A DNA stretch of 64,000 nucleotides, taken from Pseudorhizobium endolithicum. Its GTDB lineage: Bacteria; Pseudomonadota; Alphaproteobacteria; Rhizobiales; Rhizobiaceae. The notes under the pieces are model-generated. The model was not told the origin of the DNA. It was given only the letters and a program-made list of their open reading frames with translations, and did not search any database. The position numbers were made by a program, and so were the translations under genes. Below, piece by piece: positions 1 to 64,000 of this stretch; the first letter of the stretch is position 1; every line of letters begins with the position of its first letter. Where the stretch lies: the NCBI RefSeq assembly GCF_902153245.2, contig NZ_CABFWF030000010.1, positions 140,560-204,559 on the forward strand. The letters run 5' to 3'.

Positions 1-498
1 GCCGATGTCCGGTTGATGCAGTTCGTTGATCAGCCCCATGTCCGTGAAGATGTCGGTGTCTCCCATGTGCAGCACGGAGGGTTCGTCATCGAAATGCAGC
101 ATCAGGCCGTTGGCGTTGCCGAGGGAATGGGACACGCCATCTTCTGTGATCTGTGCGGACGAGTGCTGGGCCTGGGTGAAGGTGACGGTGAAGCCGTCGA
201 AGGCAACCGTGCCGCCGGTATTGCCCATGTCGATCTTCGCGACGCCCTTCTTGCCGAGCCAGCCGGCGAGGTCGGCGTTCGCAAGAACGAGGGCGCCGGT
301 TTCCTCTGCGAGCGCAATGGTATCCCCGACGTGATCACCATGGCCGTGGGTGAGAAGGATATGGCTGATGCCTTCGGCTGCGTCCTTCGCATCCAATCCG
401 GCAAATCCGGGATTACCGTTGAAGAACGGATCGATCAGGATCTTCGCCTTGGCCATTTCAAGGCGGAAGGCGGAGTGGCCAAGCCAGGTGATCTTCAT
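1..498 (-). CDS. UPF0173-family metal-dependent hydrolase (3' end beyond window)
   Basis: This is a metallo-beta-lactamase-fold hydrolase of the UPF0173 type; the physiological substrate is unknown for the family. Translation begins [14 protein letters not shown], the usual start of the family. It carries the metal-binding HxHxDH motif as [10 protein letters not shown] near residue 50 and a second metal-site segment [11 protein letters not shown] near residue 144. The ATG at 498 is preceded by GGAG 8 bases upstream. The gene runs off the left edge of the window after about 166 codons of an expected 230 or so, so the C-terminus is not visible. It is divergent from ruvX, with about 115 bp between the two starts that must hold both promoters. 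Confidence 0.88.
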
Positions 499-613
499 GA
501 AAAGTCTCCTCGTAGGTAATGCGAAAACTGTCGGGAATGCTAAAGAGATATCTCAAGGGCGGCCAAATGGAAGCGCGGCCGCCGCAATTTATACGCCGGA
601 GAAAGCCCGTCCG

Positions 614-1105
614 ATGAATGTCCTGACGATCGAAGAGCTCGCCGCCCTGCTTCAGCCGGGCCAGGCCGTAGCCGGTCTGGATCTGGGGACGAAGACGATC
701 GGCCTTGCGATGTCGGACCTCGGCCGGCGCTTCGCCTCGCCCCGCCCGGTGATCAAGCGCGTGAAGTTCACGAAGGATGCCGACATCCTGCTCGACTTCG
801 CCGCGAGGGAGAAGGTCGCGGCCTTCATCATCGGGTTGCCGATGAACATGGACGGGTCCGCCGGTCCCCGTGTCCAGGCGACGCGGGCCTTCGTCCGTTC
901 AATGGGAGAAAAGACTGCCCTTCCCTTCGTCTTCTGGGACGAGCGCCTGTCGACGGTGGCGGCGGAGCGCGCATTACTGGAAATGGATGTCTCCCGCGCC
1001 AAACGAGCCGAGCGGATCGATTCGGCCGCGGCGAGCTTCATCCTTCAGGGCGCTCTCGACAGGCTCTCTTCGCTCGCCGCGAGCTCGCACGACCGCGCCT
1101 CCTGA
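614..1105 (+). CDS. ruvX: Putative pre-16S rRNA nuclease / Holliday junction resolvase-like protein RuvX (YqgF)
   Basis: This is a YqgF-family RNase H-fold nuclease of 163 residues, a normal length. The family is implicated in maturing the 5' end of 16S rRNA, and the older name is putative Holliday junction resolvase. The first acidic motif [15 protein letters not shown] is at residues 21-35, [14 protein letters not shown] lies near residue 80, [13 protein letters not shown] near residue 118, and the C-terminal [10 protein letters not shown] supplies the last acidic residue. The ATG at 614 follows GGAG about 10 bases upstream; an in-frame extension upstream has no family resemblance and was left out. 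The 3' end overlaps the convergent small membrane gene by 61 bp. Confidence 0.9.
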
Positions 1106-1374
1106 CGACGTTGCCACCATGCCGCGATGGCCTTGCGGCGCCTGAAAGCGACGATGGCGAAGAGAATCAGGCTGTCGACGACGATCGCGCGGGCCACGAG
1201 CGGCGGGAGGTCGTCTGCGGGGATCCCCAGGATCCCGCTGTAGATCTGGAAGACCAGATCATGAGTCTCGCGGGTCAGCATGAAGAACCCGAAGCTTAGA
1301 TCATAATAGGAGAGGCCGTACCAGCTTCCCAGCAGCAGGATAGGACCGCCCCACAAAATCAGGAACCACTTCAT
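1045..1374 (-). CDS. Small membrane protein, DUF6105-like
   Basis: This is a 109-residue protein of unknown function starting [16 protein letters not shown] first membrane segment covers residues 3-23. The middle contains [10 protein letters not shown] and a polar amphipathic stretch, and a second membrane segment ([18 protein letters not shown]) lies near residues 61-78. A basic tail ends the protein. The pattern resembles rhizobial proteins annotated DUF6105, from memory of the family and not from a search. The ATG at 1374 has a strong Shine-Dalgarno, GGAAGGAGG, 5 bases upstream. The start overlaps the stop of a 42-codon ORF in an ATGA arrangement, which suggests translational coupling. Its 3' end lies antisense to the last 61 bp of ruvX. 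Confidence 0.7.
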
Positions 1375-1499
1375 GCGGTCCTCCTTCCAGACTGGACAAA
1401 TCGAACCTCGATCGTCGCCAGCCACCGCAGAAGAGCCATGAGGCTCAAAACCAGTGCGGGAATGGCGATATCCAGTGCCAGAACCGCGAAAAACACCAT
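1371..1499 (-). CDS. Possible small membrane peptide coupled to the DUF6105-like gene
   Basis: This is a 42-codon ORF (MVFFAVLALDIAIPALVL, then a basic C-terminal part) whose stop TGA overlaps the ATG of the downstream membrane-protein gene. Residues 1-24 would form one membrane helix. The stop-start overlap and the placement of the next gene's Shine-Dalgarno inside this ORF are typical of real operons. No good Shine-Dalgarno precedes its ATG, though, and an upstream TTG (5 codons earlier) could be used instead. It is included as plausible, not established. Confidence 0.35.
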   Translation of the reverse strand: MVFFAVLALDIAIPALVLSLMALLRWLATIEVRFVQSGRRTA

Positions 1500-1566
1500 C
1501 GTGCTGATCAGCAATGCAGGACCGGCAGCGGTCGTTCCGTGGGCCAATGGCTCAATCCGTCCATGG

Positions 1567-1582
1567 TTAACACAAGGTTAAC
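1567..1582. promoter_or_regulatory. Full-length CtrA-type box TTAA-N7-TTAAC
   Basis: The sequence TTAA-CACAAGG-TTAAC matches the CtrA consensus TTAA-N7-TTAAC exactly. Read on the other strand it is TTAA-CCTTGTG-TTAAC, so it would fit a promoter in either direction. A further lone GGTTAAC lies at 1630-1636. The box is 68 bp upstream of the small ORF starting at 1499 (minus) and 146 bp upstream of the TetR start at 1728 (plus). CtrA control is an inference from the motif. Confidence 0.45.
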
Positions 1583-1708
1583 CGAACTTAGGCGGATCGC
1601 CGTCCTGCGCAACGCAAACCGCCTTCTATGGTTAACAGCGAGCTTGAGGCTGTGGACAAGAGGCTCGCGCGACACTCGACCAAAGATACAGGTTGACCGA
1701 ACAATTCA

Positions 1709-1726
1709 TTTGGACAACTGTACAAA
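1709..1726. promoter_or_regulatory. Palindromic operator directly before the TetR start codon
   Basis: TTTGGACA-AC-TGTACAAA is an 18-bp near-perfect inverted repeat (7 of 8 positions pair) ending one base before the ATG at 1728. Its size and symmetry suit a dimeric TetR regulator, so the simplest reading is autoregulation of the downstream gene and its operon. Confidence 0.55.
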
Positions 1727-1727
1727 T

Positions 1728-2417
1728 ATGCGATCGAGCGCCAAAGAGACCCTTATCAAGAACGCGGCCGCCCTGTTCTCCCGCAGCGGCTACAATGCCG
1801 TCTCGCTTCGGGACGTGGCGAAGGCTTCCGGCGTGAACGTCGGCAGCCTCACCTACCATTTCGGCTCGAAGGCCAATCTGCTGCGGGAGATCTATGCCCG
1901 CCACACGCTGCCCATGAACGCGCGGCGCCTTGAGCTTCTGGGGGAAGCCCGCCGGATCAGCGATCCGGACGAGCGGCTGATGGCGATTCTCAGGGCCTAT
2001 GTGGTTCCGGCCTTCGTATCGTCCTCCGACGGTGACGGCGGAGGGGCAGAGTTCACCCGCATGCGCGCGGTCCTGTCGGCGGAAGGAAATCCGGATGCCA
2101 AGGCCATCATTGCCGACGCCTTCGACGAGACCAGCCGGACCTTCATCAAGGCGCTGGCGGAATGCGTGCCGGGAGCAGCCCCCGAAAGCCTCGTCTGGCG
2201 CAGCCAGTTCCTGCTCGGCGGGCTCTACTACGCCCTCATCAATCCCGAGCGCATCACCCGCCTCTCCAACGGCACCGTGGACGGCAACAACCGCGATGAA
2301 GCCGTGAAGCAACTGGTCGAGGCGACGTATGCCAGCTTCAAGAGCCTCTCGGGCACAGCCCCAGCCGTGACCGAGGAGCCGGCGAAGGAAAATTCCATCA
2401 GAAAAGCGAGCATGTGA
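1728..2417 (+). CDS. TetR/AcrR-family transcriptional regulator
   Basis: This is a 229-residue DNA-binding repressor of the TetR family. The N-terminal helix-turn-helix is clear: AALFSRSGYNAVSLRDVAKA followed by SGVNVGSLTYHFGSKANLL, about residues 13-52. The long C-terminal ligand domain is not informative about the effector. The ATG at 1728 was chosen because the family domain starts there (MRSSAKETLIKNAA). No Shine-Dalgarno is visible; instead a palindrome lies immediately upstream, so a leaderless or weakly translated mRNA is possible. The stop codon abuts the ATG of the lactonase-like hydrolase, so the two genes form an operon and the regulator probably controls that hydrolase and the binding protein after it. 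Confidence 0.85.
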   Translation: MRSSAKETLIKNAAALFSRSGYNAVSLRDVAKASGVNVGSLTYHFGSKANLLREIYARHTLPMNARRLELLGEARRISDPDERLMAILRAYVVPAFVSSSDGDGGGAEFTRMRAVLSAEGNPDAKAIIADAFDETSRTFIKALAECVPGAAPESLVWRSQFLLGGLYYALINPERITRLSNGTVDGNNRDEAVKQLVEATYASFKSLSGTAPAVTEEPAKENSIRKASM

Positions 2418-3281
2418 ATGACATCTGCCCCGTCCGAAAGCGGCGTGCACAAACGAAAGCCGATCTTTACCGCCCCTCCCCTGAGCTGCGACGCCCACTG
2501 CCACGTGTTCGGGCCGGGAGCCGTCTTCCCCTATGCGCCTGACCGTCGCTACACGCCGGAAGATGCGCCGAAGGAAGCCCTGGCGGCTCTTCATGACCGG
2601 CTCGGCCTGGAGCGGGCGGTTATCGTCCAGGCGAGTTGCCACGGCACCGACAACCGGGCCATGCTGGATGCGATCGCCTGGCGCCCCGACCGGTATCGCG
2701 GCGTCGCCATCGTCGACGACAGCTTTGACGAGAAGGCGCTGCAGGCCCTTGATGACGGGGGCGTGCGCGGCGTGCGGTTCAACTTCGTCAAGCATCTCGG
2801 CGGCGCGCCTGACATGGCCGTCTTCGACCGCGTGATCGACCGCATCAAGGGGCGCGGCTGGCATGTCGTTCTGCATCTCGATGCGATCGACATCGTGCCG
2901 CTTGCCGACATGATCCGCAGGCTCCCCGTTCCTTTCGTGATCGACCACATGGGTCGGGTCGACACGGCACTCGGAACGGACCAGCCGGCATTCCGGTCGC
3001 TACTGGACCTCGCCCGCCGCGAGGACTGCTGGGTCAAGGTCTGCGGCTCCGAACGCATCTCCAGCTATCCCTTCGATGCGGCCCTGCCCTTCGCGCGGGC
3101 GCTGGTGGAAGCGAGCCCGGAGCGGACCCTCTGGGGCACGGATTTTCCACATCCCAATCTCAAGGATCCGGTCGACGAAGCGGATCTTCTCGACCTGGTC
3201 ACCAAGATAGCACCGTCCGTCGAGGGACAGCGGCGCCTGCTCGTCGACAACCCGGCGCGGCTCTACGGCTTTACCACCTGA
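2418..3281 (+). CDS. 2-pyrone-4,6-dicarboxylate lactonase-like amidohydrolase
   Basis: This is a 287-residue TIM-barrel hydrolase of the amidohydrolase superfamily (COG3618 type). The sequence strongly recalls LigI, which opens 2-pyrone-4,6-dicarboxylate in the protocatechuate 4,5-cleavage (lignin-aromatics) pathway. Shared segments are DAHCHVFGPG (residues 25-34), VIVQASCHGTDNRAMLDAI, GVRGVRFNF, PFVIDHMGR and LWGTDFPHPN; the last includes the Asp used as base in LigI. The start abuts the TetR stop with no gap. No other lig/pmd genes are nearby, so the actual substrate could be another lactone or a sulfomuconolactone-type compound. Family placement is strong; the exact substrate is inferred. 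Confidence 0.75.
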   Translation: MTSAPSESGVHKRKPIFTAPPLSCDAHCHVFGPGAVFPYAPDRRYTPEDAPKEALAALHDRLGLERAVIVQASCHGTDNRAMLDAIAWRPDRYRGVAIVDDSFDEKALQALDDGGVRGVRFNFVKHLGGAPDMAVFDRVIDRIKGRGWHVVLHLDAIDIVPLADMIRRLPVPFVIDHMGRVDTALGTDQPAFRSLLDLARREDCWVKVCGSERISSYPFDAALPFARALVEASPERTLWGTDFPHPNLKDPVDEADLLDLVTKIAPSVEGQRRLLVDNPARLYGFTT

Positions 3282-3306
3282 ACAACATCACCTGGAGGAG
3301 GAAGAC

Positions 3307-4314
3307 ATGACAGGAAAAAACAAGCGGCCGGGACTGCTTCGGCGCACGCTTATGAAGGGGCTCGTGCCGGCCATGCTGCTGGCCACTGCGGCGCCCGTCC
3401 CCAGCTGGGCGCAGGAGGACTATCCCAGCCGCGATATCACGCTGGTACTGCCTTTCGGGCCCGGCGGCATCGCCGACATCACCTCGCGCGTGGTCGCAGA
3501 CGCGCTCGGCAAGAAGCTCGGCAAGCAGATCATCATCATGAACCAGCCCGGCGCCGCCGGCTCCGTCGCCGCAAGGGCTGCGTTGAACGCGCCGGCCGAT
3601 GGCTACACGCTTGCGCTTCTCTCCAACGGTACGGCCATCAGCGTTCCGCTTTTCGAGAACCTGCAGTTCGATCCTGTGAAGGATTTCGTGCCCGTCTCGA
3701 GCCTCGCCTATTTCGACTTCGTCTTCGTGGCGAAGAAGGGCGGAAAATTCTCGACACTCGCTGACGTTCTCGCAGCCGCCAAGGCGGAGCGCGGAATGCT
3801 CAATGTCGGCACGATCAATGTGGGCAGCAGCCAGAACCTCGCTGCCGAACTGTTCAAGTCCACGGCCGGGATCGACTTCACGATCGTGCCCTACAAGGCG
3901 ACACCGGATCTTCTCGTAGCTCTGCTGGGCGACGAACTCGACGTGATCGTCGACAGCCAGACGGCGCTGAAGGCAGCGCTGGAGCAGGGCCAGGCCGTCG
4001 CCCTTGCCTCCTCCGGGCCTGAGCGTTCGAAACTGCTCCCGGACCTTGCAACGGCACAGGAACAGGGTGTGGAGGGCTTCGACGTTACGTCCTGGAATGC
4101 CATCTTCGCCCCGACGGGCACGCCTCCCGAAGTGGTCGAGAAGCTGAATGCCACACTCGTGGAGGTCCTGTCAGATCCGGCGATCCAGAAGCGATTCGCG
4201 GAGCTTGGTGTCGAAGCTCGCTCCAGTACGCCGCAGGAAATCGGCGACCGGCTCGCCGCCGACATCGAGAAGTGGGGCGCCGTCATCGAGAAGGCGGGCA
4301 TCCCGAAGCAATAG
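3307..4314 (+). CDS. Tripartite tricarboxylate transporter (Bug/TctC) substrate-binding protein
   Basis: This is a periplasmic binding protein of 335 residues from the Bug/TctC family, which captures carboxylic acids for TctAB permeases or for signalling. The signal peptide is about 35 residues, with a twin-arginine-like RRTLMKG before the hydrophobic core and cleavage expected after PVPSWA. The family pattern YPSRDITLVLPFGPGGIADIT starts the mature protein, followed by GKQIIIMNQPGAAGSVA and DGYTLAL. The Shine-Dalgarno GGAGGAGGAAG is strong. The gene lies 25 bp after the lactonase in the same direction. No TctA or TctB permease gene is present in the window, so it is an orphan binding protein. 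Confidence 0.88.
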   Translation: MTGKNKRPGLLRRTLMKGLVPAMLLATAAPVPSWAQEDYPSRDITLVLPFGPGGIADITSRVVADALGKKLGKQIIIMNQPGAAGSVAARAALNAPADGYTLALLSNGTAISVPLFENLQFDPVKDFVPVSSLAYFDFVFVAKKGGKFSTLADVLAAAKAERGMLNVGTINVGSSQNLAAELFKSTAGIDFTIVPYKATPDLLVALLGDELDVIVDSQTALKAALEQGQAVALASSGPERSKLLPDLATAQEQGVEGFDVTSWNAIFAPTGTPPEVVEKLNATLVEVLSDPAIQKRFAELGVEARSSTPQEIGDRLAADIEKWGAVIEKAGIPKQ

Positions 4315-4353
4315 TCTCCCGAGAGGCGGCTTGGCGGCGCCGCCTCAACCTCG

Positions 4354-4394
4354 CCCGGAAGGTAGAGCGTCCTGCTCGCCTTTCGGGTGCTTTT
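4354..4394 (+). terminator. Putative rho-independent terminator after the TctC gene
   Basis: CCCGGAAGG (4354-4362) pairs with CCTTTCGGG (4379-4387), including one G-U pair that favours the plus-strand RNA, and is followed by TGCTTTTATC. A second GC-rich hairpin (GAGGCGGC at 4323-4330 with GCCGCCTC at 4339-4346) lies just before it. The site separates the plus-strand operon from the convergent TetR gene. Confidence 0.5.
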
Positions 4395-4400
4395 ATCATG

Positions 4401-5045
4401 TCAGCCGTAGATGCCGCGTACCAATCGGCGCACCGAGGCAGCCACCTTTTCCCAGTCCTTTTCGCTGCGCAGCGGGAGGCCGGCGAACTCGCCCGTGGCG
4501 ACGGACGAGATAACCAGGTGCTGGATCGCCGCGAAGAGGATACCGTTGACCGTCTGAGCATCGACACCCTTCGGCGCCGTCAGGCTGCCGCGCATGCGGT
4601 CGAGCCATTTCCCGAGCGCCTTTGAACGCGCCTCGGCCAGCCTGCGCACCTGCGGTGTGTCCTTCGATACCTCCCAGGCCATGATCTTGCACACCAGCGG
4701 ATCGTCCCGCAGCGCCTCCATGTAGAGGAGCGCCAGCCGCTCCATCAGGTCGCCATAGGTCAGCAGGAACATGCCGCCCGTGTCTTCCGGGATACGCTCC
4801 TTCACCCAATCGCCAAGATCCGCGCCGATGGCGTCGAGCAAGCCGTCGAGACCGCCGTAGTACCGGTAGATGAGTTGCTTGTCGCAGCCGGCGCGGCGTG
4901 CGATCGCGTTGATCCCGAACCCCTGGAAACCTTCTTCCGCCAACAGGTTGCGAGCCGCTTTGAAGATCGCGGCCTCGGTCTGGGCGCGATTCTTGATGCG
5001 CTTCTCCGGCACGGGATCGGTGAAAGCTTCCTGTACTGCAAGCAT
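4401..5045 (-). CDS. TetR/AcrR-family transcriptional regulator
   Basis: This is a 214-residue TetR-family regulator. After a short N-terminal arm (MLAVQEAFTDP) comes the DNA-binding domain: AAIFKAARNLLAEEGFQGFG, then INAIARRAGCDKQLIYRYYG, about residues 27-66. The C-terminal domain has no recognisable ligand signature. The ATG at 5045 was preferred over an upstream in-frame start because it has GGAG 9 bases before it and fits the usual family length. It is divergent from the AEC permease with 153 bp between the starts, so the permease is its most likely target. Confidence 0.85.
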   Translation of the reverse strand: MLAVQEAFTDPVPEKRIKNRAQTEAAIFKAARNLLAEEGFQGFGINAIARRAGCDKQLIYRYYGGLDGLLDAIGADLGDWVKERIPEDTGGMFLLTYGDLMERLALLYMEALRDDPLVCKIMAWEVSKDTPQVRRLAEARSKALGKWLDRMRGSLTAPKGVDAQTVNGILFAAIQHLVISSVATGEFAGLPLRSEKDWEKVAASVRRLVRGIYG

Positions 5046-5059
5046 AGACGGCACTCCAA

Positions 5060-5081
5060 CGGCTTGATTGCCGATAAGCCG
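5060..5081. promoter_or_regulatory. Inverted repeat between TetR and the AEC permease
   Basis: CGGCTT (5060-5065) and AAGCCG (5076-5081) form a 6-bp inverted repeat with a 10-bp spacer, 15 bp upstream of the TetR start. It is a possible autoregulatory operator, but the repeat is short and GC-rich, so chance cannot be excluded. Confidence 0.28.
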
Positions 5082-5198
5082 GCGGAAGGCCCGGCACAAT
5101 GCGTCGGCTTTCGCCATTCACAGAAACCGCGCCATTGCCGGAGCGGGACGGGATCGTTAAGGCTCTTCCGCGCGCCTCCCGCCTTGAACCGGTTCCGC

Positions 5199-6134
5199 AT
5201 GCTGATCATCTTCGAAAGTATCCTGCCGATCTTCCTCCTGGTCCTGCTCGGCGTGGCCCTGAAACGCAGTCCGCTCATCAACGGGACCTTCTGGGAGGGG
5301 CTGGAGCAGTGCGGCTACTACGTCCTGTTCCCCGCCCTGCTCTTCCACACGCTGGCGACCGCCGATTTCTCGAGCATGGAAATCGGCGCCATCGGGTTCA
5401 CGGGGGTCGTTGCAGTCCTGCTGATGTGCGCGCTGGTGCTCGCGCTCTGGCTGCCGCTGAAGCGCCTGGCTACTCCCGCCTCATCCTTCAGCTCGGTCTT
5501 CCAGACTGCCACGCGGTGGAATGCCTTCATCGCGCTCGCAATCGCGCAGAAACTCCATGGCGATTACGGCCTGACGGTCGTGGCGCTGGTGATGGCGGTG
5601 ATCATCCTGCCGATCAACTTCATCAATGTCGGCGTCCTGCTCTGGTTTTCGGGGACGCGGACGAGCTATGGCGCTTTCATATTGCGGCTCGTCACCAACC
5701 CGCTGATCATCAGCAGCCTGCTCGGTGTGATGGTCAACCAGGTCGGCATCCCGATCTATTCGCCGTTGATGACGACCGTGGATCTCGTGGCGCGAGCCGC
5801 CCTCAGCCTCGGGCTGATCGCGGTTGGGGCGGGGCTGCGCGTTTCGGATGCCGTCAAGCCGCGGCCCCTGGTCCTGTTTTCAACGGCGCTGAAGCTCGCC
5901 TGCTTCCCAGCCGTGATGATCGGAGCTGCCCTGGTGGCCGGCGTCACCGGCCCGGCATTGGCATTGCTCGGCTTGAGCGCCGGGGTGCCGACCGCCATGA
6001 ATGGCTATATCCTCGCCAAGAAGATGGGCGGCGATGCGGAACTCTACGCCGCCACCGCCACGGTTCAGACCGTGTTTTCCTTCGTGACGATCCCGCTGGT
6101 GCTGATGGTGGCCAGTCAGCTTGCCGCCGGATAG
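5199..6134 (+). CDS. AEC-family (auxin efflux carrier-type) permease
   Basis: This is an integral membrane transporter of 311 residues with about ten hydrophobic segments, beginning MLIIFESILPIFLLVLLGV. The family landmarks are an N-terminal LLGVALKR, the internal SVFQTATRWNAFIALAIA, and a C-terminal half with GLSAGVPTAMNGYILAKKMG and TVQTVFSFVTIPLVL. Bacterial AEC members commonly export or import carboxylates such as malate or malonate; the substrate here is unknown. The Shine-Dalgarno is weak. The 3' end overlaps the convergent acyl-CoA dehydrogenase gene by 19 bp. The divergent TetR gene is the likely regulator. Confidence 0.85.
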   Translation: MLIIFESILPIFLLVLLGVALKRSPLINGTFWEGLEQCGYYVLFPALLFHTLATADFSSMEIGAIGFTGVVAVLLMCALVLALWLPLKRLATPASSFSSVFQTATRWNAFIALAIAQKLHGDYGLTVVALVMAVIILPINFINVGVLLWFSGTRTSYGAFILRLVTNPLIISSLLGVMVNQVGIPIYSPLMTTVDLVARAALSLGLIAVGAGLRVSDAVKPRPLVLFSTALKLACFPAVMIGAALVAGVTGPALALLGLSAGVPTAMNGYILAKKMGGDAELYAATATVQTVFSFVTIPLVLMVASQLAAG

Positions 6135-7768
6135 AGCAGGTCCACGATATAGGCGGCGTCGAAGCGGGCATCCAGCATCCCATAGGTGGAGCGCCAGCCG
6201 CCGGCGAGCCGTGTCTCGAGGAAGGCGTCCGCGATCTTGCCCGCTCCGAGGCGCGCCAGCTCGGCGGCACCGGCCGCCAATGCCAGCTGCTCGACCAGCA
6301 GGCGGGCCGCCCCCTCGTCGGTTTCGCAAAGCGCCATGGCTGCCCGCAGGACCTCGATAGTCTTGCGGCCGGACGCCCCGAGGTCGCGTTCGAAACCGGA
6401 AAGCACGAGCTCGAAAAGGTCCTTCCCACGTGACAGAACGCGCAGGACGTCGAGCGCCATGACATTCCCGGAGCCTTCCCAGATCGCATTGACGGGAGCT
6501 TCCCGGTAATGCCGCGCGACCGGGCGCTCCTCCACATAACCGTTGCCGCCGAGGCACTCCATCGCCTCGTAGATCAGAGACGGCGCGATCTTGCAGTTCC
6601 AGTACTTGATGACCGGCGTCATGACGCGGGCGAAGGCCGCATCGGCCGGGCTGCTTGCCGCCCGATCGAACGCATCGGCCAGCCGGAAGGCCAGCGCGGT
6701 CGCCGCGGCTACATCGAGCGCCATGTCCGCCAATACGCGCGTCATCAGCGGCTGGTCGATGAGGTTCTTGCCGAAGACGCTGCGGCCGCGGCAGTGGTGC
6801 ACGGCTTCGGCCAAGGAAGCCCGCATGATCCCGGCCGACGCCAGGGCGCAGTCGAGCCGCGTCAGCGTCACCATGTCGAGGATGGTGCGGATACCGGCGC
6901 CGGGTTCGCCCAGCAGGTAACCGAAGGCATCGTTGAACTCGACTTCCGACGAGGCGTTGGAGCGGTTGCCGAGCTTGTCCTTCAGCCGCTGGAACTTCAG
7001 TCCATTGGCCGAGCCATCCTCCAGGAGGCGCGGCACGAGGAAGCAGCCGATGCCTTCGTTGGTCTTCGCCAGCATGACGAAGGCGTCGCTCATCGGCGCC
7101 GACATGAACCACTTGTGCCCCGAGAGGCGATAGATGCCTTCGCCTACCCGCTCGGCCGTGGAACGGTTGGCGCGGACATCGGTGCCACCCTGCTTTTCCG
7201 TCATGCCCATGCCGAGCGTGACCGCACTCTTCTGCAGCGCCGGCCGGTTGGACGAGTCGTACTTGCGCGACAGTATCTTCGGCGCCCATTCCTTCTGGAC
7301 GCGCGGCGAGGCCATGAGGGCCGCGACGGAGGCGCTGGTCATCGTCAGCGGGCAAAGATGGCCGCATTCCAGCTGAGCGGTCAGATAGAAACGGGTGGCG
7401 CGCGCCTTGTGCTCGCTGCCCTTTGCCTCGGGAATGCTTTCCCAGACGGACGAATGAAGCCCTATCGACATCGACCGGCGCATCAGCGCGTGCCAGGCGG
7501 GATGGAACTCTACCGTATCCAGCCGCTCGCCGCGAGGCCCGTGGGTACGAAGCTTTGGGGGGCTCTCGTTCGCCATCCGAGCCAGTTCCTGCGCCTCCGG
7601 CGAGGTCGCGTAATGGCCGATCGAATCGAACTCCTCCCGCAGGCTGCGATGCAGGCTTGCGGTAAGATCGACGATCAGGGGATCTGATCGGTATGCGTTG
7701 ATGCCGGACCAGGGTTGTGGCTGGTTCAGTTCGGCAAGCTTTTGTTCGGTCCGGCTTTTCTGTGTCAT
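6116..7768 (-). CDS. AidB-like acyl-CoA dehydrogenase family protein
   Basis: This is a flavoprotein of 550 residues related to E. coli AidB and to the larger, roughly 540-residue acyl-CoA dehydrogenase subfamily. Landmarks are the FAD-contact segment LGMGMTEKQGGTDVRANRST (about 187-206), RLSGHKWFMSAP, the dehydrogenase signature around AMECLGGNGYVEERPVAR, and NAIWEGSGNVMALDVLR near residue 435. AidB takes part in the adaptive response to alkylation and may act on alkylating agents near DNA; other members are ordinary short-chain dehydrogenases, so the role here is open. No ada or alkB gene is adjacent. It is divergent from pyrB with 121 bp between the starts. Confidence 0.85.
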   Translation of the reverse strand: MTQKSRTEQKLAELNQPQPWSGINAYRSDPLIVDLTASLHRSLREEFDSIGHYATSPEAQELARMANESPPKLRTHGPRGERLDTVEFHPAWHALMRRSMSIGLHSSVWESIPEAKGSEHKARATRFYLTAQLECGHLCPLTMTSASVAALMASPRVQKEWAPKILSRKYDSSNRPALQKSAVTLGMGMTEKQGGTDVRANRSTAERVGEGIYRLSGHKWFMSAPMSDAFVMLAKTNEGIGCFLVPRLLEDGSANGLKFQRLKDKLGNRSNASSEVEFNDAFGYLLGEPGAGIRTILDMVTLTRLDCALASAGIMRASLAEAVHHCRGRSVFGKNLIDQPLMTRVLADMALDVAAATALAFRLADAFDRAASSPADAAFARVMTPVIKYWNCKIAPSLIYEAMECLGGNGYVEERPVARHYREAPVNAIWEGSGNVMALDVLRVLSRGKDLFELVLSGFERDLGASGRKTIEVLRAAMALCETDEGAARLLVEQLALAAGAAELARLGAGKIADAFLETRLAGGWRSTYGMLDARFDAAYIVDLLYPAAS

Positions 7769-7889
7769 GCTTGGCTTCTAGCCCGTTTCTCTGAAAAATG
7801 CATGAGGATGACCGGACTTTTCCCGCCCCTTCGCTTGCCGGTTCCCCAGCCAGTCATTATAGACGCCCGAACGCAAGCGGAGACGCCTC

Positions 7890-8846
7890 ATGGTCTTCTT
7901 CCCTCACCGCCATCTCCTTGGCATCAAGGGCCTTACCGAGCAGGACATCACCTATCTTCTGGACAAGGCCGACGACGCGGTCCAGATCAGCCGGCAGCGG
8001 GAGAAGAAGACCTCGACGCTGCGCGGCCTCACCCAGATCAACCTGTTCTTCGAAGCCTCCACCCGCACCCAGTCCTCCTTCGAACTGGCAGGCAAGCGCC
8101 TCGGCGCCGATGTGATGAACATGTCGGTCGGCAATTCCTCGGTGAAGAAGGGCGAGACCCTCATCGACACGGCAATGACATTGAACGCCATGCATCCGGA
8201 CGTGCTGGTGCTTCGCCATTCCTCGGCCGGCGCGGCAGCGCTGCTGGCGCAGAAGGTCGCTTGCTCCGTCGTCAATGCAGGCGACGGGCAGCACGAGCAT
8301 CCGACGCAGGCGCTGCTCGACGCACTCACCATCCGGCGCGCCAAGGGCAGGCTCTCGCGCATTATCGTCGCCATCTGCGGTGACGTGCTGCATTCGCGCG
8401 TCGCCCGTTCCAACATCCTGCTGCTGAATGCCATGGGCGCGCGCGTGCGCGTCGTCGCGCCGGCGACGCTCCTCCCCTCCGGCATCGCCCAGATGGGCGC
8501 GGAAGTCTTCCACTCCATGGAGGAAGGGCTCAAGGACGCCGACGTCGTGATGATGCTTCGGCTGCAGCGGGAGCGAATGTCCGGCTCCTTCGTGCCCTCC
8601 GTCCGGGAATATTTCCGCTTCTATGGCCTCGATGCCGAGAAGCTGAAGGCGGCGAAGGAGGATGCACTGGTCATGCATCCAGGACCGATGAACCGCGGCG
8701 TGGAAATCGCTTCCGAGGTCGCCGACGGGCCCCAGAGCGTGATCGAGCAACAGGTCGAGATGGGGGTCGCCGTACGTATGGCGGTGATGGAAGCACTGCT
8801 CCTTTCGCAGAACCAGGGCCCGAGAAGCGAGGGAGCGAGCGCATGA
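7890..8846 (+). CDS. pyrB: Aspartate carbamoyltransferase catalytic subunit
   Basis: PyrB condenses carbamoyl phosphate with aspartate, the committed step of pyrimidine synthesis. The 318-residue protein has the carbamoyl-phosphate loop [16 protein letters not shown] (about 51-66), [20 protein letters not shown] with the catalytic His-Pro-Thr-Gln segment, and [11 protein letters not shown] near residue 270. The start ATG has GGAG 9 bases upstream. No pyrI regulatory gene is present. The stop overlaps the start of the dihydroorotase-like gene by 4 bp (ATGA), as in Pseudomonas pyrBC', which points to a PyrB-PyrC' holoenzyme. Confidence 0.95.
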
Positions 8847-10132
8847 GCAAGCCCCTCGTCCTCAACAACGCCCGGATCATTGATCCGTCCCGCCAGGCCG
8901 ACGAGGTCGGCACGATCATCGTTGCAGAAGACGGCCGGATCCTTGCCGCCGGTGCCGACGCCCGCAACCAGGGGACGCCTGACGGCGCGGAAGTCCGCGA
9001 CTGCCGCGGCCTCGTCGCTGTGCCCGGCCTGGTGGATGCCCGTGTCTTCGTCGGCGAACCCGGAGCGGAACACCGCGAGACCATCGAATCGGCAAGCCAC
9101 GCGGCAGCCGCCGGCGGCGTCACTTCCTTCATCATGATGCCGGACACCGATCCGGTGCTCGATGACATCGCGCTCGTGGAATTCGTCCAGAAGACCGCGC
9201 GCGACAAGGCAGTGGTCAACGTCCACCCGGCGGCAGCGCTCACGAAGCACCTTGCCGGCGAGGAGATGACAGAGATCGGGCTTCTTCAGGAGGCGGGTGC
9301 CGTCGCCTTCACCAACGGTCGCCATGCGCTGCCCGATACGCTCGTACTCCGCCGCGCGATGACCTATGCGCGGGAATTCGGGGCCGTCGTCGCGCTGGAA
9401 CCTCGCGAGACGTATATCGGCAACGGCGTGATGAACGAAGGGCTCTTCGCCAGCTGGCTCGGGCTGGCCGGCGTACCGCGGGAAGCGGAAATCATCCCTC
9501 TCGAACGGGACCTGCGGATCGCGGCTCTGACGCGGGCGAAGTATCACGCGGCAAAGATCTCGGTGCCGGAATCGGTGGAGGCGATCCAGCTTGCCCGCGC
9601 ACGTGGCGCCCACGTCACCTGCGGCATATCGATCAACCACCTCTGCCTCAACGAGAACGATATCGGCGAGTACCGGACCTTCTTCAAGCTGTCGCCTCCG
9701 CTGCGCACGGAAGACGACCGCGCCGCGATGGTCGAGGCATTGGCGGCCGGCACCATCGACATCATCGTATCGTCCCATGATCCGCAGGACGTCGACACCA
9801 AGCGCCTGCCCTTCGCCGATGCTGCGGATGGCGCCGTCGGGCTCGAAACCATGCTGGCTGCGGCGCTACGCCTTCATCATTCCGGCCAGGTACCCCTGAT
9901 GCGCCTGATCGACGCGATGTCGACGCGTCCGGCGCAAATATTCGGGCTGGACGCCGGCACGTTGAAAGCGGGTGCGAAGGCGGACATCACGCTGATCGAC
10001 CTGGACGAGCCGTGGATCGTGTCGAAGGACGGGCTCCTGTCGCGCTCCAAGAACACGCCCTTCGAAGACGCTCGCTTCTCCGGTCGCGCCGTCGCGACCT
10101 ATGTCGGCGGCAAATGCGTCCATTCGCTCTGA
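8843..10132 (+). CDS. pyrC: Dihydroorotase-like protein PyrC' (predicted catalytically inactive)
   Basis: This is a dihydroorotase-family protein of 429 residues, overlapping pyrB by 4 bp. The overall family pattern is intact ([14 protein letters not shown] at 61-74, [41 protein letters not shown]). The metal site is not: the usual HxH after PGxxD is R67-x-F69, the segment that normally reads HCED is LEPRE, the HVS histidine is replaced (AAKIS), and the catalytic TDHAPH block reads SSHDPQD. Pseudomonas PyrC' shows the same loss and serves to assemble PyrB into an active dodecamer. That role is the best inference here. An active dihydroorotase should be encoded elsewhere. It is often annotated simply as pyrC. 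Confidence 0.88.
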
Positions 10133-10144
10133 GGAGACGAGCCG

Positions 10145-10762
10145 GTGAATGACCTGTTGAACTGGCAGATCGGTGGCGGTGTCGCCGTTGCGGCGATGGT
10201 CCTCGGTTATCTCCTGGGCTCGATCCCCTTCGGCCTGATCCTCACGCGCGCGGCGGGTCTGGGCGACATTCGTTCGATCGGTTCCGGCAATATCGGGGCA
10301 ACCAATGTGCTCCGCACAGGCAACAGGAAGCTCGCGGCCGCGACGCTCCTTCTCGACGCGCTGAAGGCGACCGCTGCGGCCGTCGCCGGTACTTATATCG
10401 CGGGACCCGAGGCCGGGTTGCTCGCGGGCTTCGCCGCCTTCCTCGGCCACCTCTTCCCGGCCTGGCTCGGTTTCAAGGGGGGCAAGGGTGTCGCCACCTA
10501 TATCGGCGTGCTGCTCGGCATCGCACCTTTCTGGGTCCTGGTCTTTGCTGCCGTTTGGCTGACGGTCGCCTTCATCAGCAAGTATTCGTCCCTGTCCGCA
10601 CTGGTTGCAACGCTTGTGATTCCGGTTGCATTGTGGATAGTAGGCGAAGACAAGATCGCCCTCGTCATGGCAATCATGACTGCGGTCTCCTGGTGGCGGC
10701 ATGAAACCAACATCAGGCGGCTGCTGGCGGGTACGGAAGGCAAGATCGGCCAAAAGGGATAG
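10145..10762 (+). CDS. plsY: Glycerol-3-phosphate acyltransferase PlsY
   Basis: PlsY transfers an acyl group from acyl phosphate to glycerol 3-phosphate, the first step of phospholipid synthesis, in the inner membrane. The 205-residue protein has about five to six membrane segments. The three conserved cytoplasmic motifs are visible: YLLGSIPFG, then [14 protein letters not shown] (phosphate binding), and [13 protein letters not shown] start at 10145 is used, with GGAG 8 bases upstream; it lies 12 bp after the pyrC' stop. It sits between pyrC' and dprA in the order usual for rhizobia. Confidence 0.93.
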
Positions 10763-10764
10763 CG

Positions 10765-11913
10765 ATGCCGGACGACGGCGCAAGACGACAGGGGATTGCG
10801 CTCACAGACAGGCAAAGGATCGCCTGGCTCCGCCTCATCCGCAGCGACAATGTCGGGCCGGCCACGTTTCGCGATCTCATCAACCACTTCGGCTCCGCCG
10901 AAACAGCCCTCGCCATGCTGCCGGAGTTATCCAGCCGCGGCGGGGCCTCCCGCGCCATCCGCATCGTTTCCGTGGAGGATGCCGAGCGGGAAATCGAGGC
11001 CGCCCGCCGATACGGGGCCCGCTTCATCGGCATCGGAGAGCCGGACTATCCGCCCGCACTCCGGCAGGTCGACGGAGCGCCGCCCCTGCTTGCCGTCAGG
11101 GGACATCTTCCCGTGACGCTCCAGCCCTCCGTCGGCATCGTCGGCTCGCGCAACGCGTCCATCAGCGGCGCCAAGTTTGCAGCAATGATCGCTCGCGATC
11201 TCGGCCGTGCCGGCTATACCGTCACGTCGGGGCTCGCGCGCGGCATCGATACGGCTGCCCACCGGGCAGCGCTGGATGGCGGAACCATCGCGGTTCTGGC
11301 TGGAGGACTGGATCAACCCTACCCTCCCGAGAACGTCTCCCTTCTGGACGAGATCATGCGCGAGGATGGTCTTGCCGTCAGCGAAATGCCCTTCGGATGG
11401 GAACCGCGCGCGCGTGATTTCCCGCGCCGGAACCGGCTGATCGCAGGCATATCCCTCGGAGTCGTGGTCGTCGAGGCGGCGCAGAAATCCGGCTCGCTGA
11501 TCACGGCACGCATGGCCGGGGATTTTGGGCGGCTTGTGTTCGCCGTTCCCGGTTCTCCTCTCGACCCCCGCTGCCACGGCACCAATTCGCTCTTGAAGGA
11601 GGGCGCGATCGTCACCACGTCCTCGGAGGATGTCCTGGAGGCGCTCGCGCCGCTTTCCCGTATGGAAGGCCCGGCCGGGGCAGTCGTCGAGGAACCAGGG
11701 CAAGACGATGGAAAGGCGTTCCTGCCGCCCGACGACAGCGAGCGGGCAACAATCATCTCGGCACTCGGACCGACGCCGGTCGAAATCGACGACATCATCC
11801 GACATACCGGATTGCCGGCTTCCGCCGTCTACCTGGTTCTCCTCGAACTCGATCTGGCCGGTCGGCTACACCGTCATGCCGGAGGACTTGTCTCGCTCTG
11901 CATGCATGATTGA
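10765..11913 (+). CDS. dprA: DNA-processing protein DprA (DprA/Smf)
   Basis: DprA loads RecA onto incoming single-stranded DNA during natural transformation; in species not known to be competent its role is unclear. The 382-residue protein has an N-terminal SAM-like region, then the Rossmann-like core: [57 protein letters not shown], and [14 protein letters not shown]. The C-terminal 60 residues ([21 protein letters not shown]) form the winged-helix domain found in many DprA proteins. It starts 2 bp after the plsY stop. The 3' 48 bp overlap a small antisense gene. Confidence 0.93.
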
Positions 11914-12084
11914 CCGGGGTCTGCGGCCCGCCTGAACGTCGCCCGCCTCGACATAGGCCATCTCGATCAGGTAGCACAGCATGTCCGCTCCTTCCCTCTG
12001 CGCGACATTGTGCAGTTCGCCCAGCATCTGGCGGATGTATGCGATAGCTTCCTTGTCACCGATACCGGCCCGATCCGAACCCAT
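11866..12084 (-). CDS. Small conserved rhizobial-type protein of unknown function
   Basis: This is a 72-residue soluble protein with a helical core, [20 protein letters not shown] then [19 protein letters not shown]. The pattern of a short amphipathic helix pair followed by an AGD/ASD turn and a basic tail resembles small hypothetical proteins common in rhizobia; this is a recollection, not a search result. The ATG at 12084 has only a weak purine-rich Shine-Dalgarno (GGGA). The 3' part lies antisense to the last 48 bp of dprA. No function is proposed. Confidence 0.65.
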
Positions 12085-12223
12085 GACTGATCCCGTTGCC
12101 CCTGCCGTCCAGGATGGACTTCCTTTGGTGGAAGCAAGATAAAAGCATTTATCAAAGATTGCAGCAGATAGAAAAATCCCTCTCTGGTTGCATCGCGTTG
12201 TAGAGCAAAATCGGTCCCGGCAC

Positions 12224-12251
12224 TTGACCGCGGCTCAAAGCCCATCCATGT
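12224..12251 (+). promoter_or_regulatory. Possible topA promoter
   Basis: A -35-like TTGACC (12224-12229, preceded by C as in the rhizobial CTTGAC) is followed after 16 bases by CCATGT (12246-12251), which resembles the rhizobial CTATAT-type -10. It lies about 65 bp upstream of the topA start. The -10 match is poor. The rest of the 233-bp interval 12085-12317 shows nothing else recognisable. Confidence 0.25.
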
Positions 12252-12317
12252 CGGAAACAACATTGGCTTGGAACCTCGTTGCGTGCCGGGCATCGTCTCA
12301 TCTTAGAGAAGCAAAAA

Positions 12318-14975
12318 ATGAATGTCGTCGTCGTAGAATCTCCGGCCAAGGCCAAAACCATAAACAAGTATCTCGGGCCGGGTTACAAGGTTCTCGCTTC
12401 CTTTGGTCACGTGCGCGATCTGCCCGCCAAGGACGGCTCCGTGCTGCCCGATCAGGATTTCGAGATGTCGTGGGAAGTGGATGGGGCCTCCCAGAAGCGC
12501 ATCAAGGATATTGCCGATGCGGTGAAGGGGTCCGACGGCCTCTTTCTGGCGACGGACCCGGATCGCGAAGGCGAGGCCATCTCGTGGCATGTGCTGGATC
12601 TTCTCAAGAAGAAGCGCGTGCTCGGCGACAAGCCGGTGAAGCGCGTCGTCTTCAACGCCATCACCAAGAAGGCGGTCCTCGATGCCATGGCAAGCCCGCG
12701 TGACATCGACGTGCCGCTGGTCGACGCCTATCTTGCCCGGCGCGCGCTCGACTACCTCGTCGGCTTCAACCTTTCACCGGTGCTCTGGCGCAAGCTGCCG
12801 GGCGCCCGTTCCGCGGGCCGCGTCCAGTCGGTTGCCCTTCGCCTCGTCTGCGACCGGGAGGCCGAGATCGAACGGTTCGTCTCGGAGGAATACTGGAACC
12901 TGTCCGCTCTGCTCCGCACTCCGCGCGGCGACGAATTCGAGGCTCGCCTGGTCTCCGCGGACGGCAAGCGGCTGCAGAACCGTTCGATCAAGAACGGCGA
13001 CGAGGCGAACCGCCTCAAGGCGCTTCTCGATGGCGCAGCCTATGTCGTGGAGAGCGTCGAGGCGAAACCGGTCAAGCGCAATCCCGGCCCGCCCTTCACC
13101 ACCTCGACGCTGCAGCAGGCCGCATCCTCCAATCTGGGCTTCAACGCCTCGCGGACCATGCAGGTCGCCCAGAAACTCTACGAGGGTATCGACATCGGCG
13201 GAGAGACGGTCGGCCTCATCACCTACATGCGTACCGACGGCGTGCAGATGGCGCCCGAGGCGATCGAGGGTGCACGGCGCGCCGTTCATGACCAGTTCGG
13301 CGAACGTTACGTGCCGGAGAAGCCGCGCTTCTATTCCACGAAGGCCAAGAACGCCCAGGAAGCGCACGAAGCGATCCGCCCCACCGACTTCAATCGCACG
13401 CCCGACAAGGTCCGTCGCTACCTGGACGCCGACCAGGCCCGCCTCTACGAACTGATCTGGAAGCGCGGGATCGCCAGCCAGATGGCATCTGCCGAGATGG
13501 AGCGGACCACCGTCGAAATCCTTGCGGACAACAATGGCCAGAAGGTCGGCCTGCGCGCAGTCGGCTCCGTCATCCGGTTCGACGGCTTCCTCGCTGCCTA
13601 TACCGACAGCCGTGAGGATGCAGAACCATCCGACGACGGTGACGAGGACGGACGCCTGCCCGAAATCAATGCGCGCGAGAAACTCGACAAGAACCGGGTG
13701 AATGCCAGCCAGCACTTCACCGAGCCGCCGCCGCGCTATTCCGAGGCCTCGCTCATCAAGAAGATGGAGGAGCTCGGCATCGGCCGCCCCTCCACCTATG
13801 CCGCGACGTTGAAGACATTGAGTGACCGCGACTATGTCACCACCGAGAAGCGCAAGCTCATTCCCCAGGCAAAGGGCCGGCTGGTAACCGCGTTCCTGGA
13901 GAACTTCTTCACGAAGTATGTGGAGTACGACTTCACCGCGGACCTGGAGGAAAAGCTCGACAGGATTTCGGCTGGCGACCTCGACTGGAAGCAGGTGCTC
14001 CGGGAGTTCTGGCAGGATTTCTTCGCGCAGGTCGAGGAGACCAAGGAACTGCGCGTGACGAATGTGCTGGACGCGCTCAACGAGGCGTTGGCACCGCTTG
14101 TCTTCCCCAAGCGGGAAGACGGCAGCGATCCCCGCACCTGCCAGGTCTGCGGCACCGGCAAGCTCTCCCTGAAGCTCGGCAAGTACGGCGCCTTCGTCGG
14201 CTGCTCCAACTATCCGGAATGCAACTTCACGCGTCAGCTCTCCCAGGAGGGTGCCGAAGCGGAGGCAAGCGGTCTCAACGAGCCGAAATCGCTGGGCGCC
14301 GACCCGCATACCGGGGAGGACCTGACGCTCCGCTCAGGCCGCTTCGGTCCGTACATCCAGCGCGGCGAAGGCAAGGATGCCAAGCGCTCCTCGCTGCCGA
14401 AGGGATGGAAGCCCGAGGACATCGATCACGAGAAGGCGCTGGCGCTCATCAACCTGCCGCGAGATATCGGCAAGCATCCGGAAAGCGGCAAGATGATTTC
14501 CGCAGGCATCGGACGCTACGGACCGTTCCTGCTGCACGACGGCACCTATGCCAATCTCGAGAGCGTCGAGGATGTCTTCACGATCGGGCTCAACCGTGCG
14601 GTAACGGTGCTGGCGGAGAAGCAAAGCAAGGGCCCCGGCGGGCGCGGGCGCGGAACACCGGCTGCGCTGAAGACGTTGGGCGAGCATCCCGACGGCGGCG
14701 AAATCACCGTACGCGACGGCCGCTATGGTCCCTACGTGAATTGGGGCAAGGTCAACGCCACGCTTCCGAAGGGCAAGGATCCCCAGGCAGTGACCCTGGA
14801 AGAGGCTTTGGCGCTGATCGTCGAGAAGGGCGGCAAATCCTCGGGCAAGGGGAAGGCCACGAAGACGAAGGCGGCCGCCGCCGGAACCAAGAAGGCGGCA
14901 GCGAAGCCCAGGGCCGCGGCCAAGCCCAAGACGACCGCGAAAGCAGCCACGAAGGCAAAGAAGACCGGAACGTGA
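12318..14975 (+). CDS. topA: DNA topoisomerase I
   Basis: TopA relaxes negative supercoils by single-strand passage. The 885-residue protein starts MNVVVVESPAKAKT, the Toprim beginning. The acidic Toprim triad is ATDPDREGE with D80, D82 and E84. The active-site tyrosine is Y303 in GLITYMRTDG. One zinc-finger-like module is visible (CQVCGTGKLSLKLG...GCSNYPEC), followed by repeated FGPYIQRGEGK / YGPFLLHDGTY / YGPYVNWGK modules. The last 45 residues are Lys/Ala-rich and would bind DNA nonspecifically. The ATG at 12318 was chosen over an in-frame start 13 codons earlier because the domain begins there. The stop overlaps the GTG of rnr by 4 bp. Confidence 0.96.
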   Translation: MNVVVVESPAKAKTINKYLGPGYKVLASFGHVRDLPAKDGSVLPDQDFEMSWEVDGASQKRIKDIADAVKGSDGLFLATDPDREGEAISWHVLDLLKKKRVLGDKPVKRVVFNAITKKAVLDAMASPRDIDVPLVDAYLARRALDYLVGFNLSPVLWRKLPGARSAGRVQSVALRLVCDREAEIERFVSEEYWNLSALLRTPRGDEFEARLVSADGKRLQNRSIKNGDEANRLKALLDGAAYVVESVEAKPVKRNPGPPFTTSTLQQAASSNLGFNASRTMQVAQKLYEGIDIGGETVGLITYMRTDGVQMAPEAIEGARRAVHDQFGERYVPEKPRFYSTKAKNAQEAHEAIRPTDFNRTPDKVRRYLDADQARLYELIWKRGIASQMASAEMERTTVEILADNNGQKVGLRAVGSVIRFDGFLAAYTDSREDAEPSDDGDEDGRLPEINAREKLDKNRVNASQHFTEPPPRYSEASLIKKMEELGIGRPSTYAATLKTLSDRDYVTTEKRKLIPQAKGRLVTAFLENFFTKYVEYDFTADLEEKLDRISAGDLDWKQVLREFWQDFFAQVEETKELRVTNVLDALNEALAPLVFPKREDGSDPRTCQVCGTGKLSLKLGKYGAFVGCSNYPECNFTRQLSQEGAEAEASGLNEPKSLGADPHTGEDLTLRSGRFGPYIQRGEGKDAKRSSLPKGWKPEDIDHEKALALINLPRDIGKHPESGKMISAGIGRYGPFLLHDGTYANLESVEDVFTIGLNRAVTVLAEKQSKGPGGRGRGTPAALKTLGEHPDGGEITVRDGRYGPYVNWGKVNATLPKGKDPQAVTLEEALALIVEKGGKSSGKGKATKTKAAAAGTKKAAAKPRAAAKPKTTAKAATKAKKTGT

Positions 14976-17311
14976 CAAAAGTACCTCGGGAAAGATCCGC
15001 GACCAGAAGCCGGAAGACCGCCAATGCCCCCTCCTCCGGCGGACCTGTCATCGTCCACGGGGCTGTGCCGCCGCGGGAAATTCTCCTCGAATTCATAGCC
15101 GATAACCCCGACCGCACCTCCAAGCGCGAAATCGCCAAGGCGTTCGGCCTCAAGGGCGAGGCACGGGTGGAACTGAAGGACCTTCTCAGGACGCTGGAGG
15201 ACGAGGGCCTTCTGAAGAAGAGCCGTAAATCCCTGTCCCGCCCTGGCGACCTGCCGCCGATCACGGTGCTCGATATCACCACCCGGGACAAGGACGGGGA
15301 ACTGATCGGACGACCTGCCGAGTGGCCGGAGGACCAGGGCGCAGCGCCGGCCGTCCTTATCCGTCAGTCTCCCGACCGCAAGGGTAAGGGCAAGACGCCG
15401 ACAGCGGGCCTGAATGATCGGGTGCTCGCGAAGATCTTTCCGAACAAGGATCGCAGCGGCCCGGCCTATACCGCGCGCGTCATCAAGGTCATCGATCGCC
15501 GTCGCGGCGCGTCGCTCGGTGTCATCCGCATGATGGAGAGCGAGACCCGCCTCATGCCCATCGACCGGCGCGGCGAGGAGATGCTGATCGAGCGTGACGG
15601 CATGGGTGAGGCAAAGGACGGCGACCTGGTCGAGGTGGAAGTCGCCCGCAGCGGCCGCTTCGGGCTGCCCCGCGCTCGCGTCCTCTCCGTCGTCGGGTCC
15701 GTCGGCTCCGAGAAGGCGATCTCGATGATCGCCATCTATGCGCACGGCATTCCTCACGTGTTCCCGCAGGCTGTTCTGGACGAGGCGGACGCTGCCCGGC
15801 CCGCGACCATGTCAAAGCGCGAGGACTGGCGCGACGTGCCGCTGATCACCATCGATCCGGCCGACGCCAAGGATCACGACGACGCAGTCTATGCCGAGGC
15901 GGATCCTTCCCCCGACAATCCCGGCGGCGTCATCGTCACCGTCGCGATCGCCGACGTCTCCTGGTATGTGCGCACCGGATCGGCTCTCGACCGCGAGGCG
16001 CTGAAACGCGGCAACTCCGTCTATTTCCCGGACCGGGTCGTACCCATGCTGCCGGAGCGCATCTCGAACAACCTCTGCTCGCTTCGCGAGGGCGAGGATC
16101 GCCCGGCGATCGCCGTGCGGATGGTGTTCTCGAAGGAAGGCCGCAAGGCCGGGCACACCTTCCACCGCATCATGATGAAGAGCGCGGCCAAGCTCTCCTA
16201 CCAGCAGGCCCAGGCGGCAATCGACGGCAAGCCCGACGACAAGACGGGGCCGCTGCTCGAGCCGATCCTGAAGCCCCTCTGGAACGCCTATGCGACCCTG
16301 AAGCGCGGGCGCGACCGGCGGCAGCCGCTCGAGCTCGACATGCCGGAGCGGAAGATCATCCTCAAGCCCGACGGCACCGTCGACCGCGTGTTCATTCCCG
16401 AGCGCCTCGATGCCCACAAGCTCATCGAGGAGATGATGATCCAGGCGAACGTCGCCGCCGCCGAGACGCTGGAAAGGAAGCGGCAACCGCTCGTCTACCG
16501 CGTCCACGACGCACCTGCGCTTTCGAAGCAGGAAACGCTGCGGGAATTCCTTGCCACGATCGGCCTTTCGATGGCCAAGGGCGGGCAGTTGCGGGCGAAC
16601 TCCTTCAACGGCATCCTTGCCAAGGCTCTCGATACGCCGCACCAGACCATGGTCAACGAGATGGTGCTGCGCTCGCAGAGCCAGGCCATCTACAGCCCCG
16701 AGAACATCGGACACTTCGGGCTGAACCTGATGAAATACGCGCATTTCACCTCCCCGATCCGCCGCTATGCCGACCTGATCGTGCATCGCGCGCTGGTCGG
16801 TTCGCTCGGTCTCGGCGAAGGCGGAATCACGCCCGAGGAGGAAGCGATGCTCGACGACATAGCCGCCGAGATCTCGACCTTCGAGCGGCGGGCGATGGCA
16901 GCCGAGCGCGACACCGTCAACCGCCTGATTGCGCATCACCTGAGCGAGCGGATCGGCGAGGAATTCGAAGGCCGAGTGTCGGGAGTGACCAAGGCCGGCC
17001 TGTTCATCACCCTGCCGGAATACGGGGCGGACGGCTTCGTGCCGATCTCGACGCTCGGGACCGACTACTTCATCTACGACGAGGCTCATCAGGCGCTGAC
17101 CGGCGAGAAGGCTGGCCTCGGCTACCAGTTGGGCGATGCCGTCGACGTCAGGCTCGTGGAGGCCATTCCCCTCGCGGGAGCTCTCCGCTTCGACATGCTG
17201 AGCGAAGGCAGAAAAATGCCTACCGCGACACGCTCCTTCCACAAATCCGGGCGAAGAGATCGCAGCCAGCGGCGCGGCAAGGCCGGGACGCGGCCTCCAC
17301 GCGGGCGATAG
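14972..17311 (+). CDS. rnr: Ribonuclease R
   Basis: RNase R is a processive 3'-5' exoribonuclease that degrades structured RNA. The 779-residue protein has an N-terminal winged-helix region (TSKREIAKAFGLKG...LKDLLRTLEDEGLL), cold-shock domains, the RNB catalytic domain with the acidic cluster TIDPADAKDHDDAVYAEAD and FTSPIRRYADLIVHRAL, a C-terminal S1 domain (EFEGRVSGVTKAGLFITLPE) and a basic tail. The start is the GTG at 14972, overlapping the topA stop as GTGA. A downstream start would remove the N-terminal basic segment. The operon continues into DUF983 9 bp later. Confidence 0.94.
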   Translation: MTKVPRERSATRSRKTANAPSSGGPVIVHGAVPPREILLEFIADNPDRTSKREIAKAFGLKGEARVELKDLLRTLEDEGLLKKSRKSLSRPGDLPPITVLDITTRDKDGELIGRPAEWPEDQGAAPAVLIRQSPDRKGKGKTPTAGLNDRVLAKIFPNKDRSGPAYTARVIKVIDRRRGASLGVIRMMESETRLMPIDRRGEEMLIERDGMGEAKDGDLVEVEVARSGRFGLPRARVLSVVGSVGSEKAISMIAIYAHGIPHVFPQAVLDEADAARPATMSKREDWRDVPLITIDPADAKDHDDAVYAEADPSPDNPGGVIVTVAIADVSWYVRTGSALDREALKRGNSVYFPDRVVPMLPERISNNLCSLREGEDRPAIAVRMVFSKEGRKAGHTFHRIMMKSAAKLSYQQAQAAIDGKPDDKTGPLLEPILKPLWNAYATLKRGRDRRQPLELDMPERKIILKPDGTVDRVFIPERLDAHKLIEEMMIQANVAAAETLERKRQPLVYRVHDAPALSKQETLREFLATIGLSMAKGGQLRANSFNGILAKALDTPHQTMVNEMVLRSQSQAIYSPENIGHFGLNLMKYAHFTSPIRRYADLIVHRALVGSLGLGEGGITPEEEAMLDDIAAEISTFERRAMAAERDTVNRLIAHHLSERIGEEFEGRVSGVTKAGLFITLPEYGADGFVPISTLGTDYFIYDEAHQALTGEKAGLGYQLGDAVDVRLVEAIPLAGALRFDMLSEGRKMPTATRSFHKSGRRDRSQRRGKAGTRPPRGR

Positions 17312-17320
17312 GAGCAGGCA

Positions 17321-17773
17321 ATGCACAGACAAGGCGAGCAGCCGGTACAATATGGTGGGCGGCAGGAAGCGGAACGTCCTCCGATGCGCGCGATCGGGCG
17401 CGGCATCCGGAGCACCTGCCCCGCATGCGGGACCGGACGGCTTTTCCAGGCATTCCTGAAGCCCGTGAACCACTGTGCGGCCTGCGGCGAGGAAATTCAC
17501 CATCATCGGGCCGACGACCTGCCGGCCTATCTGGTGATCTTCATCGTCGGGCACGTCCTGCTGACCGGATACATGCTGACCGACATGGTCTTCCCGCTGT
17601 CGCCCTGGCTTCATCTCGCCATCTGGATCCCGCTCGCCGTCCTGGCGGCGCTGCTGACGATCCAGCCGATCAAGGGCGGCGTCATCGGGCTTCAATGGGC
17701 CTATCGCATGCACGGGTTCGGCGGCGAGCACGACGAGACCTCCCCCGAACGGCACGGAGACCGCCGCCCGTGA
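17321..17773 (+). CDS. DUF983 family membrane protein
   Basis: This is a 150-residue protein of unknown function. It has two zinc-ribbon-like cysteine pairs, CPACGTGRLF and HCAACGEEIHHH (about residues 33-63), then RADDLPAYLVIFIVGH and two membrane segments (about 68-90 and 97-120), and a conserved QPIKGGVIGLQWA after the second. This is the standard DUF983 layout. The stop overlaps the GTG start of the NUDIX gene by 4 bp, so the two are translationally coupled. In rhizobia these two regularly follow rnr. Confidence 0.88.
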   Translation: MHRQGEQPVQYGGRQEAERPPMRAIGRGIRSTCPACGTGRLFQAFLKPVNHCAACGEEIHHHRADDLPAYLVIFIVGHVLLTGYMLTDMVFPLSPWLHLAIWIPLAVLAALLTIQPIKGGVIGLQWAYRMHGFGGEHDETSPERHGDRRP

Positions 17774-18456
17774 GCACGGTCGTGGTGGAGCCGGCTCCTT
17801 TCGCTATCGACGAGCCACCCCGGACGAACAGGGAAAAGCTGCGCCCGAGGGATGCAAGCACCATCATCCTGCTCGATCGGCGCGACGGCATCCCCCGCTT
17901 CCTGATGGGGCGCAGAGGCGGCGGCCATGCCTTCATGCCGGACGTCTACGTCTTTCCCGGCGGGCGGCGGGATCGGCAGGATTACGCCCTTCCCTTCCAG
18001 CGCGATCTGCATCCTCTGGTCAGCCACCGATTGCTCTCGCAGACGACCGCAAGGACGCGCTCAACGACCGCGCGGGCCCTTGCGCTTGCAGCCATGCGCG
18101 AGCTTCAGGAGGAAACCGGCCTGGCACCGGGCACTCCGCCGGACCTCTATCACCTGCGCTACGTGGCTCGGGCGGTAACGCCACCGGGCAATGTGCGCCG
18201 CTTCGACACCCGCTTCTTCCTGCTGCCGACAGACGAGGCCAATATCGCCACGGACACGCTTCGGGAGACGGAGGAGTTGCAGGATCCGCGCTGGGTGAGC
18301 TTTTCCGACCTCGATGACCTGAACGTCCCGCGCATAACCCTGGCCGTCCTCAGGGAGGTAAGGGCCATGCTCGATGCGCAGCCGTCACTTCCATATGGAC
18401 TTCCGGTGCCCTACTACTTTATGCGCCGTGGACGGTTCGTCCGGACCGAGATCTAG
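17770..18456 (+). CDS. NUDIX hydrolase with extended Nudix box
   Basis: This is a Nudix-fold pyrophosphohydrolase of 228 residues; the substrate is unknown. The Nudix box is split. The leading glycine region is VYVFPGGRRDRQD, and the catalytic half AAMRELQEETGL follows about 45 residues later instead of the usual few. This resembles NUDT19-type proteins, some of which act on CoA derivatives. The GTG start at 17770 overlaps the DUF983 stop; a longer in-frame reading lies inside DUF983 and was not used. The C-terminal LPVPYYFMRRGRFVRTEI is strongly basic/aromatic. The MFS gene follows 8 bp later. Confidence 0.85.
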   Translation: MSTVVVEPAPFAIDEPPRTNREKLRPRDASTIILLDRRDGIPRFLMGRRGGGHAFMPDVYVFPGGRRDRQDYALPFQRDLHPLVSHRLLSQTTARTRSTTARALALAAMRELQEETGLAPGTPPDLYHLRYVARAVTPPGNVRRFDTRFFLLPTDEANIATDTLRETEELQDPRWVSFSDLDDLNVPRITLAVLREVRAMLDAQPSLPYGLPVPYYFMRRGRFVRTEI

Positions 18457-18464
18457 AGGCACTG

Positions 18465-19649
18465 ATGTCCAGCCCCAAGAACGACCTCAACGGCCACGTC
18501 GAGGAAATCCACTGGCCGTCGCTCATCGCAGCGATCTCGGCGATCAGCGCGGTAGGGATCGCCATCGGACTCGGCCTTCCCCTCCTCAGCATCATCCTGG
18601 AGAAGCGCGGCATCTCATCCACGCTGATCGGCCTGAATTCCGCGATGGCGGGGGTCGCCGCGATGATCGCGGCACCGATCACGACACGGCTTGCCCATGA
18701 CTTCGGCGTCGCCAGGACGATGCTGTGGGCAGTCGTCATCTCGGCCGTCAGCGGCCTCGGCTTCTACTATGCGGACGCCTTCTGGATGTGGTTTCCGTTG
18801 CGGTTCGCCTTTCACGGCGCCACCACCACCCTCTTCATCCTTTCCGAGTTCTGGATCAATGCCGCCGCCCCGCCACGGCGGCGCGGCCTCGTCCTCGGCA
18901 TCTATGCGACGGTGCTTGCCGTCGGCTTCGCCATGGGACCCCTGCTTTTCTCGGCGATCGGCAGCGAGGGGATCGCTCCCTTCCTGGTTGGCGCGGGAGC
19001 TATACTCCTCGCAGCACTGCCGATCTACATCGCCCGCCACGAAAATCCGGTTCTCGACGAGAAGCCGGAACGCCACTTCCTTCGCTACATATTTCTCGTA
19101 CCGACGGCGACCGCAGCCGTCTTCGTCTTCGGGGCCGTCGAGGCCGGAGGCCTCTCTCTGTTTCCAATCTACGCCGTGCGCACCGGGTTCAGCGAAGCAC
19201 AGGCGGCGCTGCTACTGACTGTAATGGGCGTCGGGAACATGGTGTTCCAGATCCCGCTCGGCATGTATTCCGACCGATTGCGGGACCGAAGACCGCTCCT
19301 TGCTCTCATGGCAGTCACGGGGCTTGTCGGATCGCTTCTCCTGCCGTTCCTGATCGAGAACTGGGTACTGACAGCTGTCGTTCTGCTCTTCTGGGGTGGC
19401 TGTGTGTCGGGTCTCTATACGGTAGGGCTGGCGCATCTAGGTTCGCGACTCACCGGAGCTGACCTCGCGGCAGCCAATGCCGCCTTTGTCTTCTGCTATG
19501 CCGTGGGGACGGTTGCAGGGCCGCAGGCGATTGGTGCGGCGATCGACATCACCGGCAACCACGGTTTCGCCTGGGCTCTGGCAGCCTTTTTCGGCCTCTA
19601 CGTGGCGCTTTCCCTGGGCCGCCTCCTTTTTAGGAGCAAACGGACTTGA
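18465..19649 (+). CDS. Major facilitator superfamily transporter
   Basis: This is a 394-residue inner-membrane transporter with about twelve hydrophobic segments and the MFS loop pattern between segments 2 and 3 (TRLAHDFGVARTML) and between 8 and 9 (MYSDRLRDRRPLLAL). The architecture is that of YcaD-like or drug-resistance-type MFS proteins with no recognisable substrate signature. It closes the run of genes that starts with topA. Its stop TGA lies within the -35 element of the rpmG promoter. Confidence 0.85.
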   Translation: MSSPKNDLNGHVEEIHWPSLIAAISAISAVGIAIGLGLPLLSIILEKRGISSTLIGLNSAMAGVAAMIAAPITTRLAHDFGVARTMLWAVVISAVSGLGFYYADAFWMWFPLRFAFHGATTTLFILSEFWINAAAPPRRRGLVLGIYATVLAVGFAMGPLLFSAIGSEGIAPFLVGAGAILLAALPIYIARHENPVLDEKPERHFLRYIFLVPTATAAVFVFGAVEAGGLSLFPIYAVRTGFSEAQAALLLTVMGVGNMVFQIPLGMYSDRLRDRRPLLALMAVTGLVGSLLLPFLIENWVLTAVVLLFWGGCVSGLYTVGLAHLGSRLTGADLAAANAAFVFCYAVGTVAGPQAIGAAIDITGNHGFAWALAAFFGLYVALSLGRLLFRSKRT

Positions 19650-19673
19650 CTTTTCAGGCGCGATTTGTAGTTT
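19646..19673 (+). promoter_or_regulatory. rpmG promoter
   Basis: TTGACT (19646-19651) and TAGTTT (19668-19673) are separated by 16 bp, about 70 bp upstream of the rpmG start. The -35 overlaps the MFS stop codon. The match is good for a strong housekeeping promoter expected for a ribosomal-protein gene. Confidence 0.5.
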
Positions 19674-19742
19674 CGCGCCAGATTTCGCCGTGGGCACCAT
19701 CCGGTCATCCGCGGCTTTCATTTTTCCTAAAGGCAGAACACC

Positions 19743-19910
19743 ATGGCGAAAGCTACGACCATCAAGATCAAGCTGCTGTCGACGGCGGACACCGGTTTCT
19801 TCTACGTGACCAAGAAGAACAGCCGCACCTTCACCGACAAGATGACCAAGACCAAGTACGACCCGATTGCCAAGAAGCATGTCGAGTTCAAGGAAGCCAA
19901 GATCAAGTAA
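19743..19910 (+). CDS. rpmG: 50S ribosomal protein L33
   Basis: This is the ribosomal large-subunit protein L33: 55 residues, beginning [20 protein letters not shown] and ending KEAKIK. The central YVTKKNSRT and [10 protein letters not shown] are the family signature. It is the cysteine-free form, since no CxxC pair is present, so it does not bind zinc. Codon use is strongly biased to AAG and ACC, as in highly expressed genes. It has its own promoter and terminator and is monocistronic. Confidence 0.97.
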
Positions 19911-19935
19911 GATCGGGCACTCCGCTGCAAGATCG

Positions 19936-19966
19936 GGCGCGTACCGCAAGGTAACGCGCCTTTTTC
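19936..19966 (+). terminator. rpmG rho-independent terminator
   Basis: GGCGCGT-ACC pairs with GGT-A-ACGCGCC around a GCAA tetraloop and is followed by a TTTTT tract. It lies 25 bp after the rpmG stop. Confidence 0.8.
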
Positions 19967-19987
19967 TTTTCCTTGCGTTGGATACAT

Positions 19988-20135
19988 GAAGAAGGCGCTG
20001 CCTCCTCTTGGGAAGCAGCGCCTTCTCTATTGGGGGTCGACCAGTTGCAACGCGGCACGAGGAACCGTTGAGAAGCAACCGGCCGACCGACCCCACGACC
20101 CAGGAGATGCGGCGGACCTGAGCATCATGGGGTAT
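19988..20135 (-). ncRNA. Candidate trans-encoded small RNA between rpmG and pleD (possibly the rhizobial alpha-r9 family)
   Basis: On the minus strand, about 148 nt can fold into three successive hairpins. The first is a 14-bp stem, CCCCATGA...CTCAGG with CCTGGG/TCGTGGGG, with a 2-nt bulge. The second is CC-GUUG with CAAC-GG. The third, terminal hairpin is perfect over 11 bp (GAAGGCGCTGC at 19991-20001, complement at 20015-20025). Two stem pairs are G-U only if the minus strand is transcribed, so the strand is supported by the sequence. A -10-like CTATGT lies at 20142-20147, 7 bases before the proposed start. From memory, S. meliloti Smr9C (alpha-r9) lies in this same interval. The U-tract after the last hairpin is weak. 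Confidence 0.55.
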
Positions 20136-20415
20136 CTCTAAACATAGAGAAACTAAACCCGCGATTGAAAGTCGCGCAAACGGCGGCCGAAATCAACCGA
20201 ATCCTCGTCGCCGGCAAAGCTACTTCTAATGTTGGTTAAAATCGGGAATAGCAAAGCCTGCCATGCAATGCGTAATACCTCCGCAAGGCATGATGTCGGA
20301 TAGAGTTTTACCGCTTCGACTGATGGGATACTTCGAAAACCGCATTACTTGGGCTCGACAGTCACCGGCTGGCGGCACAGGAGGCACCGGCAGACATTCG
20401 ACAAGGAGGAAAGGC

Positions 20416-21786
20416 TCAGGCGGCGGCAGCCACGACCCTGTTGCGCCCGCCATTCTTGGCCTCGTAGAGCGCCTTGTCGGCCTGCTTCAGCAACTGCTCG
20501 GGCGTCTCTGCTCCTGCCTCGTTGCACGCAATGCCGAGCGAGGCCGTCAAGCGAACCGTCTCTCCCGCGGAGCGGATGAAGAAGGGCCTGTCTTCGATCA
20601 GACTGCGAAGCCGTTCGGCGATGACATGGGCAGTGGCCGCGTCGGTATCGGGCATGACCACAACGAACTCCTCACCGCCATAGCGGCATGCGAGATCCGC
20701 GCCTCTCACCGTCGAACGGATCCGGCTGGCGAACTCGCGAAGGATGTCGTCGCCGGCATCGTGTCCGAAGGTATCGTTGACCTGCTTGAAGCGGTCGATG
20801 TCGGTGATGCAGACGGAGAGCGCCCTGCCCCGCGCAGCCGCGCGGTTGAAGAGCGTCCGCAGGTGGCTGTCGAGGTAGCGGCGGTTGTTGAGCCCGGTAA
20901 GCCCGTCCGTGACCGCGAGCTCGATCGTCTGGCGGACGCTCGTGCGGAGCCTGTCATTGTAGCGCTTGCGCTTGATCTGCGTGAGGCTTCGCGCGACGAG
21001 CTCGTTCGGGTCGATGGGGCGGACGATGTAATCGTTGACGCCGAGGTCGAGCGCTCGCACGACGAGATCCTCCTCGCCATGCTCCGTGACGATCAGCAGC
21101 GGCAGGAAGCGCGTCCGTTCCAGCGACCGGAGCTGCGAACAAAGACGCAAGGGGTCATGGTCGTCGAAATTCGCGTTCACGATGACGAGGTCGAAGCTGT
21201 TTTCGGCGGCTTCGAACAGGGCGGCCTGCGGATCCGACATGGCTATCACCTGGGCGACCGGCTTCAGGGCCTTGATGATGCGTTCCTGTGAACTCGCCCT
21301 GCTGTCGACCAGGAGGACCTGCCCCGGCTCCTCGCGCCCGTCCGTACCCTTCAGCAGGTCGTCCAACCCAACCTCGTGGGCAGTTTCAGCCCGGATGCGC
21401 AATTCGTCCGTGAGGGTCTTCAGACGGACGAGGCTTTTGACGCGGGAGACCAGTTGAAGGTCGTTCACCGGCTTGGTCAGGAAATCGTCCGCGCCGGCCT
21501 TCAGCCCCCGAACCCGGTCGGCCGGCTGGTCCAGGGCAGTGACCATGACAACGGGAATATGGGCGAAGCGCGGATCGGCCTTCAGGCGCTCGCAGACTTC
21601 AAAGCCGCTGATGCCAGGCATCATGATGTCGAGGAGGATCAGGTCGACATGGGTGCTCTCGCAGATCTGCAAGGCCTTGAATCCATCCTCGGCGGTCAGC
21701 ACGTCGAAGTATTCAGCAAGCAGGCGCGCCTCGAGCAGCTTCACGTTGGCCGGAACGTCGTCGACCACCAGGATCCGTGCGGTCAT
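20416..21786 (-). CDS. pleD: Response regulator / diguanylate cyclase PleD
   Basis: PleD makes cyclic di-GMP and controls polar development and the flagellum-to-stalk or sessile transition in alphaproteobacteria. The 456-residue protein has REC-REC-GGDEF order. In the first receiver the phosphoacceptor is D53 (LILLDIMMPG). The second receiver lacks it, having N in LVIVNANFDD, as expected for the dimer-stabilising domain. The active site is YGGEEF, preceded by RGAD, which is the allosteric c-di-GMP inhibitory (I) site RxxD. The ATG at 21786 starts MTARILVVDD; a longer in-frame reading overlaps divK. It lies 16 bp after divK in one operon. Confidence 0.96.
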   Translation of the reverse strand: MTARILVVDDVPANVKLLEARLLAEYFDVLTAEDGFKALQICESTHVDLILLDIMMPGISGFEVCERLKADPRFAHIPVVMVTALDQPADRVRGLKAGADDFLTKPVNDLQLVSRVKSLVRLKTLTDELRIRAETAHEVGLDDLLKGTDGREEPGQVLLVDSRASSQERIIKALKPVAQVIAMSDPQAALFEAAENSFDLVIVNANFDDHDPLRLCSQLRSLERTRFLPLLIVTEHGEEDLVVRALDLGVNDYIVRPIDPNELVARSLTQIKRKRYNDRLRTSVRQTIELAVTDGLTGLNNRRYLDSHLRTLFNRAAARGRALSVCITDIDRFKQVNDTFGHDAGDDILREFASRIRSTVRGADLACRYGGEEFVVVMPDTDAATAHVIAERLRSLIEDRPFFIRSAGETVRLTASLGIACNEAGAETPEQLLKQADKALYEAKNGGRNRVVAAAA

Positions 21787-21802
21787 GCCCAGCGCTCCGG
21801 TC

Positions 21803-22174
21803 TCATGCGTCGCCCAGATAAGTCTTGATGGTCTCGATGAACTTCGGCACCGAGATCGGCTTGGAGACGTAGGCTTCGCAGCCACCCTGGCGGATCCGCT
21901 CTTCATCGCCCTTCATCGCGAAGGCCGTGACGGCGATCACCGGGATGACATGAAGCTCGTCATCCTCCTTGAGCCATTTCGTCACTTCCAGCCCGGAGAC
22001 TTCGGGAAGCTGTATATCCATCAGGATGAGGTCGGGGCGGTGCTTGCGCGCAAGGTCCATCGCCTCCATGCCGTTGCGCGTCTGGATGGTCTCATAGCCG
22101 CAAGCTTCGATCAGGTCGCGGAAGAGCTTCATGTTCAGCTCATTGTCTTCGACAATCATGACCCGCTTGGGCAT
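21803..22174 (-). CDS. divK: Single-domain response regulator DivK
   Basis: DivK is a 123-residue receiver that signals cell-cycle and polarity state (through DivL-CckA in Caulobacter and, by family, in rhizobia), thereby controlling Ctr[16 protein letters not shown] gives the acidic pocket, D53 in [13 protein letters not shown] is the phosphoacceptor, and [11 protein letters not shown] holds the conserved lysine. No output domain is present. It is first gene of the divK-pleD operon and divergent from the DUF3572 gene, with 121 bp between the starts. The presence of a full CtrA-type box elsewhere in the window fits the same regulatory network. Confidence 0.96.
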
Positions 22175-22295
22175 GCGCTCCGTCTCCGATCCCGCCTTGC
22201 AAGCCTTTGTTGAACATATAAGCTCGCCCACGGCCGATTCCACGTCCGTCAATGCCTCGACCTTAGGGCCATTTGGTTGAAAAAGAGGTAACCCT

Positions 22296-22613
22296 TTGCA
22301 GGCAAAGCGACACGATCCCAAAAACGTTCCACTGAGCCCGGAGGCTGCGGAGGAGATTGCCGTTGCCATTCTGGGATGGCTTGCCACCGAACCGGATATG
22401 CTCCAGCGCTTCCTTGCGCTGAGCGGGCTGGAGGCGGGCCAACTCCGCCACGCGGTGACCGACAACGGCTTCCTGGCGGGAATGATCGATTTCGTCATGG
22501 CGCATGAGCCGACCCTAGTGGCATTCTGCGATGCGACGGGTACGAAGCCGGAGACGGTTGCCGCCGCTGCCCGCCACTATACCAAGCCTGCACTGGACTC
22601 CGGCCAATCGTGA
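22296..22613 (+). CDS. DUF3572 family protein
   Basis: This is a 105-residue helical protein of unknown function found next to divK in rhizobia. Recognisable are [37 protein letters not shown], and [24 protein letters not shown] start at 22296 is used: AGAGGTAA lies 6 bases before it, and no ATG or GTG fits in frame. It is divergent from divK. The gap of 95 bp to dinB contains the LexA box, so dinB is not simply its operon partner. Confidence 0.8.
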
Positions 22614-22688
22614 AAAACCGGCCTCCCCGATGTGGATGGACGGCGATGAGGCATTGAGCCATTGACCGGCAAACGCTACGGTGCGGAT

Positions 22689-22703
22689 GTTCAATTTCTG
22701 TTC
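22689..22703 (+). promoter_or_regulatory. LexA (SOS) box of dinB, GTTC-N7-GTTC
   Basis: GTTC-AATTTCT-GTTC is an exact match to the alphaproteobacterial LexA recognition sequence. It ends 5 bp before the dinB ATG, so bound LexA would cover the translation start region. It indicates direct SOS control of DNA polymerase IV. Confidence 0.8.
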
Positions 22704-22708
22704 CGCCC

Positions 22709-24001
22709 ATGACGTGTGCGACCGACACCCATCCCGGCTTCTGTCGTGACTGCCTTGCCGAGCAGAAGGCGCAACTGCGCCGATGCCACAGTTGCGGCAG
22801 CCCGCGTGTCATCCACCACCCGGAACTCTACGACCTGACGATCGCGCACATAGATTGCGATGCCTTCTATGCCGCCGTCGAGAAGCGGGACAACCCCGAC
22901 CTTGCCGACAAGCCGGTGATCATCGGCGGCGGAAAGCGAGGCGTTGTCGCGACGGCCTGCTATATCGCCCGCATCAACGGCGTCCGGTCGGCGATGCCGA
23001 TGTTCAAGGCGCTGGAAGCCTGTCCCGACGCCGTCGTCATCCGGCCCGATATGGAGAAGTATGCGAGGGTCGGACGGCAGGTGCGGCAGCTCATGCTGGA
23101 CCTGACGCCGCTGGTGCAGCCGCTCTCCATCGACGAAGCGTTCCTGGATCTCCACGGCACCGAGAAGCTCCACCATGATCCGCCTGCCCGCATTCTGGCA
23201 AAGCTCGCCAAGCGGGTGGAGGCAGAGATCGGCATCACCATCTCGATCGGGCTGTCCTATTGCAAGTTCCTCGCAAAGGTCGGTTCCGACCTGCAGAAGC
23301 CGCGGGGCTTTTCGGTGCTCGGACAGGGAGAGGCGATGGAATTCCTGGCATCTCGCCCCGTCACCACCATCTGGGGCGTGGGCAAGGCCTTCAACAGCGT
23401 ACTGGAGGCCGATGGAATCCGGATGATCGGCCAGTTGCAGGCGATGGAAGAGAGCGACCTCATGCGACGCTACGGCTCCATGGGCCAGCGCCTCTACCGC
23501 CTGGCGCGCGGCATCGACGACCGCGATGTCCATCCCAACGATCCGGCGAAGAGCGTTTCCGCCGAGACGACCTTCTTCGAGGACATCTCGCGCCACGAGG
23601 AGCTCGTGCCGATCCTCCGCAGGCTGTCGGAAAAGGTCTCGACAAGGCTTAAGAAGCACGCCGTCGCGGGACAGACGGTGGTCCTGAAGCTGAAGACTTC
23701 AGACTTCAAGAGCCGAACCCGCAACCGTCGGCTGGAAGATCCGACGCAGTTGGCGGACCGCATCTTCCGAACCAGCCTTTCGCTTCTCGAGCGGGAGACG
23801 GATGGTACGAAGTTTCGCCTGATCGGCATCGGCGTCACGGATCTGCGCGATCCCGCGCAGGCCGATCCGCCCGACCTCGTCGATCCTTCCGCAGCCCGCC
23901 GTGCCGCGGCCGAAGCAGCCATGGACCGGCTTCGCAACCGGTTCGGCAAGGCGGCTGTTGAGACCGGCTACACGTTCGGAGATCGTCGGCGCGATCAATG
24001 A
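22709..24001 (+). CDS. dinB: DNA polymerase IV (DinB, Y-family) with N-terminal cysteine module
   Basis: DinB is an error-prone translesion polymerase induced by DNA damage. The 430-residue protein has the Y-family palm [19 protein letters not shown] with the first catalytic Asp, and [13 protein letters not shown] with the second acidic pair. GISIG-type finger/palm residues ([20 protein letters not shown]) and a little-finger domain ([18 protein letters not shown]) follow. About 40 residues precede the core and contain two CxxC pairs (C12-C15 and C26-C29), a likely small zinc-binding module absent from E. coli DinB. A LexA box lies directly upstream. Confidence 0.93.
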
Positions 24002-24108
24002 AACGTGAAGGAAAACGGCCCGGTTGCGATTTCCTTCCATTTTTATGAAAACCTTCCTTAATCAGCCAGCGCTAAGATGACCGTTCTGTATTGCGTAAGA
24101 GGTTGTCT

Positions 24109-25434
24109 ATGCTGCGTCGTATCGTGTTTGGGCTCGGGCTCATGTCCGCGACTGTCCTGTCGCACCCCGCATCCGCCGAGGCACAGCGCAGTCTCCAGGT
24201 CGTTATTTCCAAGGCCACCCAGTCGATGAAGATCTACGACGGCGAGACCGTGGTCGCCACGTCGCGCGTCTCGACCGGGAAGAGCGGCCACACGACGCCA
24301 AGCGGTATTTTCTCGATCCTGGAGAAGCGGAAATATCACGAGTCCAACATCTATTCGAACGCTCCCATGCCCTTCATGCAGCGCCTGACCTGGTCGGGCA
24401 TCGCCTTGCACGAGGGGCACGTGCCGGACTATCCCGCGTCGCACGGATGCGTACGCCTCCCCCGCGGCTTCGCCAAGACCCTGTTCGGCATGACGGAGCC
24501 AGGCCTGCACGTGGTCATTTCGGATGAACCGGTCGAGCCTGTCCGCATCGAGCACGTCAACCTTTTCGCGCCGCTGAAGCCTATGCCTTCGGAGCCGCTG
24601 CTTTCCGACATCGACCTGCGGCCCACGGTGAAACGAAAGACGCCGGAACCCTACGAGGTGGCGATGAATTCTGCCGAAACGGCTCCGGACATGACGGTTA
24701 CGGCGTCGATCTCACCCGTGGAGCGCGCCCCCCTGAAGATCCTCGTCCATCGCCGCGGCGAGCGCGAAACCGTTCATGACGTCCAGGTGCTGCTGAACTA
24801 TCTGGGCTTCGACGCCGGCCCGGCAGACGGACTTGCCGGTTCCAAGACGCGGGATGCAATCGCAGGCTTCAAGCGCTGGAAAGGTCTGCCTGCCGACGGA
24901 GCGCGCATCTCGGAGACATTCCTCGAAACCCTCTACCGCACGACCGGAAAGGATCTTCCTCCCGCGGGACAACTGCTCGTGCGGGAAAACTTCAAGCCTC
25001 TCTTCGAGGCGCCGGTGGGCATCCGGGAACCGGGAAAGCCGCTCGGCACCCATTTCTTCATCGCCACAGGCGTCGATCCGATGCAGGAGAAGGCGGTCTG
25101 GCATGCCATGACGCTGCCGAACGTGCTGACTTCCGCCGAGCGCGGCCGGCTTGGGATCGCGCCCGAGGCAAGCGAATCTTCCGCCTCCGAGGCGCTCGAT
25201 CGCCTCGACATTCCGTCAGAAGTGAAGGAGCGGATCGCCACGCTGATGAGCAACGGTACATCCCTGACGATCACCGATCAGGGGCTTGGACCGGAAACCG
25301 GCAAGGGTACCGATTTTGTTACCCTGACCCGCTCCAAACCGCAGGTCGCCACGGCGCAGGCTGTATCGGACAAGCCGAGCAAGCCCCGCCGTCCGTCTCT
25401 CCGCTCCTACCGGAACGGCGTCGGTCTCTATTGA
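24109..25434 (+). CDS. L,D-transpeptidase (YkuD) with peptidoglycan-binding domain
   Basis: This is a periplasmic L,D-transpeptidase of 441 residues that would cross-link peptidoglycan 3-3 or attach proteins to it. A signal peptide covers about residues 1-26 (MLRRIVFGLGLMSATVLS, then HPASA). The YkuD domain has SGIALHEGH and YPASHGCVRLP with catalytic C114. A PG_binding_1-like module (VHDVQVLLNYLGFDAGPADG) lies near residue 220. The C-terminal 150 residues are unrecognised. The ATG at 24109 follows AGAGG 7 bases upstream. Its neighbour dnaE is convergent. Confidence 0.9.
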   Translation: MLRRIVFGLGLMSATVLSHPASAEAQRSLQVVISKATQSMKIYDGETVVATSRVSTGKSGHTTPSGIFSILEKRKYHESNIYSNAPMPFMQRLTWSGIALHEGHVPDYPASHGCVRLPRGFAKTLFGMTEPGLHVVISDEPVEPVRIEHVNLFAPLKPMPSEPLLSDIDLRPTVKRKTPEPYEVAMNSAETAPDMTVTASISPVERAPLKILVHRRGERETVHDVQVLLNYLGFDAGPADGLAGSKTRDAIAGFKRWKGLPADGARISETFLETLYRTTGKDLPPAGQLLVRENFKPLFEAPVGIREPGKPLGTHFFIATGVDPMQEKAVWHAMTLPNVLTSAERGRLGIAPEASESSASEALDRLDIPSEVKERIATLMSNGTSLTITDQGLGPETGKGTDFVTLTRSKPQVATAQAVSDKPSKPRRPSLRSYRNGVGLY

Positions 25435-25443
25435 ATCAGACTC

Positions 25444-25473
25444 GGAGGGCACCGCCGCCGCTGAGCGCCCTCC
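25444..25473. terminator. Hairpin between the convergent L,D-transpeptidase and dnaE genes
   Basis: GGAGGGC (25444-25450) and GCCCTCC (25467-25473) form a 7-bp perfect stem in the 50-bp convergent interval. No T-tract follows on either strand, so termination is inferred from position only. Confidence 0.4.
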
Positions 25474-25484
25474 CGCAACGCTCG

Positions 25485-28400
25485 TCAGACCAGTTCGACA
25501 TCCACCACGCCGGGCGCGGCCCGCAGCGCGGCGGCAATCTCGGGCGAAATCCGGAACTTCTCGGTCAACTCGACCTCGATCTCGCGCTGGCCGTCATCCT
25601 TGATGACGATGAAGGAGACAAGGCCATCGCCCTTGGTGTTCAGGTGCCGCGCGACCGTCTTCAGGGGCCCCGAATCCCGAACGTAGACGCGCAGGGCCTT
25701 CTGCATGCGGACCGATTGCTCCTCGAGCGAGGCGGCCGTCTGGATCCGCAGACCGATGCCTTCCGGACGTTCATCCGCCTGCACCGTGATGACCAGCGAT
25801 TTGCCGGGCTCCAGCAGGTCCCGGTACTGCGCAAGCGCCTCGGAGAACAGGACGGCCTCGAACTGGCCGGAGGCGTCGGAGAAGGTGACGATACCCATCT
25901 TGTTGCCGGTCCGGGTCTTCCGCTCCTGTCGGCCCGTGACCGTTCCGGCCAGTCGCCCTGCCGTCGCCCCCTGCTTTACCGCGACCGAAAACTCCGCAAA
26001 GCTCTGGACCCGCATCTTGGCCAGCACGTCGCGGTAGGAATCCAGCGGATGCGCAGACAGATAGAAGCCGAGGACCTGGTATTCCCGCATCAGCTTTTCC
26101 GACGGAACCCAGGGCGTAAAGCTCGGGAAAATCAGCGTTTCCGGCCCCGCGGCGGAGGATGAGCCGAACATGTCGGACTGGCCGCTGCTCTTGTTCTCCT
26201 GCGCACGCTGGGCGTAACCGATGATCCGGTCGAGGCCGCCGATCAGTTCCGCCCTGTCCCGCCCGAAGCAGTCGAAGGCGCCGGCGAAAATCAGGCTTTC
26301 CAGCACACGGCGGTTGATCTGCTTGGGGTCGATCCTCAGGCAGAAATCCTCGATCGAGGCGAAGGGCTTGTCGCCGCGGACCTCGACGATGTGATCAACG
26401 GCGGACTCGCCGACGCCCTTGATGGCCGCGAGCGCGTAATAGATCCTGTTGTCGTCGGTCTCGAACCGCCGGAAGGACGTTTGAACCGAAGGCGGCACGA
26501 CCGTGATGCCGAGACGCGCGGCATCCTGGCGGAAGTCGTTGAGCTTTTCGGTATTGGCCATGTCGAAGGTCATCGACGCGGCAAGGAACTCCGCCGGATA
26601 ATGGGCCTTCATATAGGCGGTCTGGTAGGAGACGATCGCGTAGGCGGCGGCGTGGGACTTGTTGAAGCCGTAGTTGGCGAACTTGGCCAGAAGGTCGAAG
26701 ATCAGGTCTGCCTGCGGCTTCGAAACGCCGTTCTTGACGGCACCGTCGACGAAGCGGGCGCGCTGCTTGTCCATCTCCTCCTTGATCTTCTTGCCCATGG
26801 CGCGGCGCAGAAGGTCGGCTTCGCCGAGCGAATAGCCGGACAGGACCTGGGCGATCTGCATCACCTGTTCCTGGTAGACGATGACGCCCTGGGTTTCCTT
26901 CAGAAGGTAGTCGATCTTCGGATGGATCGATTCGATCTCCTCTTCGCCGTGCTTGCGGGCATTGTAGACCGGAATGTTCTCCATCGGACCGGGGCGATAG
27001 AGCGCAACGAGCGCGATGATGTCCTCGATGCAGTCCGGCCGCATGCCGATCAGCGCCTTGCGCATGCCGGCACTTTCCACCTGGAACACGCCGATCGTCT
27101 CGCCGCGGGAGAGCATTTCGTAGGTCTTCTCGTCATCCAGCGGTATCGAGGCGAGGTCCACGTGGATGCCGCGTTTGGCAACGTAGTCGACCGCAGTTTT
27201 CAACACGGTCAGCGTCTTCAGCCCGAGGAAGTCGAACTTCACCAGGCCTGCCTGTTCGACCCATTTCATGTTGAACTGGGTGACCGGCATGTCGGAGCGC
27301 GGATCGCGGTACATCGGCACGAGCTTGGAAAGCGGCCGGTCGCCGATCACGATGCCGGCGGCGTGCGTCGAGGCGTGCCGATAAAGTCCCTCGATCTTCT
27401 GGGCGATGTCGAGAAGGCGTGCGACCACGGGCTCCTTCTCGGCCTCTTCCTGCAGCTTGGGCTCCTCCTCGATCGCCTTGGAGAGCGGTGTCGGATTGGC
27501 TGGATTGTTCGGCACCAGCTTGCAGATCCTGTCGACCTGGCCGTATGGCATTTCGAGCACCCGGCCTACGTCGCGCAGCGCCGCGCGGGCCTGCAGCGAT
27601 CCGAATGTAATGATCTGGGCCACTTGCTCACGGCCGTATTTCTGCTGGACGTAGCGGATCACCTCCTCGCGCCGGTCCTGGCAGAAGTCGATGTCGAAGT
27701 CAGGCATCGACACGCGTTCCGGGTTGAGAAAGCGCTCGAACAGCAACGAGAAGCGCAGCGGATCGACGTCGGTGATGGTCAGTGCATAGGCGACGAGCGA
27801 GCCTGCACCGGAACCACGGCCCGGGCCGACGGGAATGTTGTGCTGCTTCGCCCATTTGATGAAGTCCGAAACGATGAGGAAGTAGCCGGGAAACTTCATC
27901 CTCTCGATGACGCTGAGCTCGAAGTCGAGCCGCTCCCGGTACTCCTGCTCCGTGTAACCGGGCGTCATGCCGAGCAGCGCGATCCGCTGTTCCAGCCCTT
28001 CCACCGCCTGACGGCGAAGTTCCGCCGCCTCGGCGCGCTCCGCTTCCTCCGCATTGGCCGTCGCTCCGGTGAACCGCGGCAGGATCGGCTTGCGGGTGTT
28101 CAGAATGAAGGAGCAGCGCTGCGCGATCTCGACCGTATTCTCCAGGGCTTCCGGCAGATCGGCGAAGAGCGCTGCCATCTCGGCACGGCTCTTGAGGCAA
28201 TGGTCGGGCGTCAGGCGAAACCGGCTGTCGTCCGAGACGATGGCATTGTGCGCCACGGCCATCAGTGCGTCATGGGCGTCATAGTCGTCGCGCGACGGGA
28301 AGAAGGCCTCGTTGGTGGCAACCAGCGGCAGATCGTGCTCATAGGCGAGGCTGACGATCTTGTGCTCGTGGCGCCGGTCATAGGATCCGTGGCGCTGCAG

Positions 28401-28976
28401 TTCCACATAGAGCCTGTCGCCGAAAGCCGCGTTGAGGCTTTGCAGCCGCGCCTCCGCCAGGCCGGCGCTTCCTTCCCGCAAGGCGATGTCCACCGGGCCT
28501 CCCATAGCCCCGGTCAAGGCGATCAGACCTTCCGTTCCAGCCTCATCAAGCCAGGAGCGGCGAATATGGACGGCGCCGTGGCCTTCGCCGCCGAGATAGG
28601 CGCGGCTGACGAGATCGACAAGCCGCTCGTAGCCCTCCGCCGTCGAGGCAAGGAGAACGATCGCCGGCAGCTTCGCGAGTTGCTGATGGTTCCGCCGCTC
28701 CTCCGCCTGATCCTCCATGTCGATGGAGATCTGGCAGCCGATGATCGGCTGCAGCCCCTCCCCGACCGCCTTCTGCGCGAACTCCAGCGCGACGAACAGG
28801 TTGTTGGTATCGGTGATGGCGATCGCCGGCTGGCTGTCGGCAACTGCCTTCGACAGGATCTTCTTGAGGGGCAGCGCTCCCTCCAGCAGCGAAAAGGCGG
28901 AATGGACCCGCAAGTGGACGAACTGCGGCGAATTTCCGTCGCCCGATATTACCCCGCTGTCCGTCCGTTCTGCCAT
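25485..28976 (-). CDS. dnaE: DNA polymerase III alpha subunit (DnaE1 type)
   Basis: This is the replicative polymerase subunit, 1163 residues. The PHP domain begins FVHLRVHSAFSLLEGALPLK. The polymerase core has VGPGRGSGAGSLVAYAL and the catalytic acidic motif MPDFDIDFCQDRREEV, and the middle finger region includes PFGMP-type segments such as ALYRPGPMENIPVYNARKHG. An OB-fold and a C-terminal tail follow. Length and layout match DnaE1, not the shorter error-prone DnaE2 that accompanies imuAB. The ATG at 28976 was chosen over the GTG three codons upstream because AGGTGA lies 9 bases before the ATG. It may be transcribed with the 28-codon gene 100 bp upstream. Confidence 0.96.
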   Translation of the reverse strand: MAERTDSGVISGDGNSPQFVHLRVHSAFSLLEGALPLKKILSKAVADSQPAIAITDTNNLFVALEFAQKAVGEGLQPIIGCQISIDMEDQAEERRNHQQLAKLPAIVLLASTAEGYERLVDLVSRAYLGGEGHGAVHIRRSWLDEAGTEGLIALTGAMGGPVDIALREGSAGLAEARLQSLNAAFGDRLYVELQRHGSYDRRHEHKIVSLAYEHDLPLVATNEAFFPSRDDYDAHDALMAVAHNAIVSDDSRFRLTPDHCLKSRAEMAALFADLPEALENTVEIAQRCSFILNTRKPILPRFTGATANAEEAERAEAAELRRQAVEGLEQRIALLGMTPGYTEQEYRERLDFELSVIERMKFPGYFLIVSDFIKWAKQHNIPVGPGRGSGAGSLVAYALTITDVDPLRFSLLFERFLNPERVSMPDFDIDFCQDRREEVIRYVQQKYGREQVAQIITFGSLQARAALRDVGRVLEMPYGQVDRICKLVPNNPANPTPLSKAIEEEPKLQEEAEKEPVVARLLDIAQKIEGLYRHASTHAAGIVIGDRPLSKLVPMYRDPRSDMPVTQFNMKWVEQAGLVKFDFLGLKTLTVLKTAVDYVAKRGIHVDLASIPLDDEKTYEMLSRGETIGVFQVESAGMRKALIGMRPDCIEDIIALVALYRPGPMENIPVYNARKHGEEEIESIHPKIDYLLKETQGVIVYQEQVMQIAQVLSGYSLGEADLLRRAMGKKIKEEMDKQRARFVDGAVKNGVSKPQADLIFDLLAKFANYGFNKSHAAAYAIVSYQTAYMKAHYPAEFLAASMTFDMANTEKLNDFRQDAARLGITVVPPSVQTSFRRFETDDNRIYYALAAIKGVGESAVDHIVEVRGDKPFASIEDFCLRIDPKQINRRVLESLIFAGAFDCFGRDRAELIGGLDRIIGYAQRAQENKSSGQSDMFGSSSAAGPETLIFPSFTPWVPSEKLMREYQVLGFYLSAHPLDSYRDVLAKMRVQSFAEFSVAVKQGATAGRLAGTVTGRQERKTRTGNKMGIVTFSDASGQFEAVLFSEALAQYRDLLEPGKSLVITVQADERPEGIGLRIQTAASLEEQSVRMQKALRVYVRDSGPLKTVARHLNTKGDGLVSFIVIKDDGQREIEVELTEKFRISPEIAAALRAAPGVVDVELV

Positions 28977-29014
28977 TGCTGTCACTCACCTCATGAATCA
29001 GGTGATTTTCCGGC

Positions 29015-29075
29015 CTGCGGTTCGCGGAGTCCAGTTCCGACTTTGGGTTCTCCAATACCTATTCGTGAACCGCAG
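29015..29075 (-). repeat. 9-bp perfect inverted repeat between the small ORF and dnaE
   Basis: CTGCGGTTC (29015-29023) is complementary to GAACCGCAG (29067-29075) with 43 bp between them. It starts 1 bp after the stop codon of the 28-codon gene and ends about 38 bp before the dnaE start. An extra CG/CG pair extends the stem after one mismatch. It could be a weak attenuator or an mRNA stability element. Confidence 0.4.
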
Positions 29076-29076
29076 C

Positions 29077-29163
29077 CTAGATGGCCAGCATGAGCATCGA
29101 AATGCTCGCAACGAAGGTTGCAATGGAAGCGAATGCGGCAATGTCCCGAATGAGATCAGTCAT
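29077..29163 (-). CDS. 28-residue single-pass membrane peptide under an SOS-type promoter
   Basis: This is a 28-codon ORF starting MTDLIRDIAAFA and ending MLMLAI. After a short polar N-terminus with one Asp-Arg-Asp-containing stretch, residues 8-28 are almost fully hydrophobic, enough for one membrane helix. The Shine-Dalgarno GGGAGA lies 5 bases upstream of the ATG, in an AT-rich leader. The upstream promoter carries a LexA-like site between -35 and -10. In Caulobacter the SOS-induced division inhibitor SidA is also a roughly 29-residue membrane peptide. Sequence homology to SidA has not been shown; the comparison rests on size, topology and regulation. Function unknown. Confidence 0.65.
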   Translation of the reverse strand: MTDLIRDIAAFASIATFVASISMLMLAI

Positions 29164-29192
29164 GGTCGTCTCCCTTGTTCCTTTATGTTTTT

Positions 29193-29222
29193 ATTTTGTT
29201 CTCATTTTGTACCTTTCGTCAA
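29193..29222 (-). promoter_or_regulatory. Promoter with LexA-like box upstream of the 28-codon gene
   Basis: On the minus strand, TTGACG (29217-29222) and CAAAAT (29193-29198) are 18 bp apart. Between them lies GTAC-AAAATGA-GAAC (29198-29212), one mismatch from the LexA consensus GAAC-N7-GAAC. On the plus strand the half-sites repeat every 10-11 bp: GTTC 29177, GTTT 29187, GTTC 29198, GTAC 29209. A repressor there would block RNA polymerase directly. Confidence 0.5.
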
Positions 29223-29243
29223 GTACGAAACGGAACAGGAACG

Positions 29244-29268
29244 AAAAAGGCCGCCGTCGCCGGCAGCC
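29244..29268 (-). terminator. lolD terminator
   Basis: On the minus strand GGCTGCCG-GCGA-CGGCGGCC forms an 8-bp stem with one U-G pair, followed by TTTTT. The wobble pair works only on the minus strand. It separates lolC-lolD from the downstream 28-codon gene and dnaE. Confidence 0.75.
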
Positions 29269-29299
29269 TCGGTAAACAGGGGGTTAAGACATCCAGGTG

Positions 29300-29983
<684 letters not shown>

Positions 29984-29997
29984 GAACCGATGCAATC

Positions 29998-31302
29998 CTA
30001 TTCGTATCTGAGGGCTTGAACCGGGTCGAGCTTGGAGGCGCGCCAGGCGGGAAAGATGGTGGCGATGAAGGAAAGCGTCAGCGCCATCAGGACCACGGAC
30101 AGCGTCTCGCTGAAACTCATCTCGGCCGGAAGCTGACTCAGGAAGTAAAGTTCCGGATCGAACAGCACGGTACCCGAGAGCCAGGAGAAGAACTGCCGGA
30201 TGGATTCGATGTTGAGGCAGACGATGACGCCGAGCACGACGCCGGCGAGCGTGCCGACGGTGCCGATCGCCGCCCCTGTCATGAAGAATATCCGCATGAC
30301 GGCACCGGAACTCGCGCCCATGGTGCGCAGAATGGCGATATCGCTTCCCTTGTCCTTCACCAGCATGATGAGGCCGGAAATGATGTTGAGCGCCGCCACC
30401 AGCACGATCAATGTGAGGATCATGAACATGACGTTCCGCTCGACCTGCAGCGCGGAGAAGAAGGTCTGGTTGCGCTGGCGCCAATCGGTGATGTGGATCT
30501 GCCGCCCCGCCGCAGCCTCGACCAGCGGACGCAATCCGTCGACCCCTTCCGGATTGTCGACGAACAGCTCGATCGACTGCACCAGGCCGTCCGCGTTGAA
30601 ATAAAGCTGCGCTTCCTCCAGCGGCATGAAGATCATCGTGGCGTCGTATTCCGACATGCCGATCTCGAAGACGCCGGAGACCGGATAGGATTTGACCCGC
30701 GGATTGACGCCCATCGGTGTCACATCGCCCTCAGGAGAGATCAGCGTGATGTCGTCTCGGGCCGAGAGACCCAGCGAAGCCGCCAGACGGGAACCGACCA
30801 GCACGCCCTGGCCCGAGGCAAAGCCGATGATGTCGCCCTGCTTGATGTTGCCCGCGACTTCATGCAGCTTTTCCAGATCCTCCGGTCGCACGCCCCGGAC
30901 GAGCGCGCCGGAGCCGGCGCCACCCTGGCCGGAAGCGAGCGTCTGCCCCTCGACCAGCGGAAGCGCCATGCGCACACCGGGCACGCCCTGGAACTTGACC
31001 GTCAGATCCGCGTAATCCGTCAGCGGTCCGTCGACGGGCTGGACGATCATGTGGCCGTTGATGCCGAGAATGCGGGAGATCAGCTCGGTCCGAAAACCGT
31101 TCATCACCGCCATGACGATGATCAGCGTGGCGACCCCCAGCATGATCCCGATGAACGAGAAGCCCGCGATCACCGAGATGAAGGCTTCCTTGCGGCGGGA
31201 GCGCAGGTAGCGCCAGGCGACCATCCGCTCGAAAGCGGAGAAAGGCCCCGCGGACGGTCCGCGTGCCGCCTTGTTTGTCTGCGCCTCCGCAACGCTCGCC
31301 AT
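29998..31302 (-). CDS. lolC: Lipoprotein-releasing system permease LolC/LolE
   Basis: This is an inner-membrane subunit of the lipoprotein-release ABC transporter, 434 residues. It begins with a short Ala-rich arm, then [20 protein letters not shown] and the first membrane segment, a large periplasmic domain (about residues 70-280), and three C-terminal FtsX-type membrane segments ending [12 protein letters not shown], the usual family end. Only one LolC/E gene is present, so the complex is probably a homodimeric LolF-type permease with LolD. It lies between proS and lolD, with 39 and 14 bp spacings. Confidence 0.93.
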
Positions 31303-31341
31303 TCCCGTCCTCAGCCTCTCGCCTTCATCCCGTCACCCGCC

Positions 31342-32664
31342 TCAGGCGAGCAGCTTGTTCATGGCCGCTTCGAGAGTCATGACTTCGCGCGCGCCGGTCT
31401 TGCGGTCCTTCACCTCGACTTCGCCATTCGCAGCCGAGCGCGGCCCGACGATGATCTGCACCGGCACGCCGATCAGATCGGCGGTGGCGAACTTGGTGCC
31501 GGCCCGGTCGTCGGTGTCGTCGTAGAGGACATCCTTGCCCGCCTTGCCCAGACCGTCATAGAGCCGGTCGCAAAGCCCGTCGCAAGCCTCGTCCCCCGCC
31601 TTCATGTTGATGACGACGACGTCGAAGGGCGCCACGGATGCCGGCCAGATGATTCCGTTCTCGTCATGCGAAGCTTCGATGATGGCGGGAACAAGGCGCG
31701 TCGGTCCGATCCCGTAGGACCCCATGTGGACAAGGTGCTCCTTGCCGTCCGGCCCCTGCACCCTGGCGCCCATCGGCTCTGAATATTTGGTGCCGAAATA
31801 GAAGATGTGGCCGACCTCGATGCCGCGGGCAGAAAGGCGGTCACCTTCCGGAATGGCGTCGAACGCCGCTTCGTCGTGCATCTCCGATGTCGCGGCGTAG
31901 AGGGAGGTCCATTTGTCGAAGATCGCCTGCAGGCCGGCGACGTCGTCGAAGTTCGTCTCCGCGGAGGGAATGGCGAAATTGACGAAATCCTTGTGGCTGA
32001 AGACTTCCGACTCGCCGGTCTCGGCCAGGATGATGAATTCGTGGCTGTGGTTGCCGCCGATCGGGCCCGTATCGGCCCGCATCGGGATGGCGCGCAGCCC
32101 CATGCGCGCGAACGTGCGCAGATAGGCCACGAACATCTTGTTATAGGAATGGATGGCGTCTTCGCGGGTAAGATCGAAGGAATAGGCATCCTTCATCAGA
32201 AACTCGCGCGAGCGCATCGTGCCGAAGCGCGGACGGATCTCGTCGCGGAACTTCAACTGGATATGGTAGAGGTTGAGCGGCAGGCTCTTGTAGGACTTCA
32301 CATAGGAGCGGAAGATGTCGGTGATCATCTCCTCGTTCGTCGGCCCGTAGAGGAGAGGACGATCCTGCCGGTCCTTGATGCGCAGCATCTCCTTGCCGTA
32401 GTCGTCGTAGCGACCGCTCTCCTGCCAGAGATCGGCGGACTGCAGCGTCGGCATCAGAAGCTCTATGGCGCCGGAGCGGTCCTGCTCCTCGCGGATGATC
32501 CGGTTTACCTTGTCAAGGACGCGCTTGCCGAGCGGAAGCCAGGAATAGATCCCCTGCGCCTGCTGGCGGATCATGCCCGCCCGCAACATCAGTCGGTGGG
32601 ATACGATCTCCGCTTCCTTCGGATTTTCCTTGAGGATCGGCATGAAATAGCGGGATAGGCGCAT
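31342..32664 (-). CDS. proS: Prolyl-tRNA synthetase, short alphaproteobacterial form
   Basis: ProS charges tRNA-Pro. The 440-residue protein is class II: motif 1 region [20 protein letters not shown], motif 2 [25 protein letters not shown], and motif 3 [16 protein letters not shown]. It then has an anticodon-binding domain ([20 protein letters not shown]...[20 protein letters not shown]). The roughly 180-residue editing insertion of E. coli ProS is missing, which is normal in alphaproteobacteria. It is first in proS-lolC-lolD. Confidence 0.96.
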
Positions 32665-32830
32665 GAGGTTTTCCGAGGTTTCGATGTCCTTGAGGGGAAT
32701 CGCATGTTTGCAGCGGGTTTCGCAGCGTTCATAGCCGTTTCACCCGGTCAAGGGAACCCGGCCCGGCAAGCCGGTTGAGAACGGTCACGACGGGCGCGCG
32801 GAATGCGTGATGCTGGAAAGGAGGCATTTT

Positions 32831-32905
32831 GTGGCAAGCCTGCGACATTTTCGTCAACAGCAAAATAATGTTCAACTGTCGCAAAAATACAAAAAAAGCA
32901 GATGA
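32831..32905 (+). CDS. Possible 24-residue basic micropeptide
   Basis: A GTG at 32831 is preceded by GGAAAGGAGGC, an almost full-length match to the anti-Shine-Dalgarno, with 6 bases of spacing. The ORF encodes MASLRHFRQQQNNVQLSQKY followed by KKSR, 24 residues, strongly basic and glutamine-rich, without a membrane segment. It is divergent from proS and ends about 100 bp before the small-RNA candidate at 33003. No homolog is recognised. The ribosome site is the only real support, and conservation is unknown. Confidence 0.35.
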   Translation: MASLRHFRQQQNNVQLSQKYKKSR

Positions 32906-33002
32906 CAAGGCCCAATCTTTAGGCTAGCTTCAGCCCATAAAAGAGGCAAGGAGATCAAATTCTTGCTGCTTCGCGGTCAAGTCTTGGGAGGATAAGATCT
33001 TA

Positions 33003-33080
33003 GGCGCGCTCGTCGCAGCCCCGGCAACGGTTAAGGATCACGCGAAACTGGAACAAGGCCTCATGGCCTTGTTTTTTTTT
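33003..33080 (+). ncRNA. Candidate small RNA between proS and DUF1467 (MmgR / alpha-r8 position)
   Basis: This is a plus-strand transcript unit in an interval whose neighbours both read minus. It ends in a textbook terminator, and about 75-78 nt upstream lies TAAGAT (32993-32998), a fair -10. The predicted RNA has CCG-GCAA-CGG and the terminal stem. From memory, the 77-nt rhizobial sRNA MmgR (alpha-r8 family, limits polyhydroxybutyrate) lies between the same two genes in S. meliloti. The match of size, strand and neighbours supports that identity, but the sequence was not compared. A longer 5' end near 32936 is possible: a hairpin GCAAGGA...TTCTTGC starts near 32946. Confidence 0.6.
33052..33080 (+). 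terminator. Rho-independent terminator of the proS/DUF1467 small RNA
   Basis: AACAAGGCC (33052-33060) and GGCCTTGTT (33065-33073) pair perfectly around TCAT and continue into a long T-tract to 33080. The strong asymmetry of the T-tract sets the strand as plus; the reverse orientation could still help end DUF1467 mRNA. Confidence 0.85.
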
Positions 33081-33096
33081 GACCTCCCGCGCCGCC

Positions 33097-33366
33097 TTAG
33101 TCGAACTGCGGCACGATCCGCGGAAGATTGCCCAGGCTGATGCCGAAGTAGTTCGAGGCCGCGAACCAGGCCGCATAGATTGCGGCGGAGATCAGCGTCG
33201 TCAGAAGCAGAACGCGTCCTGCCCGGAACCGCGCGGGCGCGCTTTCAACCGTCCCCAGCGTCACGTCTCCCTCGTCCCCCTGCGACCGCATGCCGAGCGG
33301 CAGAACCGCGAACAGGGTTATCCACCAGATGATGAAATAGACGGCAAAGATCGACAACAGTGACAT
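33097..33366 (-). CDS. DUF1467 family membrane protein
   Basis: This is an 89-residue protein of unknown function with two membrane segments: MSLLSIFAVYFIIWWITLFA at the N-terminus, and LLLTTLISAAIYAAWFAA near residues 53-70. The conserved LPLGMRSQ lies in the loop. DUF1467 proteins follow mce or proS in many alphaproteobacteria. It is the last gene of the nuo-birA-rnj-mce run, 77 bp after mce. Confidence 0.88.
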   Translation of the reverse strand: MSLLSIFAVYFIIWWITLFAVLPLGMRSQGDEGDVTLGTVESAPARFRAGRVLLLTTLISAAIYAAWFAASNYFGISLGNLPRIVPQFD

Positions 33367-33443
33367 GAGGGCTTCCTGCAGGGACTGCGCCGCTTATAGC
33401 GGCAAAGATCGGTCACCTCAAATGACCCGGCAGGCGCGGAGTG

Positions 33444-33848
33444 TCACACCTCTTCAATTTCCACGAGCGTTCCGTCGAGGTCCTTGGGGTGGAGGAAGAG
33501 AACCGGCTTGCCATGGGCACCTATTTTTGGGTTGCCATCGCCAAGCACGCGAAGGCCGCTCGCCTTCAGGCGGTCGCGGGCCGCGAGGATATCCTCCACT
33601 TCGTAGCAGATATGGTGCATGCCGCCGGTTGGCGCCTTTTCCAGGAACGATCTGATCGGCGAATCCGCACCGAGCGGCTCCAGCAGTTCGACCTTGGTGT
33701 TGTCGAGCTCTACGAAGACGACGCTCACCCCATGCTCAGGCAGCGCCTGCGGTTGCGATACCCGTGCGCCCAGCACATCCCGGTAGGTGGCCGTCGCGCG
33801 CGCGAGGTCCGGCACGGCGATGGCAATGTGATTGATCCGGCCGAGCAT
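33444..33848 (-). CDS. mce: Methylmalonyl-CoA epimerase
   Basis: The enzyme interconverts (R)- and (S)-methylmalonyl-CoA in propionate catabolism and the ethylmalonyl-CoA pathway. The 134-residue glyoxalase-fold protein has INHIAIAVPDL with the first metal His, KVELLEPLG, TGGMHHICYEVEDI with another metal His, and HPKDLDGTLVEIEEV at the end. It starts 11 bp after the rnj stop. Methylmalonyl-CoA mutase is not in the window. Confidence 0.93.
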   Translation of the reverse strand: MLGRINHIAIAVPDLARATATYRDVLGARVSQPQALPEHGVSVVFVELDNTKVELLEPLGADSPIRSFLEKAPTGGMHHICYEVEDILAARDRLKASGLRVLGDGNPKIGAHGKPVLFLHPKDLDGTLVEIEEV

Positions 33849-33859
33849 GGCCTCCTCCG

Positions 33860-35527
33860 TTAGACCTTGTTGACGAATACCGTGACGACCGGCTTCTTTC
33901 CCCAGGCCTCGTTGGCCGCGGAACGGACCGCGCGGCGGATTGCCTCCCGCAAGGTCTCCAGGTCCTTGCGGCGGCCGCGGGGGATGCTCTCCACCGCGCC
34001 GAGCACGGCGTCGTAGAGCGTATCCTCCATATCCTCGCCTTCCTCGTCGAACTCCGGCAGTCCGAAAGCCACCAGGTCGGGGTCGCCGAGGAAATCATAG
34101 CGGCTGTCGAGAAGAACATTCACCGAGACGTGGCCCACATAGGCGAGCTTGCGGCGGTCGCCGATCCCCATCTCTTCCAGATCGCCGATCAGCTTTCCAT
34201 CCTTGAATATCCGGCCGTGCGCGACCTGGTCGATGACTTCGGCCGGGCCGGGAGCGAGGCGCAACATGTCGCCGTTGCGGACCCTCGGAATCGTCGGAAT
34301 GCCGGCCTGCCCGCCCAGTTCCGCCTGCGCGGTCAGATGCGCCGCCTCGCCGTGGACCGGCACCAGGATCTGCGGACGGGTCCACTCATACATCCTGAGC
34401 AGCTCGTTGCGGCGGGGATGACCCGAAACGTGAACGAGCGCATCATTGTCGGTGACGATATGCACGCCCTGGTCGATCAGGCCATTCTTGATCTCGAGGA
34501 TGGCTTTCTCATTGCCGGGGATCGTACGCGATGAAAAGACCACCGTGTCGCCCGCGGCCAGCGCTACGTTTCGCATCTCGTCTCGAGCAATCTTGGCCAG
34601 TGCCGCCCGCGGCTCTCCCTGGCTTCCGGTCAGGACGACCACAACGCGGTCGCGCGGTATGTAACCATACTCGTCTTCGGCGATGAACGGCTTGATGCCC
34701 TCCATCAGTCCGATATCACGGGCGACGTTGACGACGCGCTTCATCGAACTGCCGAGCAGCAGGACTTCCCGGCCGGCGGCATGTGCCGCATGTGCGATCG
34801 ACCGGATACGGCCGACATTCGACGAGAAGGTCGTGATGGCCACCCTGCCTTCGGCACTTTCGATGATCTTGCGCAGTCCCTCCGAGACCTCCTCCTCCGA
34901 GGGCGACACGCCGTCGCGTTCGGCATTGGTGGAATCGCACATCAACGCCAGCACGCCCTCGTCGCCGACCGCCCGGAACCGCGCCTCGTCCGTCAACGGA
35001 CCGAGAGACGGGGCCTCGTCGATCTTCCAGTCTCCGGTATGCACCACATTGCCGAGCGGCGTGCGGATGACCAGCGACATGGGTTCGGGAATGGAGTGGT
35101 TGACGGCGACCGCCTCGACGTCGAACGGCCCGACCGTGATCCTGTCGCCGGCCTTGAAGGGCGTCACGGGAATGTCCGCGCGCGTGCCCTCGAAATTCCG
35201 CTTCGCCTCCAGCAGGCCGGCCGTGAAGGCGGAAGCGTAGACCGGCACGTTGAGACCCGGCCACAGTTCGTTGAGCGCGCCGTAGTGATCCTCGTGGGCA
35301 TGGGTGATGATGATGCCCTTGAGGTTGTTCCGTTCGTTGGCGAGGAAACGGATATCCGGCAGGACAAGGTCCACACCCGGCAATTCGGGGCCGGCAAAGG
35401 TCACCCCGCAGTCGACCATGATCCACTGGCGCTTGCCCGGCGGTCCATATCCATAGAGCGCCAGGTTCATGCCGATCTCGCCGACACCGCCGAGCGGCAG
35501 AAACACCAGTTCTTCCTGTTTGGCCAT
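33860..35527 (-). CDS. rnj: Ribonuclease J
   Basis: RNase J is an endonuclease and 5'-3' exonuclease of the metallo-beta-lactamase/beta-CASP group, acting in rRNA maturation and mRNA decay. The 555-residue protein has VFLPLGGVGEIGMN at the start, GIIITHAHEDHYGAL with the HxHxDH zinc motif, VHTGDWKID, and the beta-CASP ALMCDSTNAERDGVSPSE, TGSQGEPRAALAKIA and SGHPRRNELLRMYEW. The ATG at 35527 has AAGGA 5 bases upstream; a 12-codon longer reading was not used because the domain begins here. It follows birA by 7 bp. Confidence 0.95.
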   Translation of the reverse strand: MAKQEELVFLPLGGVGEIGMNLALYGYGPPGKRQWIMVDCGVTFAGPELPGVDLVLPDIRFLANERNNLKGIIITHAHEDHYGALNELWPGLNVPVYASAFTAGLLEAKRNFEGTRADIPVTPFKAGDRITVGPFDVEAVAVNHSIPEPMSLVIRTPLGNVVHTGDWKIDEAPSLGPLTDEARFRAVGDEGVLALMCDSTNAERDGVSPSEEEVSEGLRKIIESAEGRVAITTFSSNVGRIRSIAHAAHAAGREVLLLGSSMKRVVNVARDIGLMEGIKPFIAEDEYGYIPRDRVVVVLTGSQGEPRAALAKIARDEMRNVALAAGDTVVFSSRTIPGNEKAILEIKNGLIDQGVHIVTDNDALVHVSGHPRRNELLRMYEWTRPQILVPVHGEAAHLTAQAELGGQAGIPTIPRVRNGDMLRLAPGPAEVIDQVAHGRIFKDGKLIGDLEEMGIGDRRKLAYVGHVSVNVLLDSRYDFLGDPDLVAFGLPEFDEEGEDMEDTLYDAVLGAVESIPRGRRKDLETLREAIRRAVRSAANEAWGKKPVVTVFVNKV

Positions 35528-35534
35528 AACGTCC

Positions 35535-36305
35535 TTATTCCGTTCGTGCGAAGAATACATCACCGGCTGCGATCGACAACATCTGCCCGCCGCCGGTCTC
35601 GAGCTTCAACAGCCCCTGTTCGTCAATGCCGCCAAACCGTCCGGCCAGCGAGCGGTCTGCAAGGTTGACGGTGATCTGCTCGCCGACGCCGCAGGCGACA
35701 TCCAGCCACCGGCGGCTGATTTCGCCGATGCCGCGACCTTCATCCCAGGATTCCAGAACCTCCGCCATTTCCTTGAAAAGGTGAGCGAAAATCTCATCCG
35801 GAGATGCGTGGCATCCGTGATCCTCAAGGCGAGTGACCCCGTATGGTGCATCCTGTGGCATGTGCCGGATGTTGATACCGGTGCCGATGACCAGGGCATA
35901 CCGTCCATCGGGCAGCCGTTCGCCTTCCATGAGAATGCCGCAGGTCTTCCGGCGTCCGATCAGGATATCGTTCGGCCACTTTACTTCAAGCGGCTCCGCG
36001 CCGGGTGGCAGTACGGCACGGATCGCGGCATGAACGGCAAGCGCAACAGCAAGCGGCAGCGATCCCAACCGCTCCATCGGCGCGGGATCGAGAAGCAGGA
36101 GCGAGGCATGGAGGTTGCCGGGCTCCGATGTCCACACCCGGCCTCGCCGCCCGCGGCCGCTGATTTGCCGCGCGGCCGTCAGCCAAAGGTTGCCGGGATC
36201 ACCGGCGCGAGCGCGGGCAAGGCACTCCGTGTTGGTGGAACCGACGTCCCCCAGCGCTTCGTGGCGGAACGCCTCCAGCGAGAAGCGTTCCCTTGTGCTT
36301 GCCAT
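35535..36305 (-). CDS. birA: Biotin--[acetyl-CoA-carboxylase] ligase
   Basis: BirA activates biotin to biotinoyl-AMP and attaches it to the carrier lysine of carboxylases. The 256-residue protein has GSTNTECLARA, SGRGRRGRVWTS (adenylate binding), EVKWPNDILIGRRKTCGILME, and VIGTGINI. The N-terminal helix-turn-helix of E. coli BirA is missing, so it is a ligase only and not the biotin-operon repressor. The C-terminal SH3-like domain is present. It starts 2 bp after the nuoN stop, so it is tied to the complex I operon, as usual in rhizobia. Confidence 0.93.
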   Translation of the reverse strand: MASTRERFSLEAFRHEALGDVGSTNTECLARARAGDPGNLWLTAARQISGRGRRGRVWTSEPGNLHASLLLLDPAPMERLGSLPLAVALAVHAAIRAVLPPGAEPLEVKWPNDILIGRRKTCGILMEGERLPDGRYALVIGTGINIRHMPQDAPYGVTRLEDHGCHASPDEIFAHLFKEMAEVLESWDEGRGIGEISRRWLDVACGVGEQITVNLADRSLAGRFGGIDEQGLLKLETGGGQMLSIAAGDVFFARTE

Positions 36306-36307
36306 CC

Positions 36308-37750
36308 TCAGAAGAAGGATTTCGCGGCAGCGTTCGCCGCGGTGCCGACCGGGCCGCCGAAGAGAACATAGGCTGTCACGAACAGGCCGGACAGGCTGAA
36401 GACGAGCCGGAGTTCACCCGCGATCCGGGCGAACTCGCCGGTTGCTTCATCGAACCACATCAGCTTGACGATGCGCAGATAGTAGTAGGCGCCGACCACC
36501 GAGGTCAGGACACCGATGATGGCAAGGGCGTAGAGCTTCGCCTCGATGGCCGCGACGAAGACGAAGTACTTCGCGAAGAAGCCTGCCAGCGGGGGAATGC
36601 CCGCCATGGAGAACATCAGCGCGGTCAGGACGACAGCCATGAACGGCTTCGTGGCGGCAAGGCCTGCAAGATCGTCGACATTCTCGACGTTCTCGCCTTC
36701 CTTGCGGCGCATCGCCATGATGCAGGCGAAGGTGCCGAGCGTCATCACCATGTATATGAGCATATAGAGGATCACGCCGGAAACGCCGGTCTCGGTGCCC
36801 GCGGCGAGACCCACGAGCGCAAAGCCCATGTGGCCGATCGACGAATAGGCCATCAGGCGCTTGATGTTACGCTGGCCGATGGCGGCAAAGGAGCCGAGCA
36901 TCATGGATGCGATCGACACGAAGACGAGGATCTGCTGCCAGTCGGCAACGATCGGCATGAAGGCTTCCGAGACGACCCGCACGAGGATCGCCATGGCGGC
37001 GACCTTGGGGCCGGCTGCGAAGAAGGCCGTCACCGGTGTCGGTGCCCCTTCATAGACGTCCGGCGTCCACATGTGGAAGGGAACGGCGGAAATCTTGAAG
37101 CAGACGCCGGCCAGCACGAAGACGAGGCCGAAGACGAGGCCCAGCGACCGGGTATCGGCCGAAAGGACGGCGGCGATTTCATCGAAGCCGGTATTGCCGG
37201 TGAAGCCGTAGACCAGCGAGCAGCCATAGAGCAGCATGCCGGACGAGAGCGAGCCGAGCACGAAGTATTTCAGGCCGGATTCCGTCGAGCGGAGGCTGTC
37301 GCGGTTGATGGCGGCGCAGACATAGAGGGACAGCGACATCAGTTCGAGGCCGAGATAGAGCGCCAGCAGGTCGTTGGCGGAGATCAGCAGCATCATGCCG
37401 AGCGTCGCAAGGACCATCAGGACCGGGAACTCGAAGCGGTCGAGCTGCTCGGAACGCGCATGCCCCACGGTCATGATCATCGCCGTGACGGAGCCGATCA
37501 GGGCCACGACCTTCATGAAGCGCGCGAAGGGATCGAGCAGGAAGGCGCCGCCATAGGCCTCTCCGTCACCGGGCACCAGCACCAGCCAGAGACCCGCCGC
37601 AATGATCAGCGCCACGGCCAGGCCCGTCACGGTCGGAGCGGATCGGTCACCGGAGAAGACCCCGATCATGAGAAGGGCCAGTGCCCCCACTGCCAGAATG
37701 ATCTCCGGCATGGACAGCTGCAGGCTAGCGAGGAAGAGTTCAGAGCTCAT
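36308..37750 (-). CDS. nuoN: NADH-quinone oxidoreductase subunit N
   Basis: NuoN is one of three antiporter-like proton-pumping subunits of complex I. The 480-residue protein has about 14 membrane segments. [20 protein letters not shown] with its conserved Lys, [18 protein letters not shown], and [15 protein letters not shown] are the family landmarks. It is last of the nuo genes, 18 bp after nuoM. Confidence 0.96.
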
Positions 37751-37768
37751 GTCCAGTTATGTCCCGTC

Positions 37769-39280
37769 TCAGTGCACTGTCAGTGCAAGGTCTTGCGCTG
37801 CCTGCAGGGCGGCGGCGTAGTTGTTGACAAGCAGGTCCACCGAGGCAGCCGTCGCATCGAAGATCGGTGCCGGATAGATACCGTAGAAGATGGTCAGCGC
37901 GACCAGCGGATAGAGGATCAGCTTTTCTCGGGCCGTCAGGTCCAGAAGCCCCTTGAGGCTTTCCTTCTCCAGGGCGCCCCAAATCACGCGGCGGTAGAGC
38001 CAGAGCGCATAGGAGGCCGACAGGATGACGCCGGTCGCCGCAAAGAGCGCTACCCAGGTGTTGACCTGGAAGACCCCGATCACCGTCAGGAACTCGCCGA
38101 CGAAGCCGGAGGTGCCAGGCAAGCCGACATTCGCCATCGTGAAGACCATGAAGGCGACTGCATATTTCGGCATGTTGTTGACCAGGCCACCATACGCCGC
38201 GATCTCCCGGGTATGGAGACGGTCATAGATCACGCCGACGCAGAGAAAGAGCGCGCCCGAGACGATGCCGTGCGACAGCATCTGGAAGATTGCGCCCTGC
38301 ACGCCCTGCATGTTCCCGGCGAAGATGCCCATGGTCACGAAGCCCATGTGGGCAACGGAGGAATAGGCGATCAGCTTCTTGATGTCGTCCTGCATCATCG
38401 CGACCAGCGAGGTATAGATGATGGCCATCACGGACAGCGTAAAGACGAAGGGTGCGAAGTAATCCGATGCCAGCGGGAACATGGCAAGTGAAATACGGAT
38501 GAAGCCGTAGCCGCCGAGCTTCAGCATGACGCCTGCCAGGATGACCGAACCTGCCGTCGGCGCCTGCACGTGCGCGTCCGGAAGCCACGTGTGCACCGGC
38601 CACATCGGCATCTTCACCGCAAAGGCGGCGAAGGCGGCGAGCCACAGCCACGTCTGCAGGTTTGCCGGGAAATCATATTTCAGGAGTTCCACGATGTCGG
38701 TGGTGCCCGCCTGCCAGTACATGGCCATGATGGCGAGCATCATCAGTAGCGAGCCGGCGAGCGTATAGAGGAAGAACTTGTAGGAGGCGTAGACGCGATC
38801 CTTGCCGCCCCAGACACCGATGATGATGAACATCGGAATCAGGGTTGCTTCAAAGAAGACATAGAAGAGCACGATGTCGAGCGCGACGAACACGCCGACC
38901 ATGACGACTTCCAGAAGGAGGAAGGCGATCATGTATTCCTTTAGGCGCTTCTCGACGGAATGCCAGCTGGCGAGCACGCAGAAGGGCATCAGGAAGGTCG
39001 TCAGGATGACGAACAGCATGGAGATGCCGTCCACCCCGAGATGATAGGAGATGCCCGTGCCGAGCCAGGGGCTCTTCTCGACCATCTGGAAGCCAGGGTT
39101 CGAGTTGTCGAACCCGATCCAGATGAAAAGCGACACCACGAAGGTGAAGACCGTCGTCAGCAGCGAGACGTTCAGGATGTTGCGACGCCCATAGGGGCTG
39201 TCTTCGCGTGTCAGCAGCAGGAGCAGCACGCCAACGAGCGGCAGGAAGGTGACCGTCGAGAGAATTGGCCAGTCGGTCAT
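37769..39280 (-). CDS. nuoM: NADH-quinone oxidoreductase subunit M
   Basis: NuoM is an antiporter-like proton-pumping subunit, 503 residues. It has the conserved Glu segment [16 protein letters not shown], the broken-helix region [38 protein letters not shown], and [14 protein letters not shown]. It overlaps the nuoL stop by 1 bp (TAATG), so it is translated by coupling. Confidence 0.96.
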
Positions 39281-41280
39281 TACATTGAGCTCCCGAGCAT
39301 CATCCAGGTGACGAGGGCGGCGACGCCGATCAGCATCGCGAACGCATAGTGATAAAGGTAGCCGGACTGCAGGCGCACGACGCTGCGGGTCACATCGACG
39401 ACACGGGCGGCAACGCCGTTCGGGCCGTAGGCGTCGATGACGCCGATGTCACCCTTCTTCCAGAGGAAGCGGCCGAGCGCTTTTGCAGAACGTACGAAAA
39501 GGAAGTCGTAGATCTCGTCGAAGTACCACTTGTTGAGCAGGAACTCGTAGAGCAACTTCTGCGACTCGGCCAGGCGGCGCGGCGTGTCCGGCGACTTGAT
39601 GTACATGTACCAGGCCGTGACGAAGCCGACCGCCATGGCGATGAACGGGCTCCACTTCACGAGCAGCGGCACGTGGTGGAACTCCTCGAGGATCTGGTTC
39701 TCCGGCAGGGTGAACAGCGCGCCCTTCCAGAAGTCGGCATAGTGGTGGCCGAAGAAGTAGCCTTCGAACAGGAAGCCGGCGGCGATCGCACCAATGGCCA
39801 GGATATAGAGAGGTACGAGCATCACCTGCGGCGATTCATGGACGTGATGCATCACGTCGGCCGACGCCCGGGGCTTGCCGAAGAAGGTGAGGAACGCCAG
39901 CCGCCACGAATAGAAGCTCGTGAACAAAGCCGCGATGACCAGCAGCGTGAAGGCAAAGCCCGCAGCAGCAGAATGCGACGCAAAGGCGGACTCGATGATC
40001 ACGTCCTTGGAGAAGAAGCCGGCGAAGCCGAACATCGTACCGGGGATACCAACGCCGGTGAGTGCCAGCGTGCCGATCGTCATCATCCAGAAGGTGACGG
40101 GGATGTGCTTGCGCAGCCCGCCCATGTAGCGCATGTCCTGCTCGCCATCGACTGCATGGATGACGGAACCGGCGCCAAGGAACAGCAGCGCCTTGAAGAA
40201 GGCATGCGTGAAGAGGTGGAAGATGGCCGCGCCATAGGCCCCTACCCCCAGAGCCACGAACATGTAGCCGAGCTGCGAGCAGGTGGAATAGGCGATCACG
40301 CGCTTGATGTCGTTCTGGACGAGCCCGACGGTCGCCGCGAAAAAGGCGGTGATCGCACCGATGATGGTGACGAACAGCAGCGCATCCGGCGACAGTTCGA
40401 AGATCGGCGACATGCGGGCGACGAGGAAGACGCCGGCGGTGACCATGGTCGCGGCGTGGATGAGAGCCGAGACCGGGGTCGGGCCTTCCATCGCGTCGGG
40501 CAGCCAGGTGTGCAGCAGGAACTGCGCGGACTTGCCCATCGCGCCCATAAAGAGCAGCAGGCAGATCAAGGTCAGGGCGCCGTAGCGTGTCAGTTCCATG
40601 CCGAAGATGCTAGCGATGACGTCGCCACCTTCTGCAGCACCCTCGGCCGGCAGATAGGTCGCGGCCGTGGCGAAGATGGTCTCGAAGTTCAGCGATCCGA
40701 ACAGCATGAAGATGCCGGCAATGCCGAGCAGGAAGCCGAAGTCACCGACGCGGTTGACGATGAAGGCCTTCATGGCCGCAGCGGAGGCGGAGGGCTTCTT
40801 GTACCAGAAACCGATTAGCAGATACGAGGCAAGGCCCACGCCTTCCCAGCCGAAGAACATCTGCGCCAGGTTATCGGAGGTCACCAGCATCAGCATGGCG
40901 AAGGTGAACAGCGACAGATAGGCAAAGAACCGCGGCCGATGCGGATCATGGTGCATGTAGCCGATCGAGTAGATGTGCACGAGCGAGGAGACCGTGTTGA
41001 CGACGACGAACATCACGGCCGTCAGCGTGTCGATCCGGAATGCCCATTCGATGTCGATGCCGCCGGACTGGATCCATCGCAGGACCTCAACCTTGATGAC
41101 CTCATGGCCTTCGCCATGCGCCATCGCGACGTTGAAGAACACGATCCAGGAGAGGACGGCGACGATCACCATCAGGCCGCTGGTGATGTATTCCGAAGCC
41201 TTTGCGCCGATCGATCGGCCGAACAGGCCGGCGATCAGGAAGCCGATCAGGGGAAGGAAGACGATTGCCTTGTAGATCAT
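39280..41280 (-). CDS. nuoL: NADH-quinone oxidoreductase subunit L
   Basis: NuoL is the distal proton-pumping subunit with the long lateral helix. The 666-residue protein has [58 protein letters not shown] and a C-terminal lateral-helix region ending near residue 600, then a final anchor segment. The start follows nuoK by 7 bp. Confidence 0.96.
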
Positions 41281-41287
41281 GACCTGA

Positions 41288-41596
41288 TCAGCCCTTCATC
41301 ATGTTGACGTCTTCGACCGCGATCGAGCCGCGGTTGCGGTAGAAGACGACGAGAATTGCAAGACCGATCGCCGCTTCGGCGGCCGCCACGGTCAGAATGA
41401 ACAGTGCGAAGACCTGGCCGACGATGTCGTTCAGGTAGGAGGAGAAGGCCACCATGTTGAGGTTGACCGACAGCAGGATCAGCTCGATCGACATCAGGAT
41501 GATGATGACGTTCTTGCGGTTCAGGAAGATCCCGAAGACGCCGAGGATGAAGAGGATCGCGCTGACCGTGAGGTAATGGGAGAGACCGATTTCCAT
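41288..41596 (-). CDS. nuoK: NADH-quinone oxidoreductase subunit K
   Basis: NuoK is a 102-residue three-helix subunit of the membrane arm. [19 protein letters not shown] begins it, [19 protein letters not shown] carries the conserved membrane Glu used in proton transfer, and [20 protein letters not shown] carries the second. The ATG at 41596 was chosen over a TTG two codons upstream because AAGGA lies 8 bases before the ATG and the length is then the family norm. Confidence 0.96.
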
Positions 41597-41620
41597 GTCC
41601 AAATTCCTTCTTCGCCTACC

Positions 41621-42235
41621 TCAGAGACCCTGGCCCGACTTGACCTTGACCACCTCGATGGCGGTCTCGGGTGTGCGCGCAACCTGCCTGGAGACGTCCT
41701 GGCGCTTGATGTGGGTGCGATGGCGCAGCGTCAGCACGATGGCGCCGATCATGGCGACCAGCAGCACGAGGCCCGCGATCTGGAAGAAGTAGACGTAGTT
41801 CGTATAGAGCACGTCCCCGAGCGCCGCCGTATTGGTCCGCTCGGCCGGGTTCGGGATCGGCATGGTGATCGCCTCGGCGGCCTGCGGCGTCAGGACGCTG
41901 CCGCCGATCACGACGATCAGCTCGGCCGCGACGATCAGGCCGACCAGGATTCCGACCGGCGCATATTGCAGTACCCCTGCCCGCAGTTCGGCGAAGTCGA
42001 TGTCGAGCATCATCACGACGAAGAGGAAGAGCACCGCGACCGCGCCGATGTAGACGACGAGCAGGATCATCGCCAGGAACTCGGCGCCCGTCAGCAGGAA
42101 GAGGCCGGCCGCATTGAAGAACACCAAGATCAGGAAGAGCACGGAGTGAACCGGGTTCCGCGACGAGATGACCATGAAGGCCGACGCCACCGCGACGAAC
42201 GCAAAGAGATAGAAGAAAACAGCCTGCAGACCCAT
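41621..42235 (-). CDS. nuoJ: NADH-quinone oxidoreductase subunit J
   Basis: NuoJ is a five-helix membrane-arm subunit of 204 residues, beginning MGLQAVFFYLFAFVAVASAF. The conserved FLAMILLVVYIGAVAVLFLFVVMML segment is the pi-bulge helix important for coupling. The gap of 123 bp to nuoI is larger than elsewhere in the cluster and contains no supported gene. Confidence 0.95.
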   Translation of the reverse strand: MGLQAVFFYLFAFVAVASAFMVISSRNPVHSVLFLILVFFNAAGLFLLTGAEFLAMILLVVYIGAVAVLFLFVVMMLDIDFAELRAGVLQYAPVGILVGLIVAAELIVVIGGSVLTPQAAEAITMPIPNPAERTNTAALGDVLYTNYVYFFQIAGLVLLVAMIGAIVLTLRHRTHIKRQDVSRQVARTPETAIEVVKVKSGQGL

Positions 42236-42358
42236 CGTGGTGCCTTTTCGTCCTCATCGGGACCGGCATCTGCCTCGCCCCGCTTGATCCGGCCGCCAGC
42301 GGCGTGCCGGAAAGTAACCTGCCATGTCTTTGGCCACTCCCATCGGGTGGCCATTGCG

Positions 42359-42850
42359 TCACCGGTAGGGTGCGTCCTGCGCCATGTTGCGCGCGATTTC
42401 GCGTTCCCAGCGGTCGCCATTCTCCAGCAGCCGCGCCTTGTCGTAGTAGAGCTCCTCGCGTGTCTCGGTGGAGAACTCGAAGTTCGGTCCTTCGACGATC
42501 GCGTCGACCGGGCACGCCTCCTGGCAGAAGCCGCAATAGATGCACTTCACCATGTCGATGTCATAGCGGACCGTGCGGCGGGTGCCATCGTTGCGGCGCG
42601 GGCCGGCTTCGATGGTGATCGCCTGGGCGGGACAGATCGCTTCGCACAGCTTGCAGGCAATGCAGCGCTCTTCGCCGTTCGGATAACGCCGCAGGGCGTG
42701 CTCACCGCGGAAGCGCGGTGAAACCGGGTTCTTCTCGAACGGGTAGTTCACCGTCGCTTTGGGCTTGAAGAAGTAGCGCATCGACAGGAAGAAGGCGCCG
42801 ACGAACTCCTTCAGGAATAGCGAACTGACCGCTTGTGTCAGACTTGCCAT
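42359..42850 (-). CDS. nuoI: NADH-quinone oxidoreductase subunit I
   Basis: NuoI is the 163-residue ferredoxin-like subunit carrying clusters N6a and N6b. Two [4Fe-4S] motifs are complete: [16 protein letters not shown] and [16 protein letters not shown]. The N-terminal amphipathic part ([17 protein letters not shown]) and [16 protein letters not shown] are typical of the proteobacterial/mitochondrial TYKY type. Confidence 0.96.
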
Positions 42851-42889
42851 CGTTATTCTCCAATGAGGCTCAGCTGAAGGCGGGCCATG

Positions 42890-43936
42890 TTACGCCCACC
42901 CCATCAGCTTGAGCACGAATGCGGTAATGATGACCATGGCGAGCGAGAGCGGAAGGAAGATCTTCCAGCCCAGCCGCATCAGCTGGTCGTAGCGGTAGCG
43001 GGGCACGAAGGCCTTCACCATCGAATAGACGAAGAAGATGAGGATGACCTTCAGGATGAACCAGACGATGCCGGGCACCCAGTTGAGGATCCAGATGTCG
43101 ACCGGTGGCAGCCAACCGCCGAGGAAGAGGATCGTCGTCAGCGAGCAGATCAGCAGGATCGCCGCATACTCACCGAGCATCAGCATCATGTAGGGAGCCG
43201 AGGAATACTCGACCATGTAGCCAGCGACCAGTTCCGACTCCGCTTCCGGAAGGTCGAAGGGGGGACGGTTGGTTTCGGCAAGTCCCGAGATGATGAAGAC
43301 GATGAACATCGGGAAGAGCGGCAGCCAGTGCCAGTCGAGGAAGGAATTCGGCAGGCCCATCATCGTGCCGAGGCCGTCCTTCTGCGCGAAGACCATGTCC
43401 GACAGGTTGAGCGAGCCGACGCAGAGCAGCACCGTCACGATCACGAAGCCGATGGAGACTTCGTAGGACACCATCTGCGCAGCCGAGCGGAGCGCACCGA
43501 GGAACGGATACTTCGAGTTCGACGCCCAGCCGGACATGATGACGCCGTAGACCTCGAGCGAGGAGATCGCGAAGACGTACAGGATGCCGACATTGATGTT
43601 GGCGATCACCCAGTTCTCGTTGAACGGGATTACCGCCCAGGTGGCAAGCGCCAGCGTCACCGCCACCAGCGGCGCGATCAGGAAGACGCCCTTGTTGGCG
43701 CCCGAGGGGATGATCGGCTCCTTGAAGACGAACTTCAAAAGGTCGGCGAAAGACTGGAACAGGCCCCAGGGACCGACGACGTTCGGACCGCGGCGAAGCT
43801 GGACAGCCGCCCAGATCTTGCGGTCGGCGTACAGGATGTAGGCGATGAAGACCAGGAGGCAGACGAGAACGAGCAGAGACTGCCCGATCATCACCAGTGC
43901 CGGCCATGCATAGGTCGAGAAAAAGGTATCGTCCAT
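42890..43936 (-). CDS. nuoH: NADH-quinone oxidoreductase subunit H
   Basis: NuoH is the 348-residue membrane subunit that forms much of the quinone chamber. [21 protein letters not shown], the Glu-rich loop [23 protein letters not shown], and [14 protein letters not shown] are the conserved landmarks. It follows nuoG by 7 bp. Confidence 0.96.
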
Positions 43937-43943
43937 ATTCCTG

Positions 43944-46025
43944 TTACTCCGCCGCAGCCTGGAAATTGTTGCGGGCCAGCGCCGAGCATTCGGCCATCAC
44001 GGCCGACGCCCGCGCGATCGGGTTCGTCAAATAGAAGTCTTTGATCGGCGAAGCAAATGCCGACTTGCTCATCTCACCGCCTTTTTGCCCCAAAGCCGCC
44101 ACAGGAGCGACATCGCCCACAGCGATCTCGTCCAGATCGGCGAAATGCGGGTAGGCCGCATAGAGCTGCGAGCGCAAAGCGGAGAGCGAATCAAACTGCA
44201 GTTTCTTACCGAGGACGTCCGACAGGGCGCGGATGATCGCCCAGTCCTCGCGTGCCTCGCCGGGCGGGAAGCCGGCCCGATTGCCCATCTGTACCCGGCC
44301 CTCTGTGTTGACCCAGGTGCCGGACTTTTCCGTATAGGTCGCAGCCGGCAGGATGACGTCGGCGTGATGAGCGCCGTTGTCGCCGTGGCTGCCGATATAG
44401 ACCGTGAACTTCGCGCCCTTGCGGGTGAAGTCCATCTCGTCCGCGCCGAGCAGGAAGAGCACGTCCATGTTCGCCAGCATGTCGGCAGCGCCGACGCCGT
44501 TCGCACCCGGCACGAAGCCGAGATCCAGACCGCCGACGCGCGCGGCAGCCGTATGCAGCACGCCGAAGCCGTTCCATTCTTCGGTGACGGCGCCGATGGA
44601 GCCTGCAAGCTTTGCGGCGGCGCTGAGAATGACAGCACCATCGGCGCGCGACAGGGCGCCCTGGCCGACGATGATCATCGGGTTCTTCGCCTTGCGCAGC
44701 GTTTCGATGAAGCTGCCGGACCCGTTGATCAGTTCGCTCAGGCTGTCCGGGCCGGAGCCGAGATATTCGTAGTCATAACGCAGCTCGCCGCCTTCGCCGA
44801 TCACGCCGATCGGGAAGTCGCCGCGGCGCCAGCGCTTGCGGATGCGAGCGTTCAGCACGGCCGCTTCGAGCCGCGGGTTGGTGCCGATCAGCAGGAGCGC
44901 GCCGGCGCGCTCGATGCCCTCGATGGTCGGGTTGAAGAGGTAGCTCGCGCGGCCGAGCGACGGGTCAAGCGCGGCGCCGTCCTGACGGCAGTCGAGGTTT
45001 TCCGAGCCGAGCGAGCGGATCAGTTCCTTCAGCGCATACATCTCCTCGACGGCAGCAAGGTCGCCGGCGATCGCGCCGATCTTGTCCGCGGAAGTCGCCG
45101 AAACGGCAGCCTTGATCGCGGCAAAGGCTTCGCCCCAGCTTGCAGCCTGCAGGCGCCCATCGCGACGCACATAGGGCCGATCGAGGCGCTGGGTCTTCAG
45201 GCCGTCCCAGATGAAACGCGTCTTGTCGGAGATCCACTCCTCGTTCACCAGTTCGTTGACGCGCGGCATGATGCGCATGACTTCGCGACCGCGCGTATCG
45301 ACGCGGATTGCCGAGCCGAGAGCATCCATGACGTCGATCGACTCTGTCTTGCCCAGTTCCCACGGGCGAGCAGTGAAGGCGAAGGGCCGCGAGGTCAGCG
45401 CGCCGACCGGGCAGAGGTCGATGACGTTGCCCTGAAGCTCAGACGTCATCGCATGCTCGAGATAGGTGGTGATCTCCGCATCTTCGCCACGGCCGATCAG
45501 ACCGAGCTCCGAGACGCCGCCCACTTCCGTGGAGAAACGGACGCAGCGCGTGCAATGGATGCAGCGGTTCATCACCGTCTTGACGAGCGGCCCGATATAC
45601 TTGTCTTCGACGGCGCGCTTGTTCTCGGTGTAGCGCGAGGAATCCATGCCAAAGGCCATGGCCTGGTCCTGCAGGTCGCACTCGCCCCCCTGATCGCAGA
45701 TCGGGCAATCCAGCGGGTGGTTGATCAGCAGGAACTCCATCACGCCTTCGCGGGCCTTCTTCACCATCGGCGTGTTGGTGAAAACTTCCGGCAGTTCGCC
45801 GTTGGGGCCGCCGCGGATGTCGCGCACGCCCATGGCGCAGGAGGCAGCCGGCTTCGGCGGGCCGCCCTTCACCTCGACCAGACACATGCGGCAGTTGCCC
45901 GCGACCGACAGGCGCTCGTGGAAACAGAACCGCGGAACCTCGGCGCCAGCCTCCTCGCACGCCTGCAGCAGCGTGAAATGATCCGGGACCTCGATTTCCT
46001 TGCCGTCGACCTTCAGCTTTGCCAT
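43944..46025 (-). CDS. nuoG: NADH-quinone oxidoreductase subunit G
   Basis: NuoG is the large 693-residue iron-sulfur subunit of the peripheral arm. The N-terminal [2Fe-2S] ligands are in [19 protein letters not shown], the HxxxC cluster N5 region is [19 protein letters not shown], and a [4Fe-4S] motif [10 protein letters not shown] precedes [15 protein letters not shown]. The C-terminal molybdopterin-oxidoreductase-like domain lacks a cofactor role. It lies downstream of a 221-codon gene with helix-hairpin-helix end that splits nuoF from nuoG. Confidence 0.96.
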
Positions 46026-46076
46026 CGTCTCACTTACGTCCTGTGCTCAATCCGCGGCGGCAGCCGGGGAAAATCC

Positions 46077-46742
46077 TTACTTCGCCAGCTTGCTGGCCTG
46101 ACCGACCCAATCGTCCCGGGCGATGCGCCCGTCGAGACCGAGAACCTGGTCAAACTTCGCGATGTCCGCCTCGCCCCACGCCGCGACCTGGCCAAGCCGG
46201 GTGATGCCGTTCTCGTTCAAGACCTTCTCCAGCTTCGGCCCGATACCGGCGATCTGCTTCAGGTCATCGCCCGCGTCCGGCCTTGCCGCACGGCGAGCAG
46301 CCGCCTTGGTCTTGCCAGACCTGGAGGCCGGCCGCTTTACGGCGGAGTTGGCGGTCGTCTTCGCCTTTGGCTTGACCCTGCCTTCCGCCGTCTCGCCGGC
46401 CGCAGCCTTCCGTTTCGCCTTCGGCGTCCCATCAGGTGCGGCCGCAGAGGGTACCGATACGGCTTCCTTTGGCTCCGGCGCCTGAGGCTGCTCCGTGCCC
46501 CGTTCAGGTGATCCCGTAAGCCTGTTCTGCGCCTCAAGCGCACCCTGAAGCGCACCGAAGAAGGCGCCAGCGAACTGGCCGGCAATGCTCATACCCACGG
46601 CGGTGGCGGCCGCCATTGCCGCGGTAGACTGCGCCAGCAGCGGATTGTTCGCCATGGCTTCGGCGAAATCCGCATAGGCGGAAGCCGTCGCCGGCTTTGC
46701 CGTCGTCGCTCCTTCCTGCTGCTCTTTCACCGACTTAGCCAC
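46077..46742 (-). CDS. Helix-hairpin-helix protein of unknown function inside the nuo cluster
   Basis: This is a 221-residue protein between nuoF and nuoG. The N-terminal third is Ala-rich with a possible membrane-associated helix (AMAAATAVGMSIAGQFAGAF, about 42-61). The middle is a long Lys/Ala/Pro-rich disordered stretch. The C-terminus has LKQIAGIGPKLEKVLNENGI followed by TRLGQVAAWGEADIAKFDQV, a helix-hairpin-helix found in DNA-binding and ribosomal proteins. A GTG start at 46742 follows GGAG 8 bases upstream, 5 bp after the nuoF stop. Similar genes occur in rhizobial nuo operons, sometimes annotated as complex I-related; a role in the complex has not been shown here. Confidence 0.75.
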   Translation of the reverse strand: MAKSVKEQQEGATTAKPATASAYADFAEAMANNPLLAQSTAAMAAATAVGMSIAGQFAGAFFGALQGALEAQNRLTGSPERGTEQPQAPEPKEAVSVPSAAAPDGTPKAKRKAAAGETAEGRVKPKAKTTANSAVKRPASRSGKTKAAARRAARPDAGDDLKQIAGIGPKLEKVLNENGITRLGQVAAWGEADIAKFDQVLGLDGRIARDDWVGQASKLAK

Positions 46743-46747
46743 GTTTC

Positions 46748-48052
46748 TTACTCCGCTGCTTCCATGACCGCGCCGTGCGCCATGGCGTTGTGCGTATAGC
46801 GATCGATGCGCGCCTCGATCTCGGGACGGAAGTTCCGGATCAGCCCCTGGATCGGCCATGCAGCCGCATCACCGAGCGCGCAGATGGTGTGGCCTTCGAT
46901 CTGCTTCGACACCTGGAACAGCATGTCGATCTCGCGCTTCTGGGCATTCCCCTTCACCATGCGCTCCAGCACGCGCATCATCCAGCCGGTGCCTTCGCGG
47001 CAGGGCGTGCACTGGCCGCAGCTCTCATGCTTGAAGAAGGCCGCGATGCGCCAGATCGCCTTGATGATGTCGGTCGACTTGTCCATGACGATCATGCCGC
47101 CGGTGCCGAAGGAGGACTTCACTTCGCGCATGCCGTCGAAGTCCATGATGGCATCGGCCATGTCCTCGCCGCGCACGACCGGACAGGAAGCACCGCCGGG
47201 GATCACGCCCAGGAGGTTGTCCCAGCCGCCACGGATGCCGCCGCAGTGCCGCTCGATGATCTCGCGGAACGACAGGCCCATGGCTTCCTCGAAGGTGCAG
47301 GGCTTGTTGACGTGGCCGGATACCATGAACAGCTTGGTGCCGACGTTGTTGGGGCGGCCGATGGAGGAGAACCAGCCGGCGCCGCGGCGCAGGATGGTCG
47401 GCGCAACGGCGATCGATTCGACGTTGTTGACCGTCGTCGGGCAGCCGTAGAGGCCCATGTTCGCCGGGAACGGAGGCTTCAGGCGCGGCTGGCCCTTCTT
47501 GCCTTCGAGGCTTTCAAGCAGCGCCGTCTCCTCGCCGCAGATGTATGCCCCGGCGCCGTGATGGACGTAGATTTCCATGTCCCAGCCGTGCTTGTTGTTC
47601 TTGCCGAGAAGACCGGCATCATAACATTCGTCGATCGCGGCCTGCAGCGCCTCGCGCTCGCGGATGTATTCGCCACGGACATAGATGTAGGCCGTATGCG
47701 CGCCCATGGCGAAGCTTGCGATCACGCAGCCCTCGATCAGCGTATGCGGATCGTGGCGCATGATGTCGCGGTCCTTGCAGGTACCGGGCTCGGATTCGTC
47801 GGCGTTGACGACGAGGTAGTGCGGGCGACCGTCGGATTCCTTCGGCATGAAGGACCATTTCAGCCCCGTCGGGAAGCCGGCGCCGCCGCGTCCACGCAGG
47901 CCGGACGCCTTCATCTCCTCGATGATCCAGTCCCTGCCCTTCTCGAGGATCTGCTTGGTGCCATCCCAATGGCCACGGCTCATCGCCCCCTTCAGGGATT
48001 TGTCCTTGAGGCCGTAGATATTGGTAAAGATGCGATCCTGATCTTTTAGCAT
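46748..48052 (-). CDS. nuoF: NADH-quinone oxidoreductase subunit F
   Basis: NuoF oxidises NADH using FMN. The 434-residue protein has [18 protein letters not shown] (nucleotide binding), [18 protein letters not shown] for FMN/NAD, and the [4Fe-4S] motif [20 protein letters not shown] of cluster N3. It is 91 bp downstream of nuoE. Confidence 0.97.
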
Positions 48053-48143
48053 GATCTATTCCATCGGTCCGCCGGCATCGCTTGCCGGCCGTTGATATGC
48101 ATCATGCGGCCCAAAGCAAAGGCCGCACAAGAATTCGCATTCC

Positions 48144-49082
48144 TTACGAAGCGTCGCCTTCCGGCGTCGTCTTCTTCCGCGTCCGCTTCGGCTTCGCATC
48201 ACCGGAAACCGAACCGGGCTCGGGAGGCGCACCTTCGACGGCGCTGCCGGCGCTCTTCTTGTCCGGCTTCGGCGTCGATGCCGTTGCCGACAAGGGCTGC
48301 TCCTGCGCCGTCTTCACGCGCCTCTTTGCGCCTTCCTTGTCCGTCAGCGGCGTCTTGATCGAGGGATCGGCCTCTTCCGCCGTATCGACTGCCCGGCCCG
48401 CATTCGCCGGCGGCACGGATGCCGCTTCTTCGGCCGCGGATTTCGGCTCGGGGTCCTTTTGCGCGGGCTTGACATCCTCGTTCAGCGTCACCGGACCGCC
48501 GACGGGAGCGGAGAACTGACGATCGATCTGCGGACCGGGCGTGATCTCGTGAGGCTTGCCGGCGTGAAAGCGATCAATGATGTGCTCGAGTTGCGTCGGC
48601 GTCAGGTCCTCGTAGGCGTCCTTGAAGATCATCACCATCGGCGCATTGACGCAGGCACCCTGACATTCGACCTCTTCCCAGGACAGCGTGCCGTCCTCGT
48701 TGAGTTCGAGAGGATTGGCATGGATCTTTGACTTGCAGACCTTGATCAGTTCCTCGGCGCCGCGCAGCATGCACGGTGTCGTGCCGCAGACCTGCACATG
48801 CGCCCGCGTACCGACCGGCTTCAGTTGGAACTGGGTATAGAAGGTCGCTACCTCCAGCACGCGGATATAGGCCATGCCGAGTTTCTGGGCCACATATTCA
48901 AGGGCAGCCTTCGTCACCCAGCCGTCCTGCTCCTGGGCCCGCATGAGCAGCGGGATTACCGCCGACTGCTGGCGGCCTTCCGGATACTTGCGGATAGTCG
49001 CCTCAGCCCAGGCGGCGTTTTCATCGTTGAAGGCGAACGTGGCAGGTTGCACATTGTCTTCGGCTAGTCGACGAACAGACAT
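48144..49082 (-). CDS. nuoE: NADH-quinone oxidoreductase subunit E with long C-terminal tail
   Basis: NuoE is the thioredoxin-like [2Fe-2S] subunit (cluster N1a). Ligands are in VQVCGTTPCMLRG and VECQGACVNAPMVMI. The core ends near residue 200. The remaining 110 residues are a Lys/Glu/Pro/Ala-rich disordered tail that E. coli NuoE (about 166 residues) lacks. Such tails are known in rhizobial NuoE and vary in length. The start at 49082 gives MSVRRLAEDNVQPATFAF. Confidence 0.95.
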   Translation of the reverse strand: MSVRRLAEDNVQPATFAFNDENAAWAEATIRKYPEGRQQSAVIPLLMRAQEQDGWVTKAALEYVAQKLGMAYIRVLEVATFYTQFQLKPVGTRAHVQVCGTTPCMLRGAEELIKVCKSKIHANPLELNEDGTLSWEEVECQGACVNAPMVMIFKDAYEDLTPTQLEHIIDRFHAGKPHEITPGPQIDRQFSAPVGGPVTLNEDVKPAQKDPEPKSAAEEAASVPPANAGRAVDTAEEADPSIKTPLTDKEGAKRRVKTAQEQPLSATASTPKPDKKSAGSAVEGAPPEPGSVSGDAKPKRTRKKTTPEGDAS

Positions 49083-49155
49083 TCTTCTTACGCCTTATCA
49101 GTCTTTGAAGCAGGCTGCCGAGAACCGGCGGCCGGGATTGCGGTTGCGAAGGCCA

Positions 49156-50346
49156 TCAGCGGTCGACCTCGCCGAACACGATGTCGAGCGAACCGAGGAT
49201 CGCCGACACGTCCGCGAGCTGGTGACCCCGGCACATGAAGTCCATGGCCTGCAGGTGCGCAAAGCCGGGCGCGCGGATCTTCAGGCGGTACGGCTTGTTG
49301 GTACCATCTGAGACGAGATAGACGCCAAACTCACCCTTCGGCGCCTCGACGGCCGCATATACTTCGCCGGCCGGCACGTGATAGCCTTCCGTGTAGAGCT
49401 TGAAGTGGTGGATCAGCGCTTCCATCGAACGCTTCATCTCGCCCCGCTTCGGCGGTACGACCTTGCCGTCCAGCGAGGAGACCGGCCCGACCCGCGCATC
49501 ACCCAGCAGGCGGTTGACGCACTGCTTCATGATCTTCACGGACTCACGCATCTCGATCATGCGGATCAGGTAGCGGTCGAAGCAGTCGCCGTTCTTGCCG
49601 ATCGGGATGTCGAAGTCCATGTCGGCATAGCATTCATACGGCTGCGACTTGCGCAGGTCCCAGGCAGCGCCGGACCCGCGGACCATGACGCCCGAGAAGC
49701 CCCAAGCCCAGCAGTCCTCCAGCTTCACGACGCCGATATCGACGTTGCGCTGCTTGAAGATGCGGTTGCCGGTCAACAGGTCGTCGATGTCGTCCAGCGT
49801 ACCGAGGAACGGATCACACCAGGCGCCGATGTCCTCGACCAGTTCCGGCGGAAGGTCCTGATGGACGCCACCGGGACGGAAATAGGCGGCGTGCATGCGC
49901 GAGCCGGAGGCGCGCTCATAAAACACCATCAGCTTCTCGCGCTCCTCGAAGCCCCAGAGTGGTGGCGTCAACGCACCGACGTCCATCGCCTGCGTCGTGA
50001 CGTTCAGAAGGTGCGACAGGATGCGGCTGATTTCCGAATAGAGCACGCGGATGAGCTGGCCGCGGATCGGGATCTCGATCCCGAGCAGCTTCTCGACCGC
50101 CAGACAGTAGGCATGCTCCTGCACCATCGGCGCCACATAGTCGAGGCGGTCGAAATAGGGCAGCGCCTGAAGATAGGTCTTCGCCTCGATCAGCTTCTCG
50201 GTGCCGCGGTGCAGCAGTCCGATATGCGGATCGACGCGTTCGACGATTTCGCCGTCAAGCTCCAGCACCAGCCGAAGCACACCGTGCGCCGCCGGATGCT
50301 GCGGTCCGAAGTTGATGTTGAAGTTGCGGACGTTGTGTTCGTTCAT
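49156..50346 (-). CDS. nuoD: NADH-quinone oxidoreductase subunit D
   Basis: NuoD is the 49-kDa subunit that lines the quinone site. The 396-residue protein has [30 protein letters not shown], and the C-terminal DIVFGEVDR ending typical of the family. The ATG at 50346 was used instead of a longer in-frame reading because [18 protein letters not shown] is the standard start. NuoC and NuoD are separate genes here, unlike the E. coli fusion. Confidence 0.96.
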
Positions 50347-50421
50347 TCTGTCAGCTCCATGCCGAGCGGCCAAGCCGCAGCGGGCGGAATGAAAAGCGGC
50401 CGGCGCCGAGACGCCGGTTCC

Positions 50422-51024
50422 TCAAGCCTTCGCCTTCTCGTCCCCCGGCAGCACGTAGTCGGTGCCCTCCCAGGGAGACAAGAAATCGAAGCTCCGGAAT
50501 TCCTGGCGCAGTTCGACCGGCTCGTACACGACACGCTTTGCCGAGTCGTCGTAGCGAACCTCGACGAAGCCGGTCGTCGGGAAGTCCTTGCGCAGCGGGT
50601 GGCCTTCGAAACCGTAGTCCGTCAGGATGCGGCGCAGGTCGGGGTGGCCGGTGAACAGGATGCCGTACATATCCCAGGCCTCCCGCTCGAACCAGTCCGC
50701 GCCCGGATAGACGGCGCAGGCCGAAGGCACCGGCTCGTCTTCCGCCACCATGACGGTGACGCGGACGCGCAGGTTCTGGCGCGGCGACAGCATGTGGTAG
50801 ACGACGTCGAAACGCTTCTCGCGCTGCGGCCAGTCGACGCCACAGATGTCGATCAGGTTGACGAAGCCGCACTGCACGTCGTCACGCAGGAAGGTCAACA
50901 GGCCGACGATGTTTTCCGGTTCCGTCACCAGCGTCAGTTCACCGAACTCGATCCTGGAATCGACGACGAACTGGGGATGCACCTCTGCAATGTAGGATGA
51001 AAGCTCTCTCAGGGCTTCGCTCAT
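50422..51024 (-). CDS. nuoC: NADH-quinone oxidoreductase subunit C
   Basis: NuoC is the 30-kDa subunit, 200 residues. [40 protein letters not shown] and [19 protein letters not shown] are the family signature. The start at 51024 ([17 protein letters not shown]) was preferred over an extension overlapping nuoB. It follows nuoB by 16 bp. Confidence 0.95.
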
Positions 51025-51040
51025 GATACCGTCCTTGCCC

Positions 51041-51622
51041 TCAGCGCTCGATCGTTCCGGTGCGGCGGATCTTCTTCTGCAGCAGAAGCACGCCGTAAAG
51101 CAGCGCCTCTGCCGTGGGGGGACAGCCCGGCACGTAGATGTCGACCGGCACGACGCGGTCGCAGCCGCGCACCACCGAATACGAGTAATGGTAATAGCCG
51201 CCGCCATTGGCGCAGGAGCCCATGGAGATGACGTAACGCGGCTCCGGCATCTGGTCGTAGACCTTGCGGAGCGCAGGCGCCATCTTGTTGGTCAGCGTGC
51301 CGGCGACGATCATCACATCCGACTGGCGCGGCGAGGCGCGCGGCGCAAAGCCGAAGCGCTCGGCGTCGTAACGCGGCATGGACATCTGCATCATCTCGAC
51401 CGCACAGCAGGCGAGACCGAAGGTCATCCACATGAGCGAGCCCGTGCGGGCCCAGGTAATCAGCTCGTCGGTCGAGGTGACGAGAAAGCCCTTGTCGGCG
51501 AGCTCATTGTTGATCTCTCCGAAGAAACGGTCATCGCTGCCGATCGGCTTGCCGGTGTTCGGATCGATGATGCCCTTGGGCTGCGGCGCGACGAGGGTGT
51601 TGCCGTTGTCGACTACTCCCAT
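51041..51622 (-). CDS. nuoB: NADH-quinone oxidoreductase subunit B
   Basis: NuoB carries the terminal [4Fe-4S] cluster N2 that reduces quinone. The 193-residue protein has [13 protein letters not shown] with the tandem cysteines, [17 protein letters not shown], and [14 protein letters not shown]. The ATG at 51622 overlaps the nuoA stop by 10 bp, so the two are coupled. Confidence 0.96.
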
Positions 51623-51978
51623 TCCAGCGCTCCTTTCTTCCATTCATAGATAAAGCCGATCGTGAGCACGGCGAGGAACACCATCATGGACCAGAAGCCG
51701 AACCAGCCGATCTCACCGAAGGACACCGCCCACGGGAAGAGGAAGGCTACTTCCAGGTCGAAGATGATGAACAGGATCGACACGAGATAGAATCGGATAT
51801 CGAATTTCATGCGCGCATCGTCGAACGCATTGAAGCCGCATTCATAGGCTGAAAGCTTTTCTGAGTCGGGCGCCTTGTAGGCGACGGCGAAGGGGGCAAT
51901 CAGCAGCGCCAGCCCAATCACCAGGGAGATTCCGATAAAGATCGCGATCGGAAGGTAGGAACTGAGGAGTTCACTCAT
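51613..51978 (-). CDS. nuoA: NADH-quinone oxidoreductase subunit A
   Basis: NuoA is a three-helix membrane subunit of 121 residues and first gene of the complex I operon. [24 protein letters not shown] (the conserved loop) and [20 protein letters not shown] identify it. AGGA lies 8 bases before the ATG. A leader hairpin and a candidate promoter lie upstream. Confidence 0.96.
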
Positions 51979-52425
51979 AATAATCGATCCTGCTTGCCGG
52001 GAGCGCCAGGCGGCGCTCGATCAGCAATGCGCGGGCAAAGCGAACGTGCATTGCAATCGGCCCGTGACTACCCCAGCCCACGCTTTGGCGCAAGACATTT
52101 AGACTCGCGATTCCGTATCGAAATGGCACAGGCGCGCGTTGGCCGGCTTGACGTTCTTGACGAACAGCAAAGGCCACCGCCAGCACGGCGAAAACCGGAC
52201 GAAGAAACGGAAACATCTCAGCAAAACACGGTTCGTACCGGCGAGCCGGAACGGGTGGATTGTTGGCGGAAGCCAGTGAATGACCGATCCTCAGCCGCGA
52301 CGGATCGTACCCCCTACTTAAGTCATCGGACATGTGCCGCAAGGGCGGAAAGCAAATATTTTAGGAGAGACTAAACCGCTTAGTGCCTCAACGGCTTAAA
52401 CAGCAAAAGCAGAGGGAAAGAGAAG
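51979..52425 (-). other. Gene-free 447-bp interval upstream of nuoA
   Basis: No supported gene lies here. It contains a perfect 7-bp hairpin GAGCGCC-AGGC-GGCGCTC at 52001-52018, in the expected nuoA leader, the candidate promoter listed separately, and the 3' flank of the tRNA-Asp pair. Open reading frames in it have no family resemblance. Confidence 0.5.
52065..52093 (-). promoter_or_regulatory. Possible nuo operon promoter
   Basis: On the minus strand TTGCGC (52088-52093) and TAGTCA (52065-52070) are 17 bp apart, about 85 bp upstream of the nuoA start. Both are only partial matches to the consensus. Confidence 0.3.
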
Positions 52426-52502
52426 TGGCGCGAGTGACGGGGCTCGAACCCGCGACCTCCGGCGTGACAGGCCGGCACTCTAACCGACTGAGCTACACCC
52501 GC
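52426..52502 (-). tRNA. tRNA-Asp (anticodon GTC)
   Basis: This is a 77-base cloverleaf with encoded CCA. The acceptor GCGGGTG pairs with CACTCGC (one G-U), the discriminator is G as required for tRNA-Asp, the anticodon arm is CCGGC-CTGTCAC-GCCGG with anticodon GTC, and the T arm is GCGGG-TTCGAGC-CCCGT. It is the downstream copy of a tandem pair. Confidence 0.97.
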
Positions 52503-52563
52503 GCATGATGCCTTGCGGCGATCCGACATCCCGGGGAATATCGGAAGAGTTCGAGGATACGAA

Positions 52564-52640
52564 TGGCGCGAGTGACGGGGCTCGAACCCGCGACCTCCGG
52601 CGTGACAGGCCGGCACTCTAACCAACTGAGCTACACCCGC
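52564..52640 (-). tRNA. tRNA-Asp (anticodon GTC), second copy
   Basis: This copy is identical to the neighbouring tRNA-Asp except for one D-loop base (AGTTGG instead of AGTCGG). The copies are 61 bp apart and probably cotranscribed from the promoter at 52700-52728. Confidence 0.97.
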
Positions 52641-52699
52641 GCATTTCGTAAGGGCCAAGACCCTCGCCGGAGCAGCCTCGACCGCCTCGGTTGAGCGGC

Positions 52700-52728
52700 T
52701 AACTAAGAGGTTCGCGAACGGGTGTCAA
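52700..52728 (-). promoter_or_regulatory. tRNA-Asp promoter
   Basis: On the minus strand a perfect -35 TTGACA (52723-52728) and a TAGTTA -10 (52700-52705) are 17 bp apart, about 60 bp upstream of the first tRNA-Asp. Confidence 0.55.
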
Positions 52729-52831
52729 GCGAGTTTCAAGACAAAAGGATGAAGCCGCCCGCCTTTCCCCGGCCACGGCCCCCTCCCCGTGTTCAGAGAC
52801 CAAAAATTTCGAAATTTCCACAAAAGGCTCT

Positions 52832-52860
52832 TGCGGTTTGACCGCGATCCGCATAGATCA
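52832..52860 (+). promoter_or_regulatory. tRNA-Val promoter
   Basis: TTGCGG (52832-52837) and TAGATC (52855-52860) are 17 bp apart, 38 bp upstream of tRNA-Val. The matches are partial. Confidence 0.4.
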
Positions 52861-52898
52861 CGGCCACCGACGCGGCGGACATGCTCCGCGACGCGAAA

Positions 52899-52974
52899 GG
52901 GCGATTAGCTCAGTTGGTAGAGCGCCTCGTTTACACCGAGGATGTCGGGAGTTCGAGTCTCTCATCGCCCACCA
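52899..52974 (+). tRNA. tRNA-Val (anticodon TAC)
   Basis: This is a 76-base cloverleaf with encoded CCA: acceptor GGGCGAT with ATCGCCC, discriminator A, anticodon arm CCTCG-TTTACAC-CGAGG with anticodon TAC, and T arm GGGAG-TTCGAGT-CTCTC. Its last 13 bases are antisense to the 3' end of the glycosyltransferase gene. Confidence 0.97.
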
Positions 52975-54161
52975 TTCCCAAATTGCTCCGAACATACCGG
53001 ATACGCCTGCCGCATTCGCTCAAGCGACTGGAAGCCGCTCAAGCTCTGAGCTTCCGTGCCGATGGTCATGGCGTTGCCGCGCCAGTGGACGGCGCCGCCG
53101 ATCCAGCCGCGCAGCCAGACCGCCGGAAGCATGAGGTCGCGCACCAGCATTGCGGGAAGAGACCGGGCGGAGAGAGGCCAGCGCTTGGCTGCCGCCAGTC
53201 CCAGTTCAGGCAGGTAAATCGCCGCAGCGATGGCGAAAGCGATGGCGGGGAGGCTGAACCCTGCCGCGGCGGCGGCCGGCAGGCCGAAAAGCAGCGGCGG
53301 CAGAGAGCCAAGCAGCACTTCGGGTGTGAAGAAGGCCGGGAAGGTGACGCGCCTCAACCGCGCCCAACGGCCCTGCCGCGCCCAGATTTCCTGCAGTCTC
53401 CGCCGCCCGAGCGGCTGTTCGAAAGGTCCCGCGACCAGGTGCACCTTCCTTCCCAGCCGGTTGAACAGCTTGGTGGCCGCCGCATCCTCCGCGATCTCCT
53501 CCCCCAGCACCTCGATGCCGCCGGCAGCGTCGAGCATCGGCTTGTGCCACAACATGCTCTTGCCCTGGGCGAAGCCGAAGCCGAGCGCCTCGCCCGTATA
53601 CTGCCAGCGCGCCTGATGGGTATTGAGGAAGGCGCATTCGACCTCGGCCCAGAACCCGTCCGGACGCGAACCGAGCGGCGTCGAGCAGACCAGCCCGCTG
53701 TCCTTACGCCACCCCGCGACGAGGTGCTGCACGTAGTCCGGCGGCATCAGCACGTTGGGATCGGCCAGCACCACCCACTCATGGCGGGCGGCCCGCCAGC
53801 CCTTCACGCAGTTGTTGAGCTTCGGATTGGCGCTGACCCGTTCGTCACCAGTGACCAGCCGCGCGCGCCTTTCCGGATGATCGGCGATCGCCCTGCGGAC
53901 GAGCGGAACAGCCGGATCCCCGGGGCTGGCGATGCAGAAGACGAGCTCGTATTCCGGCCAGTCCAGCGCAAAGGCACGAGCCAGCGTTTCGCCGGCAAAC
54001 GGTTCGATACCACACAGGGGCACGACGATGGTCACCGGAGGCCGCTCCGCCAGCAGCGGGGCCGGGGCACCTCTCGGAGCGAGGCGCCAGGCGGCGATGA
54101 GAATGCTGATCCAGTTTAGGGCAATGAGAGCTGCCGCGGCAGCGGCAAGGACGACGATCAT
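52962..54161 (-). CDS. Family 2/21-type glycosyltransferase (ceramide glucosyltransferase-like)
   Basis: This is a membrane-bound glycosyltransferase of 399 residues with an N-terminal membrane segment and several C-terminal ones. The GT-A core is PPVTIVVPLCGIEPFAGETL, then HEWVVLADPNVLMPPDY (metal/nucleotide Asp) and, near residue 260, RQGRW, which fits the (Q/R)xxRW motif of processive and ceramide glucosyltransferases. It is likely to make a glycolipid; ceramide as acceptor is a guess. The ATG at 54161 has GGAG 8 bases upstream. The natural C-terminal part AVHWRGNAMTIGTEAQ is followed by a run-on of about 25 residues whose stop lies inside the tRNA-Val gene. Confidence 0.85.
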   Translation of the reverse strand: MIVVLAAAAAALIALNWISILIAAWRLAPRGAPAPLLAERPPVTIVVPLCGIEPFAGETLARAFALDWPEYELVFCIASPGDPAVPLVRRAIADHPERRARLVTGDERVSANPKLNNCVKGWRAARHEWVVLADPNVLMPPDYVQHLVAGWRKDSGLVCSTPLGSRPDGFWAEVECAFLNTHQARWQYTGEALGFGFAQGKSMLWHKPMLDAAGGIEVLGEEIAEDAAATKLFNRLGRKVHLVAGPFEQPLGRRRLQEIWARQGRWARLRRVTFPAFFTPEVLLGSLPPLLFGLPAAAAAGFSLPAIAFAIAAAIYLPELGLAAAKRWPLSARSLPAMLVRDLMLPAVWLRGWIGGAVHWRGNAMTIGTEAQSLSGFQSLERMRQAYPVCSEQFGNGGR

Positions 54162-54186
54162 GAAACACACTCCGTCGGCACCGGCG

Positions 54187-54207
54187 CCTGCGGGAACGCC
54201 CCGCAGG
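54187..54207. terminator. Hairpin between the YhaN-like gene and the glycosyltransferase gene
   Basis: CCTGCGGG-AACGC-CCCGCAGG is a perfect 8-bp stem. No T-tract follows, so it may be a weak terminator after the YhaN-like gene or part of the glycosyltransferase leader. Confidence 0.35.
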
Positions 54208-54308
54208 AATCACCGTACAGGAATGCGACATCATTACCGGCATGTTGCAGGCGGATGACAGGACCGGTCCGAGAGGCTTTACCAGGAACGAACGACGAGG
54301 ATGCCGCC

Positions 54309-57300
54309 TTAAAGCTGAACTACATCCACTCTATCGCCAAGCTCCCGTTTGGCCGCGTCCACCACGCTCGTGTGGTGGGTGAAGAGCAGGGTTTGGTGCA
54401 TCTCACCGGCGGTTGCCAGCGTGCGCAGGCCGGTGGCGGTGCGCTCGTCGTCGAAGGTCTGGAAGATGTCGTCGAGAACGAGCGGCGCCGGTTCGTTGCG
54501 TCGGCAGTAGTCCTCCAGGAAGGCGAGGCGCAGCGCCAGGTAAAGCTGGTCGCCGGTGCCTTCGCTCAATCCCGACAGCGGCACCTGCTCGCCCGTCCGG
54601 CGCTCCACGGCAAGCTGCAGTTCGTCGCGCTCGTCGTAGAGCTGCAGGAGGCGCGCAAACCTGCCGCCGGTAAGACCGGAGAAGAGCTCCCCTGCCCGCT
54701 TCATCACCGGATCCGCCTGCCGTTCGCGATAGGCTTCCATGGAGGAGGAGAGCAGGCTGGCGGCAAGCTTCAGCACCACCCAGCGGCGCGCCAGGTCCTT
54801 GGCTTCCGCTTCGGCCGCGAGCTTGCGGAAGACGGCCCGTTCAGCGCCGATACCGGCTTCCAGTTCGCGGCGGCGGCGCTCGCTGTCGGCCTTGGCAATG
54901 CCGAGCGCGTTCATCCGCTCGATCAGTCGGTCCTCCTCGGCCACGAGCCGTTCGATCTCGAGGCCCGCCGCCACCTTGTCAAAACCGACAAGCTCGGTAC
55001 GAATCTCGTCTTCCGAAGCACCCTCGGCCTGCTCGGCGAACCGCTCGCGGCATTGCCGCAAGCCGGTCTCCAGCCGATGCCGCTCGCGGAGATCCTCCAC
55101 GACCTGCGGCAGGTCGCCGGGCTGCACCGAGAGATGCGCAGCCATCTCCTCCGCCTCGCCAGCAAGCTCATTGTCCTCGGCGATCAGCCGGGCCAGTGAA
55201 ACCTCGGCGCGCTTGAGCTGGCCGGCCAGCGATTGGCGACGGTTGCTCTCCGCGGCCGCGGCCAGCATCCGCTCGTGCAGCAGGCCGGCTGCGACATCTG
55301 CCGGAACGCCCGCCAGATCCGCCGCCACGACGCCGACGAGCCTGCCCACCGCCTCCTCGAACGCCTCCATGTCACGCGTCATGCCGCGCACGCGGCGCTG
55401 GCGGTTCTGACGTTCCGACAGAATGCCCGGCACCGTGCGCCATGCCTCGAGCGCAGCGAGAGCCATGGCCGGATCGGCATCCTCGGGCAGCCCGACTGCC
55501 GCGGCCGCCGCGGAAAAGGGCGAGCGCCACCGCGTGACTTCCCCGAGCAACGCCTGCTCACGCTCCTCAAGCTCGGCTATCGCCTCCTCCGCCATGGCAC
55601 GCTTGGTCTCGCCGGAGCGGCTGTCCATCCAGTCCTGCGCAATTTCGGCCAGCCGCCGCCCCAGCCCCCGGCCGATCGCCACCGTCGGAAGTGCGACGGC
55701 CGCAAGCCCGACGGCATCGGCGAGCGAAAGCAGCGCCGGCCGTATCGCCTCTTCCTTCAGCCGCAGGGCGTCGAACTCGTCTTGAAGTCCATCTATCTCC
55801 CGCAACTGACGGAACAGTTCCGCCACCGCCCGCCGCCATTCGATCATCCGCTCGGGAGCGGTTGGACGGATGCCAGAAGCCCGGAAGCCGTCCTCATAGT
55901 CGGTCACGGCGTCGGAGAGAGCAATCTCCGCCTCCCGCGCCATCCGTCCGGCCTCGTCCACGGCGCGCTGCAGTTCGTTCCGCCGCAGCGTCAGTTCCGC
56001 ATGACGCGTTACCCGCTCGGCGTCGGCAAGCGCTGAATCGGCCATCCGGTCCGCATGGCCGATTGCCGAGGCCAGGCGGTCGAAACCGGCGGGGTCGGGC
56101 GTCCGGCGCAGACCGTCGAGCACGGCATCGCGGTCGCGGCGGCTTGCCAGCAGATCGTCACGCGAGACGATGCGGCCGGCGCCTTCCAGCGCCGCGAGCT
56201 GCCGGTCGACCGCCGCTGCCTGCTCTTCCACGTCCGCGGCTCTCAGGGCAGCGTTCCTGGCCTCGGCCCGCGCCTCCTCGATCAACCGCCGATGGCTGGA
56301 GAGTTCCGCAAGCTCGGGCAGCGGCGCTGCCGCCAGGCGGCGAAGATCGGCCACCGGCGGATCGAGGCGAGAGACGGCAGCGGCGAGATCGGCTTGCGCG
56401 CGTGCCAGCCTGACCTGCAGCGTCTCGGCGCGCTGGAGGTCGGCAAGGTCGGGCTGCAGCGCCGCCAGTTGCTCCGCCCAGGGCTTCGGATCGACAACAC
56501 GCCGGGAATCGGCCTCGCCGCGCAGCCGCCGCAGTGCCTCGTGCTGCTCCTCCAGCCGCTGGCGCACATCCTGCAGGCGCCGGTCAAGGGTCGCGCCCTC
56601 CTCCACCAGCGCGCGCAGACGCGCGAGTTCGGCATCCGGCGGCTGGAGCGTCTCCAGATCGGCCGAGGCGGAGATACCGAGGCGACGTGCCGCCTGCGCC
56701 AGCCGCTGGTCGAAGTCCTCCACCTCGCCGCGGACGCGGGCAATGTCCTCCCGCGCCTTCTGATAGACGCCCTTGTCCGCAAGGGCGGCCATGATCGCAG
56801 CAGAGGCGGCAAGCAACGGCTCATCGACATGAACCGAGGCGATCTCGTCGCGCAGGCGCGCTAGCTCCGAATCGACGCGCCTGCGCGCCTCGCCGTTCTC
56901 GCGCAGCCGTTCCTGGAGCGAGGCGAGGCGAGCCTCGAAATCGGCAGACAGGCCTGCCAATGCGACATAGGCGCCAAGCTGGTTCTGCTCCCGGTCGATC
57001 TCGCGGATGATCGGGTCGAGCCGCTGCAGGCGCCGTAGCCGCTCCAGCGCCCGCTTCACCTCCTGACGCTCCGCGGAGACCTGCTCCAGTTCACCGGCGA
57101 CCTCCGCCTGTTCCGACTGCAGCTTCTTCCAGTCGCCGGACTTCAGTTCGCTCTCCCGTTCGGCCCGGCGCGCCTCCTCGTGAGCGTCGAGCACCTGGTA
57201 GAACAGCCGGTCCTTGGAGCGGCGCGGCGCGTAGATGGAATCGGCCTCCCCCTCCAGTTCCTTGCGAAGATCCATCAGACCGGTCAATCCGGAGGCGGCG

Positions 57301-57752
57301 GAGAAGAGCAGGCTGCCGATCTCGCCGCCGCTTTTCAGCATGCTTTCGCCGCCGGCCCGCAACGACAGCGAATTCAGCCCGAACGCGCGTTCGAAGACAT
57401 CGCGGCTAAGGGTGCCGAGGAAAGGCGTCAGCGCGTCGTCCGGCAGCGCCTCCTCCGCGTCAGTCGCGGCAAGAAGCGTGCTCTTGCGGCCTTTGCGCCT
57501 GCGGAATTCCACGCGTGCGCCGCTTCGTGATGCGATGCTCGCTCCGATTCGAAGCGTTGCCGCGTCACTCTGAAATCCATACGGCGTGCGATCGGGAAAG
57601 CCGAACAAAAGGTCGGAGATCGCCGACAGCGCGGAGGATTTTCCCGCCTCGTTGGGCCCGTAGATGACGTGCAGGTTCGCATCGGGGCGAAAAGCGAGGC
57701 AGCGGTCGGTGAGCGCGCCATAGCGCAGGATGTCGAGACGTTCGAAGCGCAC
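54309..57752 (-). CDS. SMC/Rad50-like AAA ATPase, YhaN type (partner of YhaO-like nuclease)
   Basis: This is a 1147-residue ATPase related to SbcC/Rad50 and B. subtilis YhaN. The N-terminal Walker A is IYGPNEAGKSSALSAI; the long middle (about residues 180-950) is coiled coil rich in Arg, Glu and Ala; the C-terminal signature LSEGTGDQLYLALRLAFLED is followed by Walker B LVLDDIFQTFDDER. No zinc-hook CxxC is apparent. A GTG at 57752 overlaps the nuclease stop by 1 bp (TAGTG), so the pair is coupled and likely forms a DNA-end-processing complex, by analogy with SbcCD. Confidence 0.85.
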   Translation of the reverse strand: MRFERLDILRYGALTDRCLAFRPDANLHVIYGPNEAGKSSALSAISDLLFGFPDRTPYGFQSDAATLRIGASIASRSGARVEFRRRKGRKSTLLAATDAEEALPDDALTPFLGTLSRDVFERAFGLNSLSLRAGGESMLKSGGEIGSLLFSAASGLTGLMDLRKELEGEADSIYAPRRSKDRLFYQVLDAHEEARRAERESELKSGDWKKLQSEQAEVAGELEQVSAERQEVKRALERLRRLQRLDPIIREIDREQNQLGAYVALAGLSADFEARLASLQERLRENGEARRRVDSELARLRDEIASVHVDEPLLAASAAIMAALADKGVYQKAREDIARVRGEVEDFDQRLAQAARRLGISASADLETLQPPDAELARLRALVEEGATLDRRLQDVRQRLEEQHEALRRLRGEADSRRVVDPKPWAEQLAALQPDLADLQRAETLQVRLARAQADLAAAVSRLDPPVADLRRLAAAPLPELAELSSHRRLIEEARAEARNAALRAADVEEQAAAVDRQLAALEGAGRIVSRDDLLASRRDRDAVLDGLRRTPDPAGFDRLASAIGHADRMADSALADAERVTRHAELTLRRNELQRAVDEAGRMAREAEIALSDAVTDYEDGFRASGIRPTAPERMIEWRRAVAELFRQLREIDGLQDEFDALRLKEEAIRPALLSLADAVGLAAVALPTVAIGRGLGRRLAEIAQDWMDSRSGETKRAMAEEAIAELEEREQALLGEVTRWRSPFSAAAAAVGLPEDADPAMALAALEAWRTVPGILSERQNRQRRVRGMTRDMEAFEEAVGRLVGVVAADLAGVPADVAAGLLHERMLAAAAESNRRQSLAGQLKRAEVSLARLIAEDNELAGEAEEMAAHLSVQPGDLPQVVEDLRERHRLETGLRQCRERFAEQAEGASEDEIRTELVGFDKVAAGLEIERLVAEEDRLIERMNALGIAKADSERRRRELEAGIGAERAVFRKLAAEAEAKDLARRWVVLKLAASLLSSSMEAYRERQADPVMKRAGELFSGLTGGRFARLLQLYDERDELQLAVERRTGEQVPLSGLSEGTGDQLYLALRLAFLEDYCRRNEPAPLVLDDIFQTFDDERTATGLRTLATAGEMHQTLLFTHHTSVVDAAKRELGDRVDVVQL

Positions 57753-58981
57753 TAGCGGCTGCCTCCCGCGCGGGCCAGCAGCAGTTCGCGTGCTTCGGCA
57801 AGCAGCGTCTCGGCATCGTCTCCGAGTGCCAGCTCCTGCGCGCCGAGGCCGCCCGGCAGCCGTGCCGCGATTTCCGCAACCTTCACCTCCGCCTCCTCCA
57901 TGAGCCCCGGCGGAAAGCTGTCCAGCGACAGGAGGCCATCGAGACCAAGCTGGCCTCCGGCGGCGGCCGCTCCAGATGCCTCCACCCGCACCTCGACCTT
58001 TTCGAGCCAGATATCCTCGTGGCAACGGTGGCAGGCAGCCTGCGCCTCGTCCCGGAAATCCTGGGCGCGGGCAAGCAGTTCGCGGCGCCAACGGCTCTCT
58101 CCTGTCAGGCGGATGCGCAGCGCCAGCGGCCGGCCTTCCATCACCTCCGCCACGCTCTCCAGCGCCGCCTCGATCCGCCTCAGGATGGCCGGCAGATCGT
58201 CCTCACGCTCAACCACCACGGAAATCTGGGCGAAGCGGGCGCTGTCGGTGATGATGCGCTCATGGCTGATGTGGCCGTCCTCCACGGCAACGAGCACCGC
58301 GCCCTTGGCGCCCTGCTCGCGGATCGAACGTCCCTGCAGGTTGCCGGGAAAGATCACCAGCGGGTTTTCCGCCACCACTTCATAGTCATGGACATGCCCG
58401 AGCGCCCAATAGTCGTAACCGCGCGAACGCAGATCCTCCACCGAACACGGCGCATAGGGCGCATGGGGCTCACGGCCGGTGAGCGAGGTGTGCAACACGC
58501 CGATGTTGAACCAGCCGGGCTGGGGCGGTGGATAGGACAGCGCCAGGTTCTCCACCGCGGAGCGTTCCGCAAAGCCCTGCCCGTGCAGCGCGACCTTGAG
58601 GTGATCGAGCTTGAACGTGCCGGGCCTGTTGACCGGGAACTCGCGCACGTTCTTCGGCAGTGTGATCGTCCGGGTGATCACGCTTTCGGCGTCGTGGTTG
58701 CCCTTCAGCAGGAAAACCGGAATCTCCGCCCGCTCCAGCCGCGCCACCTCGCGGTTGAAGAACAGGCCGATCTTGTTGTCCTTCCAGTCGCCGTCATAGA
58801 CGTCGCCGGCGACGAGGAAGAAATCCACCTTCCGCTCGATCGCCTGGTCGACGAGAGCCGTGAAGGCCCGGCGGCTGGCCTCCATGAAGACTTCCGCAAC
58901 GTCGGCATCCTTCATCGCCAGCCCCTGGAAAGGGCTTCCGAGATGAAGGTCGGCGGAATGGATGAAGGAGAACGAGGACAT
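57752..58981 (-). CDS. DNA repair exonuclease, SbcD/Mre11-like (YhaO type)
   Basis: This is a calcineurin-fold phosphoesterase of 409 residues. The metal motifs are SADLHLGSPF (D11, H13), VAGDVYDGDWKD, LKGNHDAES and LGHVHDYEV, in the order found in SbcD, Mre11 and YhaO. The C-terminal domain probably binds the ATPase partner. The gene comes first in the pair, and its stop overlaps the partner's start. It is divergent from the acyltransferase gene with 221 bp between them, where no further gene was found. Confidence 0.88.
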   Translation of the reverse strand: MSSFSFIHSADLHLGSPFQGLAMKDADVAEVFMEASRRAFTALVDQAIERKVDFFLVAGDVYDGDWKDNKIGLFFNREVARLERAEIPVFLLKGNHDAESVITRTITLPKNVREFPVNRPGTFKLDHLKVALHGQGFAERSAVENLALSYPPPQPGWFNIGVLHTSLTGREPHAPYAPCSVEDLRSRGYDYWALGHVHDYEVVAENPLVIFPGNLQGRSIREQGAKGAVLVAVEDGHISHERIITDSARFAQISVVVEREDDLPAILRRIEAALESVAEVMEGRPLALRIRLTGESRWRRELLARAQDFRDEAQAACHRCHEDIWLEKVEVRVEASGAAAAGGQLGLDGLLSLDSFPPGLMEEAEVKVAEIAARLPGGLGAQELALGDDAETLLAEARELLLARAGGSR

Positions 58982-59202
58982 CGAATCGCTTGCCTGCTTT
59001 ATGTCACCTGAGCAGGTGTTTTAAGCAAAGGGCAGGCATGGCGGAAGCACTGTCTGTGGAGAGATCAACGGAAAGCCGCTTTCGAGCTGTGTTCTCCTGT
59101 CAGGACGATACTTGGGTCTGTTAAGCATCATGACAGATCTTTCGCGACGTTTCTTCGTCTTGGGTGGCCGAGGGGTTATTCTGTGGCCTCCCGAGGCAGG
59201 AA

Positions 59203-60300
59203 ATGACGATGATGTCTGACAGAAAGCCACTCCTTCTGCTGCAATACGGGCGGGGCCTCGCGGCTCTCGCCGTCGCAGCCTTCCATCTTTCGCTGCTTCT
59301 GGGCGATCCCCGTTACTTGGGCGTGCCCGTGTTCTATGACCTTACGTGGCGCGGCAATCTCGGAGTGGATTTCTTCTTCGTTCTGTCCGGCTTCATCATC
59401 TTCTATGCGCATGAGCGGGATATTGGACGGCCGGAGCGGCTGAAATCCTATTTTGCGAAGAGATTTACCCGCCTCTACCCCGTCTACTGGGTATACGTAT
59501 CTGCAATGTGCATCCTGCTGGCACTCAACTTCGGATCGGCGACGTCGTTTCCACAGGCTGTTACCGACTGGTTGAGCACGCTGCTTCTGGTCCGCTTCGA
59601 CAGTTTCGAGCTGCCCATCACGCCGGCATGGAGCCTGATGCACGAGGTGACATTCTATGCCCTGTTCGGCCTGCTTATCATGAGCCGCAGGATCGGCTGG
59701 CCGCTGCTGGCCCTCTGGATGGTCACCATCCTCATTGCCGGCAGCTATAGCGAAGAAGGACATCGCACGGCCTTCAGCACCTATTTCTCCGCCTTCAACC
59801 TGGACTTCGCTATCGGGATCGCCGCCTTCTATGCGTCGAAGAGGTGCGGCTCGCGCCTTGCAGTGCCCGCGATTGTCGCTGGCGTGCTGGTTTTGGCTGG
59901 CTGGTACATTCTGGAAACCCACGGCATCGTCTATCGCCTACACCCGCTGGGCTACGCCGCATGCTTCGGGCTCATCGTTGCCGGCTTGGCGAGTTTCGAG
60001 CGCGAGCGAAACCTTCGGCCGATCGCGATCCTGAAACTCTTGGGTGACGCGTCCTATTCGATCTACCTGACGCATCTGGCATTCCTTGGCGTGGCTTGCA
60101 AGGTGGCGATGGTCGCGATGCGCTTCGTTCCCCTGCCCCCTGCAGCGGTCTATGTCGTGGTACTGGCAGCAGCCATCATCGGGGGGTGCCTAGCCCATCT
60201 TCTGGTGGAAAAACCCGTGCTCTCTTTCATACGCCGCAAGGATTCCCGGAGGGAAATCTATCTCCCCACCGGCGAAATCCGGTCCACCCATGCGGGGTGA
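59203..60300 (+). CDS. Acyltransferase 3 family (OafA-like) membrane protein
   Basis: This is a 365-residue integral membrane O-acyltransferase with about ten membrane segments. Family residues are QYGRGLAALAVAAFHLSL with the conserved His, GVDFFFVLSGFIIFYAH, FAKRFTRLYPVYWVYV and AWSLMHEVTFYALFGLL. Such proteins acetylate or succinylate lipopolysaccharide, exopolysaccharide or Nod factors (NodX); the substrate cannot be told. Three ATGs (59203, 59209, 59212) share the AGGCAGGAA Shine-Dalgarno region; the first was taken. It is an isolated gene between the nuclease pair and hupB. Confidence 0.85.
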   Translation: MTMMSDRKPLLLLQYGRGLAALAVAAFHLSLLLGDPRYLGVPVFYDLTWRGNLGVDFFFVLSGFIIFYAHERDIGRPERLKSYFAKRFTRLYPVYWVYVSAMCILLALNFGSATSFPQAVTDWLSTLLLVRFDSFELPITPAWSLMHEVTFYALFGLLIMSRRIGWPLLALWMVTILIAGSYSEEGHRTAFSTYFSAFNLDFAIGIAAFYASKRCGSRLAVPAIVAGVLVLAGWYILETHGIVYRLHPLGYAACFGLIVAGLASFERERNLRPIAILKLLGDASYSIYLTHLAFLGVACKVAMVAMRFVPLPPAAVYVVVLAAAIIGGCLAHLLVEKPVLSFIRRKDSRREIYLPTGEIRSTHAG

Positions 60301-60447
60301 CCTAGCCATGGCGGCATCTGGATCGCTCCAACCGCACAAATAGAAGGCGGGGCACATACGCCGGCCTTTCCATTTCCAGGCCGGATGAGTCTCAATGACA
60401 GGCGGAGAGTCTCGGAACCTCCGGAGCAGGCCTTCCCCAAACGACAA

Positions 60448-60469
60448 GAGGCCCGGCAAGCCGGGCCTC
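60448..60469 (-). terminator. hupB terminator
   Basis: GAGGCCCGGC-AA-GCCGGGCCTC is a perfect 10-bp hairpin 25 bp downstream of hupB. On the minus strand it is followed by TTGTCGTTT. Confidence 0.75.
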
Positions 60470-60494
60470 GAAAACCATTCGTTGGCGCAACAGC

Positions 60495-60773
60495 TTACTT
60501 GCTGTTGACGGCGTCCTTCAGGCCCTTGCCGGCCGAGAACTTCGGCACGTTGCGGGCCGGAATGTCGACTTCCGCGCCGGTCGACGGGTTGCGGCCCTTG
60601 GAGGCTTCGCGACGAGAAACGGAGAAGCTGCCGAAACCGGCCAGACGGATGTCGCCGCCGTTCTTCAGTTCGGCCTGAACAGTGTCGAATACAGCATCGA
60701 CTGCCGAGGCTGCGTCAGCCTTGGAGAGGCCAGCCTTTTCGGCAACAGCGGTAACGAGTTCGGTCTTATTCAT
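60495..60773 (-). CDS. hupB: DNA-binding protein HU (HU-beta type)
   Basis: HU is a small nucleoid protein that bends DNA. The 92-residue protein begins MNKTELVTAVAEKAGLSKAD and has the beta-arm region GRNPSTGAEVDIPARNVPKF, the usual HU signature with the conserved Pro that intercalates. It has its own promoter region and terminator and lies just downstream of lon, the usual order clpX-lon-hupB. Confidence 0.96.
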   Translation of the reverse strand: MNKTELVTAVAEKAGLSKADAASAVDAVFDTVQAELKNGGDIRLAGFGSFSVSRREASKGRNPSTGAEVDIPARNVPKFSAGKGLKDAVNSK

Positions 60774-60903
60774 GTTTCCACCCTTTCAAATGGTTTTGAA
60801 ACGACTCAAGTTATCCGGCCCGACATTAAATCCCCATCAGGCCTTCGCAAGCCAGAAGCCTCGCTACAGCCTGAAAAACAAGGGGTAGAGCTTCATTTTC
60901 ACC

Positions 60904-60932
60904 AAAAAAGCCGGCGTCAGGCCGGCTTTTTT
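60904..60932 (-). terminator. lon terminator
   Basis: AAAAAAGCCGGC (60904-60915) and GCCGGCTTTTTT (60921-60932) form a symmetric stem with GTCAG loop and T-tracts in both directions. It ends lon on the minus strand. Confidence 0.8.
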
Positions 60933-60971
60933 TTCAGATCGTGCCATATTGGCATATGTCCCGCATCGCCC

Positions 60972-63392
60972 TCAGTGGGCGATGGTGGTTCCGGCATCGT
61001 CAACGCCTTCGACCGTGGCGATCACGGGCGTCTCGATGGAGCCGTCCCATTCGATCGGCTCGGGCTTGCGGATCAGCGCATGCTCGATGACTTCGCCCAT
61101 GCGCGAAACCGGCACGATCTCCATGTTGTTCTTCACGTTGTCCGGAATGTCCGCCAGGTCCTTGGCGTTTTCTTCCGGGATCAGAACCTTCTTGATGCCG
61201 CCGCGAAGCGCCGCGAGCAGCTTCTCCTTCAGGCCGCCGATCGGCAGAACCCGGCCGCGCAGGGTGATCTCACCCGTCATGGCGACGTTCTTGTCCACCG
61301 GAATGCCCGTCATGATGGAGACAATGGCGGTTGCCATCGCGACACCGGCCGATGGACCGTCCTTCGGGGTCGCCCCTTCCGGCACGTGGACGTGGATGTC
61401 CGACTTGTCGAAGCGGGGCGGCTCGATGCCGAAGTCGACCGCCCTGCTACGGACGTAGGACGCCGCCGCGGAAATGGACTCCTTCATCACGTCGCGCAGG
61501 TTGCCGGTCACCGTCATGCGGCCCTTGCCCGGCATCATCACGCCTTCGATCGTAAGCAGTTCGCCACCGACTTCCGTCCAGGCGAGACCGGTGACGACAC
61601 CGACCTGATCCTCGCGCTCGGCCTCGCCGTGGCGGAACCGGGGCACGCCCAGATAGTCGTGGATGTTGGCAGCCGTGACTTCGACCGACTTCGTCTTGCC
61701 CTTGATGATCTCGGTCACCGCCTTGCGGGCGAGCTTCATCAGTTCGCGTTCGAAGTTCCGGACGCCCGCTTCCCGGGTGTACTGCTGGATCACAGCCATC
61801 AGCGCGTCGTCGCTCACCGAAAACTCGTTCGGCTGCAGCGCATGCTCCTTGATCGCCTTGGGCAGCAGGTGACGCTTGGCGATCTCCAGCTTTTCCTCTT
61901 CGGTATAGCCGGCGATGCGGATGATCTCCATGCGGTCCATCAGCGGGGCCGGGATGTTCAGCGTATTCGCCGTGGTGATGAACATCACGTCGGACAGGTC
62001 GTATTCGACTTCCAGGTAGTGATCCATGAAGGTCGAGTTCTGTGCCGGGTCCAGCACTTCGAGTAGGGCCGAGGACGGATCGCCGCGGTAATCCTGGCCG
62101 AGCTTGTCGATCTCGTCGAGCAGGAAGAGCGGGTTTGACTTCTTCGCCTTCTTCATCGACTGGATGACCTTGCCGGGCATCGAGCCGATATAGGTGCGGC
62201 GGTGGCCGCGGATTTCGGCCTCGTCACGGACGCCGCCGAGCGCCATGCGCACGTATTCGCGGCCGGTGGCCTTGGCGATCGACTGGGCGAGCGAAGTCTT
62301 GCCGACGCCCGGAGGTCCGACGAGGCACAGGATCGGCCCCTTGATCTTGGTAGCGCGCGCCTGCACCGCCAGATACTCGACGATCCGCTCCTTCACCTTC
62401 TCCAGACCGAAGTGATCCTGCTCGAGGATCTTCTCGGCGTTGTTGAGGTCGGTCTTGATCTTCGACTTCTTGCTCCACGGGATCGACAGCAGCCAATCCA
62501 GGTAGTTGCGCACGACGGTGGCCTCCGCCGACATCGGGCTCATCTGGCGAAGCTTCTTCATCTCGGCTTCCGCCTTTTCGCGGGCCTCCTTGGAGAGCTT
62601 CGTCTTGGAGATGCGCTCCTCCAGTTCCGCCATCTCGTCCCGGCCTTCCTCGCCGTCGCCGAGCTCCTTCTGGATCGCCTTCATCTGTTCGTTGAGGTAA
62701 TACTCGCGCTGGGTCTTCTCCATCTGGCGCTTGACGCGCGAGCGGATGCGCTTCTCGACCTGCAGGACCGAAATCTCGCCTTCCATGAAGCCGAGCGCCT
62801 TCTCCAGGCGGCCCTTGACGCTGACGGTCTCGAGCATCTCCTGCTTTTCGGTGATCTTGATCGAGAGGTGCGACGCGACCGTATCGGCCAGCTTCGAATA
62901 ATCCTCGATCTGGCTTGCGGCGCCAACCACTTCCGGGGAGATCTTCTTGTTCAGCTTGACGTAGTTCTCGAACTCAGAGACCACCGAGCGGGACAGCGCT
63001 TCGACCTCGACCGGATCCTCTTCCGGTTCGCTGAGGATGGAAGCCTTGGCTTCGTAGAATTCCTCACGGTCGGTATAGCTGCCGATCTTGGCGCGCGCCC
63101 TGCCCTCGACCAGCACCTTCACGGTGCCGTCCGGCAGCTTCAGCAGTTGCAGAACATTAGCAACGGTGCCCACCTTATAGATCGCCGAAGGCTCGGGATC
63201 GTCGTCGCCTGCATTGATCTGGGTGACGAGCATGATCTGCTTGTCCGATCCCATAACCTCTTCCAGTGCGCGAATGGATTTTTCCCGTCCGACGAACAGG
63301 GGCACGATCATGTGGGGGAAGACCACAATGTCGCGCAGGGGCAGAACCGGGAAGGTATCGCCACCGGGTGCCACAGACGTAGAATTCGTCAT
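60972..63392 (-). CDS. lon: ATP-dependent protease La (Lon)
   Basis: Lon degrades misfolded and regulatory proteins in the cytoplasm. The 806-residue protein has the N-terminal LON domain ([20 protein letters not shown]), a helical linker, AAA+ Walker [17 protein letters not shown] and Walker [13 protein letters not shown], and the Ser-Lys protease domain ([17 protein letters not shown] with catalytic Ser; [17 protein letters not shown] with the Lys). In alphaproteobacteria it degrades cell-cycle regulators such as CcrM. The ATG at 63392 has AAGGAAG upstream; a longer in-frame reading was not used. Confidence 0.97.
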
Positions 63393-63464
63393 TCTTCTTC
63401 CTTTCCTATCCCGTTGCCGGGATTCGTCCCCAGACCAGATGCCCGGGCCGTCCACTTGAGCCCA

Positions 63465-63493
63465 AAGTGGAGAGTGCGACTGTTGATTTCAAG
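63465..63493 (-). promoter_or_regulatory. Possible heat-shock (RpoH-type) promoter of lon
   Basis: On the minus strand CTTGAA (63488-63493) and CCACTT (63465-63470) are 17 bp apart, about 73 bp upstream of the lon start. The -35 fits the alphaproteobacterial RpoH type; the -10 is only a partial match. The rest of 63393-63702 shows no gene. Confidence 0.35.
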
Positions 63494-63702
63494 CCTCATT
63501 CACCGGTCGGCCCATGCGGCAGGAGCGCATCTGGCAACGGAGACAGAGGGTTACACCGGACGCAGGAACCGGTGAGGCCTGAGACGTGGTTCATCGCCCG
63601 CGACCGATTCCTAAACCTCAGTCATAACCGTTAAACGAACGCAAGCGAAGCACAATGCGCTGCATCAACAGGCCGGAGACACGAAACGAGCGCCGTAACG
63701 AC

Positions 63703-63726
63703 AAAGAGGCCCGCGAGGGGCCTCTT
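63703..63726 (-). terminator. clpX terminator
   Basis: AGAGGCCC (63705-63712) and GGGCCTCT (63718-63725) pair with a 5-base loop. On the minus strand the hairpin is followed by TTTGTCG. It lies 27 bp after the clpX stop. Confidence 0.75.
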
Positions 63727-63752
63727 CGACAGACGGTTGACGAAACGTCGTG

Positions 63753-64000
63753 TCAGGCCGAGACGTTCGCCTTCTCTTCCTGCCGATCGGCATAGATGTA
63801 GAGCGGACGCGCATTGCCCTTCACCACGTCGTCGGAGATCACGACCTCGCGGACACCTTCCAGTGCCGGCAGTTCGAACATTGTGTCGAGCAGGATCTTC
63901 TCCATGATCGAGCGGAGACCACGGGCGCCGGTCTTGCGGACGATCGCCTTGCGGGCGATCTCGCGCAGCGCATCCTCGTGGAAGGTCAGTTCCACGTCTT
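63753..64000 (-). CDS. clpX: ATP-dependent Clp protease ATP-binding subunit ClpX (C-terminal part)
   Basis: ClpX unfolds substrates for ClpP. Only the last 82 or so codons lie in the window; the gene continues past the right edge. Recognisable are [40 protein letters not shown] (the sensor-2 region with its GAR arginine) and [10 protein letters not shown], the ordinary ClpX end, followed by a short charged tail. The order clpX-lon-hupB is common in proteobacteria. Confidence 0.95.

Follow-up and report, generated by a model that had tools for sequence, protein, structure and literature searches.

We studied a CtrA-type box in a 64,000-nucleotide stretch of the Pseudorhizobium endolithicum genome (the window, taken at its full length) and the corresponding region in its relatives. 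The comparison suggests that the box is, quite probably, one site of a compact promoter controlled by CtrA, and probably influenced by DnaA, that would serve an operon made of a small ORF and a DUF6105 membrane protein gene. On the transcript strand the putative elements follow the order DnaA-like site, distal CtrA-type element, -35, -10 and, in this lineage, the full box over the predicted start.

Conserved elements of the promoter region

The full box, TTAACACAAGGTTAAC, reads TTAA-N7-TTAAC at 1567-1582 in the positive strand and has a second match at 1566-1581 in the negative strand, so that, read both ways, it spans 1566..1582 and covers the predicted start of transcription. This exact two-way form, reported in a first-pass annotation of the window, was corroborated: it was the sole place in the 64 kb with the pattern on both strands, and 100 dinucleotide shuffles gave a mean of 0.02 such places per window (largest 1). 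A scan of all 20 contigs of the genome (4.19 Mb) with the stricter pattern TTAAC-N6-TTAAC returned nine strand-wise matches at six places, and one for the reversed-pattern control; the box is thus uncommon, not unique, and its weight comes from conservation and not from rarity. Another TTAAC-N6-TTAAC place, at about 1501-1516 of locus L008, is located between ORFs that, read by eye, are RuvC-like and methyl-accepting-protein-like.

The DUF6105 gene was present in 36/36 genomes of the genus, the studied genome counted, and TTAA-N7-TTAA was found 199-221 bp upstream of its start in 36/36 (35/36 in a first pass, plus L207, the full-length locus that replaced L042, a too-short locus of the same genome; L207 is counted in the far set though it is same-genus). 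Absence of the box from orthologous upstream regions, named in the annotation as the finding that would speak against it, was looked for and was not seen in the genus. In the relatives' loci, duplicates included, TTAA-N7-TTAA(C) occurred in 105 of 142. Family-wide, the full box was present in 67 of the 143 scored loci (see below), with 3/2860 in shuffles, and it was rare in the far set (4/56 loci, one of the four being same-genus). The named loci of Neorhizobium, Pseudorhizobium and Agrobacterium had the full box; those of Shinella, Ensifer and Peteryoungia were without it and mostly presented a distal TTAA. The conservation upstream of DUF6105 homologues, put forward in the annotation as a check, holds throughout the genus; in the family the box is limited to some lineages.

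The distal element is a 27-bp sequence, TTAACCATAGAAGGCGGTTTGCGTTGC, at 1609..1635 in the negative strand, composed of a CtrA-type half site TTAACC, then GGTTTGC and then the TTGC of the -35. In this genome it presents the half site only; the consensus typical of distant genomes is TTAACCTTAACAAATGGTTTACGTTGC. We scored the element as TTAACCNTNANNNNNGGTTTNCGTTGC, with 19 fixed letters and a threshold of at least 15, in a non-redundant set of 152 loci, obtained from 198 by a 95% identity cut on the final 250 bp. The window scored 18/19, and 143/152 loci reached the threshold (92/97 near and 51/55 far); the nine loci that score 11-14 of 19 are omitted from the counts on 143 loci. The 760 shuffles scored at most 14/19.

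With 80 named loci, 27 further family loci (L045-L071) and 56 fetched loci at hand, an alignment of 100 upstream regions (L009-L151) had its top conservation around this second half site and not at the full box: TTAACC was present in 100/100, the two G of GG in 87% and 77%, TTT in 93-99% and TTGC in 99-100%. Among the scored loci, TTAACC was found in 139/143 and the TTT of GGTTT was nearly invariant. On a tree of the DUF6105 protein with 125 taxa (those of the 143 loci with a complete DUF6105 reading) the TTAACC, T7 and TTG columns took 0-2 parsimony steps each, whereas the median over 47 flank columns was 57 and none of these took fewer than 26, step counts that are inflated because the flanks were compared without gaps. 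Judged from these distributions, the distal element, apparently ancestral, is older than the full box, which is not the oldest part of the promoter. The second GGTTAAC mentioned in the annotation does lie where it was placed, at 1630-1636, starting 48 bases past the end of the box; its part in the promoter needs changing, to that of a more ancient element with conserved -35 and -10 adjoining.

A chance match in AT-richer intergenic DNA seems extremely improbable. TTAA is a short word and the stricter pattern has its six genomic places, but the presence of the box in every same-genus genome, the 0-2 steps of the distal element against the flank median and the shuffles all stand against it; we rejected a chance origin on the 36/36 conservation and the shuffles.

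The distal pattern, searched with up to two mismatches in 12 hand-picked genomes, gave 14 occurrences, 12 of which were the DUF6105 promoter, one per genome. With just two of the 14 places outside that promoter, the pattern was rejected as a general regulon element. A second copy with two mismatches, away from DUF6105 at G162:C1:2722560-2722586 (L224), is a possible second target.

A TTAA at positions 6-9 of the distal element was present in 73/143 loci, and it was nearly exclusive with the full box: 70 loci had the distal TTAA only, 64 the full box only, three had both and six neither. When the distal pair was counted at 7 or more of the 8 letters of TTAA-N7-TTWA, the numbers were 70, 62, 5 and 6, respectively. 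On the tree the two characters changed nine and seven times, and 11 times combined; hence few events, about 7-9, lie behind the near-exclusive pattern, not 143 independent ones. A single protein acting at both places would be expected to give such a distribution, which suggests that the distal TTAA and the full box would share a reader. The earlier picture of the box stood as to its CtrA form; it has to be amended in that the box is lineage-limited and alternates with the distal TTAA.

Predicted promoter core and DnaA-like site

Both hexamers of the core were predicted in the negative strand: a -35 TTGCGC at 1607..1612 and, after a 16-nt spacer, a -10 TAAGTT at 1585..1590, whose second and sixth letters are A and T. 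The TTG of the -35 was present in 143/143 scored loci and the following C in 137/143. The -10 A and T with a 16- or 17-nt spacer were found in 138/143, i.e., 67/67 loci with the full box and 71/76 of the others; a further conserved -10 was not seen after the full box. Transcription of the operon is accordingly predicted to run leftward from a start near 1578, inside the full box. Relative to this predicted start, the distal pair would be positioned near -52/-41 and the full box at about -4 to +13.

The DnaA box has the consensus TTATCCACA. A DnaA-box-like sequence, TTGTCCACA, is located at 1651..1659 in the negative strand, and its first base lies 24 nt before that of the distal element. Sites with at most one mismatch to the consensus were called within 60 bp upstream of the distal element in 142 loci (the 143 minus one for a short flank). 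They were found in 52/91 near loci (against a mean of 0.5 and a maximum of 2 in 20 rounds of shuffling) and in 12/51 far loci (mean of 0.1 and maximum of 1 in the shuffles), and a 60-bp downstream control gave 0 near and 0 far. The strand was identical in 64/64, and 51/64 started 24-25 nt before the element; the other 78/142 loci, which include most far loci, were without a DnaA-like site. The annotation was right in reading a CtrA-form box here and overlooked the DnaA-box-like site.

The fixed strand and mostly fixed spacing of this site, together with about one copy of the cluster per genome, would also suit a conserved DNA site with a role in replication, either origin-like or for DnaA/CtrA titration, that is not a promoter. 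This we consider quite improbable, because a conserved -35 and -10 follow the element, the element precedes the DUF6105 operon although the intervening genes differ, and there is one DnaA-like site only. The location of the S. meliloti origin at hemE counts against it as well.

CtrA and other candidate readers of the sites

For the promoter reading a CtrA protein is at hand: the genome has an orthologue (L232; NF045991, 424.5 bits vs. a cut-off of 350). Much CtrA output in Rhizobiales is unnamed: the S. meliloti CtrA study describes 198 ChIP peaks and counts 54 genes as direct targets, of which 19 are hypothetical. It describes sciP as a direct target and ccrM as CtrA-bound (PMC4433202). A start-site study of S. 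meliloti gives 175 predicted CtrA motifs (PMC3616915). Five gene-name stems, some of them from genes beside the S. meliloti DUF6105 orthologue, had 0 occurrences in the main text of the S. meliloti CtrA paper.

As a positive control, the sciP upstream regions presented TTAG-N7-TTAA, with the consensus spacer TCAAATG, in 25/28 loci selected at the family cut-off (18/18 same-genus loci and 7/10 from other families); the three misses, L241, L266 and L267, had no TTAA at -72 to -50. Located 54-68 bp upstream of the start in L240-L265, the sciP pair is useful as a reference for CtrA sites across the order. In form it is close to TTAA-CAAATGG-TTTA of the DUF6105 element: both are deeply conserved CtrA-type pairs in Rhizobiales with a similar AAATG spacer, whereas the sciP promoter lacks the TTAACC extension, has another placement and serves a known cell-cycle regulator. 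For ccrM, no TTAA was found within 350 bp upstream in 12/17 usable same-genus loci and no consistent pattern emerged, with start codons picked mechanically and 2/30 loci unusable. Around ctrA itself, up to a distance of 700 bp, this genome had seven single TTAA and no TTAA-N6/7-TTAA. TTAA pairs are therefore an imperfect marker of CtrA targets.

For Caulobacter promoters, activation is described for CtrA sites near the -35 and repression for half sites over the -10; the activated promoters (full and half-activator classes) have a TTAA-N7-TTAA pair or a TTAA half site near the -35, as here, with the 5' end of the CtrA site near -39 (PMC4287350). Compared with them, the full DUF6105 pair starts near -52, and the promoter has a separate conserved TTGC -35 and an extra TTAACC and GG. 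The half-repressor promoters and ctrA P1 resemble the DUF6105 promoter in a CtrA-type site over the start or -10 and in frequent DnaA or GcrA sites (14/24 half-repressor promoters also hold one or the other; PMC4287350). They differ from the DUF6105 promoter, which has a full pair over the predicted start, alternating with an upstream TTAA. The Caulobacter placement rule, if applied here, would predict activation from the distal element and, from the full box, repression or the shaping of a pulse.

We infer from sequence comparison that CtrA and DnaA are the binders, with a sign and timing as follows. CtrA~P on the distal element, directly upstream of a weak -35, would help RNA polymerase to start the operon, whose expression would so be coupled with the CtrA phase of the cycle, and DnaA about 24 nt further up would adjust the start around replication initiation. 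In lineages of the Neorhizobium and Agrobacterium type the full CtrA pair would have shifted to the transcription start, and CtrA bound there would be expected to repress or to shape a pulse. A bolder proposal is that a composite DnaA-CtrA promoter at one locus, almost constant throughout one family, runs an envelope protein pair and that reciprocal relocation of the full CtrA pair, from upstream to the start site or back, altered the sign or phase of control by CtrA between lineages; this is possible, and we hold it tentatively. If true, it would be a natural rewiring of cell-cycle output by site turnover, with the operon kept in the circuit. Since site position alternates naturally between lineages, the relation of CtrA placement to the sign of control can be put to the test.

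Several findings count against the CtrA reading: the distal pair starts near -52 and not near -39 as in a Caulobacter activated promoter, the distal element of this genome holds just a half site, and TTAACC with GGTTT can also be read as an inverted repeat with an N9 spacer, unexplained by direct-repeat CtrA binding. A regulator other than CtrA might thus read TTAACC-N9-GGTTTR, the likeness to CtrA sites being partial. The near invariance of TTAACC (139/143) and TTT, which extends to lineages that lack the TTAA at positions 6-9, is in line with such a regulator, as is an element nearly unique per genome, unlike what is expected for the box of a master regulator. We regard this as unlikely, because the full box, which replaces the distal TTAA, is a direct repeat TTAA-N7-TTAACCAT without an inverted repeat and the sciP pair has a similar form. 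Among named regulators, CenR of R. sphaeroides is described as reading TGA-N8-TGA, a motif that differs from the ones found here, and the S. meliloti motif may not be the same; MucR, described as co-binding CtrA promoters in Caulobacter (PMC4287350), is a possible reader.

The small-ORF/DUF6105 operon and its neighbours

The gene layout given in the annotation, a 42-codon ORF plus a DUF6105-like protein with a TetR gene across the box, was confirmed. The DUF6105 gene, at 1045..1374 in the negative strand, encodes a membrane protein of 109 aa with a full-length match to PF19600 (184.5 bits vs. a cut-off of 27; E 6.4e-55). The small membrane protein gene, at 1371..1499 in the negative strand, has 42 codons from ATG (58 if translation begins further upstream, at the TTG at 1547) and overlaps the DUF6105 gene by ATGA. 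The TetR gene, at 1728..2417 in the positive strand, is the rightward neighbour of the box.

In the window the TetR start follows the box by 145 bp, and the box could on this account control the divergent TetR/amidohydrolase/TctC-like operon. We looked for the gene nearest to DUF6105 beyond the box in the 80 named loci with six reference gene families, so that other genes may stand between. The nearest recognised gene pointed toward the box in 57/80 (39 a second TetR, 12 acyl-CoA-dehydrogenase-like and 6 globin-like, the last two names being our reading). In the remaining 23 it was a divergent AEC-type transporter, again by our reading, in 20, the TetR of the window in two, and none in one. 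With the TetR of the window in 2/80 relatives and the element kept where the neighbour faces it, control of the TetR operon is very improbable, and the box as TetR promoter or operator was rejected on neighbour orientation. The orientation of the neighbours makes it likely that the box belongs to the small-ORF/DUF6105 operon, which supports the small membrane gene pair that the annotation had proposed as its target. Beside the promoter, at 1728-4314, stands a block of TetR, amidohydrolase (PF04909) and a gene read as a TctC-like receptor, for which no NCBIfam match was found; the block looks like a local insertion, since its TetR was nearest DUF6105 in just those two relatives.

The small ORF had a tblastn match in 36/36 same-genus loci. 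Between the element and DUF6105, 92/92 near loci held an ORF of 50-79 codons (longest reading from ATG, GTG or TTG), and 88/92 kept the 4-base ATGA overlap. In the 29/92 near loci alignable by motif, 52% of the pairwise differences fell at codon position 3, a pattern consistent with a real gene. In the far loci, a protein of at least 150 aa lies between the element and DUF6105 in 26/51, and no such ORF was found in 9/51. In L181, L203, L204, L167 and similar loci, the protein of at least 150 aa, within about 560-1 bp upstream of DUF6105, has several hydrophobic stretches. A Pfam search on four of these upstream proteins of distant relatives gave no family above the cut-off. The small ORF may be a reduced replacement of this larger protein.

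An alignment of 85 of 133 DUF6105 proteins had 13 invariant columns. The structure model, of modest confidence (pLDDT 75, pTM 0.39), presented helices at 2-23, 35-49, 53-78 and 80-106, two of which we read as probable membrane spans. Our literature search found no mention of DUF6105 or PF19600. DUF6105 was present in 253/297 genomes of the family and in 0/24 genomes from 24 other families, and an order-wide search with the PF19600 profile found it in 6/199 genomes, all six in the family of the window (controls 0/14). Within these searches the operon is confined to that family (taken as Rhizobiaceae in the broad GTDB sense, judging by the named relatives). A membrane operon of one family behind a nearly unchanged promoter element makes a strong candidate for a cell-cycle output specific to the lineage. 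Polar growth is described for Rhizobiales (PMC8546619), and an envelope role of DUF6105 in cell-cycle-linked growth would be our guess from its regulation and family range. At the other end of the operon, ruvX (614-1105, positive strand) is convergent with DUF6105, and the 3' ends of the two genes overlap by 61 bases (1045-1105).
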